Of a stretch of 64,000 nucleotides of DNA, positions 1 through 64,000 are shown one piece after another; the stretch's first letter is position 1, and each line of letters begins with the position of its first letter. The position numbers were made by a program, and so were the translations under genes. The DNA is from Gemmatimonadota bacterium (GTDB lineage Bacteria > Gemmatimonadota > Gemmatimonadetes > Gemmatimonadales > GWC2-71-9): positions 62,001 to 126,000 of the forward strand of contig QHUJ01000119.1 in assembly GCA_003221895.1 (NCBI GenBank). The letters are read 5' to 3'. Under the pieces are notes generated by a model. That model was not told the DNA's origin, did not search any database, and saw only the letters and a list, made by a program, of their open reading frames with translations.

Positions 1-305
1 TACCGGATCTCCTGGCGCGTCGTCGGTGCCGCCGCGCGAGTGGGATCGCCTTCCGCGCCGACGACGTCATGTAATGGCGTCGCGAGATCGGAGTAGGCGA
101 ACCCATCCGTCACGACACCGTAGACCACCCGTCCCGCTTCCCCCGTTCCGTCTCCTCCGACCTTCACGATCGCCCCGATCCCGATACTCGTTTCGGTAGC
201 CGTCCAGAAGTGGAATTGGTGAGGCGTTGCCGGTTTCAGCTCGGTCGCGACGACGCGACCAATCGGGGTGGGGGGGGGGGTGTCCTTGTCCGGGCGCGCG
301 ATCAT
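1..305 (-). CDS. HerA-like ATPase/helicase, N-terminal HAS-barrel part only (runs off the left edge)
   Basis: Read directly from the minus strand, absent from the ORF track because it is truncated: MIARPDKDTPPPTPIGRVVATELKPATPHQFHFWTATETSIGIGAIVKVGGDGTGEAGRVVYGVVTDGFAYSDLATPLHDVVGAEGDPTRAAAPTTRQEIR. IGRVV...TP.qF.f......i.iG.iVkV...VYGVVtdg is HAS-barrel-like. ATG overlaps the stop of the upstream NurA-like gene (ATGA). Confidence 0.72.
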   Translation of the reverse strand, partial: MIARPDKDTPPPTPIGRVVATELKPATPHQFHFWTATETSIGIGAIVKVGGDGTGEAGRVVYGVVTDGFAYSDLATPLHDVVGAEGDPTRAAAPTTRQEIR

Positions 306-1300
306 GTCCCCGTCTTGGGCAGACGGGATACTCGGCGTAGCTGGGGCTGCCGCGGAGCGAGGGCGCTCAGGTATTCCTCCACGTTATGTAAAGGATACAA
401 CAGCCGGTCCCAGCGTGTGGCAGGTGTCGCGAGGGGCGCCCGCTCCGCCCAGAGCCAGCCGGAGAGCTCGGTGGCTCGCGCCACGGTCTCGCGATCGGCC
501 CGCGCCTCGACGCGCAGCAGGCCATACAGCAGATCGTTGCCTTCCCACGGCCACAGGCGCAGGTACCACGAGTACACCTCGGTGCGGGTGTGACCACCGC
601 GCACCGCAAACACGCTGGTGCGATGTCCGGCGGGCAACGTCAACGCGCGTTCAAGTCCGCGGCCTTCCAGAAACTGCGCGCCGTGACTCTTGATCACCCC
701 GAGCGCGCGAGGGTGTCGCGCCACCGCGGGGGATCGCGACAACAGGCCGTCGAGGACCAGCCATTCTTCCGGTGGGAGACCGGCGATGCACGCGTCGGCC
801 AGCTCTCGCTCAATGCCGGCTCGCACGCGACGCACCGTACTTTCGACGCGCTCCAGATAGCGCGCCGGTTGCTCCACAAGATCACCGTCCATCGGCTCGA
901 GGTCCGGCGCCATTTGCTCGAGCCGCTGTCTCAGAGCCGGTTTCATGCGTTGCAGGGGCGCAACCGCGAACGCGCGACTCCGCTCGCGCGTCGTGTGGAG
1001 CCGGCCTCGCTCATCGCGACGTCGAATGGCGGCAGCGACATACGCGCTTACGATCTGTACCACGCCGTCATACGCGACCACGCTCCAGCGCTCGATGCCG
1101 GCGAGAAATGAGACCGCGGCTGGGACGCGCGCCGCGCTGCGATCCGGAACCGGATGCGCCTGGAGCTCCCCGTCTTCAACGATATCGGCGCGTTCGGTCC
1201 CCGCATCGATGTCACTCCCCAGACCGGCGCGGGACGCGGGGGGAGGTACGAACGCGGCGGGGACCGCGCCGGCATCGATCAGCGCCTGCCACCAGGTCAT
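302..1300 (-). CDS. NurA-like nuclease domain protein
   Basis: 332 aa; VLDGLLSRS, ALGVIKSHGAQFL, SWYLRL, LLYGLLRVEA, RWDRLLYPLHNVEEYL pattern is NurA-like; directly upstream of a HerA-like ORF. Confidence 0.65.
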   Translation of the reverse strand: MTWWQALIDAGAVPAAFVPPPASRAGLGSDIDAGTERADIVEDGELQAHPVPDRSAARVPAAVSFLAGIERWSVVAYDGVVQIVSAYVAAAIRRRDERGRLHTTRERSRAFAVAPLQRMKPALRQRLEQMAPDLEPMDGDLVEQPARYLERVESTVRRVRAGIERELADACIAGLPPEEWLVLDGLLSRSPAVARHPRALGVIKSHGAQFLEGRGLERALTLPAGHRTSVFAVRGGHTRTEVYSWYLRLWPWEGNDLLYGLLRVEARADRETVARATELSGWLWAERAPLATPATRWDRLLYPLHNVEEYLSALAPRQPQLRRVSRLPKTGT

Positions 1301-1935
1301 GGCTTGTCCCGGGTTTTCACCCCGATGACGAGGCCGTCCCGCACGGGGATGATGGTGGCGACCAGCCGCGGGTCACGCGACGCGAGCTCGTTGAACTTCC
1401 GGACGCCCTCGGCGTTCGGCGAATCATCGTTGGGATCGACCGCCGCGCCGTGAAAGAATGCATTGTCACACAGCAACAAGCCGCCGCCCCTGAGCAGCTT
1501 CATGCCCCACGCGAAATAGTGGGGCAGTGGCTCCTTGTCGGCATCGATAAACACGGCATCGAAACCGGGCTTGAGCGTCGGCAAGACTTCGAGCGCCGGG
1601 CCCTCGATCAGCTCGATCCGATCCTGCAGGCCCGCGGCGGCGAACGCCTCGCGCGCAATTCTGGCGTGCTTGGGATCTCGTTCGATCGTGACCAGCCTGC
1701 CGTCCGCGGGCAGCGCCCTGGCTAGCCACACCCCGCTGTAGCCGCCCAGCGAGCCGATTTCCAGCACGTTCTTCGCCTGGATCAGCAGGAGCAGCAGGTG
1801 CAGCAGCTTGCCTTCTTCGGGCGAAACGTTGATCGCCGGAAGCTTCTCTGATTCGTGACGCGCGCGGATTTTCGAGAGAACCGGGTCTTCAGCGGCGAAC
1901 AGCTCGGTGATGTATCGCTCGAATCGCTCGTCCAC
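1297..1935 (-). CDS. class I SAM-dependent O-methyltransferase (COMT-like)
   Basis: VLEIGSLGGYSGVWLARALP, VTIERDPKHARIAREAF, DAVFIDADKEPLPHYF. GTG start at 1935 overlaps the upstream TAG (TAGTG); stop overlaps the NurA-like start (ATGA). Confidence 0.85.
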   Translation of the reverse strand: MDERFERYITELFAAEDPVLSKIRARHESEKLPAINVSPEEGKLLHLLLLLIQAKNVLEIGSLGGYSGVWLARALPADGRLVTIERDPKHARIAREAFAAAGLQDRIELIEGPALEVLPTLKPGFDAVFIDADKEPLPHYFAWGMKLLRGGGLLLCDNAFFHGAAVDPNDDSPNAEGVRKFNELASRDPRLVATIIPVRDGLVIGVKTRDKP

Positions 1936-2450
1936 TACGCCGTAGCTTCGACGTTCGGGAAGGGGGGAACGTCCAACAACCACAGGCCCGCGATGCGGGA
2001 CTGCTTGTCGATCTCGACCAGCAAATGGTCGGCGACGCGCACGACGGTTGCGGGACGCTGCCGGCCGACGCGGATGTGAAACACCGACTCGGCCGGATTC
2101 TTGTCCACGGTGAGCGCCGTATCCAGCTCGACTGCCGCGATGCCGGGCTGGGAGCGCCGGGCGGGGAACGTCACCTGGCCTTCCTTTGCCGCGTCGGGAG
2201 GAGCCAGCGAGGCGACGGTGCGCACGTCCTCGGGCCACGTCACGACGTCCAGACCGCGCAGCGTGCCGCCCGCGACGTCGATGATGACAAAGGAGCCGTC
2301 ACCACCCTCGAGATCGACGGTGCCGTTCATCCCGCTTCCCTTCGGGCCGCCCTTGCAGGCCACGGTCAGGATGTCGGTCTCGGGATCCCAGCGGTAGGCC
2401 ACCTTTGGAAGTTTGCCGTTCAGCGGTGCGATGCGTGCTTCGAATTGCAT
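1935..2450 (-). CDS. conserved hypothetical protein, DUF2283-like segment
   Basis: ATG at 2450; MQFEARIAPLNGKLPKVAYRWDPETDILTVACKGG...GSFVIIDVAGGTLRGLDVVTWP; first gene of the overlapping operon. Confidence 0.55.
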   Translation of the reverse strand: MQFEARIAPLNGKLPKVAYRWDPETDILTVACKGGPKGSGMNGTVDLEGGDGSFVIIDVAGGTLRGLDVVTWPEDVRTVASLAPPDAAKEGQVTFPARRSQPGIAAVELDTALTVDKNPAESVFHIRVGRQRPATVVRVADHLLVEIDKQSRIAGLWLLDVPPFPNVEATA

Positions 2451-2500
2451 GCCGTGACGCGCTTCCTGTGCGAGAAGAGGCTGGGTAATATAGCTGCACC

Positions 2501-3712
2501 ATGGAACGACGCGAGTTCTTGACGGCGGCAGGGTTAGTCGCAGCGGGTACGCAATTGCGGATCGGCGATTTCGGATTGCGGATTGGCGGTACCGAGGATC
2601 AAGCGCCCTCACTCGGTCCGGCCGTCTTCGCCCAACGCATCACTCGCGCGCAGGAAGAGCTCAAGACGCGCAAGCTCGAGCTGCTCGTTGTGGAGCCGAG
2701 CACCAATTTCCAGTACTTCACGGGCTACAATCCCGGGCGCAGCGAGCGACTCATTCTGCTCATGATCCCGGTGTCGGGCGCACCGGCACTCATCTGCCCG
2801 TCCTTTGAAGTCGAGCGCCTCAAGCGTAACAGCATGATCAGCGATGTGCGCGGCTGGGAGGAGCAGGACGACCCGTGGGATCTGGTCGGCAAGGCGGGGC
2901 GGGACATGAAACCTGCGCACCGCTATGGCACCGCGGCGGTCGAGCCAACCACCTCGTATCAGAGCTATCTGCGGCTGGACGACAAGCTGGGCGGCTGGAA
3001 ATTCGTGAACGGCGCCCCGCTCACGGAGCGGCTGCGGATCATCAAGAGCCCCGAGGAAGTCGAGCTGATCCGGCGGGCGATCGCAGCTACGGAGGCAGCG
3101 ATTGCCGCCACGTTTTCCCAACTCGCGGTCGGCATGACCGAGCGGGACGTCGCAACCCTGCTGTCGCGCGAGATGGCCAGCCGCGGCTCGCCGGGCGGCG
3201 GGCTCGTCCAGTTCGGACCCTCCAGCGCCCTGCCCCATGGCGGCCCGTCGGCGGGCCAACTGGCCCGCGAGACCGTCGTCCTGATCGACGCCGGCTCGCG
3301 CATCGAAGGCTATACCTCCGACATCACGCGCACGATCTGGTTCGGGGATGCACCGTCAGACGAGTTCAAGAAGGTCTACAATACGGTGCACGACGCGCAG
3401 ACTGCGGCGATCGACGCCGGCAAGCCGTTCACGACGCAGTGTCAGGAGCTGGACCGCGCGGCTCGGAGAGTCATCACCGACGCCGGCTACGGGCAGTACT
3501 TCACCCATCGGCTCGGCCACGGGATGGGCATGGACGGCCATGAGCCACCGTATATGGTGGAAGGCAACGAGACGCGAATCGAGCCCGGGATGGTCTTTAC
3601 GGACGAACCGGGGATCTATCAGCTCAACAAATTCGGCGTGCGAATCGAAGACGACTGTTTGATGACGGACAAAGGCATCGAGGTGCTGTCGCACCGCACG
3701 CAAAAGCTCTAG
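2501..3712 (+). CDS. M24 family metallopeptidase (Xaa-Pro aminopeptidase-like)
   Basis: IDAGSRIEGYTSDITRTIWFG, HRLGHGMGMDGHEPPYM, EPGMVFTDEPGIY. Confidence 0.9.
   Translation: MERREFLTAAGLVAAGTQLRIGDFGLRIGGTEDQAPSLGPAVFAQRITRAQEELKTRKLELLVVEPSTNFQYFTGYNPGRSERLILLMIPVSGAPALICPSFEVERLKRNSMISDVRGWEEQDDPWDLVGKAGRDMKPAHRYGTAAVEPTTSYQSYLRLDDKLGGWKFVNGAPLTERLRIIKSPEEVELIRRAIAATEAAIAATFSQLAVGMTERDVATLLSREMASRGSPGGGLVQFGPSSALPHGGPSAGQLARETVVLIDAGSRIEGYTSDITRTIWFGDAPSDEFKKVYNTVHDAQTAAIDAGKPFTTQCQELDRAARRVITDAGYGQYFTHRLGHGMGMDGHEPPYMVEGNETRIEPGMVFTDEPGIYQLNKFGVRIEDDCLMTDKGIEVLSHRTQKL
2554..2588. repeat. heptamer array ATTGCGG-type x5 inside the M24 peptidase N-terminus
   Basis: ATTGCGG|ATCGGCG|ATTTCGG|ATTGCGG|ATTGGCG; encodes LRIGDFGLRIGG. 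Confidence 0.8.
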
Positions 3713-4896
3713 TCGCCGAGTTTTCTCGCGAATCCCACAATCCGATCGAGGGCCTGCTTGATCGCATCCGTCGCAGCCGCATACGACAGCCGCACCCAGC
3801 GATCATCACCGAATGCCGCGCCAGGAACCAGCGCCACGCCGGTCTGAGTGATCAGGCGCGTACAGAAGTCCGTGCCGGTGATCCTGCCGAACGAATCCAC
3901 TCTGAAGAAGAAGTAGAACGCCCCCAACGGGTCGACGAACTCGACGCCGGGGAGATCCTGGCGAAAGCGCGACACGACCAGGTCGCGGCGTTTGCGGAAC
4001 TCCGCCACCATCCGGTTGACGTCCTGCTCCACTCGCTCGTCGCCGAGGGCCGCCGCGGCCGCGAACTGCGCGGGATGGTTTGCCCCGGTCGTCGTGTGCG
4101 ACTGCAGGGCGGCCATCGCTTTCGCTACCTTGGCGGGCGCGAGGGCAAAGCCGATGCGCCAACCGGTCATCGCGTACGTCTTGCTGACGCCGCTGATGAG
4201 CACCACGCGCTCGAGCAAATCGTCGGGCAGATCGAGGAATGACGGCGCCGGGCCAGTGCCGTAGTGAATGCGCCGATAGATCTCGTCCGCGACGACCCAG
4301 GCATTTCTCGCCTTGGCCCACTGCGCGATCGCGCGAATCTCCGCGTGCGTGTACACCGCGCCGGTCGGGTTGCACGGCGAGCACAGAATCACCCCGGTGG
4401 CGCCAGGCAACATGCGCTCGAGGTCTTTGACGCTGGCCTTGAGACTCCACTCGGGATCGCCCGCGACCATCACGGGGCGCGCCCGCGCGAGGTGCACGAT
4501 CTGCGGATACGACACCCACGCCGGCGCAGGAATCGCGACGACGTCGCCGGGCCCGAACAGCGTGAAGCACGCGTTGAAGAGCGACTGTTTGGAACCGTTC
4601 GACACGACGATGTGATCGGCATTGACCGGCCGCCCGCCCGACAGCAGCGACAGATGCGTCGCCGCGGCCGCCCGCAGCTCGAGAATCCCTTCGTTCGCGG
4701 AGTAGTGCGTCTTGCCGTCCTTGATCGCGCGAATGCCCGCGTCGGCGGGAATCGAGGGCGTCGGGAAATCAGGCTCGCCCGCGCCGAGGTCGATGACATC
4801 CTCGCCCGCGGCCTTGCGGCGCTTGGCTTCGGCGGAAATCGCGATGGTCGCGGACGTCTCGAGATGCTGCAGGTTGGCGGACAGACCTTCAATCAT
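3709..4896 (-). CDS. pyridoxal-phosphate-dependent aminotransferase (aspartate aminotransferase type)
   Basis: DLGAGEPDFPTP, SNGSKQSLFNA, SPCNPTGAVY, VVADEIYRRIHY, SGVSKTYAMTGWRIGF. Confidence 0.93.
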   Translation of the reverse strand: MIEGLSANLQHLETSATIAISAEAKRRKAAGEDVIDLGAGEPDFPTPSIPADAGIRAIKDGKTHYSANEGILELRAAAATHLSLLSGGRPVNADHIVVSNGSKQSLFNACFTLFGPGDVVAIPAPAWVSYPQIVHLARARPVMVAGDPEWSLKASVKDLERMLPGATGVILCSPCNPTGAVYTHAEIRAIAQWAKARNAWVVADEIYRRIHYGTGPAPSFLDLPDDLLERVVLISGVSKTYAMTGWRIGFALAPAKVAKAMAALQSHTTTGANHPAQFAAAAALGDERVEQDVNRMVAEFRKRRDLVVSRFRQDLPGVEFVDPLGAFYFFFRVDSFGRITGTDFCTRLITQTGVALVPGAAFGDDRWVRLSYAAATDAIKQALDRIVGFARKLGD

Positions 4897-6032
4897 CGCG
4901 GGATGGCTCCATGCCGTTTGAGGATCGTGATGGTGGAATCGACGGGGAGCGCGCGCACAACGCCACGATAGCCCCGTACCGTCTCGGCGCGCAACAAGGA
5001 ATTATCGATTGCTTCTTCGGTCGCGTCGATGGTTGCCTGGAACAATCCGGACATCGCGTCGTTGCGGACGACCTCGACCGAGTCGGTCAAGCGGTCGGCC
5101 GGTCGGACGGCCGGACGGCGAGTCGAAAACGCGATCACGTAATCTCCGCTCCCGTTGCTCATCGAGCTGCCGGTGCGCGCGAGACCGGCGAGCGCGCGAT
5201 GCGCGAGGCGCTGCAGGCGGAGGTGATCGAGCGGCGCGTCGGTCGCGACGACCATGATGATGGACCCATCCCCTGACCCTCCTCCCCCTTCCCCCTTTCG
5301 CAGCTCGCGACCGACCGGCACACCCGCCATCGTCAGCTCCCCACCGAAGTTCGTTTGCACGAGGACGCCGATGGTCCAGCCACCAAACTGTGCCGGCAGC
5401 TTACGGCTCGATGTCCCGATCCCGCCTTTCCATCCGAACGCGACGGTCCCCCGGCCGGCCCCTACGGCACCTTCTGCGACGGGGCCTTCAGCCGCGGCGC
5501 GGATTGCGCTCAAGACGTCGGCTTCGGTGATCGGGCGCGCGCGGATGTTATTGAGAAAGCCGTCATTCGTCTCGGCGACGACCGGATTGGCGGACCGGAC
5601 GTCTTCGTTGCCGGGGAGTGACAGCAGCCAGCTCAACACGGCGTCTGCGGCGCGCGGCACGCATAACGTGCACGTCAACACGATCGGCGACTCGAGCTCA
5701 CCCAGCTCGTTCACCTGGGTCGAGCCCGTGAGCTTCCCAAACCCGTTTCCCACCACGATGGCGGCGGGCACTTTGTCGCGGAACGGATTGCCGCCGTGCG
5801 GCAGAATCGCCGTGATCCCCGTGTTGATCGAGTCTCCGCGCGCGATCGTCGTATGACCCACACGCACACCCGCGACATCCGTAATGGCGTCTAGGGGACC
5901 GGTGGGGAGGGATCCGATGACAATGCCGATGTCGCGAGCGCGCGGGCGTTGGTTCTGAGCACCCAGAGAAGCCGCGGAAAACAGCAGTAGAACGAGGAGG
6001 CGATTGCCTTTCACGAGCCTCGAAACTAGCAT
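4893..6032 (-). CDS. P1 family (S58/DmpA-like) peptidase, secreted
   Basis: Signal peptide MLVSRLVKGNRLLVLLLFSAASLGAQ; DAITDVAGVRVGHTTI, GITAILPHGGNPF, VGAGRGTVAFGWKGGIGTSSR. Confidence 0.88.
   Translation of the reverse strand: MLVSRLVKGNRLLVLLLFSAASLGAQNQRPRARDIGIVIGSLPTGPLDAITDVAGVRVGHTTIARGDSINTGITAILPHGGNPFRDKVPAAIVVGNGFGKLTGSTQVNELGELESPIVLTCTLCVPRAADAVLSWLLSLPGNEDVRSANPVVAETNDGFLNNIRARPITEADVLSAIRAAAEGPVAEGAVGAGRGTVAFGWKGGIGTSSRKLPAQFGGWTIGVLVQTNFGGELTMAGVPVGRELRKGEGGGGSGDGSIIMVVATDAPLDHLRLQRLAHRALAGLARTGSSMSNGSGDYVIAFSTRRPAVRPADRLTDSVEVVRNDAMSGLFQATIDATEEAIDNSLLRAETVRGYRGVVRALPVDSTITILKRHGAIPR
5080..5119. repeat. octamer array x5 inside the S58 peptidase gene
   Basis: GAGTCGGT|CAAGCGGT|CGGCCGGT|CGGACGGC|CGGACGGC; encodes RRPAVRPADRLTDS. 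Confidence 0.65.
5264..5298. repeat. heptamer array x5 inside the S58 peptidase gene
   Basis: ACCCATC|CCCTGAC|CCTCCTC|CCCCTTC|CCCCTTT; encodes KGEGGGGSGDGS. Confidence 0.6.
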
Positions 6033-6045
6033 CTTCTCCGGGTCT

Positions 6046-7287
6046 ATGCCGCAGTCTTTGACAATCGAGGGACGAGTGAAGGGCGAACGGAGTCGGCACA
6101 CAGTTATCGTGGCGCCCCCTGCCGTCGAGCAGGTGGGCAAGGCGTGGGATTTGATCGATTCCCGCGCGGTGGTCATTTGCGCCGACCATGAGCAGGCCGC
6201 GCTCTGGGCCGAAGCCGCGCCTCCCGAACACCGCGCTCATGCCGTCACCGGTCTCGCACGCACCGCGGCTCTTCTTAAGGAAGGGCGCGTCGGCCTGCTT
6301 GCCGGCTCTCCCCCTGATCTTGCCGCACTCGTCGCCCGCGCCGCGCTCAAGCTCGAATCGATCGAAACGCTTGTCATCGCCTGGCCCGAGAGCTTCGCCG
6401 ACGAACTGGACGCGGTGCTCGCCGAGGCACCCAATGCCCGCCGCGTGATCCTGAGCTGGAATCCGCCCGCGCTCTCCGAATTCCTCGAGCGTCATGCCCG
6501 GCGCGCGGAAGTCAGCGGTGATCTGCCCCTCGATTCCGACGGCAATCCCCTCGGCCCCGTCGGCTCGGCGCGGTATGCAGTCGTCTCATCGGCACGCCGC
6601 GCCGCAGGAGCGCGGGATACGCTGAACACGCTGCGAGCGACGCGACCCTACGTGTGGTACGGCGGTGAGATTACACCACCCAAAGACCCCGACGTAGTCG
6701 TTGCGGGCACCTTGCCAACCCGTGACGAAATGCGGGCCCTGATCGCCACCCAGGCCCAGCCCGTTGTGCTCGCACTCGCGACGCAGTTGCCATATCTCAG
6801 GTCAATCGCGGTGCTGACTCCGTTGCCATTCTCCCCTTCCGCCGACCGTGCCGCGGACCGCGCCGCCACATTGCGCGGGCGCATCGCGGAACGGCTGGCG
6901 CGCGGGGACGTGGATGCGGAACTCGCGCTGCTGGCACCGCTGTTCGAGGACTACGATCCGGCGCTCGTGGCGGCCGCGTTGCTGGCATTGCAACGGGAAA
7001 CGGGAACCGAGAACCCGGACACAGTAGCGCCGCCGCCGAGCGAGAGCGGCGCCTGGGCGAGACTGTTCGTCACCACGGGACGAAAAGACAAAGCGAGCGC
7101 CAAAGACCTGGTTGGGGCGTTGATCAAGGAAGCTGGACTAGAGAAGGGACAGATCGGCAAAATCGACGTGCGGGAGACGTTCTCACTGGTCGAGGTGGCG
7201 CCGACCATCGCGGAGCAGGCGGCGCGGCGACTCACGGGCGTCTCGATCCGCGGACGACGGGTCACGGCGCGTCCCGATCGCGCATAG
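6046..7287 (+). CDS. DbpA RNA-binding-domain protein with a degenerate DEAD-box-helicase-like region
   Basis: C-terminus ARLFVTTGRKDKASAKDLVGALIKEAGLEKGQIGKIDVRETFSLVEVAPTIAEQAARRLTGVSIRGRRVTARPD matches the DbpA RBD pattern. No GxGKT and no DEAD motif in the helicase-like N-terminal part. Confidence 0.7.
   Translation: MPQSLTIEGRVKGERSRHTVIVAPPAVEQVGKAWDLIDSRAVVICADHEQAALWAEAAPPEHRAHAVTGLARTAALLKEGRVGLLAGSPPDLAALVARAALKLESIETLVIAWPESFADELDAVLAEAPNARRVILSWNPPALSEFLERHARRAEVSGDLPLDSDGNPLGPVGSARYAVVSSARRAAGARDTLNTLRATRPYVWYGGEITPPKDPDVVVAGTLPTRDEMRALIATQAQPVVLALATQLPYLRSIAVLTPLPFSPSADRAADRAATLRGRIAERLARGDVDAELALLAPLFEDYDPALVAAALLALQRETGTENPDTVAPPPSESGAWARLFVTTGRKDKASAKDLVGALIKEAGLEKGQIGKIDVRETFSLVEVAPTIAEQAARRLTGVSIRGRRVTARPDRA
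6992..7019. repeat. heptamer array AACGGGA-type x4 in the helicase-like/DbpA-RBD linker
   Basis: AACGGGA|AACGGGA|ACCGAGA|ACCCGGA; encodes RETGTENPD. Confidence 0.7.
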
Positions 7288-7292
7288 AATCA

Positions 7293-7320
7293 AACGAGCC
7301 GCCCAATCGGACGGCTCGTT
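7293..7320. terminator. bidirectional hairpin between convergent genes
   Basis: Perfect 9-bp inverted repeat AACGAGCCG (7293-7301) / CGGCTCGTT (7312-7320) between two convergent stops. Confidence 0.6.
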
Positions 7321-7351
7321 CGTCGTATCGTCTTGTCGTCGTGTCGTCTTA
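7320..7351. repeat. octamer tandem array TCGTCKTR x4
   Basis: TCGTCGTA|TCGTCTTG|TCGTCGTG|TCGTCTTA read directly; overlaps the stop codon of the HU gene. Confidence 0.8.
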
Positions 7352-7639
7352 CTTCTTGTTGTTCACCGCGAGCTTCAGCTGCTTTCCAGCGCGGAACGCC
7401 GGCGCGATCGACGCCTTGATCTGGATGACACCACCCGTCTTGGGGTTGCGTCCCATTCTGGCGGCGCGCTTCCGGGCTTCGAAGTTGCCGAACCCGGTGA
7501 TCTGAACCTTCGCGCCCTTCTTCAATTCCACGGCGATGATGCCCTTGTCGTCGAAGAGCGCTTCGATCGTGCGCGTGGCATCAGCCTTCGACATCTTGGT
7601 GCGCATGGCCAGGGCGGCGGTGAGTTCTGCTTTGTTCAC
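7349..7639 (-). CDS. hup: HU family DNA-binding protein
   Basis: GTG start at 7639 with AAAGGAG upstream; VNKAELTAALAMRTKMSKADATRTIEAL...ITGFGNFEARKRAARMGRNPKTG...PAFRAGKQLK. Confidence 0.95.
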   Translation of the reverse strand: MNKAELTAALAMRTKMSKADATRTIEALFDDKGIIAVELKKGAKVQITGFGNFEARKRAARMGRNPKTGGVIQIKASIAPAFRAGKQLKLAVNNKK

Positions 7640-7686
7640 TGCGAGCTCCTTTGAGGGGGGGCGCAAAAACCCGCATAAATACTGGC

Positions 7687-7717
7687 TTATTATCGGATAT
7701 CCCTCGAAAAACCGCAA
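7687..7717 (-). promoter_or_regulatory. possible promoter of the HU gene
   Basis: Minus strand TTGCGG - 19 nt - TAATAA in an AT-rich island upstream of the HU gene; spacing is long. Confidence 0.3.
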
Positions 7718-7891
7718 GATAGCTGGCTTTTCTGGGGATACTTGTCGGCAGTTCGGCATGACGAGCGGTTCGGCACGTCTCCATGTCTGCACGTTGCGAC
7801 AACGACAGGCGGCCGCTAGCCTCACCTCGCTGGCATTGCCATTCGTGCTACGGGCCGACGCGCCGACGTGTATCGGCAATCGCGAGGATCA

Positions 7892-8497
7892 ATGTTCCAA
7901 TCCACCCGCCCAGGATGGATCGAGGTAATCTCAGGCGTCATGTTCAGCGGCAAATCGGAGGAATTAATTCGTCGGGTGCGCCGCGCCGTCATTGCTCGCA
8001 AACGAGTCCAAGTCTTTAAGTCGCACCTAGATGCACGGTATGCCGGACTGTTCTCCGTCTCCTCGCACGACGGGGTGACGGTCGAAGCTGAGCCCGTGGA
8101 CTCCGCCGACGAGATCGCGCGTCGCGTCCGCGACACCACCGAAGTCGTGGCGATCGACGAAGCCCAGTTCCTCGACGACGGCATCGTCGACACCGTCAAC
8201 CGGCTCGCCAACCAGGGCGTGCGGGTCATTCTCGCGGGCACCGACGTCGATTTTCGCGGGTTGCCGTTCGGTCCGATGCCGACGCTCATGTGCATCGCCG
8301 AGGTCGTGGACAAGTTCCAGGCGATTTGCGTCGTCTGCGGCGGCTCGGCGACGCGAAACCAGCGACTCCTCAACGGCAAACCGGCTCCGTGGGATAGTCC
8401 GACGATCATGGTGGGCGGGCGGGAGAGTTATGAAGCTCGCTGCAGACACTGTCATCGCGTTCCCAGGCAGGACGAAGATCAGACTGCCCTGCTCTAG
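7892..8497 (+). CDS. tdk: thymidine kinase
   Basis: [46 protein letters not shown], zinc site CVVCGG...CRHCH. Confidence 0.95.
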
Positions 8498-8506
8498 CTT
8501 CTTGAC

Positions 8507-9490
8507 ATGCTCAACGTAGCTCTCACCGGCAACATCGCGTCCGGCAAATCAACCGTCGTCGATCTCTTCAAGAAGTGGGGCGCGACGATCATCGACGCCG
8601 ATACGGTCGCCCGTGAGGCGCAGGCGCCGGGCGGTGCGGTGCTCGCCGCGATTGCGAAGCGGTTCGGGGCCGATGTGCTGGCGTCGGACGGCTCGCTCGA
8701 TCGCGCCGCCCTGCGCGCCAAGGTCATGGGTGACGATACCGCACTCTCGGCGCTGAATGCCCTCGTCCATCCCGCCGTGCAACAACGGCGCCTCGAGTTG
8801 CAGCGCATCGCGCGCGAGCGCGGCGATGCGATCCTCGTGAACGACATTCCGCTGCTCTTTGAAGTGCTCGATCCGGCGCAATTCGACACCGTCGTGCTGG
8901 TCGACGCGCCGGTGCCGGTGCGGCGGACGCGGCTGCGCGCGCTGCGCGGACTCTCTAATAAAGACGCGGACCGTATGATCGCGGCGCAGATGCCCGCGGA
9001 GCGCAAGCGCGGCCAGAGTCACTACATCATCGAGAACGAGGGGACCGTTGCCGCGCTCGAGAAACAGGCGAAAGTGGTGTTCGCCGAGCTGCGCAAACGC
9101 GCCGCGCGGGCGGGAGTGAGCAAAGAAAAGCCCGGTCAAAAACTGGTCTTATGCGCCACCGATTCCAAAGACACTGCGCCGTTGCTCGGCGCCATCGACC
9201 GCCGCTACACCGATGCCGGCATGCGAGTCGAGCACGTCACGGTGAAAGGCTTGGCGAAATCCCTGCGCGAAGGGACCCCGCTTTCGATCGTGGCTACTGC
9301 CGCGGCGGGAGACGGCGCCCGTAGCGCATGGGAGCACGCCGTGCCGCCCCGTCCCTGCCGGCTCTACCATGTTTCTCCGGACCCCGATCCGGTCGCGGTG
9401 CGTCTCGATCTTCGACCGTGGGGGCACGAGCGGATCGCGTTGAGCGAAGAAGACGGCGCGGGGCTGGCGCCCCGACCGGACCTGTTGTAG
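8507..9490 (+). CDS. coaE: dephospho-CoA kinase with an approximately 120-aa C-terminal extension
   Basis: MLNVALTGNIASGKSTVVDLFKKWGATIIDADTVARE, HPAVQQRR, VNDIPLLFE, VLVDAP; extension begins around KPGQKLVLCATDSKD. Confidence 0.9.
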   Translation: MLNVALTGNIASGKSTVVDLFKKWGATIIDADTVAREAQAPGGAVLAAIAKRFGADVLASDGSLDRAALRAKVMGDDTALSALNALVHPAVQQRRLELQRIARERGDAILVNDIPLLFEVLDPAQFDTVVLVDAPVPVRRTRLRALRGLSNKDADRMIAAQMPAERKRGQSHYIIENEGTVAALEKQAKVVFAELRKRAARAGVSKEKPGQKLVLCATDSKDTAPLLGAIDRRYTDAGMRVEHVTVKGLAKSLREGTPLSIVATAAAGDGARSAWEHAVPPRPCRLYHVSPDPDPVAVRLDLRPWGHERIALSEEDGAGLAPRPDLL

Positions 9491-9501
9491 GCTCCCGACC
9501 C

Positions 9502-9891
9502 ATGTCCAGCATACCGAAAGAGCTCCGCTTCACTGCTGACCATGAATGGGTGCGGGAGAGCAACGATCCCCAGGTCGTCGACGTGGGGATCACCGACTAC
9601 GCCCAGGGCGAGCTGGGGGACGTCGTCTTCGTGGAGCTGCCAAAAGCCGGCGCGACGTATGCGCAGAAGGCCGTGTTCGGTACGATCGAGGCCGTCAAGG
9701 CGGTTTCCGAGCTGTATGCGCCCGTCGCCGGGACGGTGCTCGAGACCAACAAGGCGCTTGAGCACGATCCGGCGCTCGTCAATCGCGATCCGTATGGCCA
9801 GGGCTGGATGATCAAGGTGAAGCTCAAGAACGCCAAGGAATTGGAGGGGCTGCTCCGCGCGGATGCCTACGCGAAGCATATCGGAGAGTGA
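9502..9891 (+). CDS. gcvH: glycine cleavage system H protein
   Basis: ELRFTADHEWVRE...VGITDYAQGELGDVVFVELP...FGTIEAVKAVSELYAPVAG (lipoyl Lys) ...DPYGQGWMIKV. Confidence 0.97.
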   Translation: MSSIPKELRFTADHEWVRESNDPQVVDVGITDYAQGELGDVVFVELPKAGATYAQKAVFGTIEAVKAVSELYAPVAGTVLETNKALEHDPALVNRDPYGQGWMIKVKLKNAKELEGLLRADAYAKHIGE

Positions 9892-10568
9892 AAGCGACAT
9901 TCCACGGGCACGCCTGTTTCGTTCTAGAGCGGGACAACAAACGCGTCATCATCGATCCCTTCCTCACTGGAAACCCCGCAGCCGACATCGGACCCGACAA
10001 ACTGCCCCGCCTCGACGGGATTCTGCTCTCCCACGGGCACGGCGATCACCTGGGCGACGCCGTGGCGCTCTCGAAGCAGCACAAGGCCACGATCGTTGCC
10101 ACGTTTGAGCTCGCCCAGTTTTGCACCGACAAGGGCGCCACGGTTCACGCCATGCACATCGGCGGCGGTCACGACTTTCCCTTCGGCCGAGTGAAGCTCG
10201 TGCCCGCGTTTCACGGCGGCCGCGTCGAAGGCGACAGCACCGGCAAGTACACGACGAATCCGGCCGGCGTGGTCGTGACGATGGGTGGGAAGACGGTCTA
10301 TCACACGGGTGATACGGCGCTGACCATGGAAATGCAGCTGCTCGCAGGGCGCATCGACCTGATGCTCGTGCCGATTGGCGACAACTACACGATGGGGATC
10401 GAAGACGCCGCGCGCGCCGTCGAGTTCGTGAAACCCAAAAGTGTTATACCAATGCATTACAACACGTGGGATCTCATCAAGGCGGATCCCCAGGAGTTCA
10501 AGCGACTCGTGGGCAATCGCGCCGCCGTGACCATTTTGTCGCCCGGGGAATCACACACACTTTCGTAA
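9888..10568 (+). CDS. metal-dependent hydrolase, metallo-beta-lactamase fold (UPF0173/UlaG-like)
   Basis: GTG start overlapping the gcvH stop; [57 protein letters not shown]. Confidence 0.92.
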
Positions 10569-10569
10569 G

Positions 10570-13458
10570 ATGGCCATCGACCACGATCTGTTTCAGGAAC
10601 GACACATCGGCCCCTCCGCCGAGGAGCAGGCCGCGATGCTCGGCACGCTCGGCTACGACTCGCTCGACGAGTTCATCGACGCCGTCGTGCCGGCCGACAT
10701 CCGGCTGCGGGGTGCGCTGCGCATTCCCGAAGCGATCACGGAACAGGAGGCGCTCGAGCGGTTGCGCCTGCTTGCAGCCCAGAACCAGGTCTTCCGGTCC
10801 TACCTCGGCATGGGCTATCACGACTGCTTCACGCCGACGGTGATTCTGCGGAACGTGCTGGAAAACCCGGGTTGGTACACCGCATACACGCCGTATCAGG
10901 CGGAGATCGCGCAGGGCCGGCTCGAAGCGCTGCTCAACTTCCAGACGATGGTCTCGGATCTCACCGGACTCGAGATCGCCAACGCGTCGCTGCTCGACGA
11001 AGGGACCGCGGCCGCCGAGGCGATGCATCTCACCGAGGCGGTGTCGCAGCATCAAGGCCAGCTGACGTATCTCGTGGATGCGAATTGTCATCCACAGACG
11101 ATCGCGGTCGTGCGCACACGCGCCGCCGCCCGCGGGCTCGAGATCGTCGTGACCGATCCCGCGCAGTTCGATTTCAAACAGGGCCACGTGATCGGCGCGT
11201 TGCTGCAGTATCCCGCGACCGACGGCGCGATCCGCGACTGCCGCGCGGTGTGCGAGGCCGCGCATGCGGCCGGAGCCCTCGTCACTGCGGCCACCGATCT
11301 GCTCGCGCTGACCCTGCTCACGCCGCCCGGCGAATGGGGGGCGGACATCGCCGTGGGCAACTCCCAGCGCTTCGGTGTCCCACTTGGCTACGGCGGCCCC
11401 CATGCCGCCTTCTTTGCGACCCGCGACGAGTACAAGCGCCACCTGCCGGGGCGCATCATCGGCGTCTCCAAGGACCGGGCCGGCCGCACGGGCCTGCGCA
11501 TGGCCCTGCAGACGCGCGAACAGCATATCCGTCGAGAAAAGGCGACGAGCAACGTGTGCACCGCACAGGTGCTGCTGGCAGTCGTGGCCGCGATGTACGC
11601 GGTGTACCACGGGCCTGAGGGCTTGCGCCGCATTGCCCGGCGCGTTCACGCACACACGGCGACACTCGCCGAAGGCCTGGAGAAACTCGGCTTCAGCCTC
11701 GCGTACCGGGAGTTCTTTGACACCGTCGCCGTCGAGGTGCCGCAGGACGTGCTGCCGCGGATCGTCAACGCCGCTCGGGCCAAACAAATCAATCTGCGGA
11801 CGCTGTCGAAAACACGCCTCGGCGTGGCGTTCGATGAGACCGTGACGGACTTGAATGTCACGCACGTCATCGCGGCCTTCGCGACTGGTACCGACGGCGG
11901 CGGGCGGCGCAGCGGGGGAGCCACGCTGCGATCGGACAAATCGTTCCTCCCGGAGTCACTCGCCCGGACCACGCCCTTCTGCACGCACCCGGTGTTCAAC
12001 ACGCATCATTCCGAGACCGAGATGCTGCGCTATCTGAAGCGGCTCGAGGATCGTGACCTGTCGCTCACCTCAGCGATGATCCCGCTCGGCTCGTGCACGA
12101 TGAAGCTCAATGCCACGACGGAGATGATCCCGGTCACCTGGCGGGGCTTTGGCGAGCTGCATCCCTTCGCGCCGCGCGAGCAAGCGCAGGGGTACGCCAC
12201 CCTCTTCAAGCAACTCGAGGAATGGCTCGCCGAGATCACCGGCTTCGCCAAAGTCTCGCTGCAGCCCAATGCGGGCTCACAAGGAGAGTTCGCCGGGCTT
12301 CTCGTGATTCGGGCGTATCACGCGCATCGCGGTGAGACACACCGGACGACGTGCCTGATTCCGCAGTCGGCGCATGGTACGAACCCGGCGAGCGCGGTCA
12401 TGGCGGGAATGCAAGTCGTGGTCGTGAAAACCGATCCACAGGGCAACATCGACGTCGCCGATCTCGAGGCAAAAGCCCAGGAGCACCGCGCGACACTCGG
12501 CGCGCTGATGGTGACGTACCCTTCGACCCACGGCGTCTTCGAAGCGTCCATCAAACAGATCTGTCGCATCGTCCACGACAACGGCGGGCAGGTTTACATG
12601 GACGGCGCGAACATGAACGCGCAGGTCGGTCTCTGCCGCCCAGGCGACATCGGCGCGGACGTCTGCCATCTCAACCTGCACAAGACGTTCTGCATTCCGC
12701 ACGGCGGCGGCGGTCCCGGCATGGGGCCAATCGGCGTCGCCGAACATCTGGTGCCACATCTGCCGACACACCCCGTCGTCGACGTCGGCATTCCGCTCGC
12801 CGAGAGCGCGGGCACGGTGTCGTCCGCGCCATGGGGCAGCCCGTCCATTCTGCCGATCTCGTGGGCCTACATCGCGATGATGGGTCGGGATGGCCTGACG
12901 CTCGCCACGAAGGTGGCGATTCTCAGCGCCAACTACATCGCGCACCGACTGCAGGAAGGCGGGCATTACGAGCTGCTGTACACCGGCCAGCATGGCCTCG
13001 TCGCCCACGAGTGCATCATCGACACGCGTCCTTTCAAGAGCTCGGCGGGCATCGATGTCGAGGATATCGCCAAGCGGCTGATCGACTACGGATTCCATCC
13101 GCCGACGGTCTCGTTCCCCGTGGCGGGCACGTTGATGGTCGAGCCCACGGAGAGCGAGCCGAAGGGCGAGCTGGATCGGTTTGTGGATGCGCTGATCGCG
13201 ATCCGCGAGGAGGTTCGTGAGGTCGAGACCGGCGAGGCCGATCGCGACAACAACATGCTCAAGAACGCGCCCCATCCGCTCGCCGATTTGCTGGCGGAGA
13301 GTTGGGATCGGCCGTACGCGCGCGAGCGCGCCGGTTTCCCGACGGCCGCAACGCGCGAGCACAAAGTGTGGCCGCCGGTTGGACGCATCGACGCGGCATT
13401 CGGCGATCGCAACCTGGTATGCACGTGTCCGCCGGTGGAAGCGTACGCGACGGTCTAG
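10570..13458 (+). CDS. gcvP: glycine dehydrogenase (aminomethyl-transferring), P protein
   Basis: 962 aa single-chain form; [78 protein letters not shown]. Confidence 0.98.
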
Positions 13459-13485
13459 GACGGGCGCGACGGGCAAGACGGGCGC
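13459..13485. repeat. nonamer tandem array GACGGGCGC x3
   Basis: GACGGGCGC|GACGGGCAA|GACGGGCGC directly after the gcvP stop. Confidence 0.8.
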
Positions 13486-13498
13486 GTGGTCCCTGATT

Positions 13499-14155
13499 GT
13501 GGATCCAGTCGGTCGATCAGGTGCATACAACATGGCGGTTGATGAAGCGCTGCTGGACGACGTCGTAAAGTCCGGCGGCGCTTTTCTTCGGCTGTACCGC
13601 TGGGATCCTCCGACGCTCTCCATTGGCCGGAACCAACCGGTCGACGACGTCATCCCCGATGCGCCCTGGGTGCGGCGGCCGACGGGGGGACAGGCGGTCT
13701 GGCACGAGCACGAGGTCACCTATGCGGTGGCCGCTCCGATCGCACAGTTTGGGTCGCTGCGCAATGCCTACTGCGAGATTCACACCCGGATTGCGGCGGC
13801 CTTGCGCTCTCTTGGCGTTGACGCCCTCCTCGCCCCCGCTCCTCCCGCCCGTCCCGCCCGTCAGGTTTCGTGCTTTGCAGCGCCCGCCGGCGGCGAAATC
13901 ATCGCCAATGGCCGCAAGCTGGTCGGTTCGGCGCAAGTCCGGCGCGGTGACGCATTTCTGCAACATGGGTCGATTTTGCTCGGCGGATCACAACCTGCTT
14001 CCCGAAACGGAGAAACGACCCTCGCGACGGTGCTCGGGCGAACGGTGAGCTTCGATGAAGCTGCGTCGGCACTTATCGGAGCCTGGGGAAAGCCCTTGAC
14101 GCCCGTCCCGTCCGTCCCGCCCGTCTCGGGCGTTGCATCGCTAGCCCCGGCGTGA
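13499..14155 (+). CDS. lipoate-protein ligase / octanoyltransferase family (LplA/LipM-like); start uncertain
   Basis: GAYNMAVDEALLDD, LSIGRNQPVDD, VRRPTGGQAVWHEHEVTYAVA, SCFAAPAGGEIIANGRKLVGSAQVRRGDAFLQHGSILL. Confidence 0.88.
   Translation: MDPVGRSGAYNMAVDEALLDDVVKSGGAFLRLYRWDPPTLSIGRNQPVDDVIPDAPWVRRPTGGQAVWHEHEVTYAVAAPIAQFGSLRNAYCEIHTRIAAALRSLGVDALLAPAPPARPARQVSCFAAPAGGEIIANGRKLVGSAQVRRGDAFLQHGSILLGGSQPASRNGETTLATVLGRTVSFDEAASALIGAWGKPLTPVPSVPPVSGVASLAPA
13844..13861. repeat. nonamer array CCCGCCCGT x2 inside the lipoate-ligase-like gene
   Basis: Reverse complement is ACGGGCGGG x2, same family as 13459-13485. Confidence 0.6.
14101..14127. repeat. nonamer array GCCCGTCCC x3 at the end of the lipoate-ligase-like gene
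   Basis: GCCCGTCCC|GTCCGTCCC|GCCCGTCTC; inverted orientation relative to 13459-13485. Confidence 0.7.
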
Positions 14156-14156
14156 A

Positions 14157-15827
14157 ATGTTAAGCGCCATGCCCAGGCGCTATGAGCTTCTCCCCGTCGT
14201 TCTTGCGGTTGTCGCGCTCGGTGGATGCGAACGCCGCCAACTCTGCAATGCTCCCGACTGCGGCACGCTCGTCGATGCCGCCATCGGCGAGCCCGGAACG
14301 CTGTTACCGGCGTCGACCGAAGAGATCACGGCGCGCGACGTGGAGGAGCAGCTGTTTCTGAAGCTGGCGGACGTGGGCATGTCCATGAATACGATCGGCG
14401 ACGAGGACTTTCAGCCGCTGCTCGCACAGAAGTGGGAGTGGGACGGGCCGCTGACGCTCGTCTTTCACATCGATCCGCGCGCGCGCTGGCACGATGGCCA
14501 ACCGGTCACCGCCGTGGACGTGGCGTTCACATACGACGCCTACAGCGACTCCACCGTCGCGTCGCCGTATCGCGCGCAGCTGAAGCGCCTCGCCAGCGTC
14601 ACCGCGCGGGATTCGCTCACCGCCGTGTTCCGATTCCGCGAGCGATATCCCGAGATGTTCTACGACGCCGTCTATCACATGCGCGTCCTGCCCGCACACC
14701 TCCTGCGGTCGGTCCCGCGCGAGCAGTGGAAGACGGCGGCATTCGGTCGCCAGCCCGTTGGCGACGGCCCGTATCGGTTCGTGAGCTGGCAAGCCGGTCA
14801 AGCCATCGAGCTACGATCCGACACGACGTTCTTTCTCGGCCGGCCGGGCATCCGACGGCTGATTTGGCGCTTTACCCCGGATCTCGGCGTCGCCGTGACG
14901 CAACTCGTGGCCGATCAGGTGGATGTGCGCGAGCAGCTCGTGACCCCCACCATGATCGACCGCGTCCGGACGGCACCACAGGTGAAGCTGTATCCCTTTG
15001 CGGGCAATACGTACACCTGCCTCGCCTTCAACCTGCGCGCCAACGGAGATACGTCGAAGGCGAATCCGATCTTCGGCGATCGCGAGCTGCGCCGAGCCCT
15101 GACGATGGCAGTCGACCGCGCGAGCCTGGTCAAGAGCACGCTCGGTGACATCGGAAAGGTGCCCCCGGGCCCGATGTCCTCGCTGCTCTGGATCTGGGAT
15201 CCGGAAATCCGCCAGCTTCCTTACGACACGGCCCAGGCGGCGCGCATCCTGAACGCACGCGGCTGGCGCGATCACGACGGCGACGGGGTCCGGGACCGCG
15301 ATGGGCAGCCGCTCGCGTTCCGCATCCTGGTGCCGTCGACGAGCGTGCTGCGGCGCCAGTACGCGCAGCTGCTCCAGGAGCAATACCGGGTGATCGGCGT
15401 CCACGTCGAGATCGATGCGCTCGATCCCGGCGCGCTGCAACAGCGGATCTCGAGCGGCCGGTTCGACTCAGCGATCCTGTCCCGGTCCAACGATCCCTCG
15501 CCCAGCTCCGGGATCACGCAGACATGGACGCGCGGGGGGATCGGCGGCTCGAACTACACGCGCTACAGCAGCCCGGAGTTCGACAGGCTGGTCGATCGCG
15601 CGATCGCCGCCGCGTCGCGTGACCAGGCGAGGCAGCTGTGGCGCGCCGCCATGGAGACCATCAACGCCGATGCGCCCGCCATATTCCTGTATTCGCTCGA
15701 CAACGTGGCCGGCATCCATCGCCGCGTCGCTGACGTGCAGATCCGCCCTGACTCCTGGGCCGCGCTGCTGCGCACCTGGCGAATACCGCCCGACCAGCAG
15801 ATCGATCGAGACCGCGTGGAGCGATAG
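14157..15827 (+). CDS. peptide ABC transporter substrate-binding lipoprotein (SBP_bac_5)
   Basis: Lipobox VVALGGC; LTLVFHIDPRARWHDGQPVTAVDVAFTYDAY, LRRALTMAVDRASLVKSTL; followed by permeases and ATPases. Confidence 0.95.
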   Translation: MLSAMPRRYELLPVVLAVVALGGCERRQLCNAPDCGTLVDAAIGEPGTLLPASTEEITARDVEEQLFLKLADVGMSMNTIGDEDFQPLLAQKWEWDGPLTLVFHIDPRARWHDGQPVTAVDVAFTYDAYSDSTVASPYRAQLKRLASVTARDSLTAVFRFRERYPEMFYDAVYHMRVLPAHLLRSVPREQWKTAAFGRQPVGDGPYRFVSWQAGQAIELRSDTTFFLGRPGIRRLIWRFTPDLGVAVTQLVADQVDVREQLVTPTMIDRVRTAPQVKLYPFAGNTYTCLAFNLRANGDTSKANPIFGDRELRRALTMAVDRASLVKSTLGDIGKVPPGPMSSLLWIWDPEIRQLPYDTAQAARILNARGWRDHDGDGVRDRDGQPLAFRILVPSTSVLRRQYAQLLQEQYRVIGVHVEIDALDPGALQQRISSGRFDSAILSRSNDPSPSSGITQTWTRGGIGGSNYTRYSSPEFDRLVDRAIAAASRDQARQLWRAAMETINADAPAIFLYSLDNVAGIHRRVADVQIRPDSWAALLRTWRIPPDQQIDRDRVER

Positions 15828-16829
15828 ATGACGGCGTGGCTGCTCCGGCGCCTCGCCGCGTCCGTCGCCATCATTTTCGCCGTCGTCACGTTCGTCTTCA
15901 TCCTGATTCACCTCGCCCCAGGGGACCCGTGCATCGTGGGGACAGGCGAGGGCGTTCCCGATCCCGCGGTCTGCCGGTCCCTCATCCGCCAGTTCGCCCT
16001 CGACCAGCCGGTTCTCGTGCAGTACTGGCGCTATCTCGTCGAGCTCGCACACGGCAACCTCGGCTATTCGTTCGCCCTCCATCGGCCGGTGTGGGATGCC
16101 CTGGTCGACACGATGCCGTTCACGCTGCAGCTCGCCGGTGCGGCACTCCTCATCGACTTCGGGCTGGGACTCGCGCTGGGAATTTACCAGGCCTGGCGCC
16201 TCAATCGCCTGCCTGATGTCGTGCTCGGCAATGTGACGCTCTTCGTCTATTCCCTGCCCACCTTCTGGCTCGGGCTCATCCTGTTGTTGCTGTTCGGCGA
16301 GAAACTTCGGCTCTTCCCGGTCGGGGGCGCGAGCGATCCGGTTCTCTGCCCGCTGGTCGACTCGTTCTATTGTTTGGCCGATCGGATCTGGCACATGGTG
16401 CTGCCCGCAGTAACCCTGGGACTGGTCGGCGCCGCGGGAACGGCCCGCTTTCAGCGCGCTGCCATGCTCGAGGTCGCGCAGCAGGACTTCGTGCGCACCG
16501 CACGCGCCAAGGGCCTCCCGGAACGTCGTGTGGTACTCCACCACCAGCTCCGCAACGCCCTGCTTTCCGTCATTACCCGGTTCGGCCTGACGCTTCCTTT
16601 CCTGCTCACGGGCGCAGTCCTGGTCGAGACCATCTTTGCGTGGCCCGGCATGGGGCGGCTCACGGTCGATGCCATTCTCAGACGCGACTACGCCATCGTC
16701 ACCGCTGCGGCACTGATCGCCAGCTCGCTCGTCGTGGCGGGCAGCCTCATCGCCGACCTCCTCCTCGGCTTTGCCGATCCGCGCATTCGGGTCCACGAAG
16801 ATGCGGTCGTGGATATCGTGACGGCATGA
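15828..16829 (+). CDS. peptide ABC transporter permease (DppB-like)
   Basis: [54 protein letters not shown]. Confidence 0.95.
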
Positions 16830-17752
16830 CTTTCGGTTCCTGGCTCGCCCTCGTCGTGGCCATCGTGCTCTCGGCGGAGGTGGTGCGCTGGCTGCGGCAT
16901 CGCGCGCTGCGGCACGAGCGGTGGCGGCGATTCTTCCGACACCCGACCGCGGCGTGGGGCTGCGGCATTCTGACCTTCCTCATCATCGTCGCGATTGCCG
17001 CCCCGCTGGTCGCTCCGCTCGATCCGATCGTGCAACCCGATCCCGTGCGGCTGAAGAATCACGCACCTTCGCTGACATTCCTGATGGGCACCGACGTCTT
17101 CAGCCGAGACGTATGGAGTCGCTTCGCCTACGGCGCGCGCGTTTCGCTCGGCATCGGCGCGCTCGGGGCGCTCATCGCGGTGTCGCTGGGCTCGTGCGTC
17201 GGAGCAGTCGCCGGCTACTACCGGCGGTGGGTCGATGCCATCTTGATGCGCGGCGTCGATATCGGCCTCGCCCTCCCCCGCATTTTCATTGTGCTGATGG
17301 CGGTCGCGCTGTGGGACCGCTTGTCGTTTGCCTGGCTCACGCTGGTCATCGGTCTCACGTCCTGGTTCGCGACCAGCCGCCTGGTGCGCGCCGAGGTGCT
17401 GGCATTGCGCGAGCGCGATTTTGTCGTGGCAGCGCGCGCGCTCGGCGTGCCCTCCAGCCGGGTTATCTTTGGCCACGTTCTGCCGAACGCGGCCGCGCCG
17501 ATCATCGTGTCGGCAGCCCTGAGCGTCGGCAACGTGCTCCTGCTGGAAGCGTCACTGTCCTTCCTCGGCATCGGGGTCGCGCCACCACGGCCGAGCTGGG
17601 GCAACATGATCGCGGACGGCGCGGTCACCATTTATACCGCGCCGTGGACCACGCTGTTTGCGGGTCTCGCTATTTCTCTGGTCGTCATGTCGCTGAATGC
17701 CGTCGCCGATGGACTGCGGGACGCGCTCGATCCGCGCCAGGATCCGGCGTGA
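16826..17752 (+). CDS. peptide ABC transporter permease (DppC-like)
   Basis: ATGA overlap with the upstream gene; [15 protein letters not shown]-like [55 protein letters not shown]. Confidence 0.95.
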
Positions 17753-18783
17753 CCGCAACACCGGCCGCTGCGCTGCTCCGCGTCCGCGATCTCAAGACGT
17801 ATTTCGTCACCGAACACGGCCGCGGCACGGCGCGCGCGGTCGACGAGGTTTCCTTCGATCTGTATCCTGGCGAGACGCTGGGGATCGTCGGGGAGTCGGG
17901 CTGTGGCAAGACCGTGACGTCACTGTCGATCCTGCGACTCGTTCCCGAGCCGCCGGGCCACATCCTGCCGGGCTCGCTGATCGAATTCGAGGGCCGCAAT
18001 CTGCTCGCGCTCGCTCCACCCGAGCTGCGCTCCATTCGCGGCAATCAGATCGCCATGATTTTCCAGGAGCCAATGACCTCCCTGAACCCCGTCTTCACCG
18101 TCGGGGATCAGATCGCGGAGGCGGCGATCATCCATCAGCGCCTGTCGCGCCGGGCCGCGCGCGCCCGCGCGATCGAGATGCTCAAGCTCGTCGGCATTCC
18201 CGATCCCGAGCAGCGGGTCGACGACTATCCGCATCAGATGTCCGGAGGCATGCGCCAGCGCGTGATGATCGCGATGGCGCTCATCTGTCACCCCAAGGTC
18301 CTCATCGCCGACGAGCCCACGACGGCCCTCGACGTGACGATTCAGGCACAGATTCTCGAGCTGCTCGATCGGCTGCAACACGAGCTCGGCATGGCGGTGC
18401 TGCTCATCACCCACGACCTGGGTGTCGTCGCCGGCCACACCGACCGCGTGGTGGTGATGTACGCTGGGCGGGTGGTCGAGACCGCGTCGACAACCGAGCT
18501 GTTCGAGCACCCGACCCATCCGTACACGGAAGGCTTGCTCGCGGCAGTGCCGCGCGTCGACACGCCGCGTTCGCGCCTGCACGCCATTCCTGGCCAGGTT
18601 CCCGCGGCGACGGCGTGGCCGACCGGGTGCCGGTTCCATCCACGTTGCCCCTACGCCTGGGAGAAGTGCGTCGCCCAGGAGCCGCCGCTGCTCGATGCGG
18701 GCGGGGGCGAAGGGGAGGGGGGGCGACATACCGCCCGCTGTTGGCTCGTGACGGAGCCGGAACGACGTCAGGCCAAGCGATGA
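17749..18783 (+). CDS. peptide ABC transporter ATP-binding protein (DppD-like)
   Basis: GTG start overlapping the upstream stop; [43 protein letters not shown]-terminal Cys motif [14 protein letters not shown]. Confidence 0.96.
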
Positions 18784-19787
18784 CCGCCCCCCCCGCCCCA
18801 CCCCCTGTGGCGGCCCCGCTCGTCGATGTGCGCGACCTGGTGAAGCACTACGCCGCGGAGCGCCGCTGGTTCGGTCTGGGCCGGCCGCGACCGCCCGTGC
18901 GTGCGGTGGATGGCGTGTCGTTCACGATCCCCTCCGGCCGGACGCTGGGTCTCGTGGGCGAGTCGGGCTCAGGCAAGACGACGGTCGGCCGCACAATGCT
19001 GCGACTGCAGGAAGCCACGGGTGGCAGGGTGCTGTTCGAAGGACGTGACGTGTTCGCGCTGGACTCGCGCGCGCTGCGCGCGCTGCGCCGCCGCATGCAG
19101 ATCGTCTTTCAAGATCCGTACAGCTCGCTCAACCCACGCATGACGGTGCAGGAGACGCTGCGGGAGCCGCTCGAGATCCACGGCCTGGCGGGGACGGTCG
19201 CCGCGCTGCTCGATGAGGTCGGACTCGATGCGGTCTTCGCGAAGCGCTACCCGCACGAGCTGTCGGGCGGCCAGCGGCAGCGCGTCGGCATCGCGCGTGC
19301 ACTCTCAGTGGAGCCGCAGTTCATCGTGTGCGACGAGCCCGTCAGCGCGCTCGACGTCTCGGTCCAGGCACAAGTCCTGAACCTGCTCGCGGATCTCCAG
19401 GCGCGACGCCGGCTCACGTACTTGTTCATCGCGCACGATCTCGCCGTCGTGCGCCACATCGCCGATGATGTGGCGGTGATGTACCTCGGCAAGATCGTCG
19501 AGCGTGCGCCGGCGGCGGAGATTTACGCGCTGCCGCGGCATCCGTACACGCGCGCCCTGCTCTCAGCCGTGCCGGAGCCCGACCCCAAAGCGAAGAAGAA
19601 TCGCATCGTGCTCAGCGGTGACGTGCCGTCTCCCGCCATGCCGCCGCCGGGTTGTCCATTTCATCCGCGTTGTCCGCATCCATTGAAGAGCGCGCGGTGC
19701 CGGACGGAGGTCCCGCCGCTACGAGAGGTCCCTGCGGGGAGTGGCCATCTCGCGGCTTGCCATTATGCTGAACAGCCAATGAAATGA
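18780..19787 (+). CDS. peptide ABC transporter ATP-binding protein (DppF-like)
   Basis: [58 protein letters not shown]. Confidence 0.96.
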
Positions 19788-19800
19788 CGGGCAGCCGCCC

Positions 19801-21144
19801 CTAGAGTATTCCACCCATGAGTTTGCGAATCCATGGGGTCATCACCAGCAGGACGAGCGCTGCAACAAACGTCGTCAGCGCGACCGCGCCGAACAGCGTC
19901 GGCAGCGGCATCCGATCGAAAAACCCTCCCGCAAATCCTGCCAGCTTGTTTCCCGTCGCAATCGACAGGAACCACACACCCATCATTGAGCCCACAACGC
20001 GTTGCGGTGCCAGTTTCGTCACAATCGACAGTCCCACGGGACTCAGGCACAGTTCGCCGATCGTGTGCAGGAAGTAGAGACCGACCAGCCACCACGGACT
20101 CACCAGCACGCCTTGCTGCTGCGCGATTCTCGCGGCCGGGATGATGAGGGCGAATCCCAGTCCCACGAAGATCAGTCCCAGCGCGAACTTCACGGGACTC
20201 GAAGGCTGCCGTGGCCCCAAGCGGATCCACAGCCACGCCAGGAGCGGCGCCAGCCCAAAAATCATGAACATCGAGTTCAGCGATTGATACCAGGTCGAGG
20301 GGAAGCCGTAGCCGAAGGCCCGGTTGTTCGTCAGTCGATCGGCGAACAGGTTGAGGCTCGAGGCCGCCTGCTCGAATGCTCCCCAGAAGATCGACGAGAA
20401 CACAAAGAGCACGGCGATGGCGAGAATCCGATTCCACTCATCGCGCGTGAAATGCCACCACGGCTCGGTGGGTGTCGTGGGTGCCGCGCCCTTTTCGGTT
20501 TGGCCCAGCCGCTGCAACGCCGGCATGAGACGCGGCCGGCCCACGACGTATTGAATGAGTCCTGCGACCATCCCGACACCGGCGCAGCCGAACCCCACAT
20601 GCCAATCGACCTTCTGGCCGAGCGTCCCGACGACGAGCGGGGCAATGAATGCGCCGAGGTTGATGCCCATGTAGAAGATCGAGAACCCGGCATCGCGCCG
20701 TTCATCGTCCGTGTCATACAGCGCGCCCACCATGGTGCTGATGTTGGGCTTGAGCAGCCCGGTGCCGATGACGATGAGACAGAGTCCCAGGAAGAAGGTC
20801 GCCTCGGTGGGGATCGCCATGCTGAAGTGCCCCATGGCGATGATGACGCCCCCGACGAACACGCTGCGATATTGGCCGAGCAGGCGGTCGGCGATCCAGC
20901 CGCCCGGAATGGCGGCCGCATACACGCCGAAGCCGTACCACCCCACGATGTTGGAAGCTCGTTCCGCCGTAAACGCGAGTCCGCCCTTCGCGACGGCCGC
21001 GGTCATGTACAACACGAGCAGCGCCCGGAGACCGTAGAAGCTGAACCGCTCCCACATCTCGGTGAAGAACAGCGTCGAGAGACCCCGGGGATGTCCGAAC
21101 CACCCCCGATCGGCTTTGGAGGAGCTGACGGCGGGTTGCGTCAT
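19801..21144 (-). CDS. POT family peptide MFS transporter
   Basis: GHPRGLSTLFFTEMWERFSFYGLRALLVLYM, GGWIADRLLGQYRSVFVGG, GELCLSPVGLSIVTKLAPQRVVGSMMGVWFL. Confidence 0.95.
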   Translation of the reverse strand: MTQPAVSSSKADRGWFGHPRGLSTLFFTEMWERFSFYGLRALLVLYMTAAVAKGGLAFTAERASNIVGWYGFGVYAAAIPGGWIADRLLGQYRSVFVGGVIIAMGHFSMAIPTEATFFLGLCLIVIGTGLLKPNISTMVGALYDTDDERRDAGFSIFYMGINLGAFIAPLVVGTLGQKVDWHVGFGCAGVGMVAGLIQYVVGRPRLMPALQRLGQTEKGAAPTTPTEPWWHFTRDEWNRILAIAVLFVFSSIFWGAFEQAASSLNLFADRLTNNRAFGYGFPSTWYQSLNSMFMIFGLAPLLAWLWIRLGPRQPSSPVKFALGLIFVGLGFALIIPAARIAQQQGVLVSPWWLVGLYFLHTIGELCLSPVGLSIVTKLAPQRVVGSMMGVWFLSIATGNKLAGFAGGFFDRMPLPTLFGAVALTTFVAALVLLVMTPWIRKLMGGIL

Positions 21145-21160
21145 GCGGGTGCGAGCCCTT

Positions 21161-21556
21161 TCAGTCGAAGAGATCGTCCTGTCGTGCCGGGTCGGGATGC
21201 TCGACAGGCCGTAGGAGCACGCCGAGCCGCTCCTCCCATTTCTCGACGTCGAAATGATGCTCGTTGTGCAGCGCCCGGCGCAGTACCGGTGAGAATTCGT
21301 GAAACGCTTCCAGCAGCTCGCGGGTCGCCTCGCGCAACGACTCCAGCCGGAAACTGTCGTCGGTCGCACCCATGTCCTCCAGGATGCTTTGCTCCGTGCG
21401 CGACGCGACGATCGGTTCGGGCCGCCCTTCGATGAAGACATTGGTGCGTTGGCCCGGACCGCGCCCTTCTTCGATCGGCATCAGGCCGAGGATGCGGTCC
21501 GACCGCCAGTACTTACCGTATCCCAAGAAGACCATGCGGCCACGTTTCACATCCAT
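21161..21556 (-). CDS. conserved hypothetical protein, weakly RemA/DUF370-like N-terminus
   Basis: MDVKRGRMVFLGYGKYWRSDRILGLMPIEEGRGPGQRTNVFIEGRPEPIVASRTEQSIL; intact ORF in a codirectional run. Confidence 0.5.
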   Translation of the reverse strand: MDVKRGRMVFLGYGKYWRSDRILGLMPIEEGRGPGQRTNVFIEGRPEPIVASRTEQSILEDMGATDDSFRLESLREATRELLEAFHEFSPVLRRALHNEHHFDVEKWEERLGVLLRPVEHPDPARQDDLFD

Positions 21557-21558
21557 GA

Positions 21559-22560
21559 CTACCTCCGCACGCTTTTTCTATTTTTGCGAATGTCTTCCAG
21601 GACGACCCGATCGATCTTGCCATCCATCCGCACGCGCACGTCGTAATTCTCCCAGTACATGAAGTTCGCCAGCGCGGTGAGGAACGTGTCGTTGGGCGAC
21701 GGCTGGGGCGCGGCAAGCCACTTCTGCGGCTGATTCACCGGCTCGACCAGGAGGATCGCTTCCAGCTCTTTCTGCAATGCCGGTGTGATCGGCTGCAAAT
21801 CCGCCGAGTCAGTCGTGAAGAAATAGAGCTTGTGCAGGGCGTAGAGCCGCTGCAGCTCCTTGATCGGATCGGGAGCATCGTACACACGGATGTCGATGTA
21901 GCGGTCGGTGGTGCCGAGGTAACCGGCATGGGCGCGGACGACCAGCAGCGCGGCGGACTGCATGCCGCGCCGGTCGCCACCGCCCGCCTGCCCCGCGACC
22001 AGCGCAGCCAGCAAACGGTCGGCGAGCGAGCCGCGCGTCCGCTCGAACGTCTCCGCCATGTTTCGCACGGTCGCATCGGAAACCATGATGTTGGCTTGCG
22101 CGGCATATCCGTGGCCCGTGATCAGCTGGCCTTTGCCGCCCGCCGGCCCGCCCGCCCCGCCAGTCCGGCCCCCGGCCCAGTCGAACGTCGAATCCCCCGT
22201 CCAGCTCGCCGCATTGCCGTGCGCGTCCACCATCCCCACCTGCCGCTGTGAGGGGCGGGTATCGCCACGCATGATGATCCGCATCGCCTCCGGTGCCGTC
22301 GCGCCGCGCGCGATCAGCTCGAGTCCCTTCTCTCCGTAATCGGTGTTGCTCAGCGACTGTGTGGCCACGGCGCCGACCCCAGCGCGGGCCCACGGTACCA
22401 GGCCGCCGACGTTCGGGAATTTCGATTGCACCGCAATCCCCAGATCGCCGGTGACGGAATCGTACGCGACGATGCTGTAGGTATGCGCGCGTTTCAGGAA
22501 ATCAGCTGGGGGAGGTTGTGGAGGCTGTTGGAGGCTCTGAAGGAGGGCGAGCAGGAGCAC
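21559..22560 (-). CDS. DUF1028 domain protein (Ntn-hydrolase-like), secreted
   Basis: AHTYSIVAYDSVTGDLGIAVQSKFPNVGGLVPWARAGVGAVATQSLSNTDYGEKGLELI, GYAAQANIM. Confidence 0.85.
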   Translation of the reverse strand: MLLLALLQSLQQPPQPPPADFLKRAHTYSIVAYDSVTGDLGIAVQSKFPNVGGLVPWARAGVGAVATQSLSNTDYGEKGLELIARGATAPEAMRIIMRGDTRPSQRQVGMVDAHGNAASWTGDSTFDWAGGRTGGAGGPAGGKGQLITGHGYAAQANIMVSDATVRNMAETFERTRGSLADRLLAALVAGQAGGGDRRGMQSAALLVVRAHAGYLGTTDRYIDIRVYDAPDPIKELQRLYALHKLYFFTTDSADLQPITPALQKELEAILLVEPVNQPQKWLAAPQPSPNDTFLTALANFMYWENYDVRVRMDGKIDRVVLEDIRKNRKSVRR

Positions 22561-22564
22561 GGCG

Positions 22565-23227
22565 CTATTCCTTTCTCATCTTCTTCTTGAGCTCCGCGAG
22601 CTGCCGCGCCGCTGCTGCTTCGCGCGCGGCGCGATCCATGTCCGATTTGAGAAGCTCGTCCTGGAGATCCATGCCGGGACGCGCGCCGCCGGCGCTCTGC
22701 ATGTCGCGCCACGCCTGTTCGGTGCTGCGGTCCCCTGCGACGGTTGGCCGGTCGCGCTCGGCGCTCTTGAGCTGCGCCTGCATCTCCGCCAATTCGCGCT
22801 CGGTGAGCGCGAGCTCCTCGCGCTGCGAGGCAAGCTTGCGTTCGAGGATGGCGATCCGTTCGCGGTGTTTGACGGCGAACCGCTCGGCGACCGTCACCGT
22901 CTCCTGATCCTGGATCTCCCCCGCCAGCCGGCCCCGCCGTTCGGCATCCGCGAGCCGTTGACGCTCGAATCCGAGCTCGCGGTCGGTGCGCGCGACGGCT
23001 TCCTGAATTTCCGCTACGGCAACTTTCGCATCGACGACCGCTTCACGCATCTCGCGGGCGAGGGCGCGCAGATCGGCAGGACCTGCGGCAGCATCCAGGG
23101 CAGCGCGGAACGCGTCCCGCAGGCGCTCGAACACAGCTTCCCCTTGCTCGCTCAGCTCTTGCGGATCGTCTTCGCGAAGAATGGGGACAGTACGGGTTCG
23201 ACGGAGCGCGACGAGCACTTGGGGCAT
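22565..23227 (-). CDS. coiled-coil hypothetical protein
   Basis: Long Glu/Arg/Ala heptad-rich ORF (ERKLASQREELALTERELAEMQAQLKSAERD). Confidence 0.55.
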   Translation of the reverse strand: MPQVLVALRRTRTVPILREDDPQELSEQGEAVFERLRDAFRAALDAAAGPADLRALAREMREAVVDAKVAVAEIQEAVARTDRELGFERQRLADAERRGRLAGEIQDQETVTVAERFAVKHRERIAILERKLASQREELALTERELAEMQAQLKSAERDRPTVAGDRSTEQAWRDMQSAGGARPGMDLQDELLKSDMDRAAREAAAARQLAELKKKMRKE

Positions 23228-23316
23228 GCGGGCCGCCGCGAGCCGTGTTCGGCCATCGATTCCGTGCGGGCGAAGTGTGCTTCACACTTCGTACAGCGGT
23301 ACTCGTACAGTGGCAT
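23152..23316 (-). CDS. FmdB-family zinc-ribbon protein
   Basis: MPLYEYRCTKCEAHFARTESMAEHGSRRPACPKCSSRSVEPVLSPFFAKT. Confidence 0.75.
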   Translation of the reverse strand: MPLYEYRCTKCEAHFARTESMAEHGSRRPACPKCSSRSVEPVLSPFFAKTIRKS

Positions 23317-23366
23317 AGCGCAATGAAACGTAGTTGACGCGTGGGACGGCGGCAACAAATTGCGCC

Positions 23367-23891
23367 ATGCTCCAGACACCCTTTCGCCTCGCCGGGCTGG
23401 CCGCGATCGTGGCGGGCGTCGTAACGGCATGCGACCAGGGGCTCCAGCCGGAGCCGATTTGCGCGCGCGATCTCGTGGGGGTCTGCGGCACGATTCACTT
23501 CCGCGGCACGATTCCCGACAGCACCGACAACGTCTTCGTCGCCGCCTACGCCACCTTCCCGCAAACCTGCGACGAGCTGATCGCTAACCGCCAACCGGTC
23601 ATCCCTGGATCGGTCCCGTACACCGACTCTGCCGCGGCATACAGCGTCGTGCTTCCCCCGCGGGCCTACGAGTGGCTGGTGGCGGTGTGGAAGAAAGTGG
23701 GAACGCTCACGCTGACACCCGCCGATACGGCATTACTGCGCGTTGCCGGTTACTACCGCAATCCCGCCGACACCACACAGGCTGGTGTGGTGACCGTGCC
23801 GAGCGGCGGCGCGGCCGGCAGCATCGACTTCGTCGCGGATTTCGACCACCTCCGTCTCGCCACCGATTTCGTCACATGTACCGCGCGCTAG
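23367..23891 (+). CDS. hypothetical lipoprotein
   Basis: Signal and lipobox LAAIVAGVVTAC; overlaps the start of the downstream TonB receptor. Confidence 0.6.
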   Translation: MLQTPFRLAGLAAIVAGVVTACDQGLQPEPICARDLVGVCGTIHFRGTIPDSTDNVFVAAYATFPQTCDELIANRQPVIPGSVPYTDSAAAYSVVLPPRAYEWLVAVWKKVGTLTLTPADTALLRVAGYYRNPADTTQAGVVTVPSGGAAGSIDFVADFDHLRLATDFVTCTAR

Positions 23892-26077
23892 CAGTCGTGC
23901 TGCTGGTGCTCGCACCGATACAGGTCGGGGCGCAAGGCATCTTGCGCGGCACCGTGCGCAGCACGCAGGGCGCACCGATTCACGGTGCGATGGTCGGCGT
24001 CGCCGGGAGCACGCTGTACACGCAGACGGATCTCTCCGGCCGTTACCGGCTGGCAGCGGTGCCGGCTGGTGAGGTGCGGGTTCGTGCTGCCGCGATCGGC
24101 TACAGCCCTCAGGCCACAGTCGTCTCACTCACGGGTGGCGATTCCACGACCGCCGACTTCACGCTCGAGGCTTCGCCACTCGAGCTGACGCCGTTGGATG
24201 TCGTCAGCACGAAACTGCCCCGCTTCGGTGATCACCCCGTGACGAGTGTTGCGCAGGTGAGTGAGCAGGAGATCGATCGGCGAGCCGTGAACACGATCGA
24301 CGAGGCCGTGGACAAAGTGCCCGCCATTCAATTCCTGAACGGCCAGATCAACATCCGGGGCTCGACAGGTTATGTGCAGGGCCTCAACTCGCGCGTACTG
24401 CTCCTCGTGGACGGCGTGCCGATGAATCAGGGCGATCGCGGCGGCATCAACTGGGATCTCGTGCCTGTCGATCAGATCGAGCGCGTCGATATCCTCAAGG
24501 GGGCCGGCTCGTCCCTCTATGGCTCGTCGGCGCTCGGCGGCGTCGTCAACCTGACGACGCGCGACGTGCCCATCGGCGTCCACGAGCGCGTGCGATTCAC
24601 GGGCGGGATCTACGCCAATCCTCCTCACCCGGTCTGGGAGTTCAGGGACCAATCGGGGTTCCAGGGTGGCGGCGATGGCACCTGGTCCTACGGGAACGAG
24701 ACCGTTGGCGCGAGTATCAGCGGCGGCGCACGGCACTCCGATGGCTACCGGGAGGAGGACACCCAGCGCCATTGGCAGGTCGCAGCCAAGACGCGCTGGC
24801 AGGCGTCGCCCAGGACACGCCTGGACGTGAGCGGCGCGTGGGCCGACGATAAGTACGACGTGCCACTCACCTGGTGCACACAGGGCCAGTGCGTGGATCT
24901 CGGGCAGTCATACCAGCCGTTCAAGACCGACACGGGTGGCCGCGGGTCGTGGACCGATTCCCGCAAAGGGTACATCGCCGCGCACGCGCGCACCGTTGTC
25001 TCCGACCGGTTTGCCTGGCAGGCGCGGGGATCCTGGTACCGGACCGACTTCTTCGATCAACGCCGCGACACCTCCGAGTTCGGAATCTCCAACCGTTTCG
25101 GCGGAGAGCTCCGCGCGGAGGCGCATCCTGATTCCTCGCGCACCGTCCTCGTTGGCACCGAGGCCACGTTCTCCGACGTGACGAGCGATGTGTTCGGGAA
25201 CCACTCGCAAACGGAATTCTCGGCGTACGGTCAGAGCGAGCAATCCATTGGCCGGGGTGGAGCTCGTATCAATGCCGGTGCACGCATCGATTTTCTCGCG
25301 GTCGACGGCGGCTCGCTGAGTGCCGTGGTCAGCCCGCGGCTCGGCGGCTCGGTGCCGCTCGGGCGCGCCGGCGGGGCGCTCAGGGCTTCGGTGGGGCGCG
25401 GGTTCCGCGCGCCCTCGCTGGCTGAGCGTTACGTCAGCCTGGTGGCGGCGGAATTCGGCCTGCGCGTCGTTCCCAACCCCAATCTGCAGCCCGAGACGGC
25501 ATGGTCGTTCGAGGTCGGCGCGACCACCGCTCCATTCCTGCACTTCATGCGCGCGGACGCCGCGTTCTTCTGGACCGAGGCGCGGCAGCTGATCGAACCC
25601 CAGCTCATCACGGTGTCGACAGGCTCCAGCGCGGCGATTCAGTTGCAGAACGTCTCCGAGGCCCGCATCGCCGGGGTGGACGCGACGCTGCTCGCGGCAC
25701 CGGTCTCCGATCGGCTCAAGACATCGCTCAGCTACACCTATCTCTCCACCGAGCGGCGCGCGCCTGGCTCGCCCAATGCGCCGCTCGCGTACCGTCCGGC
25801 CCATCAACTCAAGCTCGCCGCCGATTATGCGCTCGGAGCCGCGGGTGTCGGTGCGGACTTCCGTTTCGCGAGCCGGCCGGAGCGGATCGAGCTGGAGGGC
25901 TACGTCGATCCCCGGCGGGTGCCGATGAAGGTGCTGGACTTGCGGGCTCAGTGGGCGCACGGCCCGCTCGAGCTGCGCCTGCTCGTGGCCAACGCGTTGA
26001 ATTACATCTACAACCTGGTGCCGCAAACTCTCGCTCCCGTGCGGACGACAACCATCACGGCCGTTTGGTCTCATTAG
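23876..26077 (+). CDS. TonB-dependent receptor with N-terminal carboxypeptidase-regulatory-like domain
   Basis: GILRGTVRSTQGAPIHGAMVGVAGSTLYTQTDLSGRYRL; plug ILKGAGSSLYGSSALGGVVNLTTRD; barrel RGFRAPSLAERYV. Confidence 0.93.
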   Translation: MYRALAVVLLVLAPIQVGAQGILRGTVRSTQGAPIHGAMVGVAGSTLYTQTDLSGRYRLAAVPAGEVRVRAAAIGYSPQATVVSLTGGDSTTADFTLEASPLELTPLDVVSTKLPRFGDHPVTSVAQVSEQEIDRRAVNTIDEAVDKVPAIQFLNGQINIRGSTGYVQGLNSRVLLLVDGVPMNQGDRGGINWDLVPVDQIERVDILKGAGSSLYGSSALGGVVNLTTRDVPIGVHERVRFTGGIYANPPHPVWEFRDQSGFQGGGDGTWSYGNETVGASISGGARHSDGYREEDTQRHWQVAAKTRWQASPRTRLDVSGAWADDKYDVPLTWCTQGQCVDLGQSYQPFKTDTGGRGSWTDSRKGYIAAHARTVVSDRFAWQARGSWYRTDFFDQRRDTSEFGISNRFGGELRAEAHPDSSRTVLVGTEATFSDVTSDVFGNHSQTEFSAYGQSEQSIGRGGARINAGARIDFLAVDGGSLSAVVSPRLGGSVPLGRAGGALRASVGRGFRAPSLAERYVSLVAAEFGLRVVPNPNLQPETAWSFEVGATTAPFLHFMRADAAFFWTEARQLIEPQLITVSTGSSAAIQLQNVSEARIAGVDATLLAAPVSDRLKTSLSYTYLSTERRAPGSPNAPLAYRPAHQLKLAADYALGAAGVGADFRFASRPERIELEGYVDPRRVPMKVLDLRAQWAHGPLELRLLVANALNYIYNLVPQTLAPVRTTTITAVWSH

Positions 26078-26094
26078 CATTAGATTGCACGCTC

Positions 26095-26592
26095 ATGAAT
26101 CGGACCATCGCAATCCTCGCGTTGGTAATCACTGCCTGCGGGCGCGGCGCAGGAGGCAGCAGCGGCTCTCCCACGTGCGGCATCGCGGCGATTGCCGGCC
26201 CGGCGCTCATTACGAATCAACTCGGCAACGCCCGCGCCGTGCTCACCGATCCCCCGCGCGGCGTCCCCGATTCCCTGCCGGCGCTGATCCTGCAGCAGAA
26301 GTCGCGCGACTTCGGAGCAGTGATCGTCACCCGCGATGCCGAGGGGAAAGTCTCGATGCTGTATCGGGGCAACGGGTTCCCGGCGCGCGGCTACGGTCTG
26401 CTCGTGGTCGACGATACGTCGCAGCGCGCGATGGGGGTGATGGTGCTCGATCAGGAGGAGCCACAACGCCATCCCGCCATCGGGTCCATCATCGGGGGTG
26501 GTAGCGCGCTCAGCCTGTACGGCGTGCGCGTCGACTGGGCGAGCGTGAGCAACTCGCGCTGCCCGCTGTTCAGTCCTCCCACCACGTCGTGA
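26095..26592 (+). CDS. hypothetical lipoprotein
   Basis: MNRTIAILALVITACGRGAGG lipobox; ORF intact, overlaps the next start by 4 nt. Confidence 0.55.
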   Translation: MNRTIAILALVITACGRGAGGSSGSPTCGIAAIAGPALITNQLGNARAVLTDPPRGVPDSLPALILQQKSRDFGAVIVTRDAEGKVSMLYRGNGFPARGYGLLVVDDTSQRAMGVMVLDQEEPQRHPAIGSIIGGGSALSLYGVRVDWASVSNSRCPLFSPPTTS

Positions 26593-27284
26593 TCCCCACC
26601 CCTCCCGCCGTGGCGGTGACGGCGCCTCGCCGCCTGGTGGACGGCCGCGAACGGGTCACACTCAACACGGCGTATGTGCGCGCGCTCGAGAGCGCAGGAC
26701 TCGTACCCCTCGCCGTGCCGACGATGCTCACGCCGGAGCACGCGAGCGCCGCCCTCTATGCCGTGCGCGGCCTGGTACTCACCGGGGGTGAAGACGTGGC
26801 ACCCGCTCGCTATGGAGCGACGCCCCACCCGCGTCTTGGTGACGTCGATCCCTCGCGCGACGCCGCGGAGGTCGCGTTGATCGACGCGGCGCGACAGCAC
26901 CGGCTCCCCATTCTCGCGATCTGCCGTGGTATTCAGATCCTCAACGTGGCGCTCGGCGGCACGCTCTATCAGGACCTGGAGAGCGAGCGTCCCGGCCCCG
27001 TGCCGCACAGCGATGAGACGTCGCGGCACGCAGTCCGCGTCGAGGCAGGCTCGCTGCTCGAGCGCACCCTCGGCGCGCGCTCGGCGAGCGTGAACAGCCG
27101 TCACCATCAGGCCATCCGCGATCTCGCCCCGGGACTCAAGGCGGTCGCCTGGGCGGAGGATGGCGTGATCGAAGGAGCAGAGCCGAAGAACGCAAACGAG
27201 CCCTGGATCGTCGCCGTCCAATGGCATCCGGAGGACCTTACGGAGCGCGCCTTGTTCCAGGGCTTCGCGCGGGCGGTCGCATGA
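26589..27284 (+). CDS. gamma-glutamyl-gamma-aminobutyrate hydrolase family (class I GATase-like, PuuD-type)
   Basis: LVLTGGEDVAPARYG, ILAICRGIQILNVALGGTLYQDL, VNSRHHQAIRDLAPGL, VAVQWHPEDL. Confidence 0.93.
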   Translation: MIPTPPAVAVTAPRRLVDGRERVTLNTAYVRALESAGLVPLAVPTMLTPEHASAALYAVRGLVLTGGEDVAPARYGATPHPRLGDVDPSRDAAEVALIDAARQHRLPILAICRGIQILNVALGGTLYQDLESERPGPVPHSDETSRHAVRVEAGSLLERTLGARSASVNSRHHQAIRDLAPGLKAVAWAEDGVIEGAEPKNANEPWIVAVQWHPEDLTERALFQGFARAVA

Positions 27285-27718
27285 CCGCGGTGGCCCACGA
27301 TTTCCCGTCGACCGCATGGGTCGATGCCTATGGGGCGGCGATCAATGCCAGCGAGGACTACCGCACCGCGTCCACGGAATGGACCCATGGCTCGGTTGCG
27401 CTGGTGCTGCCCGCGCAGCCGAGCATTGGCGTGCCGGAAGACATCGGCATCTGGCTGGACCTCGAACGCGGCACCTGCCGCGCGGCAAAGCTGGTCACTC
27501 GCGATGAAGCGCAGCGAGCACCGTTCGTCCTGACGGCCGAGTACAAGCATTGGAAGGCGATCATCAAGAAGGAACTGGGGCCGATCGCCGGGATCATGCA
27601 GCGCAAAGTGGCGCTGCAGGGATCGCTGCCCATCGTCGTGCGCTTCATCAAGTCAGCGGAAGCGTTGGTCGATGCGGCAACCCGCGTCCCGACGCGGTTC
27701 CTCGACGAAGCGCGGTGA
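27281..27718 (+). CDS. SCP-2 sterol-transfer-like domain protein
   Basis: AQRAPFVLTAEYKHWKAIIKKELGPIAGIMQRKVALQGSLPIVVRFIKSAEALVD. Confidence 0.7.
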   Translation: MTAVAHDFPSTAWVDAYGAAINASEDYRTASTEWTHGSVALVLPAQPSIGVPEDIGIWLDLERGTCRAAKLVTRDEAQRAPFVLTAEYKHWKAIIKKELGPIAGIMQRKVALQGSLPIVVRFIKSAEALVDAATRVPTRFLDEAR

Positions 27719-29712
27719 AAGCCCTTTCGGTCGCCGACGTCCTCAATCGCCTCACTGGTCTTTCGCAGGAGCTCGCCGGGGCGTTTCGCCCCGCCTCGAT
27801 TGTCGAAATCATCGCGCGCACTCTAACGGAGCTGCTCGCGCCCGCCCGCCTGTCGGTCATGCTGCTCGATGTCGACACCAACAGCCTCACCGTCACCTAC
27901 CACAACGGCCCGCGACCCGCGACCACCGATGAGCCGCTGCTGCAGCTCGCGCTGCGGCGCGGGCCGCTGGTGTTCCCCGACCGCGTCGCGCTCCGCGCCG
28001 GCGAGCTGGGCGTGACCGTCGACCGGCCGTCGCCGGCAAGCTGGCTCGGCGTTCCCATCGTCGCCGTATCGCGAATAATCGGCGCCGTCGCCATGGAAGG
28101 AGACCGCACCCACGCGCTGGACGATGACGCGCTGCTGTTCACACGCGCGGTCCTGGCGCAGGCGGGCATCGCCCTCGAGAATGCGCGCCTGGTCGAGCTG
28201 CTCTCGAGCGGCAAGCGGGAGTGGGAGCAGACGGTGGACGCCTTCAATCAGGCGATCTGTTACGTGGACCCGCAGGGCCTGGTCCGCCGCGCCAATCGCG
28301 TCTTCGCCGAGCTGATCAAGCTGCCGGTCACCGCGCTCGCGGGACGCTCCTGGCTCACGCTGTTGCCGCCCGCATGGGCGGAGCCGGTCGCACGGCTTCT
28401 CGCCGCCAGCTCCACCGAGGCAAGCGCGCCGCTCGAGGTCCGTGCCGGCGACCGGATCCTTCTGGTCACCGCCATCCCGTCTGGAGAGCCGGGTGCGGCT
28501 GTGCTCCTGTTCGAGGATCAAACCGAGAAGCGTCGCCTCCAGGACCAGCTCCTGCAATCCGAGAAAATGTCCGCGATCGGCCAGCTCATCGCCGGCGTGG
28601 CGCACGACCTCAACAACCCGCTCGCATCGGTCGTCGGCTTCAGCGATCTCCTGGGGGAAGCGGCCGACGTGCCGCCGCGGCTCGCCGAGCCCCTGGCGGT
28701 GATCCGCCAGGAGGCCGAGCGCGCGTCCGCGATCGTACGCAACCTGCTGTCGTTCGCGCGCCGCCAGGAGGGCGAGCGGCAGCTGCAGTCGATCCGGCCC
28801 ATCCTCGAATCCACCCATCAGCTGCTGAGGAATCAGCTGATGGCTGCGCACATCGAGCTGACGCTGGAATTCGAGCCTGGCCTGCCCGAAGTCGAGGTGC
28901 ACGCCAATCAGATCAAGCAGGTGTTCGTCAACATCATCAACAATGCCGCCCAGGCGATAGCCACCACGCGCGCGAAAGACGGCAACGCGGGGGAGGGAGG
29001 CCGAATCGAGATCATCACGCGCTGCGAACCCGATGGTCTCTCGGTCAACGTCTCGGACAACGGCCCGGGAATACCGGAAGACGTCGCGCAGCACGTGTTC
29101 GAGCCGTTCTTCAGCACCAAGTCGGAAGGGGAAGGTACCGGTCTCGGTCTTTCCATCTGTCTCGGCATTGTGAAAGAGCACGGCGGCAGCATGCGGGTCG
29201 ATCCCGGCGGCGCGGTCAGCGGCCGGGGCGCCACCTTCACCGTCGAGCTCCCGCCGGGCGTGCGGCCGGAATTGAGTCCGCTCGGTCGCACAGGTCAGTC
29301 ACGCGCATCCGCCGAGCCGGCGCCCCCCGAACGGCTGGAGCGACTGCGGGTACTCGTGGTCGATGACGAGCCGCACATCCTCCACTACATGCAGGCCACG
29401 TTGGAAAGCTGGGGTCATGAGGTCGTCGTCGCGCGTGATGGCAGTCAGGCCTTGAAGCGCGCGCTGATGCAGCCGTTCGACATCATCATTTGCGACCTCC
29501 GCATGCCGCGCCTGGGCGGACGCGAGATGTTTCAGACGCTCGCGCGCATGCACCCCACGGTGGCTCAGCGTATCATCTTTGCGACGGGCGACACGGTCCG
29601 CGGCGATACGCTGCAATTCCTCGAAGAGCTGGGCCGTCCCTTCCTGCAAAAGCCCTTCAAACTCGATGCGCTGCGCCGCGTGCTCGCCGGGGTTGTGAAA
29701 GTCCCCGCGTAG
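27715..29712 (+). CDS. hybrid sensor histidine kinase/response regulator (GAF-PAS-HisKA-HATPase-REC)
   Basis: GQLIAGVAHDLNNPLASVVGFSDLL; FVNIINNAAQAI; DNGPGIPEDVAQHVFEPFFSTKSEGEGTGLGLSI; LVVDDEPHILHYMQ...IIICDLRMPRLGG. Confidence 0.95.
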   Translation: MKALSVADVLNRLTGLSQELAGAFRPASIVEIIARTLTELLAPARLSVMLLDVDTNSLTVTYHNGPRPATTDEPLLQLALRRGPLVFPDRVALRAGELGVTVDRPSPASWLGVPIVAVSRIIGAVAMEGDRTHALDDDALLFTRAVLAQAGIALENARLVELLSSGKREWEQTVDAFNQAICYVDPQGLVRRANRVFAELIKLPVTALAGRSWLTLLPPAWAEPVARLLAASSTEASAPLEVRAGDRILLVTAIPSGEPGAAVLLFEDQTEKRRLQDQLLQSEKMSAIGQLIAGVAHDLNNPLASVVGFSDLLGEAADVPPRLAEPLAVIRQEAERASAIVRNLLSFARRQEGERQLQSIRPILESTHQLLRNQLMAAHIELTLEFEPGLPEVEVHANQIKQVFVNIINNAAQAIATTRAKDGNAGEGGRIEIITRCEPDGLSVNVSDNGPGIPEDVAQHVFEPFFSTKSEGEGTGLGLSICLGIVKEHGGSMRVDPGGAVSGRGATFTVELPPGVRPELSPLGRTGQSRASAEPAPPERLERLRVLVVDDEPHILHYMQATLESWGHEVVVARDGSQALKRALMQPFDIIICDLRMPRLGGREMFQTLARMHPTVAQRIIFATGDTVRGDTLQFLEELGRPFLQKPFKLDALRRVLAGVVKVPA

Positions 29713-29741
29713 CGACGGCGCGCGGGAGGGGGGGGGCACCG

Positions 29742-30773
29742 ATGCGGGTGTTGCAGGTCGACTCCGGCCGCGAGTGGCGCGGCGGCCAAAACCAGGTCTG
29801 GTTGCTGTGCCGCGAGCTCGCTCGCCATCCAGACGTCGAGGAGACCCTCGTGACCAGGCAGGAAAGTGAGCTGGCGCGGCGCGCCACAGCCGCAGGTGTG
29901 CCCGTACAGGGCACCGCCTGGGACATCGGACTCGACCCGCGCGCCTGGTGGCTCCTGCGGCGCACGATTGCCGCCTTTCAACCCGACGTCATTCATGCGC
30001 ACGACAGCCACGCGCTGACGCTGGCAGCCACCGTGGCCATGGGCCGGAGGCTCGTCGCGACGCGCCGCGTGGACTTTCACGTCGGCCGCTTCGGCGCGTG
30101 GCGGCGGCCCGACCGCATCATCGCCGTGTCGGCCGCGGTGAAGAACGTGCTCACGCGCGACGGCATCGCGCCCGACGCGATTGTGGTGGTGCCGGACGGG
30201 GTCGATCCCGATGAGGTGCGCCGCGCGTCGGCTCCTCCGATCGGCATGCGCGGGCGGCTGGGACTTCCCGACAGGACCCCGCTCGCCGTCAACGCCGCGG
30301 CGCTGGTAGATCACAAAGACCAGCGCACGCTGATTCGCGCAGCCGCTTACGCGCGCCGGCTCGAGCCGTCACTCCACTGGGTCATTGCCGGCGACGGGCC
30401 GTTGCGCGCGAAGTTGACCGCCGAGATTTCGCGACTTCAGCTCGCGGATCGCGTGCATCTCGTGGGGTATGTCGACCCCGTTGACGCCTTGATCGCGGAA
30501 GCCGATGTGTTCGTGATGTCGTCGAAAGAGGAGGGATTCGGCAGCGTCATCCTGAACGCGCTGGCCCTCGGCCGGCCGGTGGTCGCGACCGAGGCGGGCG
30601 GGATTCCCGACATCCTGCCCGCCGAGGTGCTCGTGCCGGTCGGCGGCGCCGAGGCGCTAGCGCAGCGTGTGGTGGAGATGGTGCGGCGCCCCACCGCTCT
30701 TCCCTTCCCCGAGCGCTTCAGCGCGACCGTGGTGGCACGCGAAGTCTTGGAAGTCTACAAGGCACTCTCCTAG
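29742..30773 (+). CDS. glycosyltransferase family 4
   Basis: DVIHAHDSHALTLA, GRLGLPDRTPLAVNAAALVDHKDQRTLIRAA, MSSKEEGFGSVILNALALGRPVVATEAGGIPDIL. Confidence 0.92.
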   Translation: MRVLQVDSGREWRGGQNQVWLLCRELARHPDVEETLVTRQESELARRATAAGVPVQGTAWDIGLDPRAWWLLRRTIAAFQPDVIHAHDSHALTLAATVAMGRRLVATRRVDFHVGRFGAWRRPDRIIAVSAAVKNVLTRDGIAPDAIVVVPDGVDPDEVRRASAPPIGMRGRLGLPDRTPLAVNAAALVDHKDQRTLIRAAAYARRLEPSLHWVIAGDGPLRAKLTAEISRLQLADRVHLVGYVDPVDALIAEADVFVMSSKEEGFGSVILNALALGRPVVATEAGGIPDILPAEVLVPVGGAEALAQRVVEMVRRPTALPFPERFSATVVAREVLEVYKALS

Positions 30774-30783
30774 ATTCAGGGCC

Positions 30784-32346
30784 ATGATTTACGTCTGCGT
30801 TCCAGTTCACAATGAGGCCAGGACGGTCGGCCTGGTTCTCTGGAAGGTCCGCCAGGTCTTCACGGCGTTCGTGCGTGAATACCAGATCATCGCGTGCGAC
30901 GATGCATCGACCGACGGCACGGCCGACGTGCTTGCTTCCTACGCCCGTGTCCTGCCGTTGACGGTCATCAAGCACCGCAAGAGAGAGGGATACGCGCGCA
31001 CGCTCGAAGAGCTGTTGCGGCTTGCCCTCCAGCGGACCGACCGACCCAAACGCGACTGCGCGATCACGCTGCACGCGGACTTCGTACACGCACCCGAGAC
31101 CATGGATGAGATGGTCAAGCGGATCGAGTCCGGAGCGGATCTCGTGGTCGCCGAGCAAAACCGCGCCCTTGGCACGATCCGCAGCTGGCCGGAGCGCCTC
31201 GCGCGGCAGTGGGCGCCCCGCCTGCTGCGGGTGGGAGGCGCCGTAAAGGACTCCGTCTCCGGCTTCGTTGCGCTGCGGCTGATCGTGCTGCGCCAGGCGA
31301 CCCGGGGTGGCAGCGCCGAGCCGCCGTTGCTCACCACCGAAGGATGGGCGGCGAATGCGGAGCTGCTGGCACGCCTCAGCGTGTACGCCCGGCGCCTGGA
31401 GGTCGTCCCCAGCGCCGCGCGGTACGACCTGCAGCAGCGCCCGTCGCGAGCGAAGCCCTGGCAGCAACTGCTCTCGGCCTGGCGATCGCGCTCCCTCATC
31501 AGTGCCGCCCGGAAGGGCTCGGGCGTCATCGTGCTTGCTCTCCTCGCATCAGGAAACACACTCGCCCAAGACACCGTCTGCACCGGTGTCCCGGCTGGCT
31601 CGTCTACGACCGCTGCGGCGGCGACAGTCGCCGTTGTTCCGATGATCAAACGGACACCCGCCGTGCCGTTCCCCGTCGGTGAGCGGTTGACGTTCAGCGC
31701 GAAGTACGGAGTGTTCAGTGTCGGCACCGCGACAATGGAGGTGATCGGGATCGACACGGTGCACCAGGCAGAGACCGTCCACATCCGGTTCAAGATCACG
31801 GGCGGCGCGCTGTGGTACCACCTCGATCAAACCATCGAGTCCTGGGTGGGACTCTATGATTTCCGGTCGCGGCGTTTCTCAAACATCCAGGATGAGCGTG
31901 GCAAGCACCGTGAGTCGCGGTTCGAGATTTTCCCCGATTCCGGCTTCTATCGCGAAGCGGGACGTGACACGACTGCAGCGACGGTGCAGGACCCGTTGGA
32001 TGATGCCTCGTTCCTGTATTGGATTCGCACGGTGCCGCTCGAGGTTGGCAAACGGTACGAATATGCGCGCTATTTCCGCCCGGACCGCAACCCCGTCATT
32101 ATTGAAGTGCTCGGCCACGACAAGGTGAGTGTGGCCGGCAAGAAGTGGCGCGCGCTCGTCGTGCGCCCCAAGATTCCCCAGGGCCGAGGCATCCTGGCGG
32201 AGAAGTCGGAGACGCGCATCTGGCTCTCCGACGACAAGCAACGGCTGGTGCTCGCGATTCAGTCGAACTTCTCGTTCGGTCAGGTCACGCTGAAGCTCAA
32301 GGACTACGTAGTCCCGGGAGCAGAGGGAGGGGCAGACAAGCAATGA
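30784..32346 (+). CDS. GT2 glycosyltransferase fused in frame to a DUF3108-like domain
   Basis: N-terminus VCVPVHNEARTVGLVLWKVRQV...IIACDDASTDGTADVL...GYARTLEELLR; hydrophobic ARKGSGVIVLALLASGNTLAQ around 31508-31567; C-terminus FPVGERLTFSAKYGVFSVGTATMEV...RIWLSDDKQRLVLAIQSNFSFGQVTLKLKDYV. Confidence 0.82.
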   Translation: MIYVCVPVHNEARTVGLVLWKVRQVFTAFVREYQIIACDDASTDGTADVLASYARVLPLTVIKHRKREGYARTLEELLRLALQRTDRPKRDCAITLHADFVHAPETMDEMVKRIESGADLVVAEQNRALGTIRSWPERLARQWAPRLLRVGGAVKDSVSGFVALRLIVLRQATRGGSAEPPLLTTEGWAANAELLARLSVYARRLEVVPSAARYDLQQRPSRAKPWQQLLSAWRSRSLISAARKGSGVIVLALLASGNTLAQDTVCTGVPAGSSTTAAAATVAVVPMIKRTPAVPFPVGERLTFSAKYGVFSVGTATMEVIGIDTVHQAETVHIRFKITGGALWYHLDQTIESWVGLYDFRSRRFSNIQDERGKHRESRFEIFPDSGFYREAGRDTTAATVQDPLDDASFLYWIRTVPLEVGKRYEYARYFRPDRNPVIIEVLGHDKVSVAGKKWRALVVRPKIPQGRGILAEKSETRIWLSDDKQRLVLAIQSNFSFGQVTLKLKDYVVPGAEGGADKQ

Positions 32347-33302
32347 CCGAGTACCGCGAAGCCGACTTCTCCCGCCTCAAGACCGTCCCGATTGCCAAAC
32401 GCCCCAACAAAGTCGACGCTACCCTGCTCGCCAAGCCGCCCCTGCCCTCCGACCGCTCGTTCCGCGCCTTCATCGATGCGCTGCCGTCGATCCTCGCCGC
32501 AGAGGACCTGCGCTACGTCGTCGACCAGATCGTGGCCGCCGCCGGACGGCGCGGGATCCTGGCGATGCTCGGCGGCCACGTGATCAAGGTCGGGCTCGCA
32601 CCCTTGCTCATCGCGTTGATGCGCCGCCGCGCGATTACCATCGTGGCGATGAACGGCAGCGCCGCGATCCACGACTTTGAGCTCGCCGCCTACGGCGGCA
32701 CAAGTGAAGACGTCGCGGCCGGGTTGAGTGACGGAACGTTCGGCATGGCGGAAGAGACCGGCCGCGAGATGAACGCGGCATTGGCGCGCGGCGTCAAGAC
32801 GCAGCAGGGCGCCGGTGAAGCGCTCGCCGACTACCTGAGCTCGCGGCAGGATCTCCCGGGGAAAGATGTCTCCGTGCTGCTCGCGTGCGCGGAGCTGGGT
32901 GTTCCGGTTACGGTGCATGCGGCGATCGGCGCCGAAATCATTCATCAGCATCCCAGCGCCGACGGCGCGGTACTCGGCGCGACCAGCCACCGCGATTTCA
33001 AGCGGCTCGCCGGCGCGCTCCCCGATGTCGACGGCGGCGGCGTCGTACTCAACCTCGGCAGCGCCGTCGTCATGCCCGAAGTTTTCCTCAAGGCGCTGAC
33101 CGTCGCGCGGAACCTCAACGGCGGGCGTCCCAAAAACTTCACCGCGTGCGACTGCGACATGCAGCGCCACTATCGGCCCCGCGTGAATGTGGTCGAGCGA
33201 CCGACGCTCGCGGGCGGGCGTGGCATTCAGCTCACCGGTCACCACGAGATTCTGTTGCCGCTGTTAGCGTGGTCGGTGCTGTCGCGCCTGGACGGGAAGT
33301 AG
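32343..33302 (+). CDS. conserved hypothetical, possibly deoxyhypusine-synthase-like
   Basis: MLGGHVIKVGLAPLLIALMRRRAITIVAMNGSAAIHDFELAAYGGTSEDV; GRPKNFTACDCDMQRHYRPRVNVVERP. Confidence 0.5.
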   Translation: MTEYREADFSRLKTVPIAKRPNKVDATLLAKPPLPSDRSFRAFIDALPSILAAEDLRYVVDQIVAAAGRRGILAMLGGHVIKVGLAPLLIALMRRRAITIVAMNGSAAIHDFELAAYGGTSEDVAAGLSDGTFGMAEETGREMNAALARGVKTQQGAGEALADYLSSRQDLPGKDVSVLLACAELGVPVTVHAAIGAEIIHQHPSADGAVLGATSHRDFKRLAGALPDVDGGGVVLNLGSAVVMPEVFLKALTVARNLNGGRPKNFTACDCDMQRHYRPRVNVVERPTLAGGRGIQLTGHHEILLPLLAWSVLSRLDGK

Positions 33303-33310
33303 GGTAGTCC

Positions 33311-33772
33311 ATGCGGCTCCGCGCCCGTGCCGTCATCGTGATGGTGCTGATCAGCGGATGCGTTACGCGAACCGTCAAGCAGGGACAGGCGATCGAGGTG
33401 GCCGGTAACGGACGACCCGGCGACGTCGAGGCGGTGGTAAGGCTCGCGATCGCACTCGACGCAACCGGCGATCGGGGTGCCGACACGTTGTACACGCCGG
33501 AGGCAATCGTCATCAGAAATGCGCGGGGGCGGCTGGCCGCGCCGCGCTTCGCCGGGATCACGAGCACGACCGGGGCGGGCCGCGTGACGATCACGGCGGC
33601 AACCGCGAATGTCGAAGGGCGCTTCGCCTGGGTGCTAGTGGATTACAACTGGCTCAACCCGACCGAACGCCGGGAGGAAGCCGGCCGGGCGACATTCATC
33701 TGTGAACGGCGAGGAGAGAACTGGAAGATTGCGCATGCGCACTCGAGCCAGCCCCTCCCGTGGGAGCCTTAG
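33311..33772 (+). CDS. SnoaL/NTF2-like lipoprotein
   Basis: Lipobox VMVLISGC; RATFICERRGENWKIAHAHSS C-terminal pattern. Confidence 0.6.
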   Translation: MRLRARAVIVMVLISGCVTRTVKQGQAIEVAGNGRPGDVEAVVRLAIALDATGDRGADTLYTPEAIVIRNARGRLAAPRFAGITSTTGAGRVTITAATANVEGRFAWVLVDYNWLNPTERREEAGRATFICERRGENWKIAHAHSSQPLPWEP

Positions 33773-33987
33773 GACGCGTCCGCGCGGCCTTTGATCATGT
33801 CGCGAACGCGGTCAGCCGTGGACGGGCTGAGGATGCGTAGCGCCATATAGAAGAAGAAGCCGATGACTGCCAACGTGAGGACCGTCATCGCGATGCCAAA
33901 GAGGCTGCCAATGATCCCAAACACAAGTTTGAGAGCGAGCCAGGCCACAATGGCGAGCAGCGCGAACCCGAGAATGCTCCGGAACAT
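33769..33987 (-). CDS. small two-helix membrane protein
   Basis: 72 aa, hydrophobic segments LGFALLAIVAWLALKLVFGIIGSLFGIAMTVLTLAVIGFFFYMAL. Confidence 0.5.
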   Translation of the reverse strand: MFRSILGFALLAIVAWLALKLVFGIIGSLFGIAMTVLTLAVIGFFFYMALRILSPSTADRVRDMIKGRADAS

Positions 33988-34030
33988 GATACCCTCCGTG
34001 GTGTCCGGTGCGTCTGCAGCGTACGCCTAA

Positions 34031-35137
34031 ATGTCGCACAAAGTTTCGTCCTGTGAAGTGTTGGTGGCCGGCGGCGGCATCATCGGCTCGGCCTGCGCCC
34101 GCGCCGCGGCGGCGCGCGGACTTCGCGTCATCATCTGCGAGCCCGGCCCCGACCCCACCGCTGCGTCGGCAGCGTCCGCCGGTATCCTGGCTCCGCAGAT
34201 CGAAAGCACCGACGAGAGCCTGCGGGCTCTGGGACTGCGCGCCCGTGAGCTCTACGACACGCTCGCCGGTAGCCTCGCCGAAACGACGGGAATCGACATC
34301 GGGCTGTGGCGCGACGGCGTCGCGTCGCTCGCGTTCACGGAGCCCGAGGCGCAGCGGTTGCGCGACGCCGTCGCGCACCAGCGGCAAGCCGGGCTGAGGT
34401 GCGACTGGCTCGAAGCCGCCGATGTTGCAGAACGGTTCCCCGCGGCCGCGCCGTGCATGGGTGCGCTGTTTGCGCCGGAGGATGGCGCCGTGGACGCGCC
34501 TGCGTTGACCCGCGCGCTGCGGGACGACGCGAAACGCCTGGGCGCGCGGACCATGGCGACGCGCGTGAACCGCATCACCACGATTCTTGGTCGGGCAACC
34601 GGCGTCGAGATTCCCGCGGGCAAGATCAAAGCGGAGCACGTCGTCATCGCCGCAGGCGCGTGGTCGCCGCAGATCGACCACTTGCCCCGGCATCTTCCGG
34701 TGGAGCCGGTGCGCGGACAGATGGCGGCTGCGCCCTGGCCCATGACGATGCCTCGCACCGTGCTCTACTATGACCATGCGTACGTGCTGGCCCGCGGTGG
34801 GGAGGCATTGTTCGGCAGCACGATGGAGCACGTCGGCTTTCATGGCGGCGTGACCGAGACGGGCATCGCGCAAATCGTGGCTGCCGCGCAGCGGCTGCTG
34901 CCCAGCCTGCCGGCGACTCCCACGCGCGCCTGGTCTGGACTGCGTCCCCTCACGCCCGATGGCCGCCCCATCGTCGGCCCCGACCCCGATGTGCGCGGTC
35001 TGTGGTACGCGACTGGTCACGGCCGCAATGGGGTGCTGCTCGCCGGCCTGACCGGGGACATCATCGCAAGCCTCATCACGACAGGGGCCTCCGAGATAGA
35101 GATTGCTTCGCTGGCCCCGGAGCGTTTTAGTTCATAA
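34031..35137 (+). CDS. FAD-dependent oxidoreductase, glycine oxidase ThiO-like
   Basis: VLVAGGGIIGSACARAAAARGLRVIICE, SAASAGILAPQIE, GLRPLTPDGRPIVGPDPDVRGLWYATGHGRNGVLLAG. Confidence 0.85.
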   Translation: MSHKVSSCEVLVAGGGIIGSACARAAAARGLRVIICEPGPDPTAASAASAGILAPQIESTDESLRALGLRARELYDTLAGSLAETTGIDIGLWRDGVASLAFTEPEAQRLRDAVAHQRQAGLRCDWLEAADVAERFPAAAPCMGALFAPEDGAVDAPALTRALRDDAKRLGARTMATRVNRITTILGRATGVEIPAGKIKAEHVVIAAGAWSPQIDHLPRHLPVEPVRGQMAAAPWPMTMPRTVLYYDHAYVLARGGEALFGSTMEHVGFHGGVTETGIAQIVAAAQRLLPSLPATPTRAWSGLRPLTPDGRPIVGPDPDVRGLWYATGHGRNGVLLAGLTGDIIASLITTGASEIEIASLAPERFSS

Positions 35138-36139
35138 ATGTTTCGCAGTTGTGCGTTTTGTAACACGCCGTTTGACGGTGATGGTGGCCCTTCAGGCCTG
35201 GGCGTCGGACGCCGCATCGCATTCGATGAGTGGAAAGGCCGGCTGTGGGTCGTCTGCCCGCGCTGTAGTCGCTGGAATCTCACGCCATTTGACGACCGTC
35301 TCGAGCGCATCGAGGCAGTGGCCCGCGCGGCGCAATCGGGCCGCGTCGCCGCATCCACCGACCAGGTCGCGCTGATCCGCTGGGAGCGGTACGACCTCGT
35401 GCGCGTGGGCAAACCGCTCCGCGTCGAGCTGGCGACGTGGCGCTACGGCGAGCGGCTGCGCAACCGGCAACGCGAGCGGATGAAGGTCGTCGTGCCGCTC
35501 ACGGTCGCTGCCATTGGCCTCGGCATTGCGGCCAACGTGGCCGCGGGCGGCGGATTCGGCGTGATCGTGTGGAACATCCATCGGGCCGTTGACTGGGTGT
35601 ACCTGCGGATCGTGGGCAGCCGCAAAGTCTCGCTGATCGAGTCTCCCATTTGCACCCACTGCGGCAGCATCATGCAGCTGCGCGCGCGCCATGTGCAGCA
35701 CGCGCGCATCGTGCCTGACGCGCACGCCGATATGGGTGTGTTATTGAGCTGCCCGCGCTGCCATCAGGAGGGCGCGCAGCTCACAGGGATCGAAGCAGTC
35801 CAGGTGCTGCGGCAGGGCCTGACGTACCTGAACCTGGCGCGCGGCGGCCGCCGCCGCGCCGAGGACGCGGCGCGTGAGGTCGACAGAGTCGGTGGCCCCG
35901 ACCATCTCGTCCGCGAGATTGCCCGGCGCGAGCTGCCGTTGCGGGCCCTGCGGCCGGAGCGAGGACTCGCGCTCGAAATGGCGGTTGATGAGCGCGCAGA
36001 GGTCGAAGAGCTCGAGCGGCAGTGGCGCGAGGCCGAGGAAATCGCCGAAATCGCCGACGGCACACTCGGGTCGTCGACGCTGGTCGAGGAGGAGTTGCGT
36101 CGGCTGAAAAACCGCGACGGAGATCAACCGTCTGGTTGA
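35138..36139 (+). CDS. zinc-ribbon membrane protein of unknown function
   Basis: CAFCNTPF...CPRCSRW and CTHCGS...CPRCHQ pairs with a hydrophobic stretch [29 protein letters not shown]. Confidence 0.5.
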
Positions 36140-36185
36140 ATTTTGGCCTACCCCGGCTCTTAAGCTCAGGCTATCTTCGAGTTCC

Positions 36186-37097
36186 ATGGCTGCGCCTCTC
36201 ATCCAGATCCTCCCTCCACCATCTCGCCAGCCGGTAGAGCCAGCCCGCAAGCCGCCCTGGCTGAAGGTGAAGGCGCCCGGTGGCCCGAACTACGTGGCCC
36301 TCAAGCACATGATGCGCGACCTCAAGCTCCACACCGTCTGCGAGGAGGCGCACTGCCCGAACATCGGCGAATGCTGGGAGCATCACGCCGCCACATTCAT
36401 GATCCTGGGCGACGTGTGCACGCGCAACTGTGCGTACTGCGCGGTCGCGCACGGCACACCGGCGCCGCTCGATGTCGCGGAGCCACAGCGGCTCGCGGGC
36501 GCGGTGGCGCAGATGGGACTCAAGCATGTCGTGATTACGAGCGTGGATCGCGATGACCTGCCGAACGGCGGTGCCGAGGTTTTCGCGGCGTGCATCGAGG
36601 AGATCCGCCGCCTGATGCCGCAGACCTCGATCGAAGTCCTGATCCCCGACTTCAAAGGCGATCTTGATGCGCTCCGCATCATCGTCGACGCCCGGCCCGA
36701 TATCCTGAATCACAATCTCGAGACCATTGCACGGCTGTATCGCATCGCGCGGCCCGGTGGCCGGTACGCGCGCGCGTTGGAGCTGCTCAAGCGGGCGAAG
36801 GAGATGAATCCCGAGCTGCTCACCAAATCGGGACTCATGTGCGGATTGGGGGAGGAGTGGGACGAGCTGCTCGCGTCGATTCGTGACTTGCGCGCGCAGG
36901 GAGTGGACATCATCACGCTGGGACAGTACCTGCGTCCATCCGATCAACATCTGCCGATCGCCCGGTGGTACACGCCCGACGAATTTGCCGACCTGAAGCG
37001 GTACGGGATGTCGCTCGGCTTCCGTCACGTTGAATCGGGCCCACTGGTTCGCTCGAGCTACCATGCATGGGAGCAGATCGAGGCCGCCACGACATGA
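36186..37097 (+). CDS. lipA: lipoyl synthase
   Basis: [75 protein letters not shown]. Confidence 0.97.
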
Positions 37098-38089
37098 CCG
37101 CTACCGCCAGATCCCCCAAGGACACCGCGCAGACCGAGCTGCACCTCAAGATGCTGCGGCAGATGTTGCTCATCCGTCGCTTCGAGGAGAAGGCGGCCGA
37201 AGCCTACGCACTCGGCAAGATCGGTGGCTTCTGCCATCTCTACATCGGGCAGGAAGCGGTCGCCGTGGGTGCGATCGCGGCCTTGCGGGATGACGACTAC
37301 GTCATCAGCTCATATCGCGAGCACGGCCAGGCGCTGGTCAAGGGGATTTCGCCGAGCGCCGTGATGGCCGAGTTGTTCGGCAAGGCGACGGGTTGCTCGA
37401 AGGGCAAGGGCGGCTCGATGCATCTCTTCGACGCGAAGCGTGGTTTCATGGGTGGTCACGCCATCGTCGGTGGCCACATTCCCCTCGCCGCCGGCCTCGC
37501 GTTCGCCAGCAAATATCAGAGCCAGGGCAAGGTCTGCGTGTGTTTCTTCGGTGAAGCCGCGGTCAACATCGGCGCCTTCCACGAAACGCTGAACATGGCG
37601 TCGGTTTGGAAGTTGCCCGTGATCTTCCTGTGCGAAAACAACCGCTACGGCATGGGCACCGCGTTCGAGCGGGTCGCCGCGGTCACCGACATCGTCGAGC
37701 ATGCGTGCAGCTATGACATGGCTGCCGAGCTGGTGGACGGCATGAACGCGCTCACGGTCTACGACGCGACGCGGCGGGCGGTGGAGCGTGCGCGCAAACA
37801 GAGCCACCCCACGCTGCTCGAGGTCCGCACCTATCGCTACATGGGTCACTCGATGTCGGACCCGCTCCACGGCGTATATCGCACCAAAGACGAGGTCGAG
37901 GAGCAGAAGGCGCGCGATCCGATCACGCACCTCGCGGGCAAGCTCAAAGAGGACGGTGTGATCGACCAGGCAGCGCTCGACGCCATGGATGCCGAGCTCC
38001 ACGCCGAGGTCGAGCAGGCCGTGAAGTTCGCCGATGAGAGTCCGGACCCCGACCCGGCCGAGCTGTTCACCGACGTGCTGGTCGACTGA
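37094..38089 (+). CDS. pdhA: pyruvate dehydrogenase E1 component subunit alpha
   Basis: [58 protein letters not shown]. Confidence 0.96.
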
Positions 38090-38091
38090 CG

Positions 38092-39072
38092 ATGGCCACC
38101 CTCACCTATCGGGACGCGCTCAACCAGGCGCTGCGTGAAGAGATGCAGCGCGATCCCAATGTTTTCCTGATGGGCGAAGAAGTCGGCGTCTACCAGGGCG
38201 CCTACAAGGTGAGTCGCGGGCTGCTCGAGGAATTCGGACCGCAGCGGATCGTGGATACGCCGATCGCCGAGCTGGGATTCGCCGGCATCGGGGTCGGTGC
38301 GGCGATGAGCGGACTGCGGCCCGTGATCGAATTCATGACGTGGAATTTCGCTGTCCTGGCGCTGGATCAGATCGTCAATTCAGCCGCCAAGATGCTCTAC
38401 ATGTCGGGCGGCCAGATTTCCATGCCGATCGTGTTTCGCGGGCCCAACGGCGCGGCTCTTCAGCTGGCGTCACAACATTCGCAGGCGTGGGAAAGCTGGC
38501 TCGCCCACATTCCCGGCCTGAAGGTCGTAGCACCCGCGACCCCCGCCGACGCGAAGGGTCTGCTCAAATCCGCAATCCGCGATAACAATCCGGTGATCGT
38601 GCTGGAAGGCGAGATGTTATACAACATCAAGGGCGAGGTTCCGGACGGCGAGCACGTCGTGCCGATCGGGAAAGCCGACACCAAGCGTCCGGGGACCGAT
38701 GTGACGCTGGTCTGTCATTCCAAGACGTTGACCGTTGCCCTGAAAGCGGCAGAGCAGCTCGCCGCGCAAAACGTCTCCGCGGAAGTGCTCGATCTGCGAT
38801 CACTCCGGCCCCTCGATGAGTCCGCAATTCTCGAGTCGGTAAAGAAGACGAACCGGGCCGTCGTCGTGGAAGAAGGGTGGCCGCACGCGGGGATCGGGGC
38901 GCAGATCGTCGATCTCATTCAGCGCGACGCATTCGACGATCTCGACGCGCCCGTGCAGCGCGTCACGCAGGCGGACGTCCCGATGCCGTACAACAAGCTG
39001 CTCGAGCGCGCTGCCAAGGCATCGCCGGAAAGAGTCGTGGCAGCGGCTCGTCGCGTTCTGTACTTGGACTAG
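38092..39072 (+). CDS. pdhB: pyruvate dehydrogenase E1 component subunit beta
   Basis: ALREEMQRDPNVFLMGEEVGVYQGAYKVSRGLLEEFGPQRIVDTPIAELGFAGIGVGAAMSGLRPV. Confidence 0.97.
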   Translation: MATLTYRDALNQALREEMQRDPNVFLMGEEVGVYQGAYKVSRGLLEEFGPQRIVDTPIAELGFAGIGVGAAMSGLRPVIEFMTWNFAVLALDQIVNSAAKMLYMSGGQISMPIVFRGPNGAALQLASQHSQAWESWLAHIPGLKVVAPATPADAKGLLKSAIRDNNPVIVLEGEMLYNIKGEVPDGEHVVPIGKADTKRPGTDVTLVCHSKTLTVALKAAEQLAAQNVSAEVLDLRSLRPLDESAILESVKKTNRAVVVEEGWPHAGIGAQIVDLIQRDAFDDLDAPVQRVTQADVPMPYNKLLERAAKASPERVVAAARRVLYLD

Positions 39073-39075
39073 CCC

Positions 39076-40338
39076 ATGGCGACCAAAGTCCACATGGAAG
39101 CGTTGTCGCCGACGATGGAGGAAGGGCGCCTCGTGAAGTGGACCAAGCACGAGGGCGACGCCGTCAAATCGGGGGACACGCTCGCCGAGGTCGAGACCGA
39201 TAAGGCTGTCATGGAGCTGGTGGCGCGTGCGGATGGCCAGCTCCTCAAGGTGGTCGTGCCCGAAGGCAGCACGGTGCCCGTCGGGAATGTGGTGGCGTGG
39301 ATTGGGAAGCCTGGCGAGAAGGTGGATGGAGATGGCGCGAGTGCGCCAGCGGCGACGGCACCGGTGCCCGCCGCCAAACCGGCTCCCCGGCAACCGCCGG
39401 CTCCTGCGCCTCTGCCCGCCCCCGCCCCCCCGGCTCCGCAGCCCGTTCCGGCCGATTCGACGCGAGTAAAAGCATCGCCGCTCGCACGCCGCATCGCGAA
39501 GGATGCAGGCGTCGACCTCAAGCTCGTCCAGGGGTCGGGTCCCGGCGGGCGGGTCATAAAGCGCGACGTTGAAGGCGCGCCCGCGTCGAGCGCGCCAGCT
39601 GCTGCCCCCGCCGCCCCACGCCCCACGTACCACGCACCACGCACCGCTGAGCCTTACGAGGACGTCCCTCTCACCCAGATTCGCAAGACGATCGCCAAGC
39701 GGCTCGCCGCCTCGATTGGGCCGATTCCGCATTTCTTCCTGACGACCGAGATCGACATGGAGCGCGCCGCCGAAGCCCGCGAGGCGCTCAACACGCAGCT
39801 GGGCGAAGCAGGCGGCAAGATCTCATTCAACGACATCATCATCAAAGCCGTCGCCCTGGCCCTGGTGCAGCACCGCGCCTGCAATGCCTGGTTCCAGGAG
39901 GATCACATCCGCTACTGGAACGAGGTGCACATCGGGATGGCCGTCGCGATCGAAGACGGCCTGATCACGCCCGTGATCCGCAATGCCGACACGAAATCGC
40001 TGCGCGAGATCAGCACCGAGTCGCGCGAGCTGGCCGGGAGGGCGCGGAATCGCCGTCTCAAACCGGAGGAGTACACGGGGGCGACGTTCAGCGTCTCGAA
40101 TCTCGGGATGTTCGACATCGATCAGTTCACGGCCGTGATCAACCCGCCCGAGGCCGGTATCGTCGCGATCGGCAGTGTCGCCGCAAAGGCTGTTCCCGAT
40201 GGAGACCGCGTGGTGGTGCGCCGCCGCATGCGACTGACCATGAGCTGCGACCACCGCGTGATCGATGGGGCCACCGGCGCGGCGTTCTTGAGAACGCTCA
40301 AGCAGATGCTGGAGAATCCGCTGGCGATGCTTTTGTAA
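39076..40338 (+). CDS. pdhC: pyruvate dehydrogenase E2, dihydrolipoamide acetyltransferase
   Basis: Lipoyl domain VETDKAVMELVA, Pro/Ala linker, E3-binding ASPLARRIAKDAGVDLKLVQGSGPGGRVIKRDVE, catalytic MRLTMSCDHRVIDGATGA. Confidence 0.97.
   Translation: MATKVHMEALSPTMEEGRLVKWTKHEGDAVKSGDTLAEVETDKAVMELVARADGQLLKVVVPEGSTVPVGNVVAWIGKPGEKVDGDGASAPAATAPVPAAKPAPRQPPAPAPLPAPAPPAPQPVPADSTRVKASPLARRIAKDAGVDLKLVQGSGPGGRVIKRDVEGAPASSAPAAAPAAPRPTYHAPRTAEPYEDVPLTQIRKTIAKRLAASIGPIPHFFLTTEIDMERAAEAREALNTQLGEAGGKISFNDIIIKAVALALVQHRACNAWFQEDHIRYWNEVHIGMAVAIEDGLITPVIRNADTKSLREISTESRELAGRARNRRLKPEEYTGATFSVSNLGMFDIDQFTAVINPPEAGIVAIGSVAAKAVPDGDRVVVRRRMRLTMSCDHRVIDGATGAAFLRTLKQMLENPLAMLL
39614..39648. repeat. heptamer array (CCCCACG/CACCACG) in the pdhC interdomain linker
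   Basis: CCCCACG|CCCCACG|TACCACG|CACCACG|CACCGCT. Confidence 0.75.
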
Positions 40339-40340
40339 TG

Positions 40341-40440
40341 CGAAACGGGGAATGCGGAATGCGGAATTGATCGGGGCGCGTCGAAGCGCATGACACTCGC
40401 CCCTACATTCCACATTCCACATTCCACATTCCGTATTTCC
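40341..40440. repeat. structured spacer built from inverted heptamer arrays GGAATGC / TGGAATG
   Basis: Left arm GGGGAATGCGGAATGCGGAATT; right arm CATTCCACATTCCACATTCCACATTCCG; nested inner stem GGGGCG (40373-40378) / CGCCCC (40398-40403). Confidence 0.75.
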
Positions 40441-40453
40441 GAAGGGGGAACCG

Positions 40454-41845
40454 TTGGCAAACAGTTTTGACGTCATTGTGCTCGGGGGGGGCCCCGCGGG
40501 CTACGTCTGCGCCATCCGCTGCGCCCAGCTCGGTTTCGCGACGACGGTGATCGAGCAGGAGAAGCTGGGCGGCGTCTGCGTGAACATCGGCTGCATTCCC
40601 ACCAAAGCGCTGCTGCACTCGGCCTACCTCGCCAATGTGCTCAAGGAATCGAAGGACTTCGGCGTCGAGGCCGGCAGCGTCAAGACGGATTACGGCGTCG
40701 CCATGAAGCGCTCGCGCCGCGTGGCCGATCAGAACTCCAAGGGCGTCGAGTTTCTGATGAAGAAGCACAAGATCACGGTGGTCAAAGGCACCGGCGTCCT
40801 GCAGCCCGGCAAGAAGGTGAAGGTCGGGAATGACGTCTACGAGGCAAAGAAGGCCGTCGTGATCGCGACCGGCTCGCGGGTCAAAGGGATTCCGCAGATC
40901 GGTCTCGAGATCAACAAGACGACCGTCATCTCGTCCGACGAGGCGCTCCTGATGGAGCGGATTCCCGGGACGCTCGCGATCATCGGCGCGGGCGCGGTCG
41001 GCATGGAGTTCGCCGACATTTTCGCGGCGTTCGGCGTGAAGGTGACGCTCATCGAAGCACTGCCCCGCATTCTCCCGATCGAGGATGCCGAATCGTCGGA
41101 CGTCCTCTCCAAGAGCTTTCGCAAGCGGGGCATCGAGGTGATCGCCGGCGCCCAGGTCACCAAGGCGACCGTCGCCAAGGACAAGGTCACGCTCGACGTG
41201 ACAGCGGGCGGTGAGAAGAAACAGGTGGTGGCAGCCGCGGTGCTGATGGCCGCCGGCCGTGCCGTGAACACTGAGAACATCGGCCTCAAGGAGTGCGGCA
41301 TCCAGCTCACCGACCGTGGCTTCATCAAGATCGACCAGAACCTTCAGACCACGACGCCCGGCTACTACGCGATTGGCGATGTCGCGGGACCGCCCATGCT
41401 GGCGCACAAAGGGAGCCGCGAGGGGGTCGTTGTCGCCGAACTCCTTGCCGGCCAGAAGCCGCATCCGATCAAATACGACAATGTGCCGAGCGTGACGTAC
41501 TGCCATCCCGAGGTGGCGAGCATCGGGCTGACAGAAGATCAATGCAAAGAGAAGAAGCTGGACTACGTGGCAGGGAAATTTCCTTTCTCCGCCAATGGTC
41601 GCGCGCGGGGCACCGGCGAGACCGAAGGGTTCGTCAAGATTCTGCGCGACAAGAAGTACGGGGAGATCCTCGGCGCCCACATCGTCGGGGCGCACGCGTC
41701 CGAGATGATCCATGAGCTGGCAGTGGCGCGCGAAAACGAGTACACGGTCGAAGAAGTCGATCTGGCGATCCATGCCCATCCCACCATGTCCGAAGCCATC
41801 GCGGACGCCGCGCTCGACTCGCTCGGACGGGCCGTCAACATTTGA
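40454..41845 (+). CDS. lpdA: dihydrolipoyl dehydrogenase (TTG start)
   Basis: DVIVLGGGPAGYVCAIRCAQLG, EQEKLGGVCVNIGCIPTKALLHSA, YAIGDVAGPPMLAHKGSREGV, AIHAHPTMSEA. Confidence 0.97.
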   Translation: MANSFDVIVLGGGPAGYVCAIRCAQLGFATTVIEQEKLGGVCVNIGCIPTKALLHSAYLANVLKESKDFGVEAGSVKTDYGVAMKRSRRVADQNSKGVEFLMKKHKITVVKGTGVLQPGKKVKVGNDVYEAKKAVVIATGSRVKGIPQIGLEINKTTVISSDEALLMERIPGTLAIIGAGAVGMEFADIFAAFGVKVTLIEALPRILPIEDAESSDVLSKSFRKRGIEVIAGAQVTKATVAKDKVTLDVTAGGEKKQVVAAAVLMAAGRAVNTENIGLKECGIQLTDRGFIKIDQNLQTTTPGYYAIGDVAGPPMLAHKGSREGVVVAELLAGQKPHPIKYDNVPSVTYCHPEVASIGLTEDQCKEKKLDYVAGKFPFSANGRARGTGETEGFVKILRDKKYGEILGAHIVGAHASEMIHELAVARENEYTVEEVDLAIHAHPTMSEAIADAALDSLGRAVNI

Positions 41846-42285
41846 CCGAAGACACGAGGAAGGACGCGCTCGCGTTAGGACTCGGCTCGCTGGGCTCGGG
41901 AGTGGGCTTCGGAGGTGCCTGTTTGACGGTGGCCCAAATCGTCGCCTCGATTCTCCGCGGCGACCTCGCCCCGGACGCCTACAGGGCTAACGCCGCCGAT
42001 CCTCTGCTCGCCGGGCTCATCGCTGCTGTGGGCGTCGGTGGTGCGTTCGGGTGGTATCGCAGTTTTGCCCTCGACAACATCTGGCAACGTGGCGTGATCG
42101 CCGTGCTCGCGGCGGTCGGGGCAATCCTCGTCGGCTTTCTCGCCGCCCCCCTGGATCGTTTCTTCGGCATCGCGGGAATGATCGTGTGGGTGGCGATCAA
42201 CATCGCGTTCGGCATCTTCGGCACGCGTTGGGCGATACGCGGTAAAGGGACGGGCGAACAGGGGCAAGGGACGGGGACCGCATGA
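41842..42285 (+). CDS. hypothetical membrane protein
   Basis: Four hydrophobic segments; overlaps lpdA and lipB by 4 nt on each side. Confidence 0.55.
   Translation: MTEDTRKDALALGLGSLGSGVGFGGACLTVAQIVASILRGDLAPDAYRANAADPLLAGLIAAVGVGGAFGWYRSFALDNIWQRGVIAVLAAVGAILVGFLAAPLDRFFGIAGMIVWVAINIAFGIFGTRWAIRGKGTGEQGQGTGTA
42247..42281. repeat. degenerate heptamer array at the 3' end of the membrane protein gene
   Basis: GGGACGG|GCGAACA|GGGGCAA|GGGACGG|GGACCGC. Confidence 0.55.
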
Positions 42286-42974
42286 AGCCACTCGAAATCA
42301 TCGAAGCGGGACTGGTTCCGTACAGCGAAGCCCTGGAGTGGCAACGCCAACTGGCCGACGACCGGATCACCGGCCAGCTGGCCCATGACATACTACTGTT
42401 ACTCGAACATCCTCCGGTTGTAACCCTGGGCCGGAACTCGCACGCAGCACACCTGCTGCGCTCATCGGGCATCGATGTGTTCGAAGTCGAGCGCGGGGGC
42501 GACGTGACGTACCACGGCCCGGGCCAACTCGTCGGCTATCCCATCCTCGACCTCAGCGGCTACAAGCAGGATCTCCACTGGTACCTGCGAACGCTCGAGC
42601 AGGCCCTGATCGACGCCCTCGGCGTGCTCGACATCCCCGCCGAGCGCAATGCGGGATTCACGGGCGTGTGGACGCGGGGCAGGAAGATTGCGAGCATCGG
42701 AATCCACGTGAAGCAATGGGTCACCTGGCACGGCTTTGCGCTCAATGTCTCCACCGACCTGGCACATTTCGATCGGATCGTGCCGTGTGGGATTGAGGGT
42801 GTCGTGATGACGTCGGTGGAACGGGAGCGGGGAGCGGGGCGCAGCGAGCCGTTGTGGCGTGAGAGCGTTGGTGCGGTGGTGGCTGGCTTTCAGAAGGCTT
42901 TCGGCGCGTCGATTATTCCGTCCCCTGAAGGGGCCGCTTTAGCCCACGGATCAACACGAAGTGCCCGCCTCTAG
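42282..42974 (+). CDS. lipB: lipoyl(octanoyl) transferase
   Basis: LLLLEHPPVVTLGRNSHAAHLL, VERGGDVTYHGPGQLVGYPILDL, KIASIGIHVKQWVTWHGFALNV, VPCGIEGVVMTS. Confidence 0.95.
   Translation: MKPLEIIEAGLVPYSEALEWQRQLADDRITGQLAHDILLLLEHPPVVTLGRNSHAAHLLRSSGIDVFEVERGGDVTYHGPGQLVGYPILDLSGYKQDLHWYLRTLEQALIDALGVLDIPAERNAGFTGVWTRGRKIASIGIHVKQWVTWHGFALNVSTDLAHFDRIVPCGIEGVVMTSVERERGAGRSEPLWRESVGAVVAGFQKAFGASIIPSPEGAALAHGSTRSARL
42820..42847. repeat. heptamer array AACGGGA/GCGGGGA x4 in lipB
   Basis: AACGGGA|GCGGGGA|GCGGGGC|GCAGCGA; encodes ERERGAGRSE. Confidence 0.6.
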
Positions 42975-43593
42975 TCCTCCCCGGATCCCGCCCGGCCAGA
43001 TCCAAACCACCAAATGGCCGGTCCTGCACTACGGCGATGTCCCGACGATCGACACATCCAAGTGGACATTTCGGGTCTCCGGACTCGTCGAGCGACCATT
43101 TACGCTGACCTACGACGAGTTTCTCGCGCTGCCGCGCCAGACGGTCCAGTGCGACATCCATTGCGTCACTACCTGGAGCCGGCTCGACAATACGTTCGAG
43201 GGAGTTTCCGTGCAGGCGCTGCTCGAGCGCGCGGGATTGAAGCCGGCGGCGAAGTATTGCCTGGTCGTCGCCGAACAGGGATTCACGACCAATCTCCCAC
43301 TGTCGGATCTCAACCGGCCCGAGAATCTCATTGCTTTGAAGTGGGCTGGCGAGTTGCTGACGCCCGAGCACGGCTGGCCGGCGCGGCTGCTGGTGCCGCA
43401 TCTCTACTTCTGGAAGAGCGCGAAGTGGGTGCGGGGATTCGAGCTGCTGGACGAGGATCTACCCGGTTTCTGGGAGCAGAACGGCTATCACATGCGGGGC
43501 GATCCGTGGACCGAAGAGCGATACGGCGGCCGCGGCCTCACGCAACACGAGATCAACAAGTTTCGGAATGCGAGTAAGAAGATCGCTCGGTGA
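42961..43593 (+). CDS. molybdopterin-dependent oxidoreductase, sulfite-oxidase/YedY-like
   Basis: WTFRVSGLVERPFTLTYDEFLALPRQTVQCDIHCVTTWSRLDNTFEGVSVQALLERAG; WKSAKWVRGFELLDED. Confidence 0.85.
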   Translation: MPASSPPRIPPGQIQTTKWPVLHYGDVPTIDTSKWTFRVSGLVERPFTLTYDEFLALPRQTVQCDIHCVTTWSRLDNTFEGVSVQALLERAGLKPAAKYCLVVAEQGFTTNLPLSDLNRPENLIALKWAGELLTPEHGWPARLLVPHLYFWKSAKWVRGFELLDEDLPGFWEQNGYHMRGDPWTEERYGGRGLTQHEINKFRNASKKIAR

Positions 43594-43614
43594 TCCCCGA
43601 GCGTGGACCCGGGG

Positions 43615-44952
43615 TTAGCGAACTCCGTTTTTCCCCAGCAGCTCGTAGAACTTCCGGAACACCTCGATCCCGTCCCACAGCTGCTTCAACTCAAGCTTTT
43701 CATTCGGCGCGTGCAGGCGATCGTCGGGCAAGCCAATCCCGGTGAGAATCACCGGCGCGCCTGCGGACGCGAGCGCCGGAACGACGGGAATCGAGCCGCC
43801 CGCGCGCGCCGGGACGGTGCCGCGCCCCAGCACCGATTTGAACGCCGCATCGAGCTTTTGGAACGACGCATCGGTGAGCGTGATCTGCGCCGGGTCCGCG
43901 CCGTGCAGAAAGCGCACTGTTGCAGTCACATACTTCGGGGCGAAGCGTTTGACCGCCGCAGTGAGCTGTCGCTCGACCGTCTTGAGCTTCTGACTGGGCA
44001 CCAGGCGCATGCTGACCTTCGCGGTCGCTTCCGCCGGAATCACGGTCTTCGCGCCTTCGCCGGTGAAGCCACCGAGAATGCCGTGGATCTCGAACGTGGG
44101 AAGCGCCCACAGGCGCTCGAGCACTGAGTACTTCTTGAGTCCAACCAGGCCCTTTCCCTGTACCCGCTTTTCGAGGAAGTCCTTCTCCTTGAAGGGCAGT
44201 TTTTTCCAAGCCGCGAGCTCTGCTTTGGACGGCCGTTTCACGGCACTGTAGAAGCCGGGGATGTTGATGTGGCCGTTCTCGCTCTTGAGCCGCGTCAACA
44301 GGCGGCACAGCTCCTCGTGCGCGTTGGGTGCGGCGCCGCCGTATTCACCCGAGTGCAGATCGGTCTTGGACGTGCGAACCGTGATTTCGCCATAGCAGAG
44401 CCCGCGCAACGTCGAATAGACCGCCGGCCAGCCGGGTGCGACGTACGACATATCCGCGACGAGCACCGCGTCGGCCGCGACGCGCTGCGGCTCGCGCTTC
44501 AGCAGATCGAACAGGACCTGCGAGCCGTGTTCCTCTTCGCCCTCGATGAGAAAGCGAAAGTTCACCGCCGGTTTGCCGGCCGCTTCGATCGCCTTCAGGA
44601 GGCAGAAGACTTGGCCCTTGTCGTCGGCCGCGCCGCGCGCGTAGAGACGACCGTCGCGCACCGTCGGCTCGAACGGCGGCGTGGTCCACTCGCCGAGCGG
44701 ATCGGGCGGTTGCACATCGTAATGGCCGTAAATCAGCAGGGTGGGCGCGCCCGGCACCTCCGGGCCTACGCCCCACACGACGGGGTGGGTTTCGCTGCCG
44801 AGGAATTCGACTTTGGGGCAACCGAGTGCACGTAATGCTGCCCCCAGCCAGTCGGCGGCGCGGCGACAATCCTGATTGTGGGCGGGAAGCGTCGAGACTG
44901 AGGGGATTCGGAGGAAATCGCTCAGCTCGCGTAACAAGAGATCTCGATCCAT
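43615..44952 (-). CDS. M20 family dipeptidase/deacylase
   Basis: LIYGHYDVQPPDPLGEWTTPPFEPTVRDGRLYARGAADDKGQ, LIEGEEEHGS, SVRPGG-like catalytic context HSGEYGGAAPNAHEEL. Confidence 0.93.
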   Translation of the reverse strand: MDRDLLLRELSDFLRIPSVSTLPAHNQDCRRAADWLGAALRALGCPKVEFLGSETHPVVWGVGPEVPGAPTLLIYGHYDVQPPDPLGEWTTPPFEPTVRDGRLYARGAADDKGQVFCLLKAIEAAGKPAVNFRFLIEGEEEHGSQVLFDLLKREPQRVAADAVLVADMSYVAPGWPAVYSTLRGLCYGEITVRTSKTDLHSGEYGGAAPNAHEELCRLLTRLKSENGHINIPGFYSAVKRPSKAELAAWKKLPFKEKDFLEKRVQGKGLVGLKKYSVLERLWALPTFEIHGILGGFTGEGAKTVIPAEATAKVSMRLVPSQKLKTVERQLTAAVKRFAPKYVTATVRFLHGADPAQITLTDASFQKLDAAFKSVLGRGTVPARAGGSIPVVPALASAGAPVILTGIGLPDDRLHAPNEKLELKQLWDGIEVFRKFYELLGKNGVR

Positions 44953-45022
44953 CGCGGCAGAAATGTAGACACCCGAGTGACCGCTAGCCAGCGACAGGAC
45001 CCCGGGTACATTTGAGCCACCA

Positions 45023-46150
45023 ATGCGCACAACCGCGTCATACGATCTCTTTCCAGACGCCCGCACCGAGCGGGCGCTGGCCCGCGCGCGGTGGCTGGCA
45101 CGCGAAGGAAGGCTGAAGGACGCGCAGACAGCGTATGACGAGCTGCTCACGACGACACCGGAGGTGAAGGCGTGCTGGGCCGAGTATTTCGAACTGCTGC
45201 GCGCCGACGGGCTGAAAGACGAGGCGCTCAATCTCGCCGATCGAGCCCGCGCGGTGTTCGGTGATACGGGCTTCTCCTATACGCTGCGCGGCGCGGCGCT
45301 CACCGAGCTGGGCCGGTATCCCGAAGCGCTGGCCGAACTTGAGCGCGCGGTCGAGGCCGACCCCGACCTCGGGCTCGTGTGGCACGAGCTCGGCTACGCT
45401 GCCTACAAGATCGGCGACCGCAACCGCGCGCTGCTCGCGCTGGACCGGGCGTTTGCGCTCGAACCCCACACCGACACGCTGAGGTTGCGCGGTCAGGTGT
45501 TGCGCGATGCGGGCCGCTACCAAGCCGCCGAAGTCGCTTTCGAAGGTGCGGCGCAGGCGGCCGAGCACCCCGAGCAGAAACACGACGCCGAACGGGAAAT
45601 CAGTGCGACACGCCGGTACGCATCCTATGCGCCGCGACGGCCGGAAGACCTCAGTCCGGCGGAGCGCTGGTTCGCCGACACCGGCGCGGTCGTGTTGGCC
45701 ACCACACCGGGACCCGTCGCCCCCAGCGACGAAACGCTGGTCGCGACATTTGCGGAAGTCGCCGCCAATGCCGGCTGGCATTTCGGCCAGGTCATCCTGC
45801 TCGGCCAGGAATTCCGGGCGAGCAACGATCTGGCCGACCGGATGGGCGCTCCCCTGGTCACGCCCGCGGCGTTCGATCCCGCGGTGTGTCCCCTCATCGT
45901 CGCGCAGCGGCCGCTGGTGACCGACAGGACCTGGACAGGAATCGTGCGGCGCCTGGCTGACCAGTCGATCGGATTGGTGCTGACGATGGAGCATCCCGCC
46001 GAGGAGTGGACCGGCGCGACCGTTGACGTGGTGGGCGTGCTGACGGACGCCGGCAAGCGTCGCGAGCGCGCGCCGAATCCCGCGCAGGCCCTCAGTGAGG
46101 CTCAAAATCCAGGATCGCGGGTGGCGGCACGTCGGTTACGCCCCCTATGA
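45023..46150 (+). CDS. TPR-repeat protein
   Basis: Repeated helical TPR units: SYTLRGAALTELGRYPEALAELERAVEADPDLGLVWHELGYAAYKIGDRNRALLALDRAFALEPH. Confidence 0.75.
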   Translation: MRTTASYDLFPDARTERALARARWLAREGRLKDAQTAYDELLTTTPEVKACWAEYFELLRADGLKDEALNLADRARAVFGDTGFSYTLRGAALTELGRYPEALAELERAVEADPDLGLVWHELGYAAYKIGDRNRALLALDRAFALEPHTDTLRLRGQVLRDAGRYQAAEVAFEGAAQAAEHPEQKHDAEREISATRRYASYAPRRPEDLSPAERWFADTGAVVLATTPGPVAPSDETLVATFAEVAANAGWHFGQVILLGQEFRASNDLADRMGAPLVTPAAFDPAVCPLIVAQRPLVTDRTWTGIVRRLADQSIGLVLTMEHPAEEWTGATVDVVGVLTDAGKRRERAPNPAQALSEAQNPGSRVAARRLRPL

Positions 46151-46202
46151 TGGTTCACACCCTGAAGGGTGTGCGGTAGCCTGTCCATCCGTCGACCCGT
46201 GT

Positions 46203-47501
46203 ATGACACCGACTGAACAACCGGCCCCCCCGCCCCCGCCCCAGCCCCGTCCCACTCGGGCGCCCATGTCCGGGCGAGCCATCGTCCAGAGCCAATTCGA
46301 CCGGGCCGCCGACCTCATCAATCTCGAAGCGTACATGCGGAAGATCCTCATGTCCCCCTTCCGCGAAGTGCAGGTCGAGGTTCCGGTCCGCATGGATGAC
46401 GGCCGGATCGAGGTGTTCACCGGCTATCGCATCCAGCACAACGGCGCGCGCGGCCCCTGCAAAGGGGGCATCCGCTACCATCCCGAGGCCGATCACGACG
46501 AGGTGCTCGGTCTCGCGGCCATCATGACGTGGAAGACGGCGCTGATGGACATTCCCTTCGGCGGCGCCAAAGGTGGCGTAACCGTCGACCCGAAGAAGCT
46601 CTCCAAGCTCGAGCTGGAGCGTCTCACACGCCGCTTCACGCAGCGGGTGGCGATCGTGCTGGGCCCCTATCGCGACATTCCGGCTCCCGACGTCAACACC
46701 AATGCCCAGGTGATGGCCTGGATCCTCGACGAGTACTCGAACCGCCAGGGGTATAGCCCCGCCGTCGTCACCGGCAAGCCTATAGCGCTGGGCGGATCGC
46801 TCGGCCGCGAGGAAGCGACGGGGCGGGGCGTGATGTACGTGATGCAGGAGTACGCGCGTGACTTCGGCATCACGGTGAAAGGTGGGCGGGTGGTGATCCA
46901 GGGGTTCGGAAACGTCGGCAGTCATCTTGCGCGTCTCCTCGACAGCGAAGCCGGCGCAAAAGTCGTCGCGGTCAGCGCCGTGGAGGGCGGCGTGTACAAC
47001 GACAAGGGGCTCGACATTCCCGGGCTACTCGCGCACGTCGCACAGGGGAAACCCGTGCCCGAATGGACTGGCGGCAAGCGAATCACCAACGACGAGCTGT
47101 GGACGGTTCCCTGCGACTGGCTCGTACCTGCCGCACTTGGTGGGGTGATTACCAAGGAAGCCAACGCCACCACAATCGACTGCAAGGTCGTGGTCGAAGG
47201 CGCCAACGAACCTACCACGCCCACGGCCGATCGGATTCTGGAGGAGCGCGGCATTGCGGTGATCCCCGATTTCCTGGCCAATGCCGGCGGCGTGACGGTC
47301 AGCTATTACGAGTGGGCCCAGAACCTCCAGCAGTACCGCTGGACGCATGAGCAGGTTAATCGCGAGCTCAAAGCGACGCTCACGAAGGCGTATGCGTCGG
47401 TGCGGGATTTGGCGCAGGAAAAGAAGGTGACCTTCAGGACAGCCGCGTATGGAATCGCGTTACAGCGAGTGGCTGACGCGGAACGACTAAGAGGAAACTA
47501 G
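46203..47501 (+). CDS. gdhA: Glu/Leu/Phe/Val dehydrogenase (glutamate dehydrogenase)
   Basis: GPCKGGIRYHPEADHDEVLGLAAIMTWKTALMDIPFGGAKGGVTVDP, APDVNTNAQVMAWILDEYS, GFGNVGSHLARLL. Confidence 0.96.
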   Translation: MTPTEQPAPPPPPQPRPTRAPMSGRAIVQSQFDRAADLINLEAYMRKILMSPFREVQVEVPVRMDDGRIEVFTGYRIQHNGARGPCKGGIRYHPEADHDEVLGLAAIMTWKTALMDIPFGGAKGGVTVDPKKLSKLELERLTRRFTQRVAIVLGPYRDIPAPDVNTNAQVMAWILDEYSNRQGYSPAVVTGKPIALGGSLGREEATGRGVMYVMQEYARDFGITVKGGRVVIQGFGNVGSHLARLLDSEAGAKVVAVSAVEGGVYNDKGLDIPGLLAHVAQGKPVPEWTGGKRITNDELWTVPCDWLVPAALGGVITKEANATTIDCKVVVEGANEPTTPTADRILEERGIAVIPDFLANAGGVTVSYYEWAQNLQQYRWTHEQVNRELKATLTKAYASVRDLAQEKKVTFRTAAYGIALQRVADAERLRGN

Positions 47502-48616
47502 TCTTCGTTCATCCCTGGACGTGAGTACAGGGCCCTGTACGGGTCGCGGTCCGGCTGGGTGAACACTCGTATTTGAATCGCCCGCACCGTCTCAGCGATG
47601 TCCGCGTTGTTCTGCAGGTAGATCTCGTCGAAGAGGTTGAGATCCATCCGATACAGCCGCTCGGCGATGATCACCGCGTTATTCAGCGGCGCCTGCGCGA
47701 ACCAGCGCCAGTCGTAGGTCTCCAGCGACTGCCCCACGGGGCCACGAAACTGCTCCCGGGCCCACCCGAACAGCGTCTCTCGCACCTGCTCCAGGCGCGC
47801 GCTGGTGAGCGGCTCCGCGTAGGCGGAATCGAGCCGGCGGGCGAGCTCCGCGTAGAACACGTCCAGCGTCCGCTCGTCACGCCAGCGCGCCGCCGCTCGA
47901 TGCGCGTCGATCGTGTCGCGGCGCGAGCGAAAGAAGGCCTCGGCCCCGCGATAGCCGACAAAGCTCGCAAAGCTTTCGTTGAATGGCGTCTGGCTCTTCA
48001 CGTACAGCGTGTTGTGCGCCAGCTCGTGAATCACCGTCGCGACGAGCTCCATCGTGTCCCGGCTCATCGCGGTCGAAAACAACGGATCGCTGAGATACCC
48101 GAGCGTGGAGAACGCGCCCGAGGGGCGCAGGAAGACGTCGAGACCCTGCTGCTCGAGGTGCTGCGATTCGCTGCGCGCGCGGGACGCCTTGAAGAACCCC
48201 TTGTAGGGGACGATGCCGACGATCGGATACGTCCACGTGACTTCCCGCAGCTTGTCACGCCGGCTCGCGGAGAGCACCAGCAGCAGCGTATCGCGGCCCA
48301 CATCGACGTAGGTGGTATATGTCTTGCCGACCGCGAGTCCCAGGGAGTCGGCGGCAAAGGCGCGCGCCGCGAGCACCAGGGCGAACCGCTGGCGCAGCGC
48401 CGCCGGCGTCGTCGCGTCAGTGATGAGCTTGTCGATCGAACGCCGCCTGAGCAGCAGGCGGGCTTCTTCGATCCCCGCGCGAGCGATGTAACGCGCGTCC
48501 GCGCTGATGAGCAGCACGAAGACGATGCCGGCTGCCACCGCGCCGAGCGCGATGGCGAGGATCCGCTTCAGGAGGCGTCCCCACCGGGGGCGAGCCCGTT
48601 CGACTAGGGTGTCCAC
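47498..48616 (-). CDS. predicted aminopeptidase, HExxH-type (COG4324-like)
   Basis: N-terminal TM; ELVATVIHELAHNTLYVKSQTPFNESFASFVGYRGAEAFF. Confidence 0.8.
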   Translation of the reverse strand: MDTLVERARPRWGRLLKRILAIALGAVAAGIVFVLLISADARYIARAGIEEARLLLRRRSIDKLITDATTPAALRQRFALVLAARAFAADSLGLAVGKTYTTYVDVGRDTLLLVLSASRRDKLREVTWTYPIVGIVPYKGFFKASRARSESQHLEQQGLDVFLRPSGAFSTLGYLSDPLFSTAMSRDTMELVATVIHELAHNTLYVKSQTPFNESFASFVGYRGAEAFFRSRRDTIDAHRAAARWRDERTLDVFYAELARRLDSAYAEPLTSARLEQVRETLFGWAREQFRGPVGQSLETYDWRWFAQAPLNNAVIIAERLYRMDLNLFDEIYLQNNADIAETVRAIQIRVFTQPDRDPYRALYSRPGMNED

Positions 48617-49554
48617 CGCAATCCCACGCGATGCGTGCCGCCACCCAGCACGTCATACGACCGGTACGCATAGTCCATCGCGAGGCCGCCCAGCACCACA
48701 CCCCCCCCGAACGTCCAATTCGACGCGTCTGTGATCGTGGGACGCGTGGCATAGCCGATTCGGCCGACCAACCCCACGCCGTTCGTCACGACGCCGGCTT
48801 CGACACCCTGGATGAGGACCGCGCTCTTGTCCCTCTCCCATAAGCCTTCGAGTGTCGTGAGCAGTCGATATGTGCCCTGGGGATCGGTGTAGTTGAGCGT
48901 CAAACCGGCGCGGGTACGGCGCGGCAGCAGCGCGCCACTCCCCAGATCGCCGCCCAAATTCTGCACGCTGACACCAAGGGCCATGATATCGAAGACGGCG
49001 ATCGCCATGCCGATGTCTCCCGCCCACGCGTCGCGCGATTCCGCGCCGATCTGCTGCCGATCGTACTTTACGGTGGCGCCGAGGGCGGCAAAGCCGCGCC
49101 GATACACGAGCGACGACGCCGCGAGCCCCTCGTAGGGGTGGAACGAAGCACCCGTCGCCATGCCGCGGCGACCGCCCGTCGACGGGTCGGGGACGATCTC
49201 GGGTTCGGTGCCGTAATCGAGCGCCTGGGCACCGAACCCCAACGTGAACCGCGTGACGCGCAGTGCCATCGCCGCCGATGAGATCGCCGTGCCCTCGAGA
49301 TACGGCTCGTACGAGCCCTCGAGGCCGAGGTGGCGAATCGTGGCGATCCCCGCCGGGTTGGCGAACAGCGAAGCGGGGTCGCCCACGAGCGCGGCTCCCG
49401 CACCGCCCAACGCCGCGGCGCGCGTCGAGCCTGGGAGAGCGGTCAGGATGGAGCCTTCGGATTGGGCGGTGAGGCGGTTCAGCGGTTGGGCGCTTAGCAA
49501 CGCAACCGCGACGCCAATCGCGCTTCCGCAAAACCGACCAACCGCCGGGGTCAT
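48604..49554 (-). CDS. PorV/PorQ-like outer-membrane beta-barrel protein
   Basis: STRAAALGGAGAALVGDPASLFANPAGIA plus regular beta-strand pattern. Confidence 0.75.
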   Translation of the reverse strand: MTPAVGRFCGSAIGVAVALLSAQPLNRLTAQSEGSILTALPGSTRAAALGGAGAALVGDPASLFANPAGIATIRHLGLEGSYEPYLEGTAISSAAMALRVTRFTLGFGAQALDYGTEPEIVPDPSTGGRRGMATGASFHPYEGLAASSLVYRRGFAALGATVKYDRQQIGAESRDAWAGDIGMAIAVFDIMALGVSVQNLGGDLGSGALLPRRTRAGLTLNYTDPQGTYRLLTTLEGLWERDKSAVLIQGVEAGVVTNGVGLVGRIGYATRPTITDASNWTFGGGVVLGGLAMDYAYRSYDVLGGGTHRVGLRWTP

Positions 49555-51239
49555 TGCAGCCGGATCACATTCACCCGCGGGACGTATGCCGGATTGATCA
49601 GCGCACCGGACGGCGTCGTGAGGTGCACTGTGAAACCCGGGTCACCAGCGGCTTGCGTGGCTCGCAGATACACCCCCGAGCCCGCGCGCAACGTGCTGCT
49701 GAGATCCACGTCGCGACCGACGCTCACGGTCGGGATCAGCGGGAAGGCATGCGGAAAGAGCGTGGGCCGCTGCGAGCTCAGCGAGGAGAATACGGAGTGC
49801 AGCGCCCAGGAATCGTAGCGCAGCTCCGGCGGCCCGCTGCCGTCGTCGGTCATCCAATTCGTCAACGCCCAGCGACTCACGACCTGGGCGAAGGGAGCAC
49901 CGGTGACCGCAGCGATGTTCTGCGCGCCGGTACTACTGGTCTGCACGAGCGAGCGCGAAAACGTATTCCACTGCGCCGTCGTAGCACCCGCCGCGTAACG
50001 GTCCACGACGTACCGCACGAAGAGCCACGCCGCACCGCGCTCCCCCAGCGTCCCAATTCCGGCCGTGGGCAGGAGGAAGTGACTCTGTGTGGAGTCGAGA
50101 TACTTGTAGGCGTTCAGCAGATCCCCCGCATAGAAACGGCAGTTCGCCGTACCGATGGTGCAGTCGGTCAGCCTGGCCGCGGGGTTGGTCTCGTAGCTGC
50201 GCCCGCCCAACTCCTCGGCGTAGTGCGAGAACCCTTCGTTCAGCCAGAGCACCTCGCCCGAGCCGCCCCGGACCAGCACGTGCTGGTTGAAGCTGATCAT
50301 GTGCTGGAACTCGTGCACGAACGTCACCGGCAGGAAGGCCTGAATCTCGGCTACGGTGTGACTGCAGCTCAGCGTTCCCTGAGGATCCGCGACGACGGAG
50401 TAGAACACTTCTCCCTTGTTGGAGCGCGAATCGTTCCGGAACGCGGGATCCAGGTCGGCACCGAAAAAGAATCCGGCGACGAAGCCGGTTTTGTCACACT
50501 CGCTCGCGGTGACGAGCTTGTTCACGACGTTGGTCATGAGCACCAGCACGACCGTGTTGCTGTCGATGTCCGATTCACGGCCGAACGCTGCCGTATCGAC
50601 CGCGTAGAGCCGCTGGTCGAAGACCTTAGCGATGCTGTCGAGCGCGGTCGAATCGGGACCGCCGGCAGGCGCCAGGGTATCGACGTAGATCGCGACTTTG
50701 GACTTGAGCGCGCGAACGCGCGCGCCGACCTTGTCAAAGCGGGAGCAGTCGAGCTTGGCGCACGCCATGAATGTGCGGAGGCTGTTGAGCGCGGGCGGGC
50801 CCGCCGTGATGACGGCCGGCGAAGGAGCAATCACCGGCGAACGGGGGGGGGGTTCCGGAGCGAACCCCCACGACCGGCGCTCATCGCCAATGCGCAGAAA
50901 CGTGTGGAAACGCTCTGCGCTGCCTTCCTCGGCCCCGGTCATCGCCACAGGTGGCGCAGGAGCCGGTGGCCGAATCGTGTCGCCGCCGAGCACGAAGCTC
51001 GTCATCTGGCCCGGAGTGCCGGTGGCGAGCTGCGGGACCACCAGGTATTCGACGATCGAGCTGGTGGCGGGAAACTCGACGCACCCGGAATCGACGCCGG
51101 CGTCGAGCGACACGTATTGGGTTACCGCGAGATTCACCGGTATGCCGCCCGTGCATGGGCGGATGCCCGGCTCGGTGCCGCTGCTACACGCGACTAACCA
51201 GATTGTCCCCGTCAACCACCAGAGCGGTCTCTGCAACAT
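49551..51239 (-). CDS. secreted lipoprotein metallopeptidase (M30-like, HExxH)
   Basis: Signal/lipobox MLQRPLWWLTGTIWLVAC; FVHEFQHMISFNQHVL...VLWLNEGFSHYAEELGG. Confidence 0.75.
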   Translation of the reverse strand: MLQRPLWWLTGTIWLVACSSGTEPGIRPCTGGIPVNLAVTQYVSLDAGVDSGCVEFPATSSIVEYLVVPQLATGTPGQMTSFVLGGDTIRPPAPAPPVAMTGAEEGSAERFHTFLRIGDERRSWGFAPEPPPRSPVIAPSPAVITAGPPALNSLRTFMACAKLDCSRFDKVGARVRALKSKVAIYVDTLAPAGGPDSTALDSIAKVFDQRLYAVDTAAFGRESDIDSNTVVLVLMTNVVNKLVTASECDKTGFVAGFFFGADLDPAFRNDSRSNKGEVFYSVVADPQGTLSCSHTVAEIQAFLPVTFVHEFQHMISFNQHVLVRGGSGEVLWLNEGFSHYAEELGGRSYETNPAARLTDCTIGTANCRFYAGDLLNAYKYLDSTQSHFLLPTAGIGTLGERGAAWLFVRYVVDRYAAGATTAQWNTFSRSLVQTSSTGAQNIAAVTGAPFAQVVSRWALTNWMTDDGSGPPELRYDSWALHSVFSSLSSQRPTLFPHAFPLIPTVSVGRDVDLSSTLRAGSGVYLRATQAAGDPGFTVHLTTPSGALINPAYVPRVNVIRLQ

Positions 51240-52542
51240 CCCGTTCCCCCCGTCGTTCTGTGACTTCACCAGTGCGCCGCAAAGCCCCTTGGAAGCAGAT
51301 CGGACCGGCCACTTCATGGAATCCGATCATTGCCACGAGCAGCGCTTCCAACGAGACATTCCACTCCGGAAACGCACTGCGTAGCACGGCGGCGAGCGTG
51401 ATGGCCATTCCGCCCTGGGAAACCAGGCCCAGCCAGCCGTATTTGCCCATCTCGGCGCTAACCGCCGGGTGTCGGCCGGCCAGCTGGAGCCCCCAGCGCA
51501 ACCCGTTGATCCGCAAGGCCACGAACAGTATGGCCCAAGGGAAGAGCCCCAGCTCATCGAGTGGATCAAAGCTCAGGCTGGCCCCTGCGAGCGCAAAAAA
51601 TACGACATAGATCGGAACCGCGCACCGTTCAAGCTCCACGTCGAGACGCTCGCTCTCGACCGGGGCCGTGTTGCGCAACGTGAAGCCCGCGGCGAGCCCC
51701 AGCAGGACAGCCTCGAGCCCGGTCAGCCGCACGACCTGAGCAATAATGAAAGCGAAGGCGACTAACGCCCACACCACCCGAATCGCACGGAGGTACTGCG
51801 CCATAACGAGGCCCAGCGCGGCGCCCACGCCCAGCGACCCTACGATCATCAGCAGCGCGCGCACGGCGCTGCCGGGGATCACCGCGCCGCTGCTCGCCAG
51901 CGGTCGCGCGATGGCTAACACAACAACCAGGCATACCGCCGCGGCGACCGTTTGCAGGATCGTGACATTCACCATGCTGCGCGACAGCGCGCCGCGGGCA
52001 CCGACGTCTCGGATCAGGGCCCACGTCACCGTGGGAGATGCGACTGCCGCAAACGTGCCGAGCACGAGCGCAACGGTGAGCGCGTCCCGAAATGGTTGAT
52101 GCGCGGTGAGGGGGAACCACGGACTGACCGTGAGCGTGACGAGCGTGACCACCACGAACGGCGCGCCCATCGCGCCGCCGATCACGCGCGACAGCACGAG
52201 GCGCTCCTGACCCCGAAAGGCATCGAGGCTGAGTTTGGAACCGGCAGCCAGCGCAATGAGGGCCAGGGCGCCGGTCGAGATGACGCTCAATACCTCCAGC
52301 TCATCGAGCCGGATCAGCCCGAGCCACGCCGGCCCCGCGATGAAGCCGACGAGGACGTAGCCGACGATGCGCGGCAATCGGATGCGCTGCGCGACCGCAC
52401 CGCCGATGTACGCCGCGATCAAGACGAGGCCGAGCGACAATGTCGCGCGCGCCTCGACCGGAACTTGTGCGCCGGTCGAGCGGGCGATTCGCTCTAACAT
52501 CGCGGTGATGATGAAGGTGACCGCAAGCAACAGCCATTGCAT
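51184..52542 (-). CDS. cation:proton antiporter-like membrane protein (CPA2-type)
   Basis: About 12 hydrophobic segments; RLPRIVGYVLVGFIAGPAWLGLI, GLAAGFTLRNTAPVES, WLGLVSQGGMAITLAAVL. Confidence 0.8.
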   Translation of the reverse strand: MQWLLLAVTFIITAMLERIARSTGAQVPVEARATLSLGLVLIAAYIGGAVAQRIRLPRIVGYVLVGFIAGPAWLGLIRLDELEVLSVISTGALALIALAAGSKLSLDAFRGQERLVLSRVIGGAMGAPFVVVTLVTLTVSPWFPLTAHQPFRDALTVALVLGTFAAVASPTVTWALIRDVGARGALSRSMVNVTILQTVAAAVCLVVVLAIARPLASSGAVIPGSAVRALLMIVGSLGVGAALGLVMAQYLRAIRVVWALVAFAFIIAQVVRLTGLEAVLLGLAAGFTLRNTAPVESERLDVELERCAVPIYVVFFALAGASLSFDPLDELGLFPWAILFVALRINGLRWGLQLAGRHPAVSAEMGKYGWLGLVSQGGMAITLAAVLRSAFPEWNVSLEALLVAMIGFHEVAGPICFQGALRRTGEVTERRGERDVAETALVVDGDNLVSRV

Positions 52543-52578
52543 GACCGCGCAAAATACGGCAGATTCCGCCGGGTAACC

Positions 52579-53028
52579 ATGCCGTTCGTTCATCTCCATA
52601 CCCACAGCGAGTACTCTCTCCTCGACGGCGCGAACCGGATCCCGGATCTCCTGGACCGGGTGCGAGCGCTGGGCATGGATTCGCTGGCGATCACCGACCA
52701 CGGCAATCTGCACGGCGCCTGGTCGTTCTATGCCGAAGCGAAGGCCCGGAAGATTCGGCCGATTCTGGGGTTCGAGGCCTATCTCGCATTCGGCAGCCGC
52801 CACAGCCGCGAAAAGCCGGCGCCGGATGTCCCGCTGGGCTCGCCCTACTCCCACCTGGTGTTGCTCGCGACGAACAAGGTCGGCTATCAGAACCTGATCA
52901 AGCTATCGTCGATCGGGTTTCTGGAAGGCTATTACCGGCGGCCGCGCATCGACAAAGAGGTGCTGGAGCAGCATCGGGAAGGCATCGTCGCGCTGGCTGC
53001 CTGTCTTTCGGGTGAGATCGCGTTGTAA
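52579..53028 (+). CDS. dnaE: DNA polymerase III subunit alpha, N-terminal fragment (PHP domain, first half)
   Basis: MPFVHLHTHSEYSLLDGANRIPDLLDRVRALGMDSLAITDHGNLHGAWSFYAEAKARKIRPILGFEAYLA; ends at TAA 53026-53028 in the same frame as the next ORF. Confidence 0.95.
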   Translation: MPFVHLHTHSEYSLLDGANRIPDLLDRVRALGMDSLAITDHGNLHGAWSFYAEAKARKIRPILGFEAYLAFGSRHSREKPAPDVPLGSPYSHLVLLATNKVGYQNLIKLSSIGFLEGYYRRPRIDKEVLEQHREGIVALAACLSGEIAL

Positions 53029-56000
53029 TTGCGGCAGGGAAACTACGAAGGCGCGAAGGCGAGCGCCGCATGGTTCGCGCGCACGTTTGGACCGAACGGC
53101 TTCTGGCTCGAGGTCCAGAATCACGGCCTCCCCGAGGAACAGGCCGTCACCGAAGGGATGTTTCGGATTGGCGCCGAGCTCGGCCTGCCGATCGCTGCGA
53201 CCAACGATGCCCACTATCTGAAGCGGGAAGACGCCGAGGCGCACGACGTGCTGCTCGCGATCGGCACGGGGAAAGACCTCGACGACCCCAAGCGGTTCCG
53301 CTTTTTCGGACAGGAGAGCTACGTCAAGTCCGAGAAGGAGATGCGCGATCTGTTCGGGAAGCGCTCCTCCGACGTATTGGCGGAGACGGCGCGCGTGGCG
53401 GAGCTGTGCGAATTCGATTTCGAGAAACGCTACTTCCTGCCGCAGTTCCCCCGCCCCGCGGAGTTTGCCTCGGATCAGGATCTCCTCGTCCACCTTGCCC
53501 GCCGCGGCGCCATCGAGCGCTACGGCGACCCGCTGCCCGAGGCCGTCGAGCAGCGGCTCGCCTACGAGCTCGACGTCATCACGCGCACGGGATACGCCGG
53601 CTATTTCCTCATCGTGTACGATCTCGTCAAAGCCGCGCGCGATCGCGGTATTCCGGTGGGTCCGGGCCGCGGCTCCGCCGCCGGTTCGCTGATCGCGTAC
53701 GCGCTGCGCATTACCAACGTGGATCCGCTCAAGTTCGACCTCCTGTTCGAGCGCTTTCTGAATCCCGAACGGATTTCGATGCCGGACATCGACCTCGACT
53801 TCTGCTTCGAGCGGCGGGGTGAGGTGCTCGAGTATGCCCGCGAGCGCTACGGGCGCGAGTCGGTGGGCCAGATCATCACGTTCGGGACCCTCAAGGCGCG
53901 GGCCGCGTTCCGCGATGTGGCGCGCACGCTGCGCGTCGAGATGGGCGACGTCGAGCGACTCACCAAGCTGATTCCGTCAGGCCCGGCGTTCAGCATCACG
54001 CTCACCGAAGCCGGCGAGAAAGTGCCCGAAGTGAAAGCCGCCGCCGCGCAGGATGAGCGGATCCGCAAAGTCCTGGACCTGGGCGCGCGCATCGAGGGGC
54101 TGGCGCGCCACGCGTCGGTGCACGCCGCCGGCGTCGTGATCGCGCCGGGACCACTGACCGATTACGTGCCCGTCTGCACCGCTCCCGATTCCAAGACTGA
54201 TTCGGACGCGATCATCACGCAGTATGACATGGTCGGGCTCGAGCACGTCGGCATGCTGAAGATCGATCTGCTCGGGCTGAAGACGCTGACGGTGCTGCAC
54301 GACGCCACGCGCATGGTGGCGGAGCGGCACGGGGTCACCATCGATCTCGAGCGTCCCGATCTCGACGATCCCAAGGTGTATGCCCTGCTTCGCTCCGGAC
54401 GCACCGCCGGCATCTTCCAGTTTGAATCGCCGCTCGCGACCGACTGCCTGCGCAACATGAAGTGCGACCGGTTCGACGATCTGGTCGCGACGAACGCATT
54501 GCTCCGCCCGGGGCCGCTGGACACCGGGATGTATCTCGTCTTCATCAACCGCAAACTCGGCCGCGAGAAGGTCCGCTATCCGCATCCTGCGCTCGAAGAG
54601 ATTCTTGCGCCGACCTACGGCGTGATCGTCTATCAGGAACAGGTGATGCGGATCGCGAGCGCGCTGGCCGGCTACTCGCTCGCTGAAGCCGACGTGCTGC
54701 GCAAGGCGGTGGGCAAGAAAATCAAGGAGCTGATCCAGGAGGAGCTGAGCAATTTCGTGAAGCGCGCCATCGCGCGCGGGCACGACAAGCGCACAGTCGA
54801 GGAAATCGCCGCGCAGATCGAGACCTTCGGCCGGTACGGCTTCAACAAGTCGCACTCGGTCGCGTACTCGATCCTCTCCTACCAGACGGCGTGGTTCAAG
54901 ACGTACTATCCCGCGGAGTTCATGGCGGCGCTGTTGTCGTCGGAAATCGGCAACACCGACCGCGTGGTGCAATACATCAACGAGGCGCGCGAGCTCGGGC
55001 TGCAGGTGCTCGCGCCCGACGTGAACGAGTCGGGCTATAAGTTCACCGTCGTGGGGGACAAGCGGATTCGGTTCGGGCTCGGCGCGGTGCGCAATGTCGG
55101 GGAAGGCGCCATCGCTTCGATCATCGCCGGCCGGCAAGCAGCGGGTGGGGGGGGGCCGTACCGCTCGCTCGTGGAGCTGTGCGACCGGATCGATCTGCGA
55201 TTGTGTAACAAGCGCGTGATCGAGTCGCTGATCGATGCCGGCGCCTGCGACTCACTGGGGGGTGAACGCTCCCAGCTCGTGGCCGCGCTGGACCATGCGT
55301 TCAGTGAAGCGCAGGTGCGCCAGCAGGAGCGTTTTTCGGGCCAGCAGGCCCTGTTTGGCGATGACGCGCCGGTGGCGCCGCCTCCGGCGACGCTGCCGGA
55401 CGTCCCCCCCTGGTCTGAGCATGACCGCCTGACCCGCGAGAAGAGCGTCCTGGGCTTCTTCATTTCCGGCCACCCCCTCGCCAAGTACCGCGCGGAGGTG
55501 GAGCTTTTTGGGACCCGTACGACCGCCACCCTGGGCCTCTGGAGCGAGCAGAAGGTCAGCGTCGCCGCTGTCGTGACGGTGGTCAAGCGGCAGATCTCAA
55601 AGAAATCGGGTGCCGAATACGCGCGGCTTACGCTGGAGGATTTCCATGGCACCGCGGAGGCACTGGTATTTCCGGAGTCGTGGGCCAAGCTCAACGGCGT
55701 GATTCACGCCGACGGCTCGTATCTGCTCACCGGGGGCTACATCACACGCGACCGCGGTGAGGAGCAGGCGCCGTTTATCGTCGATGGGGCACGCGTGCTG
55801 GACGATTTGAAGCCGAGTGGCGCGATCGGCGTGGCGCTCCGCTGGACGACCGCCAGGCGGCCCGAACCGGAGACCGCGCGCGCCATCGCCGCGCTGTGCG
55901 CGGCGCATCCGGGACCGACGCCGGTGTTTCTGGAGTGGAGCGGCACGAATGGCTCCGGGAATGAAGCGGTGAGATTGCGCAGCCGCTCGTTCCGGGTGGA

Positions 56001-56079
56001 CGCGGCGGACGATCTCCTGGCGGCATTGCGGGATCTCGTGGGGGGAGGAGCGGATGGTGTGCGCTTGGTGAGATCGTAA
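53029..56079 (+). CDS. dnaE: DNA polymerase III subunit alpha, remainder
   Basis: Same frame as 52579-53028; RGSAAGSLIAYALRITNVDPLKFDLLFERFLNPERISMPDIDLDFCFERRGEVLEYARERYG; OB domain KKSGAEYARLTLEDFHGTAEALVFPESW. Confidence 0.96.
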   Translation: MRQGNYEGAKASAAWFARTFGPNGFWLEVQNHGLPEEQAVTEGMFRIGAELGLPIAATNDAHYLKREDAEAHDVLLAIGTGKDLDDPKRFRFFGQESYVKSEKEMRDLFGKRSSDVLAETARVAELCEFDFEKRYFLPQFPRPAEFASDQDLLVHLARRGAIERYGDPLPEAVEQRLAYELDVITRTGYAGYFLIVYDLVKAARDRGIPVGPGRGSAAGSLIAYALRITNVDPLKFDLLFERFLNPERISMPDIDLDFCFERRGEVLEYARERYGRESVGQIITFGTLKARAAFRDVARTLRVEMGDVERLTKLIPSGPAFSITLTEAGEKVPEVKAAAAQDERIRKVLDLGARIEGLARHASVHAAGVVIAPGPLTDYVPVCTAPDSKTDSDAIITQYDMVGLEHVGMLKIDLLGLKTLTVLHDATRMVAERHGVTIDLERPDLDDPKVYALLRSGRTAGIFQFESPLATDCLRNMKCDRFDDLVATNALLRPGPLDTGMYLVFINRKLGREKVRYPHPALEEILAPTYGVIVYQEQVMRIASALAGYSLAEADVLRKAVGKKIKELIQEELSNFVKRAIARGHDKRTVEEIAAQIETFGRYGFNKSHSVAYSILSYQTAWFKTYYPAEFMAALLSSEIGNTDRVVQYINEARELGLQVLAPDVNESGYKFTVVGDKRIRFGLGAVRNVGEGAIASIIAGRQAAGGGGPYRSLVELCDRIDLRLCNKRVIESLIDAGACDSLGGERSQLVAALDHAFSEAQVRQQERFSGQQALFGDDAPVAPPPATLPDVPPWSEHDRLTREKSVLGFFISGHPLAKYRAEVELFGTRTTATLGLWSEQKVSVAAVVTVVKRQISKKSGAEYARLTLEDFHGTAEALVFPESWAKLNGVIHADGSYLLTGGYITRDRGEEQAPFIVDGARVLDDLKPSGAIGVALRWTTARRPEPETARAIAALCAAHPGPTPVFLEWSGTNGSGNEAVRLRSRSFRVDAADDLLAALRDLVGGGADGVRLVRS

Positions 56080-57036
56080 ATGGCGACATATACCCTGGAC
56101 TTCGAACGCCCGCTGCTCGAGCTGGAAAAACAGATCGAGGAGCTGAAGCGCGTCGCCGGGGACAAGCCTGATTTCGCCAGGAATATCAAGCCGCTGGAGA
56201 ACCAGCTGGCGACGCTGCGCGTCGAGATCTATCGCAACTTGACGCCGATGCAGCGCGTGCAGGTCGCACGACACCCGCGCCGTCCCTATCCGCTCGACTA
56301 CGTCAACACCGTGTTCACCGACTTCGTCGAGCTGCACGGCGACCGCCTCTACCGCGACGATCCCGCGATCATCGGCGGCTGGGCGCGACTCGACGGCACC
56401 AGCGTGATGGTGATCGGTCACCAGAAGGGCCGTGATACCAAGGAGAACCTCTATCGCAACTTCGGGATGGCCCATCCCGAGGGCTATCGGAAAGCGATGC
56501 GGCTGATGCGGCTCGCCGCCAAGTTCGGCGCTCCGGTCGTCACCCTCGTCGACACGCCCGGCGCCTACCCCGGCCTCGGCGCGGAGGAGCGCGGCCAGGC
56601 CGAAGCGATCGCGAGCAGCCTGATCGAGATGGCTTCGCTGCAGACACCGATCATCACGGCGGTCATCGGTGAGGGGGGGTCGGGCGGGGCCCTCGCCGTC
56701 GGGCTGGCCGATCGGGTGCTGATGCTCGAGAACTCGGTGTACTCGGTGATCTCTCCCGAAGGATGCGCCGCGATTCTGTGGAAAGACGCCAGCCAGCGCG
56801 AGCGCGCGGCGGAGGCACTCAAAATCACCGCGCAGGATCTGCTCAATCTGGGCGTGATCGACGAGATCATTCCCGAGCCTCCCGGCGGCGCCCATTCCGA
56901 CCCCGAAGCCGCCGCGGCGGCACTCGGCGACGCGCTGCAGCGGCACCTCGGTCAGCTGCGCAGGCTCAAGACCGACAAACTGCTCAAACGCCGCGAAGAA
57001 AAGTACCTTTCCATGGGTGCTCTGACCGAGAAGTGA
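56080..57036 (+). CDS. accA: acetyl-CoA carboxylase carboxyltransferase subunit alpha
   Basis: LDFERPLLELEKQIEELK, HPRRPYPLDYVNTVFTDFVELHGDRLYRDDPAIIGGWARLDG, GEGGSGGALAVGLADRVLMLENSVYSVISPEGCAAILWKD. Confidence 0.97.
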   Translation: MATYTLDFERPLLELEKQIEELKRVAGDKPDFARNIKPLENQLATLRVEIYRNLTPMQRVQVARHPRRPYPLDYVNTVFTDFVELHGDRLYRDDPAIIGGWARLDGTSVMVIGHQKGRDTKENLYRNFGMAHPEGYRKAMRLMRLAAKFGAPVVTLVDTPGAYPGLGAEERGQAEAIASSLIEMASLQTPIITAVIGEGGSGGALAVGLADRVLMLENSVYSVISPEGCAAILWKDASQRERAAEALKITAQDLLNLGVIDEIIPEPPGGAHSDPEAAAAALGDALQRHLGQLRRLKTDKLLKRREEKYLSMGALTEK

Positions 57037-57037
57037 T

Positions 57038-57886
57038 TTGACGCATGTCTTGGAAGTCCGGTTCAAAGGGAACCGGCGTGAATACTTCACCTGGCCTTCC
57101 GACGACTCCCTCCGCGTTGACGATGCTGTCATCGTGGAGGTCGATCGCGGGCAGGATTTAGGCCGGGTATCGGCCGTAGGCGGAGTCGCCGAGAAGAAAT
57201 GCCAGCGGTGCGGCGCCTGTGGTCAAGGACAGACTGCCGACCCATCGACCGAAGCTCCTCCCGCTCCGCGAGCGATCGTCCGCCGCGCGTCCGACCACGA
57301 GACCAAAGTCGCTCGGGAGCTCCGCACCAACGAAGAGGAAGTCCGCCGCATCGTGCGCGACCGCGTCCGGCAGCACACCCTCCCCATGAAGGTCTCCGAC
57401 GCCGAGTGGCAATGGGACAAGCGCAAACTGACGATCTATTTCACGGCGGAGCAGCGCGTGGATTTTCGGGCGCTGGTGCGCGATCTCGCGGGGCTGTTTC
57501 GCACGCGCATCGAGCTGCGGCAGATCGGTGCGCGCGATGAAGCCAAGCGGCTCGACGGCATCGGCCGCTGCGGGCGGCAGCTGTGCATCGCGAGCTGGCT
57601 CCCGGAAGGCCGGCCCGTCAGTCTGTCGCTTGCCAAGGCGCAGGGGCTGTCACTCAACCCCGTGCAGATCTCGGGACCGTGTGGCCGGCTGCTGTGTTGC
57701 CTCCACTACGAGCACGATTTTTACGTGCAGCAACGCAAGCGCTTTCCGAAGGAAGGAAAGGCGGTCCGCACGCCCGTGGGCATCGAGAAGGTCGTCGCGG
57801 TGGACATCTTCCGGGAGCGCGTGACTCTCCGTTCCGACGCTGGAGAAACCCGCGTCGTCACACTCGACCAGCTGCAGGCGGAGTGA
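57038..57886 (+). CDS. ricT: PSP1 domain regulatory protein (RicT/YaaT-like)
   Basis: LFRTRIELRQIGARDEAKRLDGIGRCGRQLCIASWLPEGRPVSLSLAKAQGLSLNPVQISGPCGRLLCCLHYEHDFY. Confidence 0.93.
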   Translation: MTHVLEVRFKGNRREYFTWPSDDSLRVDDAVIVEVDRGQDLGRVSAVGGVAEKKCQRCGACGQGQTADPSTEAPPAPRAIVRRASDHETKVARELRTNEEEVRRIVRDRVRQHTLPMKVSDAEWQWDKRKLTIYFTAEQRVDFRALVRDLAGLFRTRIELRQIGARDEAKRLDGIGRCGRQLCIASWLPEGRPVSLSLAKAQGLSLNPVQISGPCGRLLCCLHYEHDFYVQQRKRFPKEGKAVRTPVGIEKVVAVDIFRERVTLRSDAGETRVVTLDQLQAE

Positions 57887-59412
57887 CGGGCCCGAAGTAC
57901 TTCCTCACGACCGCGATCGATTACTCCAACGGCGATCCTCACCTGGGGCACGCGTTGGAGAAAGTCGGCGCCGACTGCATCGCCCGGTATCATCGGCTGC
58001 GGGGCGATCAGGTCCATTACCTGATGGGGATGGACGAGCACAGTCAGTCTGTTATCCAGGCGGCCGCACGCGCCGGCGTCACGCCACGCGAATGGGTCGA
58101 TCGCATGGCCACGACGTTCGCCGACTACTGGCGCCGGCTCGAGTGCAGCAACGATGACTGGATCCGGACCACCGAGCCCCGCCACGTACGCGGCGTGGTG
58201 TCCCTGCTCGAGCGTATCCAGCAGCGCCATCCCGATGACCTGTATGTCGCGGACTACGAGGGCCTGTACTGCACCGGCTGTGAGGAGTTCAAGCAGCCGG
58301 CGCAGATCGCCAATGGTCACTGCATCGAGCATCCCACGCTCGAGCTGATCCATACCAAGGAACGGAATCACTTCTTCCGGCTCAGCGCCTATGGCCAGCG
58401 CCTGCTGCAGCTGATCGCGAAGCAGGAATTCCGCGTCGAGCCCGCGATTCGCAGAAACGAAGTCGTGCGGCTGCTCGAGGACGGCCTGCAAGATGTGTCC
58501 ATTTCGCGGCAGCGCCTGCCGTGGGGCATCCCCTTCCCCGGCGATCCCGAGCAGACGGTCTACGTCTGGTTCGACGCACTGATCAATTACCTGTCCGCGA
58601 CGGGGTTCCCGGCCACGGGCTACGAGCGCCTCTGGCCGGCCGATCTGCACGTCGTCGGGAAAGGCATCACCCGGTTCCATTGCATCATCTGGCCCGCGAT
58701 GCTGCTCGCCGCCGGGCTGGAGCTGCCGAAGCTCGTCTGGGCGCACGGCTACGTGCAGTGGGAAGGCACGAAGATGAGCAAGACGGCGGGCACGGCCGTC
58801 AGCCTCAAAGCCGCGATCGAGCGCCACGGCGCCGACGCGCTGCGCTACTTCCTGCTGCGCGAAGTCGGATTCGAGAGCGACGGCAACTTCACCTGGGACC
58901 GTTTCGATGCCCGCTACACCGCCGATCTCGCGGACACGTTTGGCAATCTCGTGTCCCGCGCCCTGTCGATGGTGCAGCGCTATCGCGATGGTACCGTCCC
59001 CGAGCTCCCTACGCGTAGCGAAGGGGACTCACTGGAGCAGGCGACACAGGAGACAATCGCCGCCTACACCCGCGCGATGGATGGGCAGGAGCTGCAGCAC
59101 GGCGCGGCGCTGGTGATCGAGCTCGCGTCGCGCGCCAATCGCTACGTCGAAGAGACGGCGCCCTGGAAACTCGCGAAGGCAAAACAGGACGCCGAGCTCG
59201 ATCGCGTGCTCGCCAATCTCGCGCGCGTCGTGGCGCGACTCGCGGTGATGGCCGCGCCGTTCATTCCCGCGAAAGCACAGGAAATCTGGGACGCGCTGGG
59301 TACCGATCGGCGACTCGATGCCGTGCGACTCGGCGATCTCGCGGGTTTATCGGTGGCCCGGCACCACGTCTCGAAACCGCCCATCCTATTCCCCAAACCC
59401 GTCGCGGCTTAG
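57883..59412 (+). CDS. metG: methionyl-tRNA synthetase
   Basis: KYFLTTAIDYSNGDPHLGHALEKVGADCIARYHRLRGDQVHYLMGMDEH; GTKMSKTAG; YVEETAPWKLAK. Confidence 0.97.
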   Translation: MTGPKYFLTTAIDYSNGDPHLGHALEKVGADCIARYHRLRGDQVHYLMGMDEHSQSVIQAAARAGVTPREWVDRMATTFADYWRRLECSNDDWIRTTEPRHVRGVVSLLERIQQRHPDDLYVADYEGLYCTGCEEFKQPAQIANGHCIEHPTLELIHTKERNHFFRLSAYGQRLLQLIAKQEFRVEPAIRRNEVVRLLEDGLQDVSISRQRLPWGIPFPGDPEQTVYVWFDALINYLSATGFPATGYERLWPADLHVVGKGITRFHCIIWPAMLLAAGLELPKLVWAHGYVQWEGTKMSKTAGTAVSLKAAIERHGADALRYFLLREVGFESDGNFTWDRFDARYTADLADTFGNLVSRALSMVQRYRDGTVPELPTRSEGDSLEQATQETIAAYTRAMDGQELQHGAALVIELASRANRYVEETAPWKLAKAKQDAELDRVLANLARVVARLAVMAAPFIPAKAQEIWDALGTDRRLDAVRLGDLAGLSVARHHVSKPPILFPKPVAA

Positions 59413-59493
59413 CTCGCTGCCCGCACAAACGTGACGGAGCGCACATTTGGTTATTTGACGGACTCAGGAGATGGGGCGTATCTTTGCATCCCC

Positions 59494-60435
59494 ATGAAGA
59501 AGAAACAGGCCGAGCGACGCTGGACCGTCATGTTGGTCCCCCACGGATCGGGTTCGTCCCGCGCCGTGGAAGTGTCGCAGACCGTCGTCAAGGCTCTCGT
59601 CGGCATCGGCGGCCTGCTCGCGCTGCTCTTCCTCGTGCTCGGCGGCACCGCGCTGTCGCGCGGCGTGAATGTCACCCGGAGTCGCGCGCTCGAGCGCGAG
59701 AATCAATTGCTCGCGAGCGAAATCCAGCGGTTGCGCGAGCGGCTCGTGGGCCTGCGTGACACGCTCAACGTGTTCGGCGAGCGCGAGCAGGCGCTGCGAT
59801 TGCTCGCCGGCCTCTCTCCCGTCGACAAGGACGTGCAGCAGGGTGGCATCGGTGGACCGACCGGGCAATGGTCGGAGCGCGACAGCCTGTCGACGCTCGG
59901 ACCGAGCGGCGCGCAGGCGCTCGCCGCCCGCATCGACATGGATCAGCTGACCCGCCGCGCCAACATTCTGGTGCGGTCGCTCAACGAAGCCTTCGACTCC
60001 GCCTCGAGCCAGCGCTCGCGCTACGCCGCGCTCCCATCGATCATGCCCACCAAGGGATGGCTGACCAGCGCGTTCGCCCGTGAGCGCGTGCATCCGATCC
60101 TGCACCTTGCCCGCCCGCACGAAGGCATCGACGTCTCCGCGCCGATGGGCATGGAGATCGAAGCACCGGCGTCGGGCGTGATCACGAACGTCGCGTGGGT
60201 CGAAGGCTACGGCAACATGCTGACGATCGATCACGGGTATGGGCTCGTGACGCGATATGCGCACTGCTCCAAGATTCTGGTGGTGCGCGGCCAGCGCGTG
60301 AAGCGCGGCCAGGCGATCGCCAAGGTCGGCTCCACCGGCCTGTCCACCGGACCGCATCTCCACTATGAAGTGTGGGTGAACGGTCATCCGGTCGATCCGA
60401 TGAAGTACGTGCTCCCCGACGCGATCGTGGATTGA
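59494..60435 (+). CDS. M23 family metallopeptidase (LytM domain) with TM and coiled coil
   Basis: HPILHLARPHEGIDVSAPMGMEIEAPASGVITNVAWVEGYGNMLTIDHGYGLVTRYAHCSKILVVRGQRVKRGQAIAKVGSTGLSTGPHLHYEVWVNG. Confidence 0.94.
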   Translation: MKKKQAERRWTVMLVPHGSGSSRAVEVSQTVVKALVGIGGLLALLFLVLGGTALSRGVNVTRSRALERENQLLASEIQRLRERLVGLRDTLNVFGEREQALRLLAGLSPVDKDVQQGGIGGPTGQWSERDSLSTLGPSGAQALAARIDMDQLTRRANILVRSLNEAFDSASSQRSRYAALPSIMPTKGWLTSAFARERVHPILHLARPHEGIDVSAPMGMEIEAPASGVITNVAWVEGYGNMLTIDHGYGLVTRYAHCSKILVVRGQRVKRGQAIAKVGSTGLSTGPHLHYEVWVNGHPVDPMKYVLPDAIVD

Positions 60436-60516
60436 CGCTGTTCCCGCCTTGACGCACGCTGTACCGCACATCTGATTTGAGTTAAGCCGAAAGATTCCCC
60501 GCCTGCGGAGGCCGCC

Positions 60517-60957
60517 ATGGGCGCCTCGTTGGGTCGTTGCATCGGCGTCGGTTCGGTTCTCGGCAGTCTGGCCGTTGTCGCTTGCCATCCCGCGAAAATC
60601 ACACCCCAGGGCGATGCCGACCGCATCGTGATCACCGAGGAGATGATCGCGAAGTCCGGCGGTCAAAACGCGTGGGAAGTGTTACGACGTACGGCCCCAC
60701 AGATCGCTTTTGGCGAGAACCGCAACGGCCAGGCGACCGGGATGACCCGCCGGGGCCGCAGCAGCCTCGTGCTGAATGATTCGCCGATGGTGATCATCGA
60801 CGGCGCGCGGAATCAGGACATCAAGGCGTTGCAGTCATTGCCCGCGTCGACGCTCATGAGCATCGAGATTCTCACCGGCATCGAGGGTACGACGTACTAC
60901 GGCACGGATGCTGTCGGCGGCGTCATCGTGATCAAGACCAAGACCGGCGGACAGTAA
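60517..60957 (+). CDS. plug-domain-only TonB-receptor-like lipoprotein
   Basis: MGASLGRCIGVGSVLGSLAVVAC lipobox; RSSLVLNDSPMVIIDGARNQDIKALQSLPASTLMSIEILTGIEGTTYYGTDAVGGVIVIKTKTGGQ then stop; no barrel follows. Confidence 0.75.
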   Translation: MGASLGRCIGVGSVLGSLAVVACHPAKITPQGDADRIVITEEMIAKSGGQNAWEVLRRTAPQIAFGENRNGQATGMTRRGRSSLVLNDSPMVIIDGARNQDIKALQSLPASTLMSIEILTGIEGTTYYGTDAVGGVIVIKTKTGGQ

Positions 60958-60971
60958 ACCCGGCTAGCAAA

Positions 60972-61005
60972 ACAGGAGGAGCGCAGCATCGTGCGCCCCT
61001 CCTGT
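60972..61005. terminator. bidirectional hairpin terminator between convergent genes
   Basis: ACAGGAGG-a-GCGC-(loop)-GCGC-c-CCTCCTGT. Confidence 0.75.
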
Positions 61006-61027
61006 GGCACTACTCACCTGCGTCCGG

Positions 61028-62533
61028 CTACGGCAAACGGTCCAGGCATCCCTGCACGCCGGGGTTGTTCTGCTCGTCCAGCGGAATCGGGAAGTTCACG
61101 TCCGATCCGTAGATCAGTCCGTTCTTGAAGTACGGGCCGTTCGGGAAAACGCTGTTCTCCGCCCGACCGTAACCACCGCGAACTCCCGTGGCGCGGACGA
61201 GCCGCCGCATGTCGTTTAGGCGATGCCCGGTACTCCACAGCCACCGCGCCCGCTCGTTAAACAGCTGGTTCACGGCCGCCGTACCCGATGTCGGTGCCGC
61301 GAGCGGGGCCATAGGCGCGATGGTCGTGGGCGGCGTTGTAGGCGCTGTCGTCCACTGCACTCCGGCCAGGATGTAGGTCGGTGGCGCGCCACGCAACCCG
61401 TTGACGAGACCTAAATACCCTGTCGTGTCACCCCGCAGCAGCGCAGCTTCGGCATTGATGAGCCGCGCCTCGAGCCCGGTCGCGAGGGTGATCGACGCTT
61501 TCTCATCCGTGTAGCGCAGCTGATCATACTGCGGCGTGACGTTGTCAAACCCGACGTTGGTGCGGGCGCCACGCGACGTCGCCGTGCGAGTGTACGGCGT
61601 GCGCGGATCCAGCTGAGTCGTGTCGCGCCACGGAATTCCCACGCCACCTTCCCGGTCAGCCACACCGTACCGCTTGAACTTGCGGATCCCGTTATAGACG
61701 CCGTTTTGCTGGCGCGTCGTGTTGAGATCATGAAGAATGGTGTACGCAAAGCTCGTCGGCACGTTCGCCGCGGATACCACCGTATCAGCATCGACGATCC
61801 GACCCATGTCGAGGAGCGTGCGTGCCTTCCCGACCAAGGCGAGCCGGACAACCGTCGACTTGCCGGCGGTACTGTCGTTTAATTGGCGCGCTGCCGTCAA
61901 CGCGTGATTGAAGACGAGCAACGCCGAATCGAGCATCTGGGCCGTCGTATTCTGCGCCCCGTATACGATGGTGCCGTCTGGATTGGGATAGCTGATCGGC
62001 ACGCCGGAGCAATAATTCTCGGCAAAGAACAACCGCGTGTATGCCGCCAACGACAGCATCTCGCTCATACCCGTGTTGCGAATCGTGTCCGAGAGCTGGC
62101 CGAATTTCCTTGCCGCCCCGAGCGCCGAGAGGTCCGATCGCGCCACGTTGCGGAAAATGGTCGTGAACGTGCCGCTGGCCGGGTCCGTTTGCCGCGCATC
62201 GGCTTGGACACGATCAGGGAACGTCTCGGTGTTGATCCACTCATCGCCAAGCAGGCCACTCGCCAGCACCTGGCCCTCCACCGTACCGCCCGATCCACTG
62301 GCGCCCGAGCCAGTGTAGGCGATCCCGAAGTCCCCGATTGCACCCGAACGAATTGTAGGAAGCGCTGCCGGATCATTCAGGCCTCCCGGGGGAACGATGT
62401 CGGGATTCGCCACGTCCGTCAGGTGACACGCCGCTGCAAGCGTCCACAGCGCCGTCAGGACGACCCCGGCGGCGAGCACGCGCCCTCCTTGCCGGAGCGC
62501 GCGGGCCATGATTTTCAGCATCTGGATAGTCAT
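61028..62533 (-). CDS. SusD/RagB family outer-membrane lipoprotein
   Basis: LTALWTLAAACHLTDVANPDIVPPGGLNDPAALPTIRSGAIGDF; C-terminus RARWLWSTGHRLNDMRRLVRATG...NFPIPLDEQNNPGVQ. Confidence 0.92.
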   Translation of the reverse strand: MTIQMLKIMARALRQGGRVLAAGVVLTALWTLAAACHLTDVANPDIVPPGGLNDPAALPTIRSGAIGDFGIAYTGSGASGSGGTVEGQVLASGLLGDEWINTETFPDRVQADARQTDPASGTFTTIFRNVARSDLSALGAARKFGQLSDTIRNTGMSEMLSLAAYTRLFFAENYCSGVPISYPNPDGTIVYGAQNTTAQMLDSALLVFNHALTAARQLNDSTAGKSTVVRLALVGKARTLLDMGRIVDADTVVSAANVPTSFAYTILHDLNTTRQQNGVYNGIRKFKRYGVADREGGVGIPWRDTTQLDPRTPYTRTATSRGARTNVGFDNVTPQYDQLRYTDEKASITLATGLEARLINAEAALLRGDTTGYLGLVNGLRGAPPTYILAGVQWTTAPTTPPTTIAPMAPLAAPTSGTAAVNQLFNERARWLWSTGHRLNDMRRLVRATGVRGGYGRAENSVFPNGPYFKNGLIYGSDVNFPIPLDEQNNPGVQGCLDRLP

Positions 62534-62548
62534 GGTTCGGTATCTCCG

Positions 62549-64000
62549 TTAGAAGGCGACGTTGACGCGCCCGATCCAATACCGCACCGGGGGCTGGGTC
62601 AGGAAGTCGGCCGTCGTGAAGTTGTTCTGCCCCGCCTCGTTCAGCTCGGGGTCGACGCCGGTGTACTTGGTCCACGTCGCCAGATTACGACCCGCGATCG
62701 TGAAGCTCAGCGCGGCGGCCCCGATCTTCGAGGTCAGTTTGGACGGCGCATCGTACGTGAGCGAGATCTCGCGCAGCTTGACGAAGCCGGCGTCCTCCAT
62801 GTAGCCGGCCTGCGTGCCCTTGATATTGGCGACCGCGGCGGCCTGATCCGCGAGCGAGGCGCTCGGATCGTTGCGCCCTTGGCAATTGGCGAGGCCACAC
62901 CGGAACTGCTCGGTGCTGTTGAACAGCTTATTGCCGAACCGCCCGTCCACCAACCCGTACAGGTGGAAGCGTTGATACATGGTGATCGTGCCGCTCAGCG
63001 TGCCGCCATGATCCGGGAACGGCTGACCCTGGAACGTCGCGGTTGAACCCAGAACGACTTCGTTCAGGCTGAGCTTGCCGTCGCTATTGCTGTCCGCAAA
63101 GGTGTACGGCCGCTGGAAGTAGCTGCCCGGCGCCCACCCGATCTGGATGCGCTGCGTCGCGCCACCGAGCCCGAAGATGATGGGTGCGATGTTGGCGCCG
63201 AGATCCTTCACTCGGCTCTGCGTGCCCCAGGCGCTGGCGACCAGATCGAACTGGAAGTTGCGCTTGCGGACGATCGTCCCGTTCGCCGTGATCTCGACGC
63301 CTTTGTTGCCGACCGAGCCCAGATTCCGGAAGATCGACGTGCCGCAGCCGCACGAGGGCGGCAAGGTCACGTTGATGAGCGCGTCATGCGACACCTTGTT
63401 GAAGAACGTGAAGCCCAGGTGCGAGGTGAGCGGGCGGAGATCGGCGTCGAATCCGAATTCCACTTCGTTCGTGCGCTCGGGCTTGAGCGTGACGTTTCCG
63501 AGATTCCCGAGCGTGACACCCGGAATGTCCGACGAACCAGTCAGCACGGGCGTCGCCAGGTAATATTGCAAGGCATCGAGCGGACCGGGATGCAGTCCAG
63601 ACACGCCATAGGCCCCACGCAGCTTGAGCGCGCTGAGCCATCCGAGGGATGGGAAGAAGGGCTCTTCCGAAATGACCCAGGCTCCCGACACGCGCGGGTA
63701 CAGGATGTTACTGAAGTCCTTACCGAACGACGTGTTGTCGTCGCTCCGTAGCGCCACCGTCGCGAACACCCGGTTCCGGTATCCCAGGCGCTCTTCGACG
63801 AAGCGGCCCAGCGTCACCGTCTCCTGCGTCGTTTCACTGTCGGTTTGAATGACCCCACCAGAGAGCGAATTGGTCCCGTTCGTCAGTTTTTGCACGCGGG
63901 CGATGACGCCATGGAACTTCTGGTGGTAGTACAGAATGCCCGCAGTCGTAACCGAGTTGAGGTCCGGGGTCAGTGCGAACGACGCACTGCCGTAGAAGTT
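62549..64000 (-). CDS. SusC/RagA family TonB-linked outer-membrane protein (C-terminal part; continues past window end)
   Basis: RVSGAWVISEEPFFPSLGWLSALKLRGAYGVSGLHPGPLDALQYY, TNEVEFGFDADL, frame open to base 64000; C-terminal PPVRYWIGRVNVAF. Confidence 0.93.
   Translation of the reverse strand, partial: NFYGSASFALTPDLNSVTTAGILYYHQKFHGVIARVQKLTNGTNSLSGGVIQTDSETTQETVTLGRFVEERLGYRNRVFATVALRSDDNTSFGKDFSNILYPRVSGAWVISEEPFFPSLGWLSALKLRGAYGVSGLHPGPLDALQYYLATPVLTGSSDIPGVTLGNLGNVTLKPERTNEVEFGFDADLRPLTSHLGFTFFNKVSHDALINVTLPPSCGCGTSIFRNLGSVGNKGVEITANGTIVRKRNFQFDLVASAWGTQSRVKDLGANIAPIIFGLGGATQRIQIGWAPGSYFQRPYTFADSNSDGKLSLNEVVLGSTATFQGQPFPDHGGTLSGTITMYQRFHLYGLVDGRFGNKLFNSTEQFRCGLANCQGRNDPSASLADQAAAVANIKGTQAGYMEDAGFVKLREISLTYDAPSKLTSKIGAAALSFTIAGRNLATWTKYTGVDPELNEAGQNNFTTADFLTQPPVRYWIGRVNVAF

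What the first reader, a model, noticed from the sequence alone, without database searches (positions are those of the whole stretch)
6046..7287. ATPase-dead helicase-like protein that keeps a DbpA RNA-binding domain
The C-terminal about 75 aa fit the DbpA RBD well (LFVTTGRKDKASAKDLVGALIKEAGLEKGQIGKIDVRETFSLVEV). The preceding region has helicase-like order, but where DEAD and SAT motifs would fall it reads LVIAWPESFADELDAVL and RRVILSWNPPALSEFL, and there is no Walker A. DbpA RBD binds 23S rRNA helix 92 in known proteins; here it may act as a non-catalytic assembly factor or competitor of a true DbpA.
Basis: partly seen in the sequence, partly recalled or inferred. Interest (0 to 1): 0.62.

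Follow-up and report, generated by a model that had tools for sequence, protein, structure and literature searches.

The report
Motor-dead RNA helicase, conserved in Gemmatimonadota
A soil bacterium carries a relative of the RNA-unwinding DeaD/DbpA helicases that has lost every part needed to burn ATP but keeps the fold and the RNA-binding tail; it is kept under selection across a whole bacterial class, so it probably works as an RNA-binding scaffold instead of a motor.

Summary
ORF 6046-7287(+) encodes a DbpA-type RNA-binding domain (Pfam PF03880, E 4e-22) behind a region without Walker A, DEAD, SAT, V or VI motifs. It is a degenerate DEAD-box helicase: its family profile matches CshA, Hera and DbpA by sequence, aligns colinearly with intact DeaD-type paralogues (hhalign E 1.2e-35), and AlphaFold plus Foldseek gives a RecA-like domain (TM 0.78-0.80). 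Class-level relatives form a graded series: Walker A kept but DEAD lost, then Walker A eroded, then neither. They form one clade at one syntenic position (AspAT-pseudohelicase-HU-TK-CoaE-GcvH-GcvP); the intact paralogues lie elsewhere and are absent from this genome. Purifying selection (dN/dS 0.18; RBD 0.095) and new conserved residues where motifs I and II were (PP, WPE) exclude a decaying pseudogene. The real start is probably GTG 6076, behind a gene-specific leader TTTGACAAYCGAGG. Not supported: 23S helix 92 specificity, and competition with a true DbpA (no other RBD protein here; some orthologues dropped the RBD but kept the core). Best reading: a non-catalytic, possibly dimeric RNA-binding scaffold; that role is inferred. 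In the open-access papers searched, this bacterial DEAD-box pseudohelicase family is undescribed.

The parts
6004..6032 (+). promoter-like site TTGCCT-N17-TAGCAT
   Evidence: similar TTGC..-N16-18-TA[GC]CAT found upstream of many orthologues; consensus match only
6057..6070 (+). gene-specific leader element TTTGACAATCGAGG, ending in the Shine-Dalgarno GAGG (6067-6070)
   Evidence: once in own genome; exact in 30 of 61 family genomes; 29 of 30 loci checked carry it directly before this gene
   Evidence: dN/dS 0.18
6076..6519 (+). degenerate RecA1-like domain (residues 1-148)
   Evidence: AF2 pLDDT 90.9, Foldseek query TM 0.78-0.80 to DEAD-box N-domains; profile hit to CshA and Hera
6112..6135 (+). 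position of motif I: APPAVEQV instead of AATGTGKT; Pro-Pro conserved in 29-30 of 31
6379..6390 (+). position of motif II: AWPE instead of DEAD; WPE conserved in 27-28 of 31
6454..6465 (+). position of motif III: SWNP instead of SAT
6520..6825 (+). shortened RecA2-like domain (residues 149-250); motifs V and VI deleted
6853..6996 (+). DeaD-type dimerization-like helical segment (PF25399, below cut-off)
   Evidence: E 2.6e-4, 21.4 bits against cut-off 23; intact paralogue L106 matches at 1.3e-9
7060..7272 (+). DbpA-type RNA-binding domain PF03880
   Evidence: E 4e-22; most constrained domain, dN/dS 0.095
4893..6176 (-). divergent Peptidase S58 gene (syntenic neighbour)
7349..7648 (-). HU-type DNA-binding protein (syntenic neighbour)
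7868..8497 (+). thymidine kinase (syntenic neighbour)

Best explanation
The gene encodes a pseudohelicase: a paralogue of DeaD/CshA-type DEAD-box RNA helicases, fixed early in the Gemmatimonadota class, that has lost the motifs for ATP binding and hydrolysis. It retains (shown by sequence, model and conservation) a RecA1-like domain, a shortened RecA2-like domain, a dimerization-like helical segment and a DbpA-type RBD. Inferred role: a non-catalytic RNA-binding scaffold, probably dimeric, that holds structured RNA through the RBD and uses the remodelled RecA surface (new conserved PP, WPE, Arg62, Arg123 and ERHARR) to contact a partner, for instance ribosome-assembly intermediates or the RhlE-like helicase of this genome. 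Steps shown: origin, loss of motifs, fold (predicted), selection. Steps inferred: RNA target, dimer, partner, pathway.
For: RBD. Motif-by-motif alignment with intact paralogues and intermediates. Relatives with the same architecture still match Pfam DEAD: L063 1e-16, L065 7e-12, L053 1.3e-10. Family profile hits CshA 4.5e-17, Hera 1e-13, DbpA 3e-21 in PDB sequences; hhalign to intact paralogues E 1.2e-35, colinear. AF2 mean pLDDT 86.8, best Foldseek hit full-length E. coli DbpA E 7.6e-15; isolated RecA1 model pLDDT 90.9, TM 0.78-0.80 to DEAD-box N-domains. All 44 degenerate rows lie on one side of a branch with 100 support, at one conserved locus. dN/dS 0.18, RBD 0.095. New residues conserved where motifs I and II were. 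Relatives found in 58 of 61 genomes (some of those hits are only the RBD of the intact paralogue).
Against: No experiment. Six sampled orthologues (L081-L086) lack the RBD but keep the core, so RNA binding by the RBD is not needed everywhere. The dimerization match is below Pfam's cut-off. Canonical RNA-contact residues of motifs Ia and Ib are also changed, so the core itself may no longer touch RNA. No operon partner hints at the pathway; the neighbours are unrelated enzymes and HU.
Confidence: 0.6

Rival explanations
1. The RecA-derived core is a protein-protein adaptor whose job is not RNA binding; the RBD is an optional extra.
For: Orthologues L081-L086 at the same locus lost the RBD and keep the core; two of those genomes, G052 and G060, have no RBD protein at all.
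Against: In the window's genus the RBD is the most constrained domain (dN/dS 0.095), and it is kept in all sampled f1, f3, f4, f5 and f6 members.
Confidence: 0.2
2. It still binds a nucleotide in a non-canonical way and switches shape without hydrolysis.
For: Class relatives L063, L055, L052 and L068 keep Walker A (AGSGAGKT, AASGSGKT) after losing DEAD, so a binding-only stage plausibly exists. The PP loop at the old P-loop is conserved.
Against: In the window protein the Lys and Gly residues of the P-loop are all gone and the Q-motif region is missing.
Confidence: 0.1
3. One reading: competitor or regulator of a true DbpA at 23S helix 92.
For: Shared RBD family; several f2 genomes hold both a degenerate and an intact copy.
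Against: No other RBD protein in this genome. The parent is DeaD/CshA-like. RBD specificity varies within the family (PMC3695512).
Confidence: 0.07
4. A decaying pseudogene.
For: It is the fastest-evolving of the seven genes compared at the locus.
Against: Open frames, dN/dS 0.18, class-wide retention at one locus, new conserved residues.
Confidence: 0.02

Closest known systems
DeaD/CsdA/CshA-type DEAD-box RNA helicases with dimerization domain and DbpA RBD (here L106, L102 and others)
   Same: domain order and homology over the whole length (hhalign E 1.2e-35)
   Different: motifs I, II, III, V, VI absent; RecA2 shortened; different genomic locus
E. coli DbpA / B. subtilis YxiN
   Same: RBD family; best structural hit of the full model
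   Different: catalytic core dead; hairpin 92 specificity not shown; far below the DbpA equivalog cut-off
Utp25, yeast SSU-processome pseudohelicase (PMC9539457)
   Same: DEAD-box fold with vestigial motifs, proposed to come from a duplicated helicase, non-catalytic
   Different: eukaryotic, not known to carry a DbpA RBD, known to act in ribosome assembly
Deinococcus radiodurans PriA pseudohelicase (PMC4504706)
   Same: bacterial helicase relative with lost motor
   Different: a DNA replication-restart helicase family, not DEAD-box RNA

Membership tests
DEAD-box RNA helicase (active) | Walker A / motif I (A.TG.GKT) | tested here: not met
   APPAVEQV at the site
DEAD-box RNA helicase (active) | motif II DEAD | tested here: not met
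   AWPE
DEAD-box RNA helicase (active) | motifs III, V and VI | tested here: not met
   SWNP; V and VI deleted
DEAD-box RNA helicase (active) | ATPase / unwinding activity | not testable with these tools
   needs purified protein
DEAD-box-derived fold (homology) | RecA-like N-domain of DEAD-box type | tested here: met
   TM 0.78-0.80, rmsd about 3 A; profile hits
DbpA-type RBD proteins (PF03880) | RBD over the gathering score | tested here: met
   78.5 bits against 25.6
DbpA/YxiN sensu stricto | NCBIfam equivalog NF008744 over cut-off | tested here: not met
   57.2 bits against 524
DbpA/YxiN sensu stricto | specific binding of 23S hairpin 92 | not testable with these tools
   RBD specificity differs between members (PMC3695512)
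DeaD dimer | dimerization domain PF25399 over cut-off | tested here: inconclusive
   21.4 bits against 23, E 2.6e-4
Pseudohelicase (pseudoenzyme criteria used for Utp25) | homologous fold plus vestigial motifs | tested here: met
Pseudohelicase (pseudoenzyme criteria used for Utp25) | no catalysis but retained function shown by experiment | not testable with these tools
   only selection is shown

The most novel reading that the evidence does not exclude
A class-wide bacterial family of DEAD-box pseudohelicases that acquired its own conserved surface (PP, WPE, ERHARR) and its own autoregulated leader (TTTGACAAYCGAGG), and in the window's lineage stands where the intact DeaD helicase has been lost, working as an ATP-independent RNA-assembly scaffold; the relatives preserve the stepwise loss of a DEAD-box motor.
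Probability: 0.25. Interest if true: 0.75.

Novelty: new variant of a known kind. Interest (0 to 1): 0.55.

Why it matters
Pseudohelicases are rarely described: PMC9539457 counts Utp25 as only the second proposed. A bacterial one retained across a class, with living intermediates at one syntenic locus, would let the order of loss (hydrolysis first, then nucleotide binding, in places even the RBD) be read directly, and would raise the question of what a DEAD-box scaffold does without ATP. It also warns that an RBD hit or a DbpA label does not imply a helicase.

Tried and rejected
Single-sequence search of genome contigs found nothing, and the diverse alignment had no usable stretch; a tighter alignment worked, but its two seed patterns lie in the RBD, so the all-Gemmatimonadetes result does not exclude relatives in other phyla. 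Weak Pfam hits CMS1 (E 0.29) and DUF883 (0.27) were dismissed as chance; PHROGs gave none. RNA folding of the leader: no stable structure (z +1.3). Reading TTGACA as a -35 box was rejected: no -10-like box follows it, its distance to the GTG is nearly fixed, and its distance to the upstream TAGCAT box is not. The YxiN specificity residue K427 has Lys at the aligned position here by hand count, but E. coli DbpA has another residue, so no target was called. Full-length TM-scores are low (0.3-0.4), probably because domains are oriented differently, so the RecA1 domain was modelled alone.

Full report
Observation. The ORF at 6046-7287(+) is real. Its C-terminus is a DbpA-type RBD (PF03880, E 4e-22) and a sub-threshold DeaD dimerization match precedes it. 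NCBIfam's DbpA model matches only far below its cut-off. By pattern search there is no P-loop, DEAD, SAT, motif V or motif VI in this protein or its genus relatives.

Start codon. Genus relatives have a stop codon just upstream of the region equivalent to ATG 6046. In most orthologues a Shine-Dalgarno GAGG and a GTG are conserved at the position equivalent to 6067-6078, behind TTTGACAA. The start is therefore most likely GTG 6076, giving 403 aa that begin just before the old P-loop; the Q-motif region is gone.

Homology to DEAD-box helicases. (i) A profile of 31 motif-less orthologues finds CshA (4.5e-17 over RecA1 and part of RecA2), Hera (1e-13) and DbpA (3e-21) among PDB sequences. (ii) Against intact DeaD-type paralogues of the phylum, hhalign gives probability 99.9 and E 1.2e-35, colinear from RecA1 to RBD. 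(iii) Class-level members of the same family match Pfam DEAD directly: L063 1e-16, L065 7e-12, L053 1.3e-10. (iv) AlphaFold with 25 sequences gives mean pLDDT 86.8; the best Foldseek hit is E. coli DbpA, E 7.6e-15, with low global TM, probably because of domain orientation. The RecA1 domain alone gives pLDDT 90.9 and query TM 0.78-0.80 to DEAD-box N-domains at about 3 A.

Graded loss. At motif I the phylum shows AATGTGKT (intact), AGSGAGKT or AASGSGKT (family f6), ASSGAGVT, ASSGAGVV, AGPGSGLL, AAPGAGVL (f4, f5), and APPAVEQV-like (f1, f3). At motif II: DEAD, then DGAS/DGAA/DSAH, then AWPE or AWxD. Motifs V and VI are lost in all degenerate members aligned. The tree puts all 44 degenerate rows on one side of a branch of length 1.12 with support 100 (quick method). 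The f6 Walker-A keepers are nested inside, so Walker A was lost more than once if it was not regained (inference). This suggests an order of decay: hydrolysis first, nucleotide binding later.

Locus. AspAT-(S58)-pseudohelicase-HU-TK-CoaE-GcvH-GcvP is conserved in the genus and family and partly to class level, including Walker-A-keeping L063 (HU beside it) and the RBD-less members (neighbours identified). The intact paralogues share none of these neighbours in the stretches fetched. They are therefore two old paralogues. All named hits are Gemmatimonadetes.

This genome. It has one RBD gene, this one. Of its 13 PF00270 hits, the strongest is an RhlE-like DEAD-box helicase without RBD; one other that was checked is RecQ; the rest were not named. 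The intact DeaD-type copy seems absent; the assembly is 97% complete.

Selection. dN/dS in the genus is 0.18: RBD 0.095, dimer segment 0.14, RecA1 0.17, RecA2 0.23; neighbours range 0.03-0.11 (dS is near or above 1, so values are rough). Positions that replaced motifs I and II are conserved (PP 29-30 of 31; WPE 27-28 of 31), as are Arg62, Leu85, Arg123 and Arg139 (31 of 31) (numbering from GTG). This is a kept and remodelled protein, not debris.

RBD not always kept. Six sampled f2 orthologues (L081-L086) have no RBD but still match the helicase-core profile; two of those genomes, G052 and G060, have no RBD protein at all. The core has a use of its own there (inference).

Leader. TTTGACAAYCGAGG occurs once in this genome (exact) and in 30 of 61 family genomes (reversed control: one hit in all). 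In 29 of 30 loci it sits directly before this gene's start (the exception, L153, lies with an unrelated ORF). Its function is unknown; autoregulation is a guess.

Interpretation. The best reading is a non-catalytic RNA-binding scaffold derived from a DeaD-type helicase. The helix 92 target and competition with DbpA lack support (for RBD versatility). The nearest functional analogy is Utp25, by analogy only. In the open-access papers searched, only three mention 'pseudohelicase' and none appears to concern this family.

Noticed in passing
6057-6070: TTTGACAAYCGAGG just before the GTG start is conserved and nearly unique per genome; no RNA structure found; could be an autoregulatory or translation-control site.
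   Followed up: partly
L081, L082, L083, L084, L085, L086: Syntenic orthologues that dropped the RNA-binding domain but kept the pseudohelicase core; genomes G052 and G060 then have no DbpA-RBD protein at all.
   Followed up: partly
L063:124-1902, L055, L052, L068: Family f6 members keep Walker A but have DGAS instead of DEAD: possible ATP-binding, non-hydrolysing intermediates.
   Followed up: partly
4893-6176 and 6076-7287: The divergent Peptidase S58 gene and the pseudohelicase overlap as called or lie within about 40 bases of each other; the S58 start is probably nearer 6033 than 6176.
   Followed up: no
L019 and L121: Very long open frames (756 and 865 codons stop to stop) run through the pseudohelicase gene; likely a high-GC open frame, not a fusion.
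   Followed up: no
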